Assembly (NCBI GenBank): GCA_947311115.1
Contig: CAMZKE010000126.1
Span: 1 to 38,232, forward strand
Reading direction: 5' to 3'
Length of the DNA: 38,232 nt
From: an uncultured Bacteroidales bacterium
GTDB taxonomy: Bacteria; Bacteroidota; Bacteroidia; Bacteroidales; JAFGXI01
Below are positions 1 to 38,232 of this stretch, one piece after another. The notes beneath the pieces are model-generated. The model was given only the letters and a program-made list of their open reading frames with translations, was not told the origin of the DNA and ran no database searches. Within the stretch, counting starts at the first letter, position 1, and the number at the start of each line of letters is the position of its first letter. The position numbers were made by a program, and so were the translations under genes.

Positions 1-3000
1 ATTGTACAGTAGGAAAATCTGATCCTTGTGCATATTGTTGCCAAACAAATTGTATGGTATCAACACAACTTTGTTCAGATAAACCTAAATCATAAACAAA
101 AGCATCGGGTCTAAGTTGCGAGTTAGGGTCTTGAGTAGTAGAGTATAAAGTATCAACCCAATAAATAGCGGCCGGATGCCATGAGCCACCTGTAGCAGCA
201 GGGTCAGCTTGAGCATTTAATTGTATCCATTTACCACAAATATTAGTATCAGAACCAGCCGATAAGTTAGGTTCTCGAATAAATTCAATTTTAACAGTAT
301 CGAATGATGTGCAATTTTGATTGTATGAGTTCCATTCCTCCCAAACAAATTCGTATGTTCCGTAAACATTTGCATGAATAGGAACTGTAGCTAAATCGTT
401 TTCGTCACCAGAGCCATATGATATTTGCCCTCCTTGAGGAGATGAGACTATTGTCCATATTCCTTGACTACAATTTATTGATGGTATTGCATTTAATCGC
501 CAAGATAAGCCACATATACCAATATCGCTACCTGCATTTGCATGAGTTTGTTGGTAAAATGTAATTCTAACTGTATCATTAGCTGAGCAACCATTTCCAT
601 TTCCTATTGTCCATGTAAATAAAGTATTAAATTGGCAGTTATTTGGCCAATTTATATTGTTAGGATTGTATCCAATTGTGGTATGAGGCTCGTTATTGTC
701 TGTCATATATATTCTTGAATCGGCATAAGTCCAATAACCGGCTTCCCCAGAATCAGCCTCCATAGTGTACGAGTTGTCGCATGTAAATCCGTTATCTCCC
801 GGAAATACAGGTATTCCCCCAGGTGGTTGAGTAAATGTAACTATATGATATGAATAATCAGAGCAAACACCATTTGTTACGGTATATATTGCAGTGTCAA
901 TATGTTGATTTGCACTGCCCCATGGCATAATTGTCCATGTTACGCTTGCATTTGTGTCTGTAGGAGAAAACATATCGCCATAAGAAGTACTAGTCCATTG
1001 ATGGATAAAACTTGTATCAGCTCCTGCACCCGGTGCAATATCTATTGTTTGTGCACACACAGTTGTACTATCATTAGGTCCTGCATTAGGTGTTAAATAG
1101 AAAGTAATATCGACATAATCTGTATCGCTACAAATACCATTTGTTTCTACCCAGCCCAAAGTGTAATCGCCTGCTGTATTTACATTTATATTTGCATTAG
1201 GGCTGTTAGGTGGTGTGAAAGTTACTCCGGTTTGAGGTATCCAGTATCCGCTGTTTCCGGAAACCATTTGTGCGTTCATTTGTCCTGTGTTGTCGCAAAA
1301 TGCAGTATCAACACCTGCAAAGGCATCAACAAAAGGAATGAAGTTTATTGCTATTGTGTCCCAGTTTTCGCAACCACCACTTACTTCGTGCCAAACGAAT
1401 GTGTATTGTCCTAATACATCAACATGAGCTTGTGCATTTTCTGCATTTACAGGTGTAAATGTTACGTTACCCGGACCGGATATAAACTCCCAATTACCGG
1501 AATTTCCAACAGTAACAGGGTCAGCATTTAGATTATAATAACTACCACATATATTGTCATCAGCACCGGCATAAGGATGCGGAACATCACAACAATTTGC
1601 TAAAGTATCTCCCGGAGGGTGAATTAAAACATAGTTTGTATCTGGTTCCGAAGTGCAACCATTTTCAGAAACGGTTAGAATTATTTGAGCAGGAGAGCAA
1701 GAAGCAGAACCTGTACCAAAATGAATTTCATAAGGACCTTGTCCAGATCCATTAATTACGGTTGTATTAGGGCATCCTGTAGGGAATATCCAATAATAAT
1801 TTGCCGAACCGGAGGCATTTCCAATATATGTAATAGTTGATGTATCGCCTTCGCAAATAACTTCTGTATTGAAATATGCAGTTGGTATTTGATTTACTAC
1901 TACATCCATATCTGATGTAGCATTTGTACAGCTATTTTCAGAGATTACTTCAAGCGTAACATTGTATGTACCCGATGAATTCCATGAGATTTCGTAAGGA
2001 CCTTGTCCTGTACCGGAAATAATAGTTCCTCCTGCAAAATTCCAATTATATGTAGCTGTGTCAGAGGCGTTACCTGTATATGTTATGGTGCTGGTGCTAC
2101 CTTCGCAAATAGGTGTTGCAACTACAAAGTCAGCAGTAACCTGGTAACCATCTTCAATAATTACCGTAACGGTATCCATTCCACATACTGTAGGTATATA
2201 TAATTCTATTGTTTCGTTGCCTTCGGTAATGCCATCTATTGTCGGAGTAATGGTAATCCATGTAGAATCTTCTCCTGCTTGAAATGTAATTTCTCCATTT
2301 AAATTATTATAATCCGTTCCGTTTGTTGCTGTACCTCCAATTGTATAATATATTGTGGTATCGTTTGGTAATGCAGATTCTAATGTGAAAGAAAGTATAG
2401 CATTTCCACAACCTTCAATTACAGATGCGTTTGTTCCGTTAGAGTTGTCGTAAGATAAATCAAGACTAACACCGTTACTGGAAAAACTACTTGCTTTAAG
2501 AAATATGGCAGAGTCGTAAGCTGAATCACCGGCATCGCCTAAAGCTATTTTAATATGATAAACAACACATGGGGTAACATCAAAAGATGCAGTTAATACT
2601 GTAGTAAAACCGTCGTATTCAATTGTTTGCCCGTTAGTGTTGTCAACGTAATATGAAGTGGGGTAAATATTGTCAATTGTTACAGGGTTTGTTGTTCCCG
2701 GAATTAAAGCAACATTCATACTATTATTTGAGTATGGCCCCGATATACCCGGACCGCTAACAAAAAAGCCAAAAACATCGTTAAAGCTTGAATTTACAAA
2801 TTCAGGAAATTCTTCAGAAGCAAAAACATAATCAAAATCTACATGATTAGATAGAGGTATAAAATCAAACTCTAATATTACTGCATCATTAATAGAGAAA
2901 CTACTTCCTAATAATTGTTGTAAATCGGCATCACCACCAGATCCAACACTGGCTCCTTGGCTACCTGAACTGTTTGGCCCAAGAGCTAAATTTACATCTC

Positions 3001-3230
3001 CACATGCTAAAATAACGCCGTTATCTAACCCAATATTGGTTGAGGCACAATTAGAAAATTCGCCAATCACATTTTGGTCTGTTGTGTTAATGGTAACATT
3101 AGAAATGGAAATACCACCACCAACTAAAACGTTCTGAACGTAATAATTAGCACCCGCACCTGTAGTTACTGTTTGTGAAAAAATATAATTAGTTAAAAGG
3201 CTTAAAATTATTATTAATTTGGTTTTCATT
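1..3230 (-). CDS. Giant secreted adhesin-like protein, choice-of-anchor L, Calx-beta-like and PKD/Ig-like domains (3' end off window)
   Basis: The frame is open from an ATG at 3230 to the left edge (about 1,076 codons, no stop), so the C-terminus and any T9SS sorting domain are not seen. Residues 1-19 form a signal peptide ending in a Ser-Gln typical of Bacteroidota. Residues about 22-265 match the choice-of-anchor L domain, including the FASEEFPEF signature. About 268-355 resemble a Calx-beta repeat (Gly-Thr-Ala-x-Asn-Gly-x-Asp-Tyr). Two PKD-like modules follow at about 358-540, each with an ICEG start. From about 548 on come at least five Ig-like modules with a recurring AG-x-D-x-x-x-C start, a central Trp and a closing FVW or LGW strand. 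Such proteins are normally exported to the surface as adhesins or matrix proteins. It lies 15 nt after the small gene 3246-3638 and probably shares its transcript. The domain calls rest on motif recall; the exact ligand is unknown. Confidence 0.88.
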
Positions 3231-3245
3231 GTGGTAGGGTTTAAT

Positions 3246-3638
3246 TTATTTTTCTAATTCTGAAGGTAAATATTCTTTGTTACCTATCATTATTTTATTA
3301 ATACCATTTTTTGAGAATAAGTATTCGTAATATTTCCAGTGATCAGCATATTTGTATAATTTAAGTTCTGCATTTCGTTCGTTATTTGCATTAAGCTCTG
3401 ATATTGTAAAGCTTTGAACACCTCTATAACTACTAATAGCTTTTTTTAGTTTAATAGCTTGACTTTCTGATTCTAAGCCGGAAATAATAAAATTGTAGTT
3501 TTTTTCAACTGTTTTATTTTGAAATTGATTTGTAAATTCTGATTTACTATCAAATTTAAAAATTACATTGTTATAGTTTTCTTGCGATATTGCTACAAAA
3601 GCTATAAATAATCCTACAAAAACTAATAAATTTTTCAT
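3246..3638 (-). CDS. Small secreted protein with possible heavy-metal-associated (ferredoxin-like) fold
   Basis: This 130-residue protein begins with a clear signal peptide (about residues 1-19, ending AISQ), so it is exported to the periplasm or beyond. The middle, about residues 48-80, has the rhythm of an HMA-type beta-alpha-beta unit: a strand, then SGL, a helix, then a GV followed by a strand. The metal-binding CxxC of true HMA domains is absent, so metal binding is not supported. The C-terminal 40 residues are rich in Tyr and Lys. It is the first gene of an apparent two-gene unit with the giant anchor-L protein 15 nt downstream, which suggests a joint role at the cell surface. No T9SS sorting domain is present. 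Function unknown; the HMA-like fold is an inference. Confidence 0.75.
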   Translation of the reverse strand: MKNLLVFVGLFIAFVAISQENYNNVIFKFDSKSEFTNQFQNKTVEKNYNFIISGLESESQAIKLKKAISSYRGVQSFTISELNANNERNAELKLYKYADHWKYYEYLFSKNGINKIMIGNKEYLPSELEK

Positions 3639-3785
3639 TTTTATTTTGTTTAGTTATGTGTTAACAAATTATAAGACAATTACTAACTACGTATAGTTGC
3701 CTGAGATTTACAATTTAAGAATAAAATAATAATTATTAAAATTTAATTATAGTTTTTATAATAACTATGTTATATATTATTGAAT

Positions 3786-4010
3786 TTACCCCGCATTATT
3801 TATACATTTTTCTTTTTCTTAGACAAGGCGTTGAGCCATGTTGCTGTATATGAATACTGCAAATGGTTTGCAACGAAGTATAAGGAAAATAAAATGTATA
3901 TCTGAAAAAAATAATTACCTAAATTTGGGTAATTTGTATTTTGCATTATCTGCTTGGTTTTAAGCAAATTAACTTCATTTTTATTAAATTACATGAATAA
4001 TGCGGGTTAA
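3786..4010. repeat. Nested inverted-repeat element in the 490-bp gene-free stretch (MITE-like or structured RNA)
   Basis: Outer arms at 3786-3800 and 3996-4010 are inverted copies matching at 14 of 15 positions (core CCCGCATTATT). Inside, 3801-3820 and 3882-3900 pair as TATACATTTT.../...AAAATGTATA with further matches. Inside that, CGTTG at 3829-3833 can pair with CAACG at 3870-3874, and 3858-3872 is a small hairpin, TGCAAA-TGG-TTTGCA. Two more hairpins lie in the right half: AATTACC/GGTAATT (3913-3919/3928-3934) and TGCTT/AAGCA (3951-3955/3962-3966). There is no open reading frame of note. The rest of 3639-4129 holds only AT-rich flanks and the 5' regions of the two divergent genes. The layout fits a small non-autonomous palindromic element or a structured RNA; which one cannot be decided from one copy. 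Confidence 0.6.
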
Positions 4011-4129
4011 GAGGGTATTTGTTTGTGCTTTAGTATGGTATGTTTTGTGATTACTTGTAGTGAAAAATAATTGCATTTTACAACAAATGTGAAAATATAT
4101 TATTTAAATTTGCATAAAATTAATTTATA

Positions 4130-5245
4130 ATGATTTTAAATAATAAGGATTACAAATATACAGATAAGGAAGTAGAGAAAATAGCAAATAAAGTATTTTC
4201 TAATATAAGAATTACTGAAGAAGATGGAATATATTTATTCAAAAATGCAGAACTTGGAATATTAGGTATTTTGGCTAATTATGTTCGTGAAAAAATTAAT
4301 GGTAATAATACATATTTTAATAGGAATTTTCATATTGAGCCAACAAATATATGTATTTACGATTGTGAGTTTTGTTCGTATAAAGCTAAAGTAAATGACC
4401 CTAATGGTTGGGATTACTCGGTTAGTCAGATGCTTGATATTGTAAAATCTTATGATGGCAAACCTGTTACTGAAGTTCATATTGTTGGTGGAGTGCATCC
4501 TAATAGAGATTTATTTTATTACGGTGAGTTATTGCAAAAAATAAAGAAACATAGACCAGATATTCATATAAAGGCATTTACCGCTGTTGAGCTTGATTTT
4601 ATGATTAGAAAAGCTAAGTTTGGTATTAATGAAGGCTTATTAAAATTGAAAGAATTTGGGTTAGACTCAATACCTGGTGGAGGAGCTGAAATATTCCATC
4701 CTGAAATAAGGAAGCATATTTGTGATACAAAAGCATCTACAAATCAGTGGCTTGATATACATGAGGCAGCACACAATAATGGTATTGCATCAAATGCAAC
4801 AATTTTATATGGTCATATAGAAAAATACGAACATAGAATACATCATTTAAATAAATTACGTGAACTACAAGACCGAACAAATGGTTTTAATACGTTTATA
4901 CCTTTAAAGTATAAAAAGGAAAATAATAGAATGTCGGAAATAAGAGAGGTTAATACTATTGAAGATTTAAAAAACTTTGCTGTTTCCAGAATATTTTTAG
5001 ATAATATACCCCACTTAAAAGCCTACTGGCCAATGTTGGGTCGTGATTTAACTCAATTGTCTCTTTCTTTTGGTGTTGATGATATTGATGGAACAATTGA
5101 TGATACAACAAAAATATATTCGATGGCAGGAGCTAAAGATAAGAAACCAAAAATGACTACACTTCAATTGGTAGAGCTAATTAAGAATGTAAAACGTATT
5201 CCTATAGAAAGAGATACCCTATACAATACAATTAAGAAATATTAA
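4130..5245 (+). CDS. mqnE: Aminofutalosine synthase MqnE (radical SAM)
   Basis: Radical SAM enzyme of the futalosine route to menaquinone. It joins 3-[(1-carboxyvinyl)oxy]benzoate and S-adenosylmethionine to give aminofutalosine in the cytosol. At 371 residues it has the family length. The [4Fe-4S] motif is CX3CX2C at Cys75, Cys79 and Cys82. The EVHIVGG strand, the GGGAEIF segment (about 183-190) and SNATILYGH (about 220-229) are typical of MqnE; the sister enzyme MqnC reads differently there. The ATG at 4130 follows an AT-rich leader with a TAAATTTG element at 4105-4112 that could be its -7 box, though no good TTG lies at the right distance. The universal stress protein gene starts 63 nt downstream. 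Other mqn genes are not in the window. Menaquinone is the usual respiratory quinone in this phylum, so the gene fits the setting. Confidence 0.93.
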   Translation: MILNNKDYKYTDKEVEKIANKVFSNIRITEEDGIYLFKNAELGILGILANYVREKINGNNTYFNRNFHIEPTNICIYDCEFCSYKAKVNDPNGWDYSVSQMLDIVKSYDGKPVTEVHIVGGVHPNRDLFYYGELLQKIKKHRPDIHIKAFTAVELDFMIRKAKFGINEGLLKLKEFGLDSIPGGGAEIFHPEIRKHICDTKASTNQWLDIHEAAHNNGIASNATILYGHIEKYEHRIHHLNKLRELQDRTNGFNTFIPLKYKKENNRMSEIREVNTIEDLKNFAVSRIFLDNIPHLKAYWPMLGRDLTQLSLSFGVDDIDGTIDDTTKIYSMAGAKDKKPKMTTLQLVELIKNVKRIPIERDTLYNTIKKY

Positions 5246-5308
5246 TTTTTTATTTTTTATTTTTTTATTACTTTTACTAAAATTATAACTTAACTAAATT
5301 CAAATATT

Positions 5309-6136
5309 ATGGCAGACAAAAAACCAATAATTGTACCTTGGGATTTTACTCATACAACTCGTAATGCGTTATTACATGCTCTTAAATTAACTGATAATAC
5401 ACCTATTATATTACTTAATATTGTAAAAAAAGAAAAAGAAGTTGATGATGCAAAAGTTGAGTTAGAAAAAGCTAAAAAAGAAATAGTTGAAACTTATAAT
5501 GTAACTGTAGAAACAGAGGTTAGAGTTGGTAGTATTTTTTCTACTATTACCGATTATGCTAATGAAGTTGATGCTTTACTTGTTATGATGGGTACACATG
5601 GTATAAAAGGTATGCAAAAGTTAACAGGTAGTTGGGCGTTAAAAGTTATATCAAACTCAAGTGTTCCATTTATTGTTGTACAGGGTGAACCAAAAACAGA
5701 TGAATACTCAAGTATAGTTCTTCCTATAGATTATAGACCTGAAAATAAGCAAAAACTTAGATGGGTACATTATTTGGCAGATAATTTTAAATCTAAAGTT
5801 CATATTTTAGAGCCAAATGCATCTGATTCGTTAATTACACAGAAAATTAAGAACAATTTATTATTTGCAAAAAAATATTTTGAAGGTAAAAAAATAGATT
5901 ATGAAATAACTAAATCTATGGCAAAAGGTTCGTTTGCAAAACAAACATTAGATTTTGCTCGTTATATTGATGCTGATATTATTGCAATTGTTATTACTAA
6001 AGATTTAACAATTAACGATTATGTCTTTGGTGCTGATGAGCAACAAATTATTGCAAATGAATTAGAAATACCGGTATTGTGCATTAATCCACGCTCCGAT
6101 TTAACTAAGTCTCTGCCTTTTTTAGGAGGATTCTAA
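5309..6136 (+). CDS. Tandem universal stress protein (UspA family)
   Basis: 275 residues, two Usp folds in tandem (about 1-135 and 140-275). The first starts with the IIVPWDFTHTTRNALLHA strand-helix and carries the nucleotide-binding loop MGTHGIKGMQKLTGSWA (about 91-107), followed by a VPFIVVQG strand. The spacing between the second Gly of the loop and the final Gly-Ser is eight residues, one shorter than the textbook G2XG9XGS; I recall this shorter form in other Bacteroidota Usps. The second domain keeps the fold (IVLPIDY start, IPVLCINP end) but has lost the glycine loop, so only the first is likely to bind ATP. Role: cytoplasmic stress-resilience protein; the precise target is unknown. It is followed by an intrinsic terminator. 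Confidence 0.9.
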   Translation: MADKKPIIVPWDFTHTTRNALLHALKLTDNTPIILLNIVKKEKEVDDAKVELEKAKKEIVETYNVTVETEVRVGSIFSTITDYANEVDALLVMMGTHGIKGMQKLTGSWALKVISNSSVPFIVVQGEPKTDEYSSIVLPIDYRPENKQKLRWVHYLADNFKSKVHILEPNASDSLITQKIKNNLLFAKKYFEGKKIDYEITKSMAKGSFAKQTLDFARYIDADIIAIVITKDLTINDYVFGADEQQIIANELEIPVLCINPRSDLTKSLPFLGGF

Positions 6137-6158
6137 ATTTAGATAACAACTTATTTTT

Positions 6159-6180
6159 AAAGCTCCTTTGGAGCTTTTTT
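6159..6180 (+). terminator. Intrinsic terminator after the universal stress protein gene
   Basis: AAAGCTCC, a TTT loop, GGAGCTTT and then a run of T. It lies 22 nt after the usp stop codon and just before the convergent dxs stop, so on the plus strand it ends the mqnE/usp side. Confidence 0.9.
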
Positions 6181-6188
6181 TATTTATT

Positions 6189-8087
6189 TTATTTTGAAAC
6201 AGTATTTCTAATATTTGTCAAAATAGTTTTCAATATACTGTTTTTATCGAAACCGCATTCTTTTCGCAATTCTTGTTGAGTACCATGCGAAATAAATTTA
6301 TCAGGAACTCCAAGTCTAATTATTTTTGAATTATAATTATTATCAATCATAAACTCTGCAACAGCACTACCAAATCCACCTTGTAAAACCCCATCTTCAA
6401 CAGTAATTATTGTATCAAAATTTTCAAAAACATATATTAATATGTCCTTATCAATTGGTTTTACAAATCTCATATCGTAATGAGATATTTCAAATCCACG
6501 ATTTGAAGCATCAATAACAGCTTTTTGTACATCGTTACCAACAAATCCAAAAGATAAAACGACTAAGTCGTTACCATCTGAAATTTTAACAGCTTTTCCT
6601 ATTTCAATTTTTTCAAAAGGGAGTTTCCATTCGGCTTGCAAACCTCTGCCCCTTGGGTATCTTATAGAAAAAGGCTGCTTATTTTGCAGTTGTGCAGTGT
6701 ACATTAAATTACGTAAATCTCTAACTGTCATGGGTGCACTAACAATCATATTTGGTATTGAACGCATATATGCTATGTCGAAAACTCCATGATGAGTTTC
6801 TCCATCTTCCCCAACTAGTCCGCCTCTGTCTAAGCAAAAAATAACCGGTAGTTTTTGTAAAGCAATATCATGAATTATTTGGTCGTAAGCACGTTGAATA
6901 AATGTTGAATAAATATTGCAAAAAGGAATCATACCTTCTTTTGCCAAACCTGCCGAAAATGTTACAGCGTGTTGTTCTGCTATACCTACGTCTATTGCTC
7001 TTTCCGGATATTTTGCCATCATTAAATTTAATGATGAACCTGTTGGCATAGCCGGTGTAATACCGTAAATTCGTTTGTCTTTGTCAGCTAATTCAACAAT
7101 TGTCTCTCCAAATACATCTTGAAATCTAGGAGGTTTTCCTTCTTTTGAATTGTGAAATATTTTGCCGGTATCTTTATCAAATAAACCAGGTGCGTGAAAT
7201 TGAGTTTGATTTTTTTCAGCACTTTCAAAACCTTTACCTTTTACAGTTCTTATATGTAATAATTTTGGACCGGGTATGGTTTTTAATCGTTTTAATGTGT
7301 TTGCGAGTTGAACAACATCATGTCCGTCAACAGGACCAAAATACCTGAAATTTAAAGACTCGAATAGGTTACTCTGTTTTAAAATAATAGATTTTAGTGC
7401 ATTATCAATTTTTTGAGCAATTTTCTGAGAATTTGGCCCAAGTTTATTTATTTTACCCAAAAAATCCCAAACATTATTTTTAAGTTTATTATATGTTTTA
7501 GATGTAGCAACATTAATTAAATAATCTTTTAAAGCACCCACATTTGGGTCTATAGCCATATTGTTATCGTTTAATATAACGAGTATGTCAGAGTTTTGAA
7601 TACCTGCATTATTTAAACCTTCAAAAGCCATTCCACCGGTTAATGAACCATCGCCAATAATTGCTACAATTTGTCGACTTTCTTTTTTTTGTTTGGCAGA
7701 AACAGCCATTCCTAATGCAGCCGAAATTGATGTAGAGGCATGCCCTACAGCAAAGGCATCGTACTTACTTTCTTCAGGTTTTGGAAAGCCGCTTATTCCG
7801 CCATATTTACGGTTTGTATGGAAAACATCTTTTCTGCCTGTAAGTACTTTATGTCCATAGGCTTGATGTCCAACATCCCAAATTATACGGTCGTAAGGTG
7901 TGTTTAGTACATAATGTAAAGCAACTGTTAATTCAACAACACCAAGTCCTGCACCAAAATGCCCGGGATTTACAGAAACCGAGTCAATTAAAAATTGACG
8001 TAAATCTTTGCTTACATCAACCAACTGATTTTTATTCAGTTTTTTTAAATCATCGGGGCTATTAATATTGTTTAAATACTTATACAT
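6189..8087 (-). CDS. dxs: 1-deoxy-D-xylulose-5-phosphate synthase
   Basis: Thiamine-diphosphate enzyme that condenses pyruvate and glyceraldehyde 3-phosphate into 1-deoxy-D-xylulose 5-phosphate, the entry step of the MEP isoprenoid pathway (also a precursor for thiamine and pyridoxal). 632 residues, full length. Seen in order: HFGAGLGVVELTVALHY (about 42-60), GHASTSISAALGMA, the diphosphate/Mg motif GDGSLTGG (about 144-151) ending in NDNNMAI, GPVDGHD, the catalytic-Glu segment DVGIAEQHAVTFSAGLA (about 365-382) and EDGETHHGVFD. The C-terminal transketolase domain includes VEDGVLQGGFGSA. The gene is convergent with usp and divergent from the TPR gene 8321, with its own 5' region in the 233-nt gap. 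No other MEP gene is nearby. Confidence 0.97.
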   Translation of the reverse strand: MYKYLNNINSPDDLKKLNKNQLVDVSKDLRQFLIDSVSVNPGHFGAGLGVVELTVALHYVLNTPYDRIIWDVGHQAYGHKVLTGRKDVFHTNRKYGGISGFPKPEESKYDAFAVGHASTSISAALGMAVSAKQKKESRQIVAIIGDGSLTGGMAFEGLNNAGIQNSDILVILNDNNMAIDPNVGALKDYLINVATSKTYNKLKNNVWDFLGKINKLGPNSQKIAQKIDNALKSIILKQSNLFESLNFRYFGPVDGHDVVQLANTLKRLKTIPGPKLLHIRTVKGKGFESAEKNQTQFHAPGLFDKDTGKIFHNSKEGKPPRFQDVFGETIVELADKDKRIYGITPAMPTGSSLNLMMAKYPERAIDVGIAEQHAVTFSAGLAKEGMIPFCNIYSTFIQRAYDQIIHDIALQKLPVIFCLDRGGLVGEDGETHHGVFDIAYMRSIPNMIVSAPMTVRDLRNLMYTAQLQNKQPFSIRYPRGRGLQAEWKLPFEKIEIGKAVKISDGNDLVVLSFGFVGNDVQKAVIDASNRGFEISHYDMRFVKPIDKDILIYVFENFDTIITVEDGVLQGGFGSAVAEFMIDNNYNSKIIRLGVPDKFISHGTQQELRKECGFDKNSILKTILTNIRNTVSK

Positions 8088-8262
8088 TATTTTAAAAACG
8101 TAAAAGTACTTTTCTTATTTAAAATATTTATTAAAATACTAAATATTTAACTATTATTTTTACTTGATTAGTTGATGTTTAGATGAGTTTGTTATTGTAT
8201 TTATCTGGTTATTAGTTTGGTATGTGTAATTTAGGCGGTGTTGTAAACTAATTTAAAATAAG

Positions 8263-8295
8263 TTTTGTATAAAAGAATGAAAAAAGTTACATTTG
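8263..8295 (+). promoter_or_regulatory. Bacteroidota-type promoter for the TPR-ribH unit
   Basis: TTTTG at 8263-8267, a 20-nt spacer, then TACATTTG at 8288-8295. This matches the TTTG-N19-21-TAnnTTTG consensus of the Bacteroidota housekeeping sigma factor. The predicted start is about 8301, giving a leader of about 20 nt. Confidence 0.7.
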
Positions 8296-8320
8296 CTTTT
8301 CAGAAAATAAAATATTTAAA

Positions 8321-9013
8321 ATGTCGAAAAAAGATAGTAAAACAGTAGAAGAGAGTGGTTTAGAGGCGGTTGAGGTAACTCTGTCGAAAACTGAAAGATA
8401 TATTGAGGATAATAAAAAGAGTTTATCAATAATAATTGGCGTTATTATAGTAATAATAGGTGGTTATTTGGGATTTAAGAAATTTGTTGTAGAGCCTCAA
8501 GAAAAAGAAGCTTCTGAGCAAATGTTTATGGCTGAACATTTTTTCGAAACCGACTCTTTTAATTTAACTTTAAATGGAAATGGTGAGTATTTGGGAGTTC
8601 TCGAAATTGCTGATGAGTATAGTATAACTAAAGCCGGTAATTTGGCAAATTATTATGCGGGTATGTCTTACCTTCATTTAGGCGAGTTTGAAAACGCTAT
8701 TGAATATTTAAAGCAATTTAATTCTGATGATGAAATTGTAATGACAATGGCAATAGCAGGTATTGGTGATGCAAATATGGAGTTGGGAAATGTTGATGAG
8801 GCGATATCTTATTATGTAAAAGCAACAGAAAGAAAGCCTAATAAATTTGTTACTCCAATGATGTTAATGAAACTTGGTTTAGCTTACGAAGGCCAAAAAG
8901 AGTATTCTAAGGCACTTGAAACTTACGAAATAATACAAAATGAGTATTCTAAATCTAACGAAGGAAGAAATATTCGAAAGTATATTGCAAGAGCAAAATT
9001 TGAGAATAAGTAA
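8321..9013 (+). CDS. Membrane-anchored tetratricopeptide repeat protein
   Basis: 230 residues. After a charged N-terminus of about 32 residues comes a single hydrophobic segment (about 34-54, IIIGVIIVIIGGYLGF). The rest should therefore face the periplasm, in the type II orientation. The remainder is made of TPR-like helical pairs, e.g. ANYYAGMSYLHLGEFENAIEYL (shortened here), GIGDANMELGNVDEAISYYVKA and MKLGLAYEGQKEYSKALETYE, with the Gly/Ala/Tyr pattern of the repeat. The layout resembles the YfgM/Tol-Pal-associated TPR proteins of other bacteria. In Bacteroidota a gene like this often sits just before ribH, as it does here. A chaperone-like or scaffolding role in the envelope is likely but not proven. 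The gene ends in an intrinsic terminator 67 nt before ribH. Confidence 0.85.
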   Translation: MSKKDSKTVEESGLEAVEVTLSKTERYIEDNKKSLSIIIGVIIVIIGGYLGFKKFVVEPQEKEASEQMFMAEHFFETDSFNLTLNGNGEYLGVLEIADEYSITKAGNLANYYAGMSYLHLGEFENAIEYLKQFNSDDEIVMTMAIAGIGDANMELGNVDEAISYYVKATERKPNKFVTPMMLMKLGLAYEGQKEYSKALETYEIIQNEYSKSNEGRNIRKYIARAKFENK

Positions 9014-9032
9014 AAAGAATAATATTTAATAA

Positions 9033-9062
9033 AAAAATCTCGAGTAATCGAGATTTTTTTTT
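9033..9062 (+). terminator. Intrinsic terminator between the TPR gene and ribH
   Basis: AAAAATCTCGA (9033-9043), GTAA loop, TCGAGATTTTT (9048-9058) and more T. It ends only about 20 nt before the ribH start codon, leaving almost no room for a separate ribH promoter. Confidence 0.85.
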
Positions 9063-9080
9063 ATAATAAAATACATATAT

Positions 9081-9575
9081 ATGGCTACATCATTAAAAAA
9101 TTTATCAGATTACGATGCAAGTAAAGTATCTTCTGCAGAGGATATGAAGTTTGGAATTGTTGTTGCTGAATGGAATCCTGAAATTACAAATGCATTACTT
9201 GAAGGAGCTGTGAAATCGCTTTTAAAACACAATGCCAAAGAAGAAGATATTTATATAAAACATGTACCGGGAAGTTACGAATTGCCATTAGGTGCTCAGT
9301 TGTTTCTTGAAGATACAGATGTTGATGCTGTTATTATTTTAGGTTGTGTTATTCAAGGTGAAACACGTCATTTCGATTTTATTTGCGATGCTGTAGGGCA
9401 GGGTGTTATGAAGTTGAGTTTAGATTATATTACTCCTGTAATTTTTGGTTTGCTTACAACAAACAATCAGCAACAAGCTATTGATAGAGCCGGGGGCAAG
9501 CATGGAAATAAAGGCGATGAAGCAGCAATTACTGCCATTAAAATGGTTGATTTAGTGAAGAGTAGTTCTAAATAA
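9081..9575 (+). CDS. ribH: 6,7-dimethyl-8-ribityllumazine synthase
   Basis: Penultimate riboflavin enzyme: condenses 5-amino-6-(D-ribitylamino)uracil with 3,4-dihydroxy-2-butanone 4-phosphate to dimethylribityllumazine. 164 residues, normal length. Seen: VAEWNPEITNALLEGA (ring-binding Trp/Asn region), HVPGSYELPLGAQ, the GCVIQGETRHFDFI segment with the catalytic His (about residue 95) and PVIFGLLTTNNQQQA, followed by GNKGDEAA. The protein normally assembles into pentamers or 60-mers in the cytosol. The start ATG at 9081 comes about 20 nt after a terminator hairpin, so expression probably depends on readthrough from the TPR gene. The last 8 nt overlap the convergent radC-like gene. No other rib genes are in the window. 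Confidence 0.97.
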   Translation: MATSLKNLSDYDASKVSSAEDMKFGIVVAEWNPEITNALLEGAVKSLLKHNAKEEDIYIKHVPGSYELPLGAQLFLEDTDVDAVIILGCVIQGETRHFDFICDAVGQGVMKLSLDYITPVIFGLLTTNNQQQAIDRAGGKHGNKGDEAAITAIKMVDLVKSSSK

Positions 9576-10257
9576 TACCTTCGTCAGCGAAACTGTAATA
9601 GCCGTTTGATGTAATTATTAAGTGGTCTAAAGTTGAAATGTCAAATAGTTTTGATGCGTCCTTAATTTTATTGGTGATGTTAATATCTACTTGGCTGGGT
9701 TTTGTATTACCTGATGGATGGTTATGAACCAAAATTATTGCACTTGTGTAATTTAATATTGCTTCTTTTAGTATTATTTTAACATCAATAACTGTTCCTG
9801 TAATACCTCCCTGACTTAGCTTAAATTTTTTAATTATTTTATTGCTTCTGCTTAAATGCAGAATCCAAAATTCTTCGTGGTTTAAATCGCCAAGAGTTGG
9901 GTGCATAATTTTGTAAATATCCTTGCTTGAAGTAATTTTTAAATCTTTTTTAAAGCCATCTAAAACACGCCTTTTGCTAAGCTCTAGAGCAGTTATTATT
10001 GAAATTGCTTTTGCTTCTCCAATTCCATTAAATTGTGTTAATTCATTTACGGTTAGTTTTCCTATATTGTTTAAATTATTGCCGTAAGTGTTTAAAATAT
10101 GTTTGGCTAATTCAACAGCAGATTGAGTTTTGTTACCGGAACCTAAAATAATAGCCAGCAATTCTGAATTACTCAAAGAAGATATACCCTTTGAGAGTAA
10201 TTTCTCTCTTGGGCGGTCTTCTTCCGATAAGTTCTTTATTGTTAGATGTTTACTCAA
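9568..10257 (-). CDS. radC: RadC/MPN-family JAMM protein
   Basis: 229 residues, family length. The N-terminal third is a helix-hairpin-helix-like domain (SNSELLAIILGSGNK, about 27-41; FNGIGEAKAISI, about 69-80). The C-terminal JAB1/MPN domain carries the zinc motif HNHPSGNTKPSQVD (about 177-190), with its partner Glu in the ILKEAILN segment (about 162). RadC was once tied to DNA repair, but the family's biochemical role is still unsettled; the motif predicts a metal-dependent hydrolase fold. It is the last gene of the enolase-led run: its ATG lies 2 nt after the stop of the metallophosphoesterase gene. Its 3' end overlaps ribH by 8 nt on the opposite strand. Confidence 0.92.
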   Translation of the reverse strand: MSKHLTIKNLSEEDRPREKLLSKGISSLSNSELLAIILGSGNKTQSAVELAKHILNTYGNNLNNIGKLTVNELTQFNGIGEAKAISIITALELSKRRVLDGFKKDLKITSSKDIYKIMHPTLGDLNHEEFWILHLSRSNKIIKKFKLSQGGITGTVIDVKIILKEAILNYTSAIILVHNHPSGNTKPSQVDINITNKIKDASKLFDISTLDHLIITSNGYYSFADEGII

Positions 10258-10259
10258 TA

Positions 10260-12134
10260 TTATTTTAATTTAAAATGTTCTATTTCTTCTAAAGTATCAG
10301 GGTTTATAATTCTTACATTTATTTTTGTACCATCAACATCAATTAATACTAATGCGTGCTGAGTTGTAAATCCACTAGCAAACTCACTCCAAGGTAATTC
10401 TTCTTGTGCATAATACGGAGCCCCAGCTGAACCATTATTTATTTGGTATAAAATTCTATTTAATTTTATATGTGGTTTGTCGTAGTTTTTTGGGTAGCGT
10501 TTCATTTTATCGTTAATTAGTAGTTTGCAATAATTATGCTCATCTCCGGTTAGTAGTGCTACTACTTTTGTGGTTTTGTTTACAACAATATCTAAAAATT
10601 CATCTCTGCGTTCAATTATACCTTTTTCAACAGGTTTTCCCGCAACAATTGGTCTGATTTTATTGTTTCCGTTATACCACATATCGTTGTATGCGTGTCC
10701 TCCGTTAGGGAAAACAGGAGTATGTAATGTTACAAAAACATTATCAATTTTATCGTCGTTTTCAAATTTTGCAAGTGTCTGTTTTAACCATTTTAATTGA
10801 TTGTCCATAATGTACGCGTGCATATTTCCACTTGTTTCAGGTACTCTGTCTAAAAGGGTTGCGTACCAGTAGTTTGAGTTCAATACAACAATTGCTGTAT
10901 TACCATAAGTGTAATTATAAACAGTTTCGTTATACGGTGGAAAATCAATTGTATTTTCGCTTGGGTCGTATTTATTGTCGTCTTCTGTTGTTAATTCACT
11001 TTCGGGTAAAACAAAATTATCGGCAAAAATAGCTTCTGCACTCATCGAGTCAAAAGGGAATTTATCAATACCAATAGGAAAATGTAAACCCATCATTGGG
11101 AAAGTATTTATTAATGCTTCGTGGTTTCCTTGTGCAACATAAATAGGAATGTAATGCCCGTAAGGTTCTACAGATTTTTTCCAGTTTGCGTATTGTAAAT
11201 TTATTTGGTCTATTGAGTTTGAGTAGCCATCTATTAAATCACCGGAGAATTGCATAAATGCAACATTTTCTTTTACTGCTAAGGCAGATAATTTTTTCAT
11301 TATATATGCGTTTACTCCAAAAATATCGCGTTCGCCACCACCTTGTCCGGTACGGCTATCGCTTGCATACGCAAATGTGAATGGTGTTTTTTCTCCTTTT
11401 TTGGGTGCTGTTTTTAAGTTGTATTCATATTTAAACTCATCGCATTTAACACTGTAATTGTATTTTTTTGCAGGTTCTAAATCCTTAATTGTAAAACTGT
11501 GAAAATATTTAGCATTTTCATCGGTAAAATCTGTTTTGTTTATGGTTAGTGTTGTTTTTACCTTGTAATTAGTTTTGTACCAGATGGTTGCTTTTGTGTC
11601 TTTTAACTTACTAATAAAAGGTCCTTCAATAATTGTTGGTGAAGGAGAAAAGTTTTTTTCGTTAAATTTAAAATTTATTCTTCCATCATAAATAAAAAAG
11701 CCTTTATCGTCAACAATACGATAACCAATTGTTCCTTTTTTGTGGTATTCCCAATTAATCATATCGTATTTGCCTGACATTCTTGAAATATCCAATTCTG
11801 CAATACCGTTTTTTATTCTAGCTGGTTTTTTAAAAAATACAGGGTATTCGAAACTACCATCGTTATAATTTATAAAACCATAATACATAGTGCCATTTAG
11901 GTTTTCATTTTTAAAATCGTATTTTAATCCATGTTCTGTACCTTCGGGGTTTATTACTATTTCAGCGTATTTATATCTTGCACGTTCTTTTAATTGGTGT
12001 AAATCTGCATCTTGCCATCGTAAAATTAATGTATCGCCACTATATCTTAAATTTGAATAAGATTTAGGTATTTCTGTCTGTGCATTTATAAGTGTTGCAA
12101 TAATCACTAAACTACTTAATAGTATTTTTCTCAT
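10260..12134 (-). CDS. Secreted calcineurin-like metallophosphoesterase with purple-acid-phosphatase-type Ig/Fn3 domain
   Basis: 624 residues with a signal peptide (1-18, ending INAQ), so periplasmic or outer-surface. After a beta-rich N-terminal region, about 165-245 looks like the Fn3-like domain of purple acid phosphatases (PTIIEGPFISKLKDTKATIW start, LEPAKKYNYSV end). The metallophosphoesterase motifs come in order: SDSRTGQ (about 258), SGDLIDG (about 298), QGNHEA (about 336), TLHTP (about 469) and TGDEHNY (about 533). Block one reads D-S-R where the classical motif has D-x-H, a form also seen in some relatives. No T9SS sorting domain is visible. Substrate unknown; a phosphate-scavenging phosphatase or phosphodiesterase is plausible. 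It sits between the SLC13-type transporter (24 nt upstream) and radC. Confidence 0.88.
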   Translation of the reverse strand: MRKILLSSLVIIATLINAQTEIPKSYSNLRYSGDTLILRWQDADLHQLKERARYKYAEIVINPEGTEHGLKYDFKNENLNGTMYYGFINYNDGSFEYPVFFKKPARIKNGIAELDISRMSGKYDMINWEYHKKGTIGYRIVDDKGFFIYDGRINFKFNEKNFSPSPTIIEGPFISKLKDTKATIWYKTNYKVKTTLTINKTDFTDENAKYFHSFTIKDLEPAKKYNYSVKCDEFKYEYNLKTAPKKGEKTPFTFAYASDSRTGQGGGERDIFGVNAYIMKKLSALAVKENVAFMQFSGDLIDGYSNSIDQINLQYANWKKSVEPYGHYIPIYVAQGNHEALINTFPMMGLHFPIGIDKFPFDSMSAEAIFADNFVLPESELTTEDDNKYDPSENTIDFPPYNETVYNYTYGNTAIVVLNSNYWYATLLDRVPETSGNMHAYIMDNQLKWLKQTLAKFENDDKIDNVFVTLHTPVFPNGGHAYNDMWYNGNNKIRPIVAGKPVEKGIIERRDEFLDIVVNKTTKVVALLTGDEHNYCKLLINDKMKRYPKNYDKPHIKLNRILYQINNGSAGAPYYAQEELPWSEFASGFTTQHALVLIDVDGTKINVRIINPDTLEEIEHFKLK

Positions 12135-12158
12135 TGTTTAAATTTGTTTTGTTATTAA

Positions 12159-13949
12159 TTATGTTTGCCAATTATACACAAAATATAAATTGTATAAAAT
12201 TGTTACGGCAACTATCATGTATAAAATTGTTAAAGGAAAACCGACTCTAAAATAATCTTTAAATTTATAACCTCCCGGACCATACACCATAAGGTTTGTT
12301 TGGTATCCTATAGGTGTCATAAAGTTTGCTGCAGAAGCAAAAGCAACTATTAGAACAAATGGTGTTGGGTTCCAGCCCATATCAAGTGCTACTGATAACG
12401 AAATAGGAAACATTATTGCTACTGATGCCAGATTGGTTATAAACGAAGCTAAAATTGCTGTTATAAAGTAAATTCCAAACATAATACCAATAAGTCCGAG
12501 TGGCATCATAATATTAATAAATTCTTGACCAATCATTTGAGCAACACCTGTTTTACGCATTGCAATACCTAGAGCTAATGAAAGTACAATTATTATTGCA
12601 AGGTTAAAATCGATACTTTTGTGCAAATCTTTTGGTGAGGCTATACCTAAGCTTAAAATTAGAATAAATAATATTGTTAATCCGTGAAATAGTGGTAAAA
12701 TGTGCAATGCTGAAAGTGCAATGGCTAATGCTGTGCCACCGAGTAAAATAATTGATTTGTAAGGTTTTATTTCTGATAAGTCTTTAATTTTTGATATAAA
12801 ATAAAAATCATAAATATCAGCTCGGTTTGTTAAATCTTCGCCGGCAAATAGAAGTAAAGCGTCTCCGGCTTTAAATTTAATTTCACCAATTTTACCTCTG
12901 AGTTTTTCTCCATTTCTATGTATTGCAATAATTGCTGCATCATATTTACTCCTAAAGTTTGCTTCCTTTACTGTTTTGTTTATTAATGTTGAGTTATGAG
13001 ATATAACAACCTCAACCATTTCGGTATGTTTTTTCTTTTTTAACATACCTACTTGAGGGAAAATAAGCTCTGAATTATTGTTAACAAAATCGGCTATAGT
13101 TTCAGTGTCGCCGGCAAAAACCAGTATGTCGTTTGCGGCAAGAACTGTTTCTGGAGTAACTGCTACTAAATCAATATCATTTCTTATTATTTCTACAAGA
13201 AACAAACCGGGTAAATCTCTTAATTCAGCTTCTTCTACGGTTTTCCACACAAGATTCGAATCTGGTCTTATTTGAGCTTCAACAGTATATTTTCTATTTG
13301 ATTTTTCTTTCTCATCTTTGGTTTTGCAGTTGCTTGGTAATAATCTATGTCCAACAGTAAGCATATATACAAAACCAATTATTACCATTGGAATACCAAC
13401 CCATGCAAACTCAAAAAAGTGTAGCATTGGCAAGTCTTTAATTATCATTTGGTCTTCTACCATTCCTTTAACAATAAGGTTGGTTGATGTACCTATAATT
13501 GTAACCGTTCCGCCAAGTATTGCTGCGTATGATAACGGAATTAATAGTTTTGATTGTGCTATACCTGTCTTCTTACTCCACGAATTAACATAAGGCATCA
13601 TTACAGCAACAAGTGGTGTATTATTTAAAAATGCCGAGAATGCAGCAACTAACGACATCATTTGAAACATAAATTTTTTATACGATGTTGCTTTTTTAAA
13701 TACTAAATCGAATATTAGTTCAATTACCGAGTTTCGTCTAATAATATCGCCAAGAAGAAGTAATAATATTATTATCATTACATTTTCGTTGGCAAAACCG
13801 CTTAATATTTCTTTTGGTGATAGTATTCCAAAAACACCTAATGTGCCTATTGCAATAATAAAAGTAAATGCAGGACCAACTATTTCTTTGTATAATGATA
13901 CAAGTATAAAAGCTAAAACAATAAATACTAATATTGTGTTAAAATCCAT
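12159..13949 (-). CDS. SLC13/DASS-family anion symporter with two RCK_C (TrkA-C) domains
   Basis: 596 residues. Hydrophobic blocks at about 1-200 and 390-596 give roughly 11-12 membrane segments. Between them is a cytoplasmic insert with two TrkA-C/RCK_C domains (about 220-291 and 305-372, each ending in an ILVFAG or LLLFAG strand). Seen signatures: FLNNTPLVAVMMPYV and GTSTNLIVKGM in the first half, and the mirror pair FITNLASVAIMFPI and TPIGYQTNLMVYGPGGY in the second, which are the paired hairpins of the DASS/SLC13 fold. Substrates in this family are sulfate, phosphate or dicarboxylates, usually with Na+; which one cannot be told here. Neighbouring a secreted phosphatase makes phosphate possible, but this is a guess. 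Confidence 0.92.
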   Translation of the reverse strand: MDFNTILVFIVLAFILVSLYKEIVGPAFTFIIAIGTLGVFGILSPKEILSGFANENVMIIILLLLLGDIIRRNSVIELIFDLVFKKATSYKKFMFQMMSLVAAFSAFLNNTPLVAVMMPYVNSWSKKTGIAQSKLLIPLSYAAILGGTVTIIGTSTNLIVKGMVEDQMIIKDLPMLHFFEFAWVGIPMVIIGFVYMLTVGHRLLPSNCKTKDEKEKSNRKYTVEAQIRPDSNLVWKTVEEAELRDLPGLFLVEIIRNDIDLVAVTPETVLAANDILVFAGDTETIADFVNNNSELIFPQVGMLKKKKHTEMVEVVISHNSTLINKTVKEANFRSKYDAAIIAIHRNGEKLRGKIGEIKFKAGDALLLFAGEDLTNRADIYDFYFISKIKDLSEIKPYKSIILLGGTALAIALSALHILPLFHGLTILFILILSLGIASPKDLHKSIDFNLAIIIVLSLALGIAMRKTGVAQMIGQEFINIMMPLGLIGIMFGIYFITAILASFITNLASVAIMFPISLSVALDMGWNPTPFVLIVAFASAANFMTPIGYQTNLMVYGPGGYKFKDYFRVGFPLTILYMIVAVTILYNLYFVYNWQT

Positions 13950-13966
13950 TATTTACATTTGTTGAT

Positions 13967-14611
13967 TTAGTAACTAAAATCAATAGAATTATAGGAATCT
14001 ACATTGCAAAAAACTGATTTTGTACCGCTGGATTCATTCCCATTTTTTGCTTTTACCCATTCAAAAACAACCTCTTGGTTTCCTATAACATTACAAGTGT
14101 ATTCTTCATCTATATCAGTGCCTTTAAACTCTGATGTTTCTGAGCAACTTCCTATTGCATTAATATACCCGTTTGTTATTTTATATCGAAAATAATCATC
14201 GCTATTTATTGGATTGTTGTTTTTTACGGTTATTGTAATTTCAGCAGAAGGATTTATTGTAAAGTTTTTAGAAAATACACCATCATTAAAATTGCTTGAA
14301 TTAAAAACTTCTTCAATAGTAAAATATTTGTATTTTGAAATTGCAATCTTGTATTCTGAAATATTTTCTCTTTCAAATTCTATTGAGAAATTACCATTAG
14401 CATCAGTTTTACCGGTTTTTAATGTTTGAAAATTAGCATTATATGTTCCTGCTTGAACTTTTTTTCCAAATACAGAAATTGATACATCTGCTGTATTGCC
14501 ATTTGAGCTGTTAATTTTACCGTTAACCGTAAGCATTTCAGTATCCTTCTTACAACTAAATGTTATAAGAAGGATAATTAGAAATGATAATATGTATTTA
14601 TATAATCTCAA
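13967..14611 (-). CDS. Exported lipoprotein with possible carboxypeptidase-regulatory-like (Ig-fold) domain
   Basis: 214 residues. The start is a TTG at 14611, 2 nt after the enolase stop. It is preferred because the next in-frame ATG (residue 25) would lose the signal sequence, which is a hydrophobic stretch ending in a lipobox (LITFSC, Cys at about residue 20). The mature part starts with charged residues (KKDTE). About residues 28-100 look like a carboxypeptidase-regulatory or transthyretin-type beta sandwich (VNGKINSSNG, then GKTDANGNFSIEF). The C-terminal half has several Cys residues and is not recognised. Likely lipid-anchored in the outer membrane. Function unknown; its place in the enolase run is probably incidental co-transcription. 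Confidence 0.75.
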   Translation of the reverse strand: MRLYKYILSFLIILLITFSCKKDTEMLTVNGKINSSNGNTADVSISVFGKKVQAGTYNANFQTLKTGKTDANGNFSIEFERENISEYKIAISKYKYFTIEEVFNSSNFNDGVFSKNFTINPSAEITITVKNNNPINSDDYFRYKITNGYINAIGSCSETSEFKGTDIDEEYTCNVIGNQEVVFEWVKAKNGNESSGTKSVFCNVDSYNSIDFSY

Positions 14612-14613
14612 AT

Positions 14614-15915
<1,302 letters not shown>

Positions 15916-15950
15916 TTATTTTAATTATGAACTTATAAAGGTATAGATTT

Positions 15951-15982
15951 TTGAAATAATTATCAAAAGTATTTTATCTTTA
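15951..15982 (+). promoter_or_regulatory. Probable promoter of the TamL-like gene, back to back with the eno promoter
   Basis: TTG at 15951-15953, a 21-nt spacer and TATCTTTA at 15975-15982 (last base off consensus). The minus-strand TACTTTTG of eno (15964-15971) lies inside the spacer, so the two promoters interleave. Confidence 0.45.
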
Positions 15983-15999
15983 CGCAAAAATTATATTTA

Positions 16000-18279
16000 G
16001 TGATAAAAAAAACGGCGTTATATATTATTAATTTAATTATTATTATTGCTATGTTTTCGTGTTCAAACATTAAATATTTAGCTGATAATGAACAACTTTA
16101 TATTGGTTCCGAAATAAAAATAGAAAAAGAAAAAGCTGTAAAAATTACTAGCGACTTGCGTGATGAATTATCTGATGTAATTTATCCGGATGAAAATACA
16201 AAAATATTTGGAATGAGAATACCTTTGTCTATATATAGTAGAACAAAAGAGCCGAATAAGAAAAAAGGTTTAAGGTATTATTTAAAATATAAATTGGGCG
16301 AAGAACCTGTTTTATACAATCATGAAAATAACGATAAAGTAATAAAATTATTAAATAACAGGCTTGAAATAAATGGATTTTTTAATAATGAAATAAATGT
16401 TGAAACGAAAGTTAAGAATAAGAAAACAAAAGTTGTTTATAAAGTATTTCTAAAAAAGCCTTATTATATCGATACGGTTATTTATGTACTTGATAGTTCA
16501 TGCTCAGCAAAGTATATAATTAAAGCTAAAGAAAATACTCTTCTGCAAAAAGGTGATATTTATACTTTAAAAAATATTAAAAAAGAAAGAAAAAGAATAA
16601 GCGAATATATTAGAAATTTGGGCTACTTTAATTATAAAGAGGATTTTTTGCTATATAAGGCAGACACAATAGATAATAAGATTTCGTTTAATGTAGTGTT
16701 TAATAAAAATATTAAAGAGAAAGATTTAAAACAATATAGAATAAATAATGTTAATGTGTATGGTGGCTTTAAAAAAACTGAAAAAGAATATAGTTTAGAG
16801 AAGGTTAATAATATAAATTATTATTATAACAATAATTTATTTATACCACAAAAAATACTTAAAAATGTATTTTTTGTAAAAGATAGTTTGTATTCCGACT
16901 TTGCTTATAGAAGAACACTTTCTTATTATTATGCTTTAAATATAATTTCATTAACAACAGTTAGCTTTAATAAAATTGATACTTCTTTAAATTTGTTAGA
17001 TATTGATGTGCAATTGTTAAGGTCTAGTAAAAATTCTTTAGAAACTAAATTAACAGGCTTTACAAAATCAAATGGGTTTACAGGTCCTTCGGTTGAGATG
17101 ATTTTTTCTAATAAAAATATATTTAGAGGAGCTGAACAGTTGTCTTTTTCTATTGAAACAGGTATTGAAAAACAATTTGCGAATGATGAAACAAGTGTAG
17201 ATTATATTTTTAGAATTGCATTTAATTCGGTACTAAAGTTTCCTAATTTCACACCCGGTTTAACAAAAATAACAAGAAAAAGTGTGTATTTGCCATATTC
17301 GTATATTTCAACAGGTATAACATTTTTGAAATATAAACCTTCAATGGATATTATTCAAACCGATGCCTCTTACGGATATAAATGGTTTCCTAAAAATAAA
17401 ACAAGTTGGGTGTTTAAACCCATATCATTTGTGTTTCAGAAACAATATTTGTATGATGGTTTTGAGAATGACGATATCTTAGATTTGCCTTATGTTCCGT
17501 ACGGTATGAACGACCAATTTTCGTTAGGAAGTGACATAACATATACTATCTCTACTAAAGGAATTTCAAAAACTAGAAACGAAGTGTTTTTTAAATCAAC
17601 TTTTGATATTGCCGGTAATTTAATGTTTTTATTGTTCGAAAATATTGATAATGAAAAAAATAATGAGAAACCTTATAAATTACTAGGATTGCCTTTTGCA
17701 CAATATGCAAGAGTGGAATTTGATATTCGTTATTTTAGAAAATTAAAAGCTACTAATAAAATTGCAACAAGGTTGCTTACATATTTTTCTATACCGTATG
17801 GTAATTCAGTTGAGTTGCCTTTCTTTAAAAAATATTTTATTGGTGGACCTAACAGCGTTAGAGGTTTTAATACAGGAAGTATTGGTCCCGGTTCGTACAG
17901 AGCTAATGATAAAACTTATGATTTGCGTATTAATAACGGTGATATAAGACTTGAAGCAAATATTGAATATAGATTTAAAATTGCAGGATATTTTCATGGT
18001 GCTGCTTTTATTGATGCGGGTAATGTTTGGTTAAAAAACATTGATACATTGCGTCCCGGTGGCGAATTTGAATTAAATAGATTTTATAAAGAAATTGCAG
18101 TAGGTACAGGAATAGGTTTAAGAATGGATTTTAGTGTAATAGCAATTAGACTTGATTTAGGTATGCCATTAAGGAAGCCTTATTTACCGGAAGATACTCG
18201 TTGGATTTTTGCAAATAATATTGATATTTGGGGGCGACATAATTTAGTATTGAATTTTGCGATAGATTATCCGTTTTAG
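16000..18279 (+). CDS. TamL-like lipoprotein, BamA/TamA (Omp85) family outer membrane protein
   Basis: 759 residues from a GTG at 16000; the start fits a promoter 17 nt upstream, and the N-terminus is then a hydrophobic signal ending in a lipobox (IAMFSC, Cys at about 21). Residues about 25-310 are POTRA-like: alternating strands and helices with many Lys. About 330-759 form the 16-strand barrel with the Omp85 signature GGPNSVRGFNTG (about 615-626) and an aromatic C-terminal end (FAIDYPF). A lipid-anchored TamA relative is the Bacteroidota form called TamL, which works with TamB in moving lipids or proteins to the outer membrane. No tamB is next to it here. Coding is unusually AT-rich and Lys/Asn-rich in the POTRA part. 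Certain as an Omp85-family member; TamL assignment is likely. Confidence 0.88.
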   Translation: MIKKTALYIINLIIIIAMFSCSNIKYLADNEQLYIGSEIKIEKEKAVKITSDLRDELSDVIYPDENTKIFGMRIPLSIYSRTKEPNKKKGLRYYLKYKLGEEPVLYNHENNDKVIKLLNNRLEINGFFNNEINVETKVKNKKTKVVYKVFLKKPYYIDTVIYVLDSSCSAKYIIKAKENTLLQKGDIYTLKNIKKERKRISEYIRNLGYFNYKEDFLLYKADTIDNKISFNVVFNKNIKEKDLKQYRINNVNVYGGFKKTEKEYSLEKVNNINYYYNNNLFIPQKILKNVFFVKDSLYSDFAYRRTLSYYYALNIISLTTVSFNKIDTSLNLLDIDVQLLRSSKNSLETKLTGFTKSNGFTGPSVEMIFSNKNIFRGAEQLSFSIETGIEKQFANDETSVDYIFRIAFNSVLKFPNFTPGLTKITRKSVYLPYSYISTGITFLKYKPSMDIIQTDASYGYKWFPKNKTSWVFKPISFVFQKQYLYDGFENDDILDLPYVPYGMNDQFSLGSDITYTISTKGISKTRNEVFFKSTFDIAGNLMFLLFENIDNEKNNEKPYKLLGLPFAQYARVEFDIRYFRKLKATNKIATRLLTYFSIPYGNSVELPFFKKYFIGGPNSVRGFNTGSIGPGSYRANDKTYDLRINNGDIRLEANIEYRFKIAGYFHGAAFIDAGNVWLKNIDTLRPGGEFELNRFYKEIAVGTGIGLRMDFSVIAIRLDLGMPLRKPYLPEDTRWIFANNIDIWGRHNLVLNFAIDYPF

Positions 18280-18363
18280 CAACTCTACTGCTGTGTTTTT
18301 TATATTGCTGTAAATCAGGTGGTAAATATCTTATTTTACTATAGCTACTACTACATCATTATA

Positions 18364-18397
18364 AATAATGGTTTTTGATGTTACCTTTACCATTATT
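18364..18397. other. Hairpin in the 155-nt gap before the C25 protease gene
   Basis: AATAATGGT (18364-18372) pairs perfectly with ACCATTATT (18389-18397) across a 16-nt loop. There is no T-tract on either strand directly after it, so it is not a classic terminator. It lies 37 nt before the ATG and could be an operator or leader structure. Confidence 0.4.
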
Positions 18398-18434
18398 ACA
18401 TAGTCTTACTAATAGAAACTTTAAATAAATTATA

Positions 18435-21400
18435 ATGAAAACACGATTTACAATTTTATCATTATTTGTGCTTATATCTTTAAATACTTTTGCACAAAAG
18501 TGGTTGTCTGTTAACGCAGATTATAAACCAATAAACAAGATAGAGCTGATAAAAAGCTCGGACAAAGAAATGATTATTGACGTTAATGTTAATAATTATT
18601 ATAAAAAAAGTATTGATAATCAGGCAGGTGTTGTTATTAATTCTAAAGGAGCAAGTGCTTTACAAAAGAAAGGGGCACCTGATTTACCAAAAATGGTAAG
18701 TTCTTTGGTAATTCCTAATAATAAAAAAATGTATGTTGAGTATTTCGATGTCGAATATACAGATATACAAAACATAGATGTTTTGCCTTCAAGGGGTGCA
18801 ATTTCAAGGGCTATAGACCCAACAACAGTACCATATACTTATGGCGCAGAATACAATGTGAATGAATTTTTTCCAAATACATTGGCTAGTCTTTCTAACC
18901 CTTATATAATGAGAGATGTTAGGGGAGTTACTGTACAATTTACCCCGTTTCAGTATAATCCGGTAACAAAAACTTTAAGAGTTTATACTCATTATAAAGT
19001 AAGAGTTTATACTAATGGTGATACTGATAATATTAATGTGTTATCTACAACAAAGGCAGTAAACGAAATACAAAGCGATTTTGCAACAATTTATAAAAGA
19101 CATTTCTTAAATTATGCAAAAGGAAATGAAAAATATACGCCAATAGAAGAAGGTACTCCAGGTAGAATGTTAATTATTTCTTATGGTGATTTTATAGATG
19201 AAATGCAAGCTTTTGTAGATTGGAAAAACCAAAAAGGAATTGCAACTGAGATTGTTGATGTAGCAACAATTGGAAATAGTGCAGCTATAAAAACTTATGT
19301 TCAAGATTATTATAATAATCACGCAGACTTTTCTTATTTGTTGTTAGTTGGCGATAATGCTCAAGTTCCCGCATCAAGTACAAGTGCAGGCGATTCTGAT
19401 AATAACTATGGCTATTTGGCAGGAAACGACCATAGAATTGATATTTTTGTTGGGCGTTTTTCGGCAGAAACCTCTGCTGATGTTGTTACACAGGTTGAAA
19501 GAACAATACATTATGAGAAAGATATTACCGAATCTGAAACTTGGATGCAACATGCATTATGTATTGCTTCTAGTGAAGGTGGTGGTTCTCAAGGTGATGA
19601 TGGAGAATCGGATATTACACATGAAACAAATATTGGAACAGATTTTACAAATTACGGATACTTAGACTACGCAACTTGTTTTCAAGGTACTGGCGAAGAC
19701 GTTGGTGATATATCTACTGCAATTAATCTGCATACAGGTGTTATAACATACACAGGTCATGGCGATGTAAATATGTGGTATAGTGTTGACCCTAGCGGAT
19801 ATACAAATACTCATGTTAATGCGTTAACAAATGAAAATGAGTTGCCATTTATATTTACAGTTGCTTGTGTTTCAGGCGATTTTACTAGCAATACTTGTTT
19901 TGGTGAAGCGTGGCAGCGTGCAACAAATGGAGGTAACCCTACGGGTGCAATTGCAAATATTGCATCAACAATAAATCAATCTTGGAACGCTCCAATGTGT
20001 GCCCAAGATGAAATGGTTGATATTTTAACAGAAAGTTATGCAAATAATATAAAAAGAACATTTGGTGGTTTGTCTGCAAACGGATGGGGGCAAATGATTG
20101 ATGAATATACTTCTGATGGTGAAAATATGGCTGATACATGGACATGTTTTGGTGATGCATCAGTAATGGTAAGAACAAAACAGCCTCAAGTAATGGCAAT
20201 ATCGCATGCTTCCGGTATTAATATTGGATCAACCTCGTTTAATGTAAATTGTGATGTTGATGGAGCTTTAGTATCAATAACAAAAAATAATTCTATTCTT
20301 GGTACAGGTTATGCCACAGGCGGTTCTGTAAATGTAGCATTAAATCCTGCGGTTTCCGGTGCAGGTACCGTACTTGTTACTGTTACAGCGTATAATAAGG
20401 TTACATATCAACAAACAGTAAATATTATTACAAGCTCTAATCCTCCTGTATGTGATTTTTCAGGAACTCCATTAACAATTTTAGAAGGCGAAACAGTTGC
20501 TTTTACTGACTTGTCTACAGAATATCCTACTTCTTGGAGTTGGACTTTTGCAGGCGGAACTCCATCAACAAGTACATTGATGAACCCTACTATTACTTAT
20601 ACCACGGCAGGTACTTATGAAGTAACACTTTATGTAGAAAATGCAAATGGTAATGATGCGGAAACTAAAACAGCTTATGTTACTGTAAATCCAAATACAA
20701 ATGCACCTACTCCTGATTTTTCAGCTAATGTTACAAGTATTTTAGTGGGTGGAACTGTTGATTTTACTGATTTAACTACAAACAATCCTCAAAGTTGGGC
20801 TTGGGAGTTTGAAGGAGCAACGCCATCAACATCAACCGACCAAAATCCTGTAAATATTACATATAATACAGCCGGTATTTATCAAGTATCGCTTACAGCT
20901 ACTAATACAAATGGTTCAAATACTGAAACTAAAGTTTCTTATATTACAGTAAGTATTCCTGACCCTTGTGATGCAGGTGCTTCAAATGAATGGGAGAAAA
21001 TTAATGGCTTTGCTTGTGGTAGTATCAACAATCAAAATTCTGGTTTTAGTGCTAACGGATATGGCGATTTTACAAATATGTCAACAGATATTGTTGCAGG
21101 TAATACATATTCGGCTACTGTTACTATAAGTAATGTATATAGTGCTGACCAAGTATATGCATGGGCAGATTGGAATATGGATGCAGATTTTGATGATGCT
21201 GGCGAGAATATTTTTAATTCTTCAACAAATGGTCAATCAAGTTATACGTTTAATTTTACAGTGCCGGCAAATGTAGCCACAGGAAATATACGTTTACGTG
21301 TAAGGTTAAATGATACTGGTTCAAATCCGTCGGTTACCGCACCATGTGGTGTATCTGCTTATGGCGAGGTTGAGGATTATACTTTAATTGTTTCGCCTGT

Positions 21401-21656
21401 ATTAAATGTTGAAAATACAGTTAATGATAATTTATTTAATGTTTATCCTAATCCAAATAATGGAACATTTACAGTTGCTACAATAGGTAATGTTGAAACA
21501 ATATCAGTTGTAACTATGACAGGTAAAATTGTTTATTCAGAGAATGTAAATAGCGATATAAATACAATTCAGTTAAATGAATTAGAAAAAGGTATTTATT
21601 TTGTGAAAGTTCAGAATAAGGATAATATTCAAGTAAAGAAAATAATAATTGAATAA
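18435..21656 (+). CDS. Gingipain-type C25 cysteine protease with PKD, GEVED and T9SS sorting domains
   Basis: 1,073 residues. Signal peptide 1-20; a gingipain-type propeptide about 21-235; a C25 peptidase domain about 240-590. The catalytic pair is His442 (YTGHGD) and Cys478 (TVACVSGDF), 36 residues apart, in the same local setting as the gingipain His/Cys dyad. Two PKD domains follow (about 672-752 and 755-838, each with the SWSWTF or SWAWEF strand), then a GEVED domain (about 842-985, ending YGEVEDY). A type A T9SS sorting domain (about 998-1073) has the NVYPNPNNG start and ends GIYFVKVQNK...IIIE. It should be secreted across the outer membrane and anchored or released. Substrate specificity cannot be told. 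It is followed by a strong terminator, so it is a single-gene unit. Confidence 0.95.
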   Translation: MKTRFTILSLFVLISLNTFAQKWLSVNADYKPINKIELIKSSDKEMIIDVNVNNYYKKSIDNQAGVVINSKGASALQKKGAPDLPKMVSSLVIPNNKKMYVEYFDVEYTDIQNIDVLPSRGAISRAIDPTTVPYTYGAEYNVNEFFPNTLASLSNPYIMRDVRGVTVQFTPFQYNPVTKTLRVYTHYKVRVYTNGDTDNINVLSTTKAVNEIQSDFATIYKRHFLNYAKGNEKYTPIEEGTPGRMLIISYGDFIDEMQAFVDWKNQKGIATEIVDVATIGNSAAIKTYVQDYYNNHADFSYLLLVGDNAQVPASSTSAGDSDNNYGYLAGNDHRIDIFVGRFSAETSADVVTQVERTIHYEKDITESETWMQHALCIASSEGGGSQGDDGESDITHETNIGTDFTNYGYLDYATCFQGTGEDVGDISTAINLHTGVITYTGHGDVNMWYSVDPSGYTNTHVNALTNENELPFIFTVACVSGDFTSNTCFGEAWQRATNGGNPTGAIANIASTINQSWNAPMCAQDEMVDILTESYANNIKRTFGGLSANGWGQMIDEYTSDGENMADTWTCFGDASVMVRTKQPQVMAISHASGINIGSTSFNVNCDVDGALVSITKNNSILGTGYATGGSVNVALNPAVSGAGTVLVTVTAYNKVTYQQTVNIITSSNPPVCDFSGTPLTILEGETVAFTDLSTEYPTSWSWTFAGGTPSTSTLMNPTITYTTAGTYEVTLYVENANGNDAETKTAYVTVNPNTNAPTPDFSANVTSILVGGTVDFTDLTTNNPQSWAWEFEGATPSTSTDQNPVNITYNTAGIYQVSLTATNTNGSNTETKVSYITVSIPDPCDAGASNEWEKINGFACGSINNQNSGFSANGYGDFTNMSTDIVAGNTYSATVTISNVYSADQVYAWADWNMDADFDDAGENIFNSSTNGQSSYTFNFTVPANVATGNIRLRVRLNDTGSNPSVTAPCGVSAYGEVEDYTLIVSPVLNVENTVNDNLFNVYPNPNNGTFTVATIGNVETISVVTMTGKIVYSENVNSDINTIQLNELEKGIYFVKVQNKDNIQVKKIIIE

Positions 21657-21675
21657 CTAATAATTTTTAGATATT

Positions 21676-21703
21676 AAAAAAGGAGAGCTTGCTCTCCTTT
21701 TTT
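21676..21703 (+). terminator. Intrinsic terminator after the C25 protease gene
   Basis: AAAAAGGAGAGC, a TT loop, GCTCTCCTTTTT (arms near 21677-21688 and 21691-21702). It ends only five nt before the next gene's -7 box. Confidence 0.92.
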
Positions 21704-21707
21704 ATTT

Positions 21708-21715
21708 TACTTTTG
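21708..21715 (+). promoter_or_regulatory. -7 element of the YhiN-like gene, predicted leaderless
   Basis: TACTTTTG, a full match to TAnnTTTG, with only four nt between it and the ATG at 21720. No TTG stands at 19-21 nt upstream, where the terminator stem lies. One at 21689-21691 would leave a spacer of 16. Confidence 0.5.
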
Positions 21716-21719
21716 TAAA

Positions 21720-22928
21720 ATGAAAGTAATAATAATTGGAGGCGGAGCATCAGGTTTTTTTTCGGCAATAGCTGTAAAAGAAAATTACCCTGATTATGAA
21801 GTTGTAATTTATGAAAAATCTAAAAATGTACTTTCTAAAGTAAAAGTTACAGGTGGTGGCAGGTGCAATGTAACAAATGCTTGTTCATCAATAAAAGACT
21901 TGGTAAGTGCATACCCTAGAGGAGGTAAGTTGCTAAAAAAGCATTTTAATGTTTTTAGTACAAAAGATACAATGCAGTGGTTCGAGAATAGGGGAGTACC
22001 GCTGGTTATTCAGGAAGATAATTGTGTGTTTCCTAAATCGCAAAACTCTGAAAGTATTATTAATTGCTTGGTTTCAACGGCTAATAATTTGGGTGTTATT
22101 ATTAAAACTAATTCAAAAATTATAGCAATTAAAAAAATAGATTCTAAACTTGAATTATATTTCGATGACGAGAATAAAGTATTATCAGATAAACTTATTG
22201 TAACAACAGGAGGCAGCCCAAAACTAAAAGGTTTAGAATGGTTTGAAAAACTAGGGCATAAAATTGAAAAACCAGTGCCATCGCTTTTTACATTTAATAT
22301 GCCTAACGAAACGGTTACAAAATTAATGGGAGTTGTTATAGAGAATGCATTGGTAAGTTTACAAGGTACAAAACTTAAAGCAACTGGTCCTTTACTAATT
22401 ACACATTGGGGAATGAGCGGTCCTGCAATACTTAAGCTTTCATCATACGGAGCAAGACTTTTAAGTGAGAATAATTATGATTTTAAAGTGCAAATAAATT
22501 GGGTAAATCAACAAAATAATGAAATTGTTTTACAAGAGTTAAAAGCTATAATATCAGATAATTCTAATAAAATACTTGCAAATTACCGACCATATTTATT
22601 GCCCGACAGACTTTGGCTCTTTTTACTCGAAAAAAGTGAATTGTCAGAAAAAAAGAAATGGAGCGAGTTGGGTAAAAAAGGCTTAAATAAGTTAGTAAAT
22701 ATTTTAACAAACGATATATATTCGGTAAAAGGAAAAACTACTTTTAAAGATGAATTTGTTACCTGTGGTGGTGTAAGTTTAGAGAGTATTAACCAGAAAA
22801 CAATGCAAAGTAAGCTTGTTGATAATTTATACTTTGCGGGCGAAGTGTTAGATATAGATGGTATTACCGGAGGGTACAATTTACAAGCAGCGTGGACCAC
22901 TGGTTATGTTGCAGGTAAATTAAGTTGA
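21720..22928 (+). CDS. YhiN/HI0933-family FAD-dependent flavoprotein
   Basis: 402 residues. The N-terminal Rossmann fold starts IIGGGASGFFSAIA (GxGxxG, about 4-17), with the acidic end of the second strand at YEK. The family signature KVKVTGGGRCNVTNA (about 40-54) follows. A beta-rich middle includes GPLLITHWGMSGPAIL (about 222-237). The C-terminal FAD-binding part reads CGGVSLESINQKTMQ, then FAGEVLDIDGITGGYNLQAAWTTG (split here by position, about 345-398). Members are cytosolic flavoproteins of unknown substrate, often annotated as NAD(P)/FAD-dependent oxidoreductases or 'aminoacetone oxidase'. The gene has its own predicted promoter 4 nt before the ATG, and the rluF-like gene follows after 33 nt with another promoter. 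Confidence 0.92.
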   Translation: MKVIIIGGGASGFFSAIAVKENYPDYEVVIYEKSKNVLSKVKVTGGGRCNVTNACSSIKDLVSAYPRGGKLLKKHFNVFSTKDTMQWFENRGVPLVIQEDNCVFPKSQNSESIINCLVSTANNLGVIIKTNSKIIAIKKIDSKLELYFDDENKVLSDKLIVTTGGSPKLKGLEWFEKLGHKIEKPVPSLFTFNMPNETVTKLMGVVIENALVSLQGTKLKATGPLLITHWGMSGPAILKLSSYGARLLSENNYDFKVQINWVNQQNNEIVLQELKAIISDNSNKILANYRPYLLPDRLWLFLLEKSELSEKKKWSELGKKGLNKLVNILTNDIYSVKGKTTFKDEFVTCGGVSLESINQKTMQSKLVDNLYFAGEVLDIDGITGGYNLQAAWTTGYVAGKLS

Positions 22929-22954
22929 TTTTACCAATTAATTCAGTACTTTTG
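22925..22954 (+). promoter_or_regulatory. Consensus promoter of the rluF-like gene
   Basis: TTG at 22925-22927 (inside the preceding gene's stop region), exact 19-nt spacer, TACTTTTG at 22947-22954. The ATG lies seven nt further on, so the transcript should be leaderless or nearly so. Confidence 0.72.
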
Positions 22955-22961
22955 CAAATCA

Positions 22962-23696
22962 ATGCAAGATAACAAATCAACACGAATAAATAAATACCTT
23001 AGCGAAGCAGGGTATTGTTCTCGTAGAGCTGCCGATAAATTAATAGACCAAGGGCGAGTTACAATTAATGGTGAGGTTCCTGAAATGGGAACTAAAATAT
23101 CGCAAACAGATGAGGTAAGAGTTGATGGCGAAATAATTATAGAACAAACAGATGAGTTAGTTTATATTGCATTTAATAAGCCGATTGGCATTGTTTGTAC
23201 AACCGATACTGGAGTAGAAAAAGATAATATAATTGATTATATTAATTATCCGAAACGCATATTCCCTATTGGACGACTCGATAAACCTAGCGAAGGTTTA
23301 ATTTTTTTAACTAACGATGGCAATATTGTAAACAAAATATTACGTGCAAGAAATAATCACGAAAAAGAATATATTGTAACTGTAAACAAGCCAATAACAA
23401 ACGAGTTTATTATAAAAATGGGGGCAGGAGTTCCTATTTTAGATACAGTAACGCGAAAATGTATTGTCGAAAAAATTAATAATTACGATTTTAAAATAAT
23501 TTTAACTCAAGGTTTAAATAGGCAAATAAGGCGTATGAGCGAATATTTAGGTTACAATGTATTGGCTCTTAAACGAACACGAATAATGAATGTTTTGCTT
23601 GATGTTCCTGTCGGAAAATGGCGAGATTTAACATCGTTAGAATTAAATGAAATTAATAGATTGGTTTCAACATCGAGTAAAACTCATACAAATTAA
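22962..23696 (+). CDS. rluF: 23S rRNA pseudouridine synthase, RluF-like (RsuA/RluB/E/F family)
   Basis: Converts a uridine to pseudouridine in 23S rRNA (U2604 in E. coli for RluF). 244 residues. An N-terminal S4 RNA-binding domain (about 7-55: [20 protein letters not shown], then GRVTINGE) is followed by the catalytic domain starting [12 protein letters not shown]. The catalytic aspartate is Asp107 in [16 protein letters not shown]. The [12 protein letters not shown] motif (about 187-198) is the RsuA-family third block. The Pro after Lys and the IFLTND wording favour RluF over RluB or RluE, but closely related targets cannot be excluded. The CvfB-like gene starts 6 nt after the stop, so the two should be co-transcribed, which puts two RNA-acting proteins together. 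Confidence 0.88.
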
Positions 23697-23702
23697 ATAA
23701 AT

Positions 23703-24536
23703 ATGGAATTAGGTAAAATAAATAAATTAACAGCAGTAAGGTCAACCGAACCGGGCTTTTTTCTTGTTGACGATGATGATAATGAGGTGCTTTTGCCAAA
23801 TGCTTATGTTACTAGCGATTTAGAAATTGGAAGTGAGATTGAAGTTTTTATATATAAAGATTCGGAAGATAGAATTGTTGCTACAACCGAAACACCGAAG
23901 GTTATGATTGACCAATTTGCGTTTTTAAAAGTAAAAGATGTTAATCGTTATGGGGCTTTTATGGATTGGGGATTACAAAAAGATTTAATGGTTCCTTTTG
24001 CCGAGCAAAGAAAAAAAATGGAAGTAGGACGAAGTTATGTTGTTTTTTTGTTGGAAGATGAAGTTACGCATCGTTTAATAGGTTCAAACAAAATTAACGA
24101 TTTTGTTTTTTACGACGAAATAGATGTTAAGCAAGGTGAGAAAGTTGATTTGTTATTATACGAATACGACCATGAGTATGGTATGTTTGCAGTTGTAAAC
24201 AACTTGTATAAGGGGTTAATATTTAAATCTAATATTCATAAAATGATACATCCGGGAGAGAAACATACCGGTTATGTAAAGCAAATAAGAAATGATGGAA
24301 AGTTAGATATAGTATTAGAACCTATTGGTTATGAGAATAATGTAGCAAAAGATGCGAAAAATATAATTGCAATATTAACCGAAAATAATGGAATATTAGC
24401 TCTAACAGATAAAAGCTCGCCTGACGATATAAAACGTCAGGTCGGATTAAGTAAAAAAGCCTTTAAAAAAGCTATAGGTTACTTATTTAAAGATAAAAAA
24501 ATATTAATAAATAATTCTGATATTAGATTGGTATAG
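23703..24536 (+). CDS. CvfB-like S1-domain RNA-binding protein
   Basis: 277 residues with several S1-like OB folds and a C-terminal winged-helix. Seen: an N-terminal OB unit with FFLVDDDDNEVLLPNAYV, a second around FAFLKVKDVNRYGAFMDWGL (about 77-96, the S1 signature with YGAFMDWG), a third around HTGYVKQIRNDGKLDIVL (about 187-205), and the C-terminal segment SPDDIKRQVGLSKKAFKKAI (about 238-257). This is the CvfB/YitL order. CvfB binds RNA and controls virulence gene expression in Staphylococcus; its role in Bacteroidota is not established. It is second in a unit with the rluF-like gene and ends 5 nt from the convergent T9SS gene. Confidence 0.87.
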   Translation: MELGKINKLTAVRSTEPGFFLVDDDDNEVLLPNAYVTSDLEIGSEIEVFIYKDSEDRIVATTETPKVMIDQFAFLKVKDVNRYGAFMDWGLQKDLMVPFAEQRKKMEVGRSYVVFLLEDEVTHRLIGSNKINDFVFYDEIDVKQGEKVDLLLYEYDHEYGMFAVVNNLYKGLIFKSNIHKMIHPGEKHTGYVKQIRNDGKLDIVLEPIGYENNVAKDAKNIIAILTENNGILALTDKSSPDDIKRQVGLSKKAFKKAIGYLFKDKKILINNSDIRLV

Positions 24537-24541
24537 AGTTA

Positions 24542-25897
24542 TTATTCTTTAATAAACTTTATTGTTTCTACTCCAATTTTAATAAAGTAAATTCCACTTT
24601 TTAAATCAGAAATATCAATATTTGATATTAAATTATCAATAATTAATTTTTTCTGTGTTCTACCTGTAATATCAATAATTTCAGCATTTTCTTGTTTTTT
24701 TGTATTAAACATTATATGTAAATTATTTGTAGCAGGATTAGGATAAACTGTAAATTTATTTTTATTGTTAGTGGTATTAGTAATTATAGAACTAACAGAA
24801 TCGTACTCGTAGGCACCAATATCTGTATATAAACCGGAAAATGAACCCGAATAATTGGGGTCGCCCGCATCAATTGCAGGAGAGTTTGATGTTAGGTGTA
24901 AATCGAAATTTGCAGTATCAACAAATAAAGCTGTTGCAAAAATATTTGCTGTGCCGGGCAAAGTGTCGGTATTACTTAAACAATATGACATTGTAAGTGT
25001 AGAATTTGATTGTAAAGTGAAATCTTTATAAGTTGCTCCATTCATAATTGTATTTGAAACAATTAGTGTACCACCACTATTACTAGATGTTCCGTGATGT
25101 GGTTGTAAAGACCTTACAGATATATATATAGTATTGTGGTCTGCCGTAGTTGTAGCACCGTCGTGGCTTTGTATTCCACCATAACAGTTGTAAATTACAT
25201 TTCGTTCGGCATATACTGTTGACGATTCGCCCACAGAAATTCCAAAATCGGTATCAGTAATAATATTGTTATTTATAACAACATTATGTGAACTTGTGCC
25301 AATATCAACGCCATCATCAGGCCAATGGCGAATAATATTATTACTAATATTACCATAATTAATCCCGTCTGCATCAATAGCGTCAATTTTTCCACCGTTT
25401 TCGTCGCTTTCTAAAATAGAGTTTGTAATTATTACAGAGTCTGCATAATGTACGGCAATACCATCTTCACCAATAGTACCAATAACCGCAGAAATTCTTG
25501 AATTATTAATATTTATTGTACCATGACTGGCTGCAATTATTTTTCTGGGGTTTTGCAAAACTGTATAATTAAAAATAAGAGTGCCTGAATTTGTAGTAAT
25601 AGGTCCCCAAGAATCTGCACCTGAATTGGTTATAAGTGTTATGGAATCGTTTTCTTCGCCTATAAGTTTTAATGTTCCTGATACGTTAAAATATTTACCT
25701 TGGTTAAACATTATTGTACAACCTTTTTCAAACTGAACAGTAACTCCTGAGTTAATTGTAGGGTTGTTAGTAACTAAATACGGTGAATTTGCAACAGTTA
25801 AAAATGTATCGGTGTCAAAACTTGTAGGTAAAATAGTTTGAGCCGTAAGTAAATTGCTTAAAAATACAGTGCTGATTATAAATAAAAGATTTTTCAT
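24542..25897 (-). CDS. Secreted parallel beta-helix protein with choice-of-anchor Q and T9SS sorting domain
   Basis: 451 residues. Signal peptide 1-20 (ending LTAQ). About 70-335 is a right-handed parallel beta-helix: short Asn/Ile/Val-rich repeats such as GNISNNIIRHWPDDGVDIG, VINNNIITDTDFGISVG and ERNVIYNCYGGIQSHDG. A choice-of-anchor Q motif follows (SPAIDAGDPNYSG, then DIGAYEYD, about 342-368). A T9SS type A sorting domain ends the protein (about 380-451, TVYPNPATNN start, SGIYFIKIG near the end). Such helices bind or cut polysaccharides; no catalytic residues can be named here. Its ATG overlaps the last base of the CotH gene upstream, so the two are co-transcribed and probably translated in a coupled way. 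Confidence 0.9.
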   Translation of the reverse strand: MKNLLFIISTVFLSNLLTAQTILPTSFDTDTFLTVANSPYLVTNNPTINSGVTVQFEKGCTIMFNQGKYFNVSGTLKLIGEENDSITLITNSGADSWGPITTNSGTLIFNYTVLQNPRKIIAASHGTININNSRISAVIGTIGEDGIAVHYADSVIITNSILESDENGGKIDAIDADGINYGNISNNIIRHWPDDGVDIGTSSHNVVINNNIITDTDFGISVGESSTVYAERNVIYNCYGGIQSHDGATTTADHNTIYISVRSLQPHHGTSSNSGGTLIVSNTIMNGATYKDFTLQSNSTLTMSYCLSNTDTLPGTANIFATALFVDTANFDLHLTSNSPAIDAGDPNYSGSFSGLYTDIGAYEYDSVSSIITNTTNNKNKFTVYPNPATNNLHIMFNTKKQENAEIIDITGRTQKKLIIDNLISNIDISDLKSGIYFIKIGVETIKFIKE

Positions 25898-28800
25898 TAT
25901 TCTATAATTATTTTGTGAGTATAAACTTTATCATCAATATTTATTTTAAGGAAATACATGCCTTTTTCCAAACTAGAATTATTAGTTAATATATGTTGAC
26001 CTTTTTGTTGGTACAAGTTAGCCCAAGTTTCTATTTTTGAACCTTTTATGTTGTATAGTTCAATATTTACATATTGTTGCTTTGCTAAATTATATTCAAT
26101 ATTTACAGTTCCTTTTGATGGGTTTGGATATACAGATATTAAAGTAATATTATTTACCGAAGTTTCAACAATACTAGTTGTTCCGTTTACTGCACCCGGT
26201 GTTCCTCCGTTAACATATGATGCTCTCCAACTTTCGGCAAGTGTATTATCCATTGCAGGGCTAATAAGTTCAAGGCTCGGTCCAAAACCATTTGCTTGTG
26301 TAGGCCAAGGCGATTGCTCGTCGTAAACAACAGAATCTATTAATGTTCCGTAGTTACTGTAGAGTCTAATAAGTTCACCTGTATTTGATAATCCAAAACC
26401 ATTTGTGCCTGCACCAAAATCTCCATATTTATCGGCAGTAATATTAGTGTAAATAGAATTGAATGCAGTTAAAGCTCTTGTTAAAAGTATGTATTGTCCC
26501 GGAGCTACGCTACTTCCGGCAGGAATTAAAAACTCGTGAGTATTGTTAGCATCTTTAAATACCCAGTTTGATATATCAACAGTAAAATCATTAGGGTTGT
26601 ATAGCTCAATCCAATCGTTGCTATTCATTGTTGCAGATGCGTTGTACATTATTTCGTTAATTACTAAAGTATCGTAAATAAAACTAGCATCTTCTTCAAA
26701 GTAAGCTGTTAAATTGTATGTTCCTGAAAAATTAAGAGTAACTTGTTCTTGGTTTGGCAAATTAGAATCGCTCCAGCCTGTAAAAACATAACCAGGGTCA
26801 GCTATTGCAGTAATTTCAACAGGAACATTTTCAAAATAAATACCACTCCAAGGGTTAGTTGGTATGTTTATAGTACTTAAATGTAATTTGCCATTTCCAA
26901 CTACTGTTAAATTTATTGTGTCTGTTGCCGGTAACGAGAAATATGACAATATTTGACTTCTTACAGTATTTGGTCTGTTAGTTAAAAATAAATTTACTTG
27001 ATTTATATCGTTTTCCCATGTTGCCATAGTTTTACTTGGGTTCCAACGAGAAAGTTCGTTAGGCATTTCGGCATAAACAATTTGTTTTGTGGAGTCCATT
27101 TTGGCAATTGCAGTATCGGGTAAGAATAATGTATTCATTAAATCTGCACAACGGTTAATTAATTTATGTTTAAATAGGGTGTTTTGTATCATTTTTTGAG
27201 GCATAAAATTAGGCCATTTTTCATTGTATGTATATGCATATTCTGTAAATCCGTTCCACGATAAATTATCTAAAGACCTATCCATATCCCAAATAGTCCA
27301 ACGCCAACGGCCTTGCGGTGAGTTTTCTTTATATGCAAAACTTCCCCAAGTCCACCCTCTGTCCTGAGTAACATGTACATATGCTAACAAATTTATAAAA
27401 TTATCCATGTCAATCATATTTGATACTTGATAAAAATTTGCATCATCACTCCAATCTGCACTATTTATAAAATTCGTTAGATTATTCCATTCGGTCATTG
27501 AACCGTATTTAAGTTCCGGGCCTGTTTTTGTGTATCTTATTAAATCAAAATTCATTGTGCCAATATGGTCTCCAATTGAATATTCATTAATACTTTCTCT
27601 AATGTTATATACTCCCCAATACATTGTGTTAATAGTAAGTATAGCCCAATTTCCTCTTGATGCCCAGCCTCCGCTATAGCGATACATATCGTTTGCAAAA
27701 GGGTCTCTAATTAGTGTTCCTCCTGATGTTGTAATATCATCATCATAACCAGAACGTAATACTATATTTTCGAAACGGGTAACAGGAGAATTTTCGAATA
27801 ATGGATAATGTAATTTGTTTTGACCGTATTTGCTTTCATAAAACAATCGAAATGCTTTTTTTGCCATTCCTACAGAGTTTCCTCCTTGTATTCTAATTCC
27901 TGCGTTTGATGCAAACTCTAAATTGCCGTTTTTAAAATAATGAGGCTGGCAAAAACGTTGCCATTCGTCACCTGTATTCCAAGGGTGTGAGTATATCCCA
28001 ATTGCTCCCCACATATTTAAAGAGTCAATAATAATAGACATAACAGGTAAATTATGTACTTCATCAATAAAATAAATATTACTTGCCGGACGGCTTAACA
28101 TAAGTCCTGTATTTCCTGAAACAGCTCTAATAACTGTTGTTTGTGTAATGGTTATTGGTGAGGTATATACCAAAGAATTTCTTGAAGGGTCATCTCCATC
28201 AAGTGTATAATAAATTGTATCGTTATTGATATTTGGAATTAATGAAATTGTTTGTGTTCCTTGATAGCTTCCTCCAGGTATTGAAAATGTAGGCTCTAGG
28301 GCTACTCCTGAATATCCTTGTGTTGTGTTTTCTGCATTTGGTGTTGGGGTGGGGAATAAGTTGTTTGTAGTACTTCCATTAGGATAACGCCCGTAGCTGA
28401 CATCTTCAAATTGATTATCAAAACTTATTGAATCTACAAGCTGAAGTGTTGCATTGTATAAGCCAACTTCTTCGCCTGAGCCCGATAGTTTAAAATTGGT
28501 ATGAAGTTTTCCTTGTAAAACTTCATTATCTGCCCAAAATAAAATGTATTCGCCAGGATTAAGCGATATATTTGTGTCAATTAAAAATAAATTTGGAACT
28601 AAAAAGTTATCGGTTAAGTACATTCCTGTTAAGCTAACTGTTGATGAGCCGTAATTATATAATTCAATATAATCATCAAAATCGCCATTGTTGTCGGTAA
28701 TAATGGTGGAATTTATAGCACTTATCTCGTTAATACGTATTGTTTGCGAAAAAATATTGGGTGAAATAATTATTAGTAGTAGAAATAAATAGTTTCTCAT
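25897..28800 (-). CDS. CotH-kinase-family protein with two lamin-tail domains and T9SS sorting domain (paralogue A)
   Basis: 967 residues from the ATG at 28800. A GTG at 28827 would add nine residues, but it falls in a conserved leader and is rejected. Signal peptide 1-19 (ending NIFSQ); lamin-tail domain about 22-165 (INEISA, YIELYNYG); chitobiase C-terminal-type module about 167-240 (YYTLDGDDPS); CotH domain about 255-600 with YNIRES and WDMDRSLD (about 503); an InlB-like B repeat about 637-703 (PGYVFTGWSD); a second lamin-tail domain about 713-858 (INEIMYN, DWIELYNP); T9SS sorting domain about 888-967 (SVYPNPSKG). CotH proteins are protein kinases in Bacillus spore coats; here the protein is predicted to be outside the cell. 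The segment HVTQD (about 478) keeps the Asp, but the usual following Asn seems missing. Confidence 0.93.
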   Translation of the reverse strand: MRNYLFLLLIIISPNIFSQTIRINEISAINSTIITDNNGDFDDYIELYNYGSSTVSLTGMYLTDNFLVPNLFLIDTNISLNPGEYILFWADNEVLQGKLHTNFKLSGSGEEVGLYNATLQLVDSISFDNQFEDVSYGRYPNGSTTNNLFPTPTPNAENTTQGYSGVALEPTFSIPGGSYQGTQTISLIPNINNDTIYYTLDGDDPSRNSLVYTSPITITQTTVIRAVSGNTGLMLSRPASNIYFIDEVHNLPVMSIIIDSLNMWGAIGIYSHPWNTGDEWQRFCQPHYFKNGNLEFASNAGIRIQGGNSVGMAKKAFRLFYESKYGQNKLHYPLFENSPVTRFENIVLRSGYDDDITTSGGTLIRDPFANDMYRYSGGWASRGNWAILTINTMYWGVYNIRESINEYSIGDHIGTMNFDLIRYTKTGPELKYGSMTEWNNLTNFINSADWSDDANFYQVSNMIDMDNFINLLAYVHVTQDRGWTWGSFAYKENSPQGRWRWTIWDMDRSLDNLSWNGFTEYAYTYNEKWPNFMPQKMIQNTLFKHKLINRCADLMNTLFLPDTAIAKMDSTKQIVYAEMPNELSRWNPSKTMATWENDINQVNLFLTNRPNTVRSQILSYFSLPATDTINLTVVGNGKLHLSTINIPTNPWSGIYFENVPVEITAIADPGYVFTGWSDSNLPNQEQVTLNFSGTYNLTAYFEEDASFIYDTLVINEIMYNASATMNSNDWIELYNPNDFTVDISNWVFKDANNTHEFLIPAGSSVAPGQYILLTRALTAFNSIYTNITADKYGDFGAGTNGFGLSNTGELIRLYSNYGTLIDSVVYDEQSPWPTQANGFGPSLELISPAMDNTLAESWRASYVNGGTPGAVNGTTSIVETSVNNITLISVYPNPSKGTVNIEYNLAKQQYVNIELYNIKGSKIETWANLYQQKGQHILTNNSSLEKGMYFLKINIDDKVYTHKIIIE

Positions 28801-28843
28801 ATAAATATATTTTTTTATTATAGACACTTTTTTTAGTGAAAAG

Positions 28844-28875
28844 TTGCTTTAGGTCAAACAAAGTTAGTAATTTTA
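28844..28875 (+). promoter_or_regulatory. Possible promoter of the GNAT/FemAB-like gene
   Basis: TTG at 28844-28846, 21-nt spacer and TAATTTTA at 28868-28875 (last base off consensus), six nt before the ATG. It interleaves with the divergent CotH-A promoter. Confidence 0.4.
28859..28866 (-). promoter_or_regulatory. -7 element and conserved leader of CotH paralogue A
   Basis: TAACTTTG on the minus strand. Downstream (28847 to 28820) come GCAACT and GTGTCTAT in the same order as in the leader of paralogue B. The ATG is 58 nt after the box. Confidence 0.6.
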
Positions 28876-28881
28876 TCGAGA

Positions 28882-29751
28882 ATGTTAAAATACCTTGAAA
28901 ATAAAAATATTGATAAAGTAAAATGGGATTTGTTAATTGCCAATTCGGTTAATGGTTTTGTGTATTCAACAAGTAATTATTTAGATATTGTTTGCGAAAA
29001 TTGGGACGCATTAATTTATGGTGATTACCAGGCTATTATGCCATTGCCATACAAAAAGAAATTTGGTGTAAAATACATAATTCAACCTGATTTTTCGCAA
29101 CAATTAGGTGTTGTTTATATTAATAAACCAGATGATGATGTAATAAATAAATTTACGGTTTTCTTAAAAAACAGTTTTCTTTATTTTGCATTAAACTTAA
29201 ATTTTGATAACAATATTAATAATGTGAAATTTATTGATAAAACTAATTTAATATTAGATTTGAATAATAGTTTCGATGAAATTTCAAAGAATTTTAGTAA
29301 AAATACAAAACGTAACATAAATAAATCTAAGAAATATGGATTTGAAATAACGGTTAATAAAGAAATTAGCAGGTTTATTAATTTTTTCAAATCTAATTTA
29401 AAAGAAGAGGTGCCGGAAGAAACAATAAATATTTTAAAAAATATTTTAGATTATTCTGTTAAATATCAAATAGGCGAAATTTATTCAGTAAAAAAAGGTG
29501 ACGAACTTTTAGCCTCAGTTTTTATCTTAACATCGTTTAATCGCTATATATACTTGGCTGCAACTTCTAATGCTAAAGGAAAAGAGTTACGTGCTATGTT
29601 CTTTTTGTTAAATAGTTTTATCGAAGATAATTGTAATTCTAGTAAAATATTAGATTTTGAAGGCTCTGATGTTGAGGGAGTAAAACGATTTTATAAAGGG
29701 TTTGGTGCTATAGAACAAAACTATAAACATATTTTTAAAAAGATATTTTAA
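28882..29751 (+). CDS. GNAT-fold acyltransferase, BioF2/FemAB-like
   Basis: 289 residues, no signal peptide, so cytosolic. The pattern is that of the BioF2-like/FemAB acyltransferases: a first, degenerate GNAT half (about 1-130, with GDYQAIMPLPYKKKFGVKY and FSQQLGVVY), a central basic segment NTKRNINKSKKYGFEI (about 141-156), and a second half with IGEIYSVKKGDELLASVFIL (about 195-214) and the closing FEGSDVEGVKRFYKGFGA (about 258-275). Relatives attach amino acids or acyl groups to peptidoglycan precursors, lipids or surface polysaccharides. The substrate here is unknown. It is flanked by two inverted CotH paralogues, each with its own promoter, so it may be a bystander or a functional partner. 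Confidence 0.82.
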   Translation: MLKYLENKNIDKVKWDLLIANSVNGFVYSTSNYLDIVCENWDALIYGDYQAIMPLPYKKKFGVKYIIQPDFSQQLGVVYINKPDDDVINKFTVFLKNSFLYFALNLNFDNNINNVKFIDKTNLILDLNNSFDEISKNFSKNTKRNINKSKKYGFEITVNKEISRFINFFKSNLKEEVPEETINILKNILDYSVKYQIGEIYSVKKGDELLASVFILTSFNRYIYLAATSNAKGKELRAMFFLLNSFIEDNCNSSKILDFEGSDVEGVKRFYKGFGAIEQNYKHIFKKIF

Positions 29752-29752
29752 T

Positions 29753-29798
29753 TATCTTTGTAGTTTATAGGCAACTAATTTTTACCTAAAGTGTCTAT
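29753..29798 (+). promoter_or_regulatory. -7 element and conserved leader of CotH paralogue B
   Basis: TATCTTTG at 29753-29760 directly follows the acyltransferase stop. Next come GCAACT (29771-29776) and GTGTCTAT (29791-29798), the same order and near-equal spacing as in paralogue A. The ATG is 59 nt after the box. Confidence 0.6.
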
Positions 29799-29819
29799 TT
29801 ATAAATTATACTGTATAAA

Positions 29820-32801
29820 ATGAAAAAAATATTAGCAATTTTATTATTAGTTACCTCTGTAATTACTTATTCGCAAACTAATAACAATGTTTATGAAGAA
29901 GGCTATAATACAATAACAGGTATAGATACAACAGGGTTTTATCTAAATAAAAATTATAAATCAGTAAATATATCATATACGTTAAAAATAAATGAGATTT
30001 GTGCAAACAACGGTTCAACTTATGCCGATGAGTTTGGAGAGTACGATGACTGGGTTGAGTTATATAATTATGGAACAGAAGATATTGATTTAAAAGATTT
30101 GTATTTCTCAGATAACATTAACGAACCATTAAAATTTCAACTTGACTCGTCAATAATTATAACGGCAGGCGGTTTTGTTGTGCTTTGGGCTGATGAGCAA
30201 CCACAACAAGGACGGTATCATTTAAATTTTAAACTATCATCGTCAGGAGAAAGTTTTTTAATTTACGAGCCAAGTATAGGGGTTTTAGATTTGATGAATT
30301 TTGATAATCAGAATTATGACAATACTTATGGCTGCCAGCCTGATGGAAGTACAAATTTGAATTATTTTACAACTGCTACCCCAAATTCTTCAAATACAGC
30401 TACAGGTTTGTTAGATATAGTGCCGGAACCTACAATTACTGTAAATACAGGGTTTTACACCTCGACGCAAACGGTATCGATAAATGAATCTATATCTGGC
30501 ACTGATATATATTATACTACTAATGGAGCAGAACCAACTACAAATTCGTTTTTGTATTCATCAGCAATTACTATTGATACAAATACAATTATACGAGCTA
30601 AAGCGTTTAAAGCTAACTATATACCGAGTTCAGTTGCAACAAAAACATATATTTTTAATGAAGAATCATCAATACCTGTATTGTTTGTAACATCAACTAA
30701 CTCAAATATTTTTCAATCATATGATACACCTGTACACTCTGAGTTAATTGATGAAGATGGTACATCAGTTTTTTCAATAAATGCAGGAAGTCAGTTACAT
30801 GGAGATAATAGTGCTGTACAGAAAAGTTTTAAACTATTTTTTAGGTCAATGTACGGAGCAAATTCGGTAAATAAACAATTGTTTGATAATAAAGATATAA
30901 CACATTTTAAAAGATTAATTTTTAGAGCAGCAGGTAACGATGGAATGGTTACAGCTTCATCGGACAGAGCACATATGCGTGATGGTATAAATGCAACTAT
31001 GGCTATTAAATCTAATTTAAAATTTAAATCATCAGCATATAAAGCTGTTAACGTATATTTGAATGGCGAATATCGTGGTATTTTTAATATGCGAGAACGT
31101 ATAGATAAATACTTTATTGAAGATAATTATGATTACGACGATGATTTGCCTCGTAATATGATTGAGTATGCTTTTGGATATTCAGGTAATTTACATGTTA
31201 TTGCCGGCGAATGGAGCGATTTTTCTGACACTCATCATTATTGCGAAGACAATGATTTGTCAATTCAATCTAATTATGATTATGTGGCTGAAAGATTTGA
31301 TATAGAGGATTTTACTGATTATTGGATATTTGAAACATATATAGGTAATTTCGATTGGCTTACTAATAATATGTTTTTTTGGAGACCTGATGTTCCGAAC
31401 GGAAAATATAGATGGATATTATGGGATACCGACCATGGAATAGGCTTACCTTATAGTAGTTATGGAAATCCTGAATGGAATACTTTAGAATGGGCAACAA
31501 GTACTTGGAGTGGTCGCCCTTGGGATGGAGCCAGAACTAGAATAATAAGAAATTTATTAGAAAATGATGATTATAAGTATTATTTTATTACTCGTTATGC
31601 CGACTTGATAAATAAATATTTTGGAAGCGGTATGTTTACAAATATTGTTGATTCGCTTGAAGATGTTATTGAAGATGAAATTCCAAAACAAATTGCACGT
31701 TGGGGGGTTAGCACAGAAAATTCGTGGGAAGAATCGTTTAATACTATTAGAGATTATATAACTGAGCGACCTGAGAATGTAAGAGAGCATATTAAAGGTT
31801 TATATTCGCTTGAAGATATGTACACATTGCAATTAGATGTATATCCCGAAAATTCGGGCAAATTTAATTTGAATACAATTAGTGTAGATGGAGAATTCTC
31901 TTGGACAGGAAAATATTACGAGAATATGAAAATAACTATAGAAGCAATTCCGATGCCGGGATATCAGTTTGTTGGTTGGCAAAATTCTTTAGAAACAGCA
32001 CAAGAAATAGAAATATATCCTCACGGAAATACAACTGTAGTTGCTCTATTTGAACCTGTTAATTATGATGATTATCCTGTTGTTTTTAATGAAATAAGTT
32101 ATAATCAAGACAATACTTATGCTTCCGGCGATTGGATTGAACTTTATAATAGGTCTGATAATGATGTAGATATTTCCGGTTGGGAGTTTAAAGATAGCGA
32201 TGATAATCATGTATATACATTTCCTCAGAATACAATTTTAGAGGAGGAAGAATATTTGGTTGTATGTTCAAACGAGATTTTGTTTACATCAACTTACCCA
32301 AATGTTGAGAATTATTTAGCCGAATTTAATTTTGGATTAAGCGGAAATGGCGAGTTATTAAGATTGTACAATGATACCATAATTATTGATTCTGTTTTGT
32401 ACGATGATACAGCTCCTTGGCCAACAGCAGCTGATGGGAATGGTCCAACATTAGAGCTTATTAATACAAATTATAATAACGATTTTGGCGAAAATTGGCA
32501 AGCATCCTACGTTGATGGAGGTACTCCGGGAGAGGAAAGTAGCCATTTAGTTAGTAATATAAATAATTATTCTGATAATAATATTTCAATTTATCCAAAC
32601 CCTACTTATAACAAAGTTAATATTTCATTAAACGAAAACTCTGAAATAATTATTTTTGATACTAATGGCAAAATGTATTTGGCAAAAAAAATAAAAAAAG
32701 GAAAAAATATTGTTGATTTGTCTTTGTACAAGCAAGGAATTTATTTTGTTAGAATAATCACAGCAGATAACATTATAACTAAAAAGATTGTTAAACTTTA
32801 G
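29820..32801 (+). CDS. CotH-kinase-family protein with two lamin-tail domains and T9SS sorting domain (paralogue B)
   Basis: 993 residues with the same domain order as paralogue A. Signal peptide 1-19 (ending ITYSQ); lamin-tail domain about 56-195 (KINEICANNG, DDWVELYNYG); chitobiase-type module about 203-275 (YYTTNGAEPT); CotH domain about 285-640; InlB-like B repeat about 670-745 (PGYQFVGWQNS); second lamin-tail domain about 754-900 (FNEISYNQ, DWIELYNRS); T9SS sorting domain about 918-993 (SIYPNPTYN, QGIYFVRI). The CotH part shows FNMRERIDKYF, GNFDWLTNNMFFW (about 508-520) with Asp and following Asn, and LWDTDHG (about 534-540), so the kinase motifs look more complete than in A. It is predicted to be secreted. 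The transketolase gene starts 3 nt after its stop. Confidence 0.93.
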   Translation: MKKILAILLLVTSVITYSQTNNNVYEEGYNTITGIDTTGFYLNKNYKSVNISYTLKINEICANNGSTYADEFGEYDDWVELYNYGTEDIDLKDLYFSDNINEPLKFQLDSSIIITAGGFVVLWADEQPQQGRYHLNFKLSSSGESFLIYEPSIGVLDLMNFDNQNYDNTYGCQPDGSTNLNYFTTATPNSSNTATGLLDIVPEPTITVNTGFYTSTQTVSINESISGTDIYYTTNGAEPTTNSFLYSSAITIDTNTIIRAKAFKANYIPSSVATKTYIFNEESSIPVLFVTSTNSNIFQSYDTPVHSELIDEDGTSVFSINAGSQLHGDNSAVQKSFKLFFRSMYGANSVNKQLFDNKDITHFKRLIFRAAGNDGMVTASSDRAHMRDGINATMAIKSNLKFKSSAYKAVNVYLNGEYRGIFNMRERIDKYFIEDNYDYDDDLPRNMIEYAFGYSGNLHVIAGEWSDFSDTHHYCEDNDLSIQSNYDYVAERFDIEDFTDYWIFETYIGNFDWLTNNMFFWRPDVPNGKYRWILWDTDHGIGLPYSSYGNPEWNTLEWATSTWSGRPWDGARTRIIRNLLENDDYKYYFITRYADLINKYFGSGMFTNIVDSLEDVIEDEIPKQIARWGVSTENSWEESFNTIRDYITERPENVREHIKGLYSLEDMYTLQLDVYPENSGKFNLNTISVDGEFSWTGKYYENMKITIEAIPMPGYQFVGWQNSLETAQEIEIYPHGNTTVVALFEPVNYDDYPVVFNEISYNQDNTYASGDWIELYNRSDNDVDISGWEFKDSDDNHVYTFPQNTILEEEEYLVVCSNEILFTSTYPNVENYLAEFNFGLSGNGELLRLYNDTIIIDSVLYDDTAPWPTAADGNGPTLELINTNYNNDFGENWQASYVDGGTPGEESSHLVSNINNYSDNNISIYPNPTYNKVNISLNENSEIIIFDTNGKMYLAKKIKKGKNIVDLSLYKQGIYFVRIITADNIITKKIVKL

Positions 32802-32804
32802 CTT

Positions 32805-33620
32805 ATGAGTTCGATTTCTGAATTAAAGAATATAGCTAAACATATACGGATTGACCTTTTAAAAAGCATTAGTGAGGCAGGTAGTGGGCATACAGGCGGC
32901 TCGTTAAGTTCGGCAGATATTTTTACTGCATTATATTTTAATATTTTAAATCATAAACCTGACAATCCTAATTGGGCAGAACGTGATAAATTAATATTAT
33001 CAATAGGGCATATTGCTCCGGTATATTACGCCACACTTGCGCATGTAGGCTATTTTTCTATTGATGAATTACAGACATTACGTAAATTAGGTTCTCGTTT
33101 GCAAGGACACCCCGGAAAAGATCATGGTTTGCCGGGTATTGAGCTTTCTGCCGGCTCTTTAGGCCAAGGATTGTCGGTTGCAGTTGGTCTGGCATTAGCC
33201 TCTAAAATTGATAAAAAAAATAATTATATTTATTGTATTAATGGCGATGGTGAATTACAAGAAGGAAGTATTTGGGAAGCAGCAATGAGTGCTTCGCATC
33301 ATAAACTAGATAATTTAATTACGTTTATCGACCGTAATAAACTGCAAATTGATGGGGAAACAGAAAATGTTATGAGTTTAGAACCACTTGCAGACAAATG
33401 GAAGGCCTTTGGTTGGGAAGTTTTTGAGTGTAATGGTCATAATATTGAAGAAATAATAAACACTGTAAATACTGCAAAAACAATAAAAAATAAACCAAAG
33501 CTAATTATAGCTAATACCATTATGGGAAAGGGAGTTAAGTCTATTGAAAATAATCATAAATGGCATGGAAAAGCTCCGTCGAAAACAGAGTTAGAACAAT
33601 TTATTTCTGAAGTTTATTAA
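32805..33620 (+). CDS. Transketolase, N-terminal (TPP-binding) subunit
   Basis: 271 residues, only the N-terminal half of a transketolase, as in organisms with split transketolase. Seen: SEAGSGHTGGSLSSADIFTALY (about 20-41, split here by position), the diphosphate motif GDGELQEGSIWEA (about 147-159) ending in IDRNKLQIDG, and the closing NNHKWHGKAPSKTELEQF. Together with a C-terminal subunit it would transfer two-carbon units between sugar phosphates in the pentose phosphate pathway. The C-terminal gene usually lies right next to it, but here truA follows with a one-base overlap (TAATG) and no C-terminal subunit is in the window. It starts 3 nt after the CotH-B stop, so it is transcribed with a secreted protein gene and truA. 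Confidence 0.92.
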   Translation: MSSISELKNIAKHIRIDLLKSISEAGSGHTGGSLSSADIFTALYFNILNHKPDNPNWAERDKLILSIGHIAPVYYATLAHVGYFSIDELQTLRKLGSRLQGHPGKDHGLPGIELSAGSLGQGLSVAVGLALASKIDKKNNYIYCINGDGELQEGSIWEAAMSASHHKLDNLITFIDRNKLQIDGETENVMSLEPLADKWKAFGWEVFECNGHNIEEIINTVNTAKTIKNKPKLIIANTIMGKGVKSIENNHKWHGKAPSKTELEQFISEVY

Positions 33621-34372
33621 TGATAAATACCAGATACTATATTGAATTAGCATATAAAGGAACAGATTATCATGGTTGGCAAATACAACCAAATGCAATA
33701 ACAGTACAAGAAACTTTAGAAGAAGCACTTTCTGTAAAACTACAACAAGAAATTAGGGTTGTTGGTGCCGGCAGAACTGATACTGGTGTTCATGCTAAGT
33801 TTTTTGTTGCTCATTTCGATAGTTCTAAAAATATTGATAATAAAACTATTTTTGGGCTAAATAACATACTACCAAATGACATTGTGGTGTATGATATAAA
33901 AAAAGTAAACCCCAATTTTAATGCACGTTTCGATGCTCAATCGCGAACTTATAAATATTATATCACAAACAAAAAGAGTCCTTTTTTAATAGAAACTACT
34001 ACTTTTGTAAAAGAAAAAATTAATTTAAATATTTTAAATAGAGCGAGCAATATTTTATTTAACTATACCGATTTTACCTCGTTTAGTAAGTTACATACCG
34101 ATACTAAAACAAATAATTGTAAAATATTTTATGCTAAATGGTATATAGAAAACGAAATTATAGTTTTTGAAATAACTGCTGATAGGTTTCTTAGAAATAT
34201 GGTACGCTCAATAGTTGGAACACTACTCGATGTTAACGCAGGTAAAAAAACAATATCTGAATTTAGTAAAATAATTGAATCTAAAGACAGACGTAATGCC
34301 GGTAAATCTGCTCCTGCACAGGGGTTGTTTTTAACCAAAATAGAATACGACAGAAATATATTTATTAATTAA
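33620..34372 (+). CDS. truA: tRNA pseudouridine(38-40) synthase
   Basis: Modifies U38-U40 in the anticodon stem of many tRNAs. 250 residues, normal length. The opening strand YIELAYKGTDYHGWQIQPNA (about 6-25) is followed by the catalytic loop GAGRTDTGVHA with Asp54. Later come FNARFDAQSRTYKYYI (about 100-115) and DRFLRNMVRSIVGTL (about 190-204), both family signatures. The start codon overlaps the stop of the transketolase half-gene (TAATG), so translation is likely coupled. The next gene, rpmH, has its own consensus promoter. Confidence 0.97.
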   Translation: MINTRYYIELAYKGTDYHGWQIQPNAITVQETLEEALSVKLQQEIRVVGAGRTDTGVHAKFFVAHFDSSKNIDNKTIFGLNNILPNDIVVYDIKKVNPNFNARFDAQSRTYKYYITNKKSPFLIETTTFVKEKINLNILNRASNILFNYTDFTSFSKLHTDTKTNNCKIFYAKWYIENEIIVFEITADRFLRNMVRSIVGTLLDVNAGKKTISEFSKIIESKDRRNAGKSAPAQGLFLTKIEYDRNIFIN

Positions 34373-34395
34373 TTTATAAAAACACATAAACAGTT

Positions 34396-34425
34396 TTGTA
34401 AAACAAAATATTTAGTATATTTTTG
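34396..34425 (+). promoter_or_regulatory. Consensus promoter of rpmH
   Basis: TTG at 34396-34398, exact 19-nt spacer, TATTTTTG at 34418-34425; predicted start near 34431 and a leader of about 32 nt. This is the best promoter match in the window and drives a highly expressed ribosomal gene. Confidence 0.8.
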
Positions 34426-34462
34426 CAGTCCGATTTAAAAAATTAATAAAAAATATATAGCG

Positions 34463-34618
34463 ATGAAACGTACATTTCAGCCTTCTAACAGAAAGAGAAG
34501 AAATAAGCATGGGTTTAGAGAAAGAATGGCCTCTGTAAGTGGTAGAAAAGTTTTAGCAAGAAGACGTGCAAAAGGACGTAAGAAACTTAGTGTTTCTAGT
34601 GAGATTGCAAAAAAATAA
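34463..34618 (+). CDS. rpmH: 50S ribosomal protein L34 (bL34)
   Basis: A 51-residue, very basic protein starting [18 protein letters not shown] and including [22 protein letters not shown], the unmistakable L34 sequence with a short Bacteroidota-type C-terminal extension (SVSSEIAKK). It is part of the large ribosomal subunit. It has its own strong promoter and its own terminator, so it is a single-gene unit. In many bacteria rpmH is followed by rnpA; here it is not, and comF converges on it instead. Confidence 0.98.
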
Positions 34619-34641
34619 TAATCTATCGATAAGATAATAAC

Positions 34642-34672
34642 AAGAGAGTTAATATATTAACTCTCTTTTTTT
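34642..34672. terminator. Bidirectional terminator between rpmH and comF
   Basis: A long perfect palindrome, AAGAGAGTTAATA/TATTAACTCTCTT, followed by T on the plus strand. Its T-run touches the comF stop codon at 34671. The A-run on the left is short, so it should work best for rpmH. Confidence 0.85.
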
Positions 34673-35354
34673 ATGCTATAGCTAAAGTTGCTATTGTTAT
34701 TTTTGTGTTACAACTATTATTTATGGCGTTTATACAAGCCTCAATTGTAGCACCGGTTGTAATAACATCGTCAACCAGCAAAATATGTTTCCCTTCAAAT
34801 AATTCAGATTTTATATCAAAAACCGATTTTACATTTTCCCAACGCTCAATTCTATTCTTTTTGGTTTGAGTTTTGGTGTGAGTGTTTCTAATAAGCGTTT
34901 TTTCATCAATTTTAACTTTTAATATATCGGCTATTCCTTTTGCAATCCAAGTGCTTTGATTGTAGCCTCTTATTCTCATTTTTTTTGGGTGTAAAGGTAC
35001 AGGTACTATATAATCAACATATTTAATATAAGGAGATTCTTTTATTGCAATTCCTAAAAATCGGCCAAGCTCAAAACCTATCTCTGTTTTATCGTCGTAT
35101 TTTAGCTCGTATAGTAAGTTTTTGTATTTACTAGCTTTGTTGTATGTGAATAATGAAGTTCCGTAATTAATATTTGCTCTGCCATAGAAAAGTTCGGTTG
35201 TGGCATTTTCTATATATAAATGATTGTTTGTAAGGGGTAAATTAAATAAACAATCGGTGCAAAATAATTTCTCAATTTTTGTTAATGGCGTGCCACATAC
35301 ATAACAGTAATTAGGATAAAATAAACTAATTATATCGTTAAAAATAGGAAGCAT
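34671..35354 (-). CDS. comF: ComF-family phosphoribosyltransferase-like protein
   Basis: 227 residues, family length. The N-terminus has a four-Cys zinc-ribbon (CYVCG about 17-21, CTDC about 32-35). The type I phosphoribosyltransferase fold follows: YIVPVPLHPKKMRIRGYNQS (about 105-124) and the PRPP-binding loop HILLVDDVITTGAT (about 189-202). ComF-family proteins are linked to DNA uptake during natural transformation in several bacteria. It is convergent with rpmH and divergent from the secreted unknown at 35414. No other competence gene is in the window. Confidence 0.93.
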   Translation of the reverse strand: MLPIFNDIISLFYPNYCYVCGTPLTKIEKLFCTDCLFNLPLTNNHLYIENATTELFYGRANINYGTSLFTYNKASKYKNLLYELKYDDKTEIGFELGRFLGIAIKESPYIKYVDYIVPVPLHPKKMRIRGYNQSTWIAKGIADILKVKIDEKTLIRNTHTKTQTKKNRIERWENVKSVFDIKSELFEGKHILLVDDVITTGATIEACINAINNSCNTKITIATLAIA

Positions 35355-35413
35355 AAAGTTGTTTTTTTATAAAGATAAAAATAAATTGCTTATTTTGTAA
35401 AAAAAATATCCTA

Positions 35414-36028
35414 ATGCGAATATATATTACGTATTTCTTATTGTTAATTACTTTACTAAGTTACTCTCAGCAAAGTGCAATAAAGTCTAAAACATTAACT
35501 TGGTTTGGCTTAGATTACACTAATGCAAACTTTATTGGAACAAAAGATTTTAATGATGCTTATACATTAAAAAATACACTTTTTGTACAATGGAATTCGG
35601 TAGTAGTTAAAGAATATGAGAAGTTTAATTTTATGAAGTTTTATCAAAAAGATGATGTTAAATATTATACGGAATTGGTAACAGAACGTAACCATAATAC
35701 AAATGTAAAAGTAAAAATATCAGATAATTACACTAAATCAATACATTTAAATAAAGATACCATTCAAACAATTATTGATTCGTATAAAATACCGGAAGGA
35801 ATGAATGGGCTCGGACTTGTATATATTGTAGAGAGTTATAATAAGTTTAGTAATATTGGATTTTATTATGTTGTGTTTTTTAATATTGCAAGCCGTGAGA
35901 TTATTTATACCGAGCGTTTTGATGGTAAAGCAAAAGGTACGGGTTTAAGAAATCATTGGGTAAATACAGCTTTTTATGTGCTTGAAAAATCTAGTAAAAA
36001 ATATAAAAAATTTCTAAAGAAGTTTTAA
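35414..36028 (+). CDS. Secreted protein of unknown function
   Basis: 204 residues. Signal peptide 1-19 (ending LSYSQ), so exported; no lipobox and no T9SS sorting domain. The mature part is mixed alpha/beta. It starts with TLTWFGLDYTNANFIG, and has KDTIQTIIDSYKIPEG and a hydrophobic strand pair near GFYYVVFFNIASREIIYTERFDGKA (about 158-182, shortened in use), then a Lys-rich tail (SSKKYKKFLKKF). I recall a similar WFGLD start in other unnamed Bacteroidota exported proteins, but no function. It lies 10 nt before rlmF and is probably co-transcribed with it; the comF gene runs the other way. Confidence 0.8.
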   Translation: MRIYITYFLLLITLLSYSQQSAIKSKTLTWFGLDYTNANFIGTKDFNDAYTLKNTLFVQWNSVVVKEYEKFNFMKFYQKDDVKYYTELVTERNHNTNVKVKISDNYTKSIHLNKDTIQTIIDSYKIPEGMNGLGLVYIVESYNKFSNIGFYYVVFFNIASREIIYTERFDGKAKGTGLRNHWVNTAFYVLEKSSKKYKKFLKKF

Positions 36029-36038
36029 AAAATAAAAT

Positions 36039-36926
36039 ATGAAGCCAAAACAAAAGCACGAGTTGCATATAAGAAATAAGCATAAAGGACAATATAATTT
36101 TGAAGAATTAATTATTAAACATCCTAAATTAAGGAAATTTGTAAGACCAAATAAATATAATATAAATTCTATCGATTTTGCTAATCCCGAAGCTGTAAAA
36201 GAATTAAATACAGCGTTATTAATAAAGCAGTATAATATAGTAAATTGGAATATTCCAAAGGGTTATTTATGTCCGCCAATACCAGGTAGAGCCGATTATA
36301 TACATTATATAGCCGATTTGCTAAAGCTAAATGCAAACGGTAATGTAAAGTGTTTAGATGTTGGCACAGGTGCTAATTGCATATATCCTATTATTGGTGT
36401 AGCGGAATATAATTGGAGTTTTGTTGGTTCTGATATTGATAAAAAAGCCATAGATAATGCTGAAAAAATAGTTAATTCAAATAAAATATTAAGTAAGAGT
36501 ATTGAATTAAGATTTCAGCCGGACATTAATTTATTTTTCAAAAATATAATTAAAAAAGATGAAAAATTTGATGTTTCAATTTGTAATCCGCCATTTCATA
36601 AGTCGTTAGCCGATGCCCAAAAAGGGACTTTACGAAAGCTTAAAAATTTATCGAAAGAGCAAGTTAAAGAAATTACTTTAAATTTTGGTGGTAAAAGTAA
36701 CGAGCTTTTTTGTAAAGGTGGCGAAAAGCAATTTATTATAAATATGATACTTGAAAGTAAGCAATATAGTAAATCGGTTAAATGGTTTACAACGCTTGTT
36801 TCAAAACAAGAACATTTACCGGCAATTTATAAAATATTGGAAAATGTAAAAGTATCGAAAATAGAGACTATTAAAATGGGGCATGGTAATAAAATTAGTA
36901 GGATTGTTTGTTGGAGTTTTCTATGA
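36039..36926 (+). CDS. rlmF: 23S rRNA (adenine(1618)-N(6))-methyltransferase
   Basis: Adds a methyl group to N6 of A1618 (E. coli numbering) in 23S rRNA with S-adenosylmethionine. 295 residues. Seen: the family start LHIRNKHKGQYNFEELI (about 9-25) and RPNKYNINSIDFANPEAV, a segment VPxGYLCPPIPGRADYI-like (about 75-90, here IPKGYLCPPIPGRADYI), the SAM-binding loop LDVGTGANCIYPI (about 105-117), and the catalytic NPPF in ICNPPFHKS (about 180-188), which marks N6-adenine methyltransferases. It follows the secreted unknown gene after 10 nt and is closed by a strong terminator. Confidence 0.95.
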   Translation: MKPKQKHELHIRNKHKGQYNFEELIIKHPKLRKFVRPNKYNINSIDFANPEAVKELNTALLIKQYNIVNWNIPKGYLCPPIPGRADYIHYIADLLKLNANGNVKCLDVGTGANCIYPIIGVAEYNWSFVGSDIDKKAIDNAEKIVNSNKILSKSIELRFQPDINLFFKNIIKKDEKFDVSICNPPFHKSLADAQKGTLRKLKNLSKEQVKEITLNFGGKSNELFCKGGEKQFIINMILESKQYSKSVKWFTTLVSKQEHLPAIYKILENVKVSKIETIKMGHGNKISRIVCWSFL

Positions 36927-36938
36927 TAAAAATAAATA

Positions 36939-36972
36939 AAAAAGGCTTGTTTAAATTTAAACAAGCCTTTTT
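36939..36972. terminator. Bidirectional terminator between rlmF and the Ig-repeat gene
   Basis: A near-perfect 34-nt palindrome, AAAAAGGCTTGTTTAAA/TTTAAACAAGCCTTTTT, with A's left and T's right, so it can end transcripts coming from either side. Confidence 0.92.
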
Positions 36973-36988
36973 ATTTATATAATATATT

Positions 36989-38232
36989 TTATTTGAAAAT
37001 TAATTTAGCAGTAACTAATTCATCGTTAAATTTAAGGGTAATAAAATAAATACCTTTAGCTTCAGATGATAAATCAATTGTATTTGAAACCGATGCTGTG
37101 TAAGTTTTATTGTAAACAATTTTACCATTTACATTAACAACTTTTATTTCTAATGGAGAAACATTATTGTCAATTTTAACGGTAAATGTACCGTTTGAAG
37201 GATTTGGTGAAATTATTACTCCATATTTTGTTAGAATATCAATATTAGTTAAAATTGTTAAAACTGCAATGTCTGTTGAGATGTTACCACAAGCACCTGT
37301 TATATCACAATTATAATCGCCATAGTCAGTTGAGCTAACATTGTCAATAGATAATATATTTGTGGTTGCACCGGAAATATTGCCACCGTCTGAAATAGTT
37401 GAGCCGTTTTTGTTCCACTGATATACAAGCCCTGTTCCTGTAGCAATAACTGTAAAGTTAACATTATCACCGGCATTAGCATCAATACTTATTGGCTGAG
37501 TTGTAATTGTTGGCGAAGTTCCAACAGATAAAGTTGCAGTATTTGAAGTGATATTTCCGCAATCACCTGAAACAAAACAAGTGTAATTTCCTGAATTAGT
37601 AGAACTGGCACTATTAATTGTATATGTGTTGGAAGTTGCACCTGAAATATTACTTCCATTAAATTGCCATTGATAAGCTATATTTGTTCCGGTGGCAGAT
37701 GTAGTAAATGTTGCATTCTCACCATCGCAAATATTAATATTTGAAGGTTGAGTATTTATTGTTGTAGCTGAATTTACATTAACTGTAGCAGAATTTGATG
37801 TTAGATTACCACAAGGCCCGGTTACTATACAAGTGTAATCTCCTGCGTCATTAGTTGAAGCTGATGTTGTGTATGTTGCTGAAGTAGCACCTGAAATGTT
37901 AGTACCATTTAATTGCCATTGATAAGTTAAATTACCACCTGTAGCTGATACACTTAATTGTAAATTATCGCCTTCGCAGTATGTTGTACCAACTGGTTGC
38001 GTATTTATTGTTATAGCATCACTAACTGTTAAAGTTGCAGTATTTGAAGTGATATTTCCGCAATCACCTGAAACAAAACAAGTGTAATTTCCTGAATTAG
38101 TAGAACTGGCACCATTAATTGTATATGTGTTGGAAGTTGCACCTGAAATATTACTTCCATTAAATTGCCATTGATAAGCTATATTTGTTCCGGTGGCAGA
38201 TGTAGTAAATGTTGCATTCTCACCATCGCAAA
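36989..38232 (-). CDS. Ig-repeat T9SS cargo protein, C-terminal part (5' end off window)
   Basis: The frame is open from the right edge to a TAA at 36989-36991; about 413 residues are visible. It holds five tandem Ig-like domains of about 83 residues, each with a repeated pattern: TQP, then CDGENATF or CEGDNLQL, YQWQFNGSNISGAT, and GNYTCFVSGDCG (the Trp and second Cys of the Ig fold). A T9SS type A sorting domain ends the protein (about the last 80 residues, with ISPNPSNGTF and KGIYFITLKFN). The protein should be a secreted or surface adhesin. Two of the Ig copies are almost identical at DNA level (see the repeats), which points to recent duplication or gene conversion. The start codon and any N-terminal enzyme domain are outside the window. 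Confidence 0.93.
   Translation of the reverse strand, partial: CDGENATFTTSATGTNIAYQWQFNGSNISGATSNTYTINGASSTNSGNYTCFVSGDCGNITSNTATLTVSDAITINTQPVGTTYCEGDNLQLSVSATGGNLTYQWQLNGTNISGATSATYTTSASTNDAGDYTCIVTGPCGNLTSNSATVNVNSATTINTQPSNINICDGENATFTTSATGTNIAYQWQFNGSNISGATSNTYTINSASSTNSGNYTCFVSGDCGNITSNTATLSVGTSPTITTQPISIDANAGDNVNFTVIATGTGLVYQWNKNGSTISDGGNISGATTNILSIDNVSSTDYGDYNCDITGACGNISTDIAVLTILTNIDILTKYGVIISPNPSNGTFTVKIDNNVSPLEIKVVNVNGKIVYNKTYTASVSNTIDLSSEAKGIYFITLKFNDELVTAKLIFK
37530..37731 (-). repeat. Near-identical direct repeat, copy 1, in the Ig-repeat gene
   Basis: 202 bp that match 38031-38232 with a single visible difference (AGT versus GGT, Ser to Gly). The period is 501 bp, that is 167 codons or two Ig domains, so the reading frame is kept. 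Confidence 0.93.
38031..38232 (-). repeat. Near-identical direct repeat, copy 2, in the Ig-repeat gene
   Basis: Copy of 37530-37731, cut by the window edge, so the repeat probably continues. The Ig domain between the two copies is clearly more diverged, so the unit of duplication is a pair of domains. Confidence 0.93.

Follow-up and report, generated by a model that had tools for sequence, protein, structure and literature searches.

In this work, we analysed positions 3786-4010 of a 38,232-nucleotide window (i.e. the whole stretch of DNA under study) from an uncultured Bacteroidales bacterium. Very probably, this stretch is an IS1380-type MITE, i.e. a non-autonomous, non-coding transposable element with the ends of the IS1380 family; it is an ordinary repeat of known type and not a new functional RNA. 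It belongs to a multi-copy family with shared ends, TTAA-type targets and intergenic placement, in a host genome that carries IS1380-family transposase genes, and it is from the copies, the shared ends and these transposase genes that the assignment follows. The IS1380 transposase, presumably acting in trans, would cut at the 14-bp ends, and the excised element would then be pasted into AT-rich intergenic TTAA sites, a putative cut-and-paste movement; IS1380-family DDE insertion sequences have TTAA/TTAR as their insertion site. No description of an IS1380-derived MITE in Bacteroidota was recognised in the portions of the literature covered by our search.

Anatomy and genomic site of the element

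Direct reading confirmed the 15-bp outer inverted repeat (14/15 positions) described in an earlier note on this DNA, formed by TTACCCCGCATTATT (3786-3800) and the reverse complement of 3996-4010 (TTAACCCGCATTATT). The long imperfect stem and short hairpins also claimed there were recovered in the minimum free-energy fold of 3780-4015, which consists of the outer stem, a long imperfect stem (approximately 3803-3900) and smaller hairpins. The folding energy was -62.7 kcal/mol vs -41.7 ± 4.0 kcal/mol in 200 shuffles, none of which was as low (z = -5.2). The same note was right that the stretch is non-coding and of no recognised RNA class: no ORF of at least 80 aa lies within 3786-4010, and no Rfam family reached its gathering score across the whole window. 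Including target copies, the window copy measures 225 bp, i.e. about 217 bp plus 4 bp on each side, and the family consensus reads TTAA-CCCGCATTATTCAT ... ATGAATAATGCGGG-TTAA, with 14-bp terminal inverted repeats (Table 1).

Table 1. Parts of the element in the window, with the basis of each assignment
Feature	Position	Strand	Basis and remarks
Left target-site copy	3786..3789		Degenerate TTAC (TTAA in most copies); aligned with other copies
Left terminal inverted repeat CCCGCATTATTTAT	3790..3803	+	Family consensus CCCGCATTATTCAT
Long imperfect hairpin, T-rich arm against A-rich arm, with internal loops	3803..3902	+	Fold; helices 2 and 3
Core TACTGCAAATGGTTTGCAACGAAGTAT	3855..3881	+	84 places in the host genome and 0/197 relatives at ≤3 mismatches
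Second hairpin, ACCCAAATTTGGGT-type palindrome	3913..3934	+	Fold and alignment; helix 4
Third hairpin, weak	3951..3966	+	Helix 6; 64.9 % of cells paired; poorly conserved among copies
Right terminal inverted repeat ATGAATAATGCGGG	3993..4006	+	Consensus and end-pattern searches
Right target-site copy TTAA	4007..4010		Read directly; target-pair test

The element lies between two divergent genes, i.e. a 130-aa minus-strand ORF upstream (3246-3638), matched by no NCBIfam model, and mqnE downstream, whose naming as flanking gene in the earlier note was borne out by TIGR03700 (451.7 bits, cut-off 434.55). Relatives of mqnE with 69-70 % identity were found in four genomes (G002-G005); in G001, which belongs to the same genus, there was no close relative (best match 33 % identity). 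We found no empty counterpart of the insertion site. A scan of 3600-4200 gave no terminator and 10 promoter-like sites vs 6.4 ± 2.8 in shuffles, and thus offers nothing to build on; we saw no sign of function for the element at this site.

Copies, target sites and distribution

The earlier note had named the lack of a second copy as counting against it, and copies proved abundant: the host genome (G000; 3.53 Mb in 163 contigs) holds at least 44 places that match the stretch (the window copy being one of them), with 40 of 301 first-look candidates scored. The core pattern was found at 54 + 30 = 84 places (≤3 mismatches), and the end pattern ATGAATAATGCGGGTTA gave 95 + 77 = 172 matches (≤2 mismatches) vs 0 + 2 for the reversed control; in such counts, copies split by contig ends may count twice. 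With a profile derived from 29 copies, 84 stretches of at least 60 bits were detected in 116 sequences, window included. Of 84 copies, 83 overlapped no ORF (≥80 aa, overlap >20 bp). Where genes were called on both sides (29 copies), the context was convergent in 13 cases, co-directional in nine and divergent in seven.

Many copies carry an additional left module of about 105 bp, beginning TTAACCCGGATTACAAGAC, which the window copy lacks and which has at least 40 matches in the host genome (119 candidates seen). In addition, there are short elements in which this module is combined with a right end (L058; L038 near 1777). Among 63 contig ends, picked for having a copy or module nearby, 43 lie inside a copy, so the family accounts for part of the fragmentation of the host assembly. 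At L022 (2280-2725), two copies stand in tandem with one common TTAA, an arrangement that would arise if one copy had used the other's target for its insertion. At L035 (1-120), a contig starts with two facing copies joined by a near-palindromic linker, either a genuine arrangement or a product of the assembly.

Target sites were compared on both sides of 32 full copies, eight of which were dropped (seven module-bearing copies without readable left end and one at a contig start). Identical 4-mers were found on both sides in 18 of the 24 readable copies, vs a permutation mean of 15.1 (p = 0.022). Most matching pairs are TTAA/TTAA, and only two of the eight other pairs match; for the MITE itself, target duplication is thus weakly shown. 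With its module taken into account, L030 has unequal target copies; neither L030 nor L027, which lies outside the set of full copies, is included as a matching pair. As for insertion sequence (IS) copies, TTAG stands on either side of L153, L154, L157 and L160 (Phaeodactylibacter), and TTAA flanks L155. Among the IS loci whose ends were extracted, the ten besides L153 are flanked by TTAA/TTAA, as is the element on host contig C143.

Beyond the host, the exact core was absent from the GTDB genome_contigs and viral_contigs sets, from which records near the host may be missing, and we found no copies in plasmids. Searching 60 relatives with the stretch returned matches of 21-36 bases only. The end pattern, at ≤1 mismatch, occurred in 20 of 149 genomes, host included, with the counts 38 in G070, 16 in G136 and 14 in G074. 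Elements with the same ends and other interiors were found in G074 (181 bp), G070 (172-213 bp) and G055 (171 bp), all of the same order as the host; these other-interior MITE families correspond to loci L173-L183 and L192. Since the same ends surround different interiors in these three genomes, parasitism looks recurrent. By eye, the G070 and G055 interiors seem similar around a CAAATTTG hairpin. Of eight genomes with these ends, only G047 has PF13701 above cut-off; a living parent is thus often absent from the assembly.

IS1380-family elements and the shared ends

Two strong PF13701 matches were detected in the host genome, on contigs C143 and C48. The C143 transposase is intact (453 aa; NF033539, IS1380 family, 338.3 bits, cut-off 180), and its element (L065, 1546-3348) spans 1803 bp end to end, with an 18-bp perfect repeat, TTAACCTGAATTATGCAT, at its ends. 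The C48 element (L063, 3344-5046) is a decayed member of the IS1380 family with two in-frame stops, whose transposase fragment scores 205.8 bits with NF033539. One of its ends is formed by the 105-bp module (93 % over 112 bp), and the opposite end reads TTAACCCGAAAAATTCAT. The C143 element is a possible cross-mobiliser; as its ends differ from those of the MITE at 3/14 positions and the better-matching C48 element is decayed, no matched and intact mobiliser was seen.

Relatives of the C48 transposase were retrieved at 33 loci in other genomes, mostly Bacteroidota. Ends were sought at 27 of these loci and in C143, and were extracted for 11 loci with recognised ends plus C143 and C48. IS1380-family insertion sequences carry, at their right end, the consensus 14 bp of the MITE left terminal repeat: among relatives about 1.6 kb long, L143, L148, L161 and L166 have a right end, TTAACCCGCATTATTCAT, identical to the MITE end at 18/18 positions, and L140 matches it at 17/18. 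Left ends of these relatives are mostly TTAACCCGAAAAATTCAT or near it, and the MITE therefore has the right-end sequence at both its ends. The likeness between MITE and IS hardly extends beyond the last 20 bp or so at the ends, and a single longer match, a weak one, was obtained (L161, E = 3.5e-4); the MITE interior was not found in any IS examined, and the core is absent from the IS relatives.

An IS701- or IS4-type parent was also considered because of the YTAR-like targets, YTAR being the target preference of IS701, and was rejected, as the IS4-family element on contig C59 has unrelated ends. This IS4-family element (L066, 1-1387) has 19-bp ends that are 89 % complementary, and a 46-bp MITE fragment (1341-1387) lies directly beside it.

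RNA structure, mobility and comparison with known systems

The earlier note had left the choice between a MITE or palindromic repeat and a structured RNA; the copies and core places reported above uphold the MITE, and the RNA is not supported by the covariation, mutation and orientation data. It is very improbable that each copy gives rise to a structured non-coding RNA, or to one of a family of RNAs, preserved because of its fold. Such an RNA would agree with the low folding energy, but palindromes are expected in MITEs. The alignment of 34 copies contains one clear covarying pair (columns 36-98: G-C in 13/34 rows, U-A in 11/34), which is nevertheless non-standard in 9/34 rows, and the RNAalifold covariation term was only -0.17 kcal/mol. 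When pairs of the window fold were counted over the alignment, one of five measures, the covariation score (reached by 5/500 shuffles), beat most shuffles, and so did the percentage paired (reached by 4/500); related sequences can exceed shuffles in this way without any structure. The compensatory changes beyond background for which the earlier note had proposed a covariance analysis did not appear, with 12 pairs changed on both sides vs a shuffled mean of 12.8, and further pair types numbered 53 vs 53.9 in shuffles. Private mutations affected 0.89 % of site-copies at paired and 1.02 % at unpaired positions; of the 74 that fall on paired sites, 54 disrupt the base pair. Orientation is inconsistent as well: compared with neighbouring genes that have their 3' end towards the element, the direction is the same in 29 cases and opposite in 36. 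We rejected a structured RNA on RNAalifold, pair counts set against shuffles and slides, private mutations and gene orientation, to which the lack of any Rfam match in the window adds; the case advises caution against taking folded intergenic repeats for RNA genes. Still more improbable is that the family consists of REP/BIME or similar palindromic extragenic repeats whose movement depends on a single-strand transposase of the RAYT/IS200 type: it is indeed intergenic, palindromic and multi-copy, but the element is too long, its terminal inverted repeats are identical to IS1380 ends and its targets are of TTAA type.

Within the IS1380-type MITE, the inner hairpin core stands out by its conservation, shared diversity being 0.074 in the core (profile positions 61-118) vs 0.22-0.33 in the right half. 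Private mutations, which are mostly post-landing changes, occur in the core and right half at a rate ratio of 0.93 (95 % interval 0.67-1.30). As they are spread evenly across paired and unpaired sites and across core and right half, copies appear to decay neutrally once landed, so that whatever preserves the core acted on source elements. Low core diversity together with an even private rate fits a constraint limited to still-jumping copies, and we tentatively consider, as a reading with rather less than even chances, that the core is a cis-acting mobility signal, e.g. a structure or host-factor site for IS1380 trans-mobilisation. Recombination between source elements would also explain the core pattern, and the core is missing from the IS relatives.

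The element resembles IS1380-family insertion sequences (NF033539 / PF13701) in its terminal repeat CCCGCATTATTCAT and its TTAA/TTAG target copies; it differs from them in having no transposase gene, in its length (217 bp vs about 1.6 kb) and in bearing the right-end sequence on both sides. Among Bacteroidota, it can be compared with MITECca01 of Cardinium, presented in the available part of its source as a non-coding, high-copy and mostly intergenic element of about 240 bp (PMC9769881). Both are alike in size, lack of coding capacity, high copy number, mostly intergenic position and ends common to an IS of the same genome, whereas the parent given there for MITECca01 is of the IS982 family (PMC9769881). 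In Anabaena sp. 90, Type II MITEs are likewise folded and mostly intergenic, and the genome also contains IS1380 elements; these MITEs were reported not to resemble evidently the ends of any IS found there (PMC3542288), unlike the element described here with its IS1380-type ends. Finally, IS1380 transposases are described, in the accessible part of a further source, as distantly related prokaryotic relatives of piggyBac (PMC10140906). Our element shares the TTAA target with eukaryotic piggyBac elements and their MITEs and differs from them in its bacterial host, and it provides a high-copy bacterial MITE family linked to IS1380, i.e. to bacterial relatives of piggyBac.

Follow-up and report, generated by a model that had tools for sequence, protein, structure and literature searches.

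The window analysed here, a 38,232-nt stretch of the genome of an uncultured Bacteroidales bacterium for which no plasmid match was found, contains two large CotH genes. CotH-A encodes a 967-aa protein on the minus strand (25897-28800) with a signal peptide, assigned by eye, and CHB_HEX/Fn3_assoc, CotH kinase-like and LTD domains and a T9SS type A sorting tail (Pfam); CotH-B encodes a 993-aa protein with the same domain order on the plus strand (29820-32801). The two are 35% identical paralogues and the sole full-length pair in the genome. Between them lies an acyltransferase-like ORF (28882-29751, plus strand) whose match to Acetyltransf_6 falls just under the cut-off. A preliminary description of this DNA had placed the paralogues in opposite directions around a single acyltransferase gene, and the coordinates and strands bear this out.

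The same string of elements precedes both CotH genes. Upstream of CotH-A (minus strand, ATG at 28800) it consists of TAACTTTG, 11 nt, GCAACT, 14 nt and GTGTCTAT, with the ATG 27 nt from the first base of GTGTCTAT and 58 nt from where the -7 box ends; upstream of CotH-B (plus strand, ATG at 29820) it consists of TATCTTTG, 10 nt, GCAACT, 14 nt and GTGTCTAT, with corresponding distances of 29 nt and 59 nt. The string had been reported in this form, and its spacings of 27/29 and 58/59 nt were reproduced. A further regularity, absent from that account, is that both genes have exactly 17 nt between GCAAC and GTC. We read these elements as a putative ECF sigma promoter for each gene: that of CotH-A spans 28820-28847 on the minus strand (-35 GCAACT at 28847-28842, 16-nt spacer, -10 GTCTAT at 28825-28820), and that of CotH-B spans 29771-29798 on the plus strand (-35 GCAACT at 29771-29776, 16-nt spacer, -10 GTCTAT at 29793-29798). 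The earlier statement that the two genes share a promoter is incorrect: there is one copy per gene, and the copies lie approximately 950 bp apart on either side of the acyltransferase-like ORF, which has no ECF-type site upstream. The boxes TAACTTTG (28859-28866, minus strand) and TATCTTTG (29753-29760, plus strand), upstream of the respective ECF promoters, resemble the sigma-A -7 element and possibly belong to tandem promoters; no -33 TTG element was seen by eye near the CotH-A box.

A genome search had been proposed as a check on the string. In the 3.53-Mb genome GCAACT-N8..20-GTGTCTAT matched only at the two CotH sites, the reversed pattern gave no match, and the 11-mer AAAGTGTCTAT was confined to the same two places. 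Looser forms of the motif were more widespread. Over the whole genome GCAAC-N16..18-GTCTA had 22 matches against 8 for the reversed control and GCAAC-N15..17-CGTC had 25 against 13, and the union of both comprised 45 distinct places, 20 inside ORFs and 25 outside. Since the 20 matches within ORFs are at about the background level given by the reversed-control total of 21, the excess of sites is non-coding. With a non-coding share of approximately 6% (outside ORFs of at least 100 aa, as determined for the window), the binomial P for 25 of 45 is 1e-18, or 4e-10 if 15% non-coding is assumed, values that are indicative because the pattern widths were picked after the first matches had been inspected. 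The gap between GCAAC and GTC among the 25 tabulated non-coding sites was 17 nt in 9 and 18 nt in 16, and never 16 nt. Most of these sites have a same-strand start codon 14-120 nt downstream, and the motif is asymmetric and directed at the gene, mostly 20-50 nt from the start codon. The sites thus combine what is expected of ECF promoters, namely a -35 with an AAC core, a GTC or CGTC -10, a fixed spacer of approximately 16 nt and a position just upstream of genes along the direction of transcription. In the 45 nt upstream of each of these 25 sites, TAnnTTTG boxes numbered seven in all on the sense strand and one on the antisense strand, and may represent a second, upstream sigma-A promoter in a tandem sigma-A/ECF arrangement.

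The preliminary description did not mention another putative ECF promoter, the third in the window, which reads GCAAC-N18-GTC and lies at 3675-3700 on the minus strand; the ATG 36 nt downstream opens a 130-aa secreted-type ORF (3246-3638, minus strand). Not every T9SS cargo gene has such a site, as a gingipain-like C25 gene and a beta-helix gene in the window are without one. Genome-wide, the genes downstream of non-coding sites encode mostly secreted proteins, with signal peptides assigned by eye, and 9 of approximately 21 carry a T9SS sorting domain. Against approximately 120 PF18962 (type A) tails in the genome, the eight type A tails among the downstream genes correspond to a P of approximately 1e-6, again an indicative value. 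A C10 peptidase, an M43 peptidase, a lectin/PKD protein and beta-helix, fn3 and PCMD proteins are among the products with type A or type B tails; the remainder include several small secreted proteins that have no Pfam match and two lipoprotein-like ORFs. Two small secreted-type proteins behind ECF-type sites (L091:1268-1699 and L093:2228-2629), likewise with no Pfam match, both contain GNTGK near the C-terminus. A separate observation concerns L092:2210-2330 (G000:C49), where GCAACC-N18-GTCTAT has no ORF close behind it and a terminator-like hairpin follows approximately 60 nt downstream; it is possible that this site drives a small RNA of roughly 80 nt, for which no Rfam match was obtained.

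The motif also precedes genes for sigma factors. Of 15 region-4 matches in the genome, 11 were scanned as sigma-factor genes, and four of these (L030, L032, L034 and L035) are preceded by a site at a distance of 38-48 nt from the first ATG, two as exact and two as near matches; the other seven had none, and antisense scans of all 11 were empty. The boxes read GCAACC..CGTCA before the sigma genes on contigs C26 and C46, ACAACT..GTCT before that on C121 and GTAACT..CGTCA before that on C74, and their presence before these ECF genes implies autoregulation. The sigma factors of C26, C46 and C121 form the trio that is most alike, with mutual identities of 36-49%. As the -10 of the CotH genes is TGTCTAT and that of two sigma genes CGTCAAT, more than one sigma factor may be involved. 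Each gene of the trio is followed by one for a membrane-spanning protein. The partners of the C46 sigma (412 aa; L104 / L034:1694-2929) and the C121 sigma (454 aa; L035:48-1409) consist of a short N-terminal region, one hydrophobic segment, a low-complexity stretch, a PKD domain and a type B T9SS sorting domain, with both TIGR04131 and CHU_C above cut-off. In the partner of the C26 sigma (570 aa; L102:3636-5345), a hydrophobic segment is accompanied by a tether rich in Asn, and the C-terminus weakly matches an OMP beta-barrel (E 7e-5, under cut-off). No model recognised an anti-sigma domain in the three partners; they are probably anti-sigma factors.

The preliminary description had suggested aligning CotH leaders from related genomes, and the regions upstream of CotH homologues elsewhere were searched for the motif: its strict form was present within 250 nt upstream of none of approximately 68 CotH homologues with readable upstream sequence, mostly from Bacteroidota, so the motif marks a regulon and not CotH. 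No homologue of CotH-A or CotH-B suitable for orthologous footprinting was found at E<=1e-60 in five other genomes of the family. Within the same family, GCAAC-N16..17-GTCTA occurs before secreted-type genes in three genomes (G001, G003 and G004), and the congener G002 (L023) has a single GCAACT..GTGTCTAT match with a shorter gap of 6 nt and without a clear ORF starting behind it. A search of 80 genomes from the order for the strict form GCAACT-N16-GTCTA gave no excess over the reversed control, which argues that the exact code is local.

Three other explanations of the string were weighed. The preliminary description had taken it for a transcribed leader of approximately 55 nt, initiated from the TAnnTTTG promoter and serving as the target of an RNA-binding protein or sRNA. 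In both CotH genes TAnnTTTG lies 10-11 nt ahead of GCAACT, in agreement with such a leader, as is the sense-strand excess of these boxes (7 vs 1), from which it follows that longer transcripts may exist. However, the spacing of the string is rigid and promoter-like, the string recurs before unrelated genes including those of sigma factors, and CotH homologues elsewhere do not have it; moreover, the two CotH leaders fold no better than shuffled sequences (z of -0.15 and 0.51) and gave no Rfam match (L002). The shuffle folds, the lack of an Rfam match and the result from the homologues together speak against a structured, conserved CotH mRNA leader, and we regard a bound leader as highly improbable. 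What is supported of the original prediction is the common regulator; its action on a leader through an RNA-binding protein or sRNA is not, given the promoter geometry, the unrelated targets, the lack of the motif at CotH homologues elsewhere and the absence of a significant fold.

Only slightly better placed, and still very unlikely, is a conventional transcription factor that would bind GCAACT and GTGTCTAT as half-sites and act on a sigma-A promoter at TAnnTTTG. A bipartite motif is compatible with a regulator of this kind and the TAnnTTTG spacing is similar in the CotH pair, but other sites do not preserve this spacing, the motif is asymmetric and aimed at the gene at its characteristic short distance, and it stands before ECF sigma genes. 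We consider it hardly credible that the string is a remnant of an ancient CotH duplication with no shared regulation: CotH-A and CotH-B are indeed paralogues and AAAGTGTCTAT is unique to the pair, yet identical -35 and -10 boxes, with different spacers between them, stand before two genes whose products have drifted apart to 35% identity, and the same boxes precede non-homologous genes.

The string is most likely two copies of a stress-type (ECF sigma) promoter that is also found before other secreted surface proteins and sigma genes. We assign a probability of roughly 0.87 to the whole of this explanation, which comprises an own ECF promoter for each CotH gene, a regulon of secreted proteins and T9SS cargo, sigma autoregulation and release from an anti-sigma factor. 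Motif, spacing, placement, downstream genes and sigma operons are direct readings of the genome, and on them we build a model that supplies the pairing of sigma factors with sites, the start sites, the anti-sigma role and the signal. Each CotH gene would be transcribed from its own GCAACT, 16-nt spacer, GTCTAT promoter, probably starting a few bases past the -10 and leaving some 13-18 nt as the 5′ UTR. By the logic of ECF promoters, transcripts are predicted to begin a few nt after GTCTAT, the outcome that the preliminary description itself had named as counting against a leader; with a start downstream of the -10, the conserved string would be mostly promoter DNA outside the mRNA. In the regulon, secreted and cell-surface proteins, often T9SS cargo, would be joined by the ECF genes of C26, C46, C121 and C74. 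An envelope signal would inactivate the anti-sigma factor, and the freed sigma factor would co-induce the surface proteins. For a bacterium of the Bacteroidota that has been little studied, the analysis provides a concrete promoter code and a list of targets of an ECF regulon in which T9SS cargo is abundant.

Related arrangements are known in other bacteria. In Flavobacterium psychrophilum the ECF-type motif SM6, with a CGT -10, lies on start sites mapped by 5′-end RNA-seq; besides T9SS genes it precedes a putative regulatory RNA and an operon for an ECF/anti-sigma pair, and it responds to low nutrients (PMC9723704). SM6 resembles the CotH-type sites, by description and not base by base, in being an ECF-type motif associated with T9SS and ECF sigma genes, whereas its named T9SS targets are machinery genes and T9SS cargo and other secreted proteins predominate among those identified here. 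SigP of Porphyromonas gingivalis controls T9SS genes and its own gene (PMC7712824), and the PorXY-SigP system is thus alike in placing an ECF sigma over T9SS-related genes and its own gene (PMC4800418, PMC7712824). It differs in that SigP acts with PorX, its targets are machinery genes and its published motif reads differently (PMC4800418, PMC7712824): the consensus, C(T)AAA(G/C/T)A(T)A(C)T(A/G)A (PMC4800418), does not, as published, include GCAAC or GTC boxes. At the level of the promoter, RpoE (-35 GGAACTT, -10 TCAAA) and SigX of Bacillus subtilis (TGTAAC, CGWC) have AAC-containing -35 elements and TC- or CGWC-type -10 elements like those described here, and a spacer of 16-17 bp is reported for SigAb promoters (PMC12153292); the bacteria and targets of RpoE and SigX are different.

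The closest parallel to the partner proteins is the Dma/Das system of Bacteroides thetaiotaomicron, in which the anti-sigma factors are dual membrane-spanning and Dma is paired with ECF21 sigma factors (PMC13088901). Dma combines an N-terminal anti-sigma domain, a TM helix, a disordered tether and a C-terminal beta-barrel (PMC13088901). The partners of C26, C46 and C121, each next to an ECF gene, have a Dma-like layout: a short cytoplasmic portion at the N-terminus is followed by a single TM helix and a long low-complexity tether that leads to an envelope domain at the C-terminus. The sigma operons suggest a way in which secretion status could be sensed, via a sorting domain on the anti-sigma factor. 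More tentatively, and with the balance of probability somewhat against it, the regulon may be run by ECF sigmas whose anti-sigma partners are anchored by the type B T9SS domain and not by a Dma beta-barrel, the cell reading the state of the T9SS and adjusting its cargo, both CotH proteins included. Among the papers listed by a literature search that reached a minority of subscription papers, none was found to describe an anti-sigma factor with a T9SS sorting domain. Where Dma ends in a beta-barrel, the C46 and C121 partners end in PKD and type B T9SS sorting domains, and the C26 partner comes closer to Dma at its C-terminus only through its weak OMP beta-barrel match.
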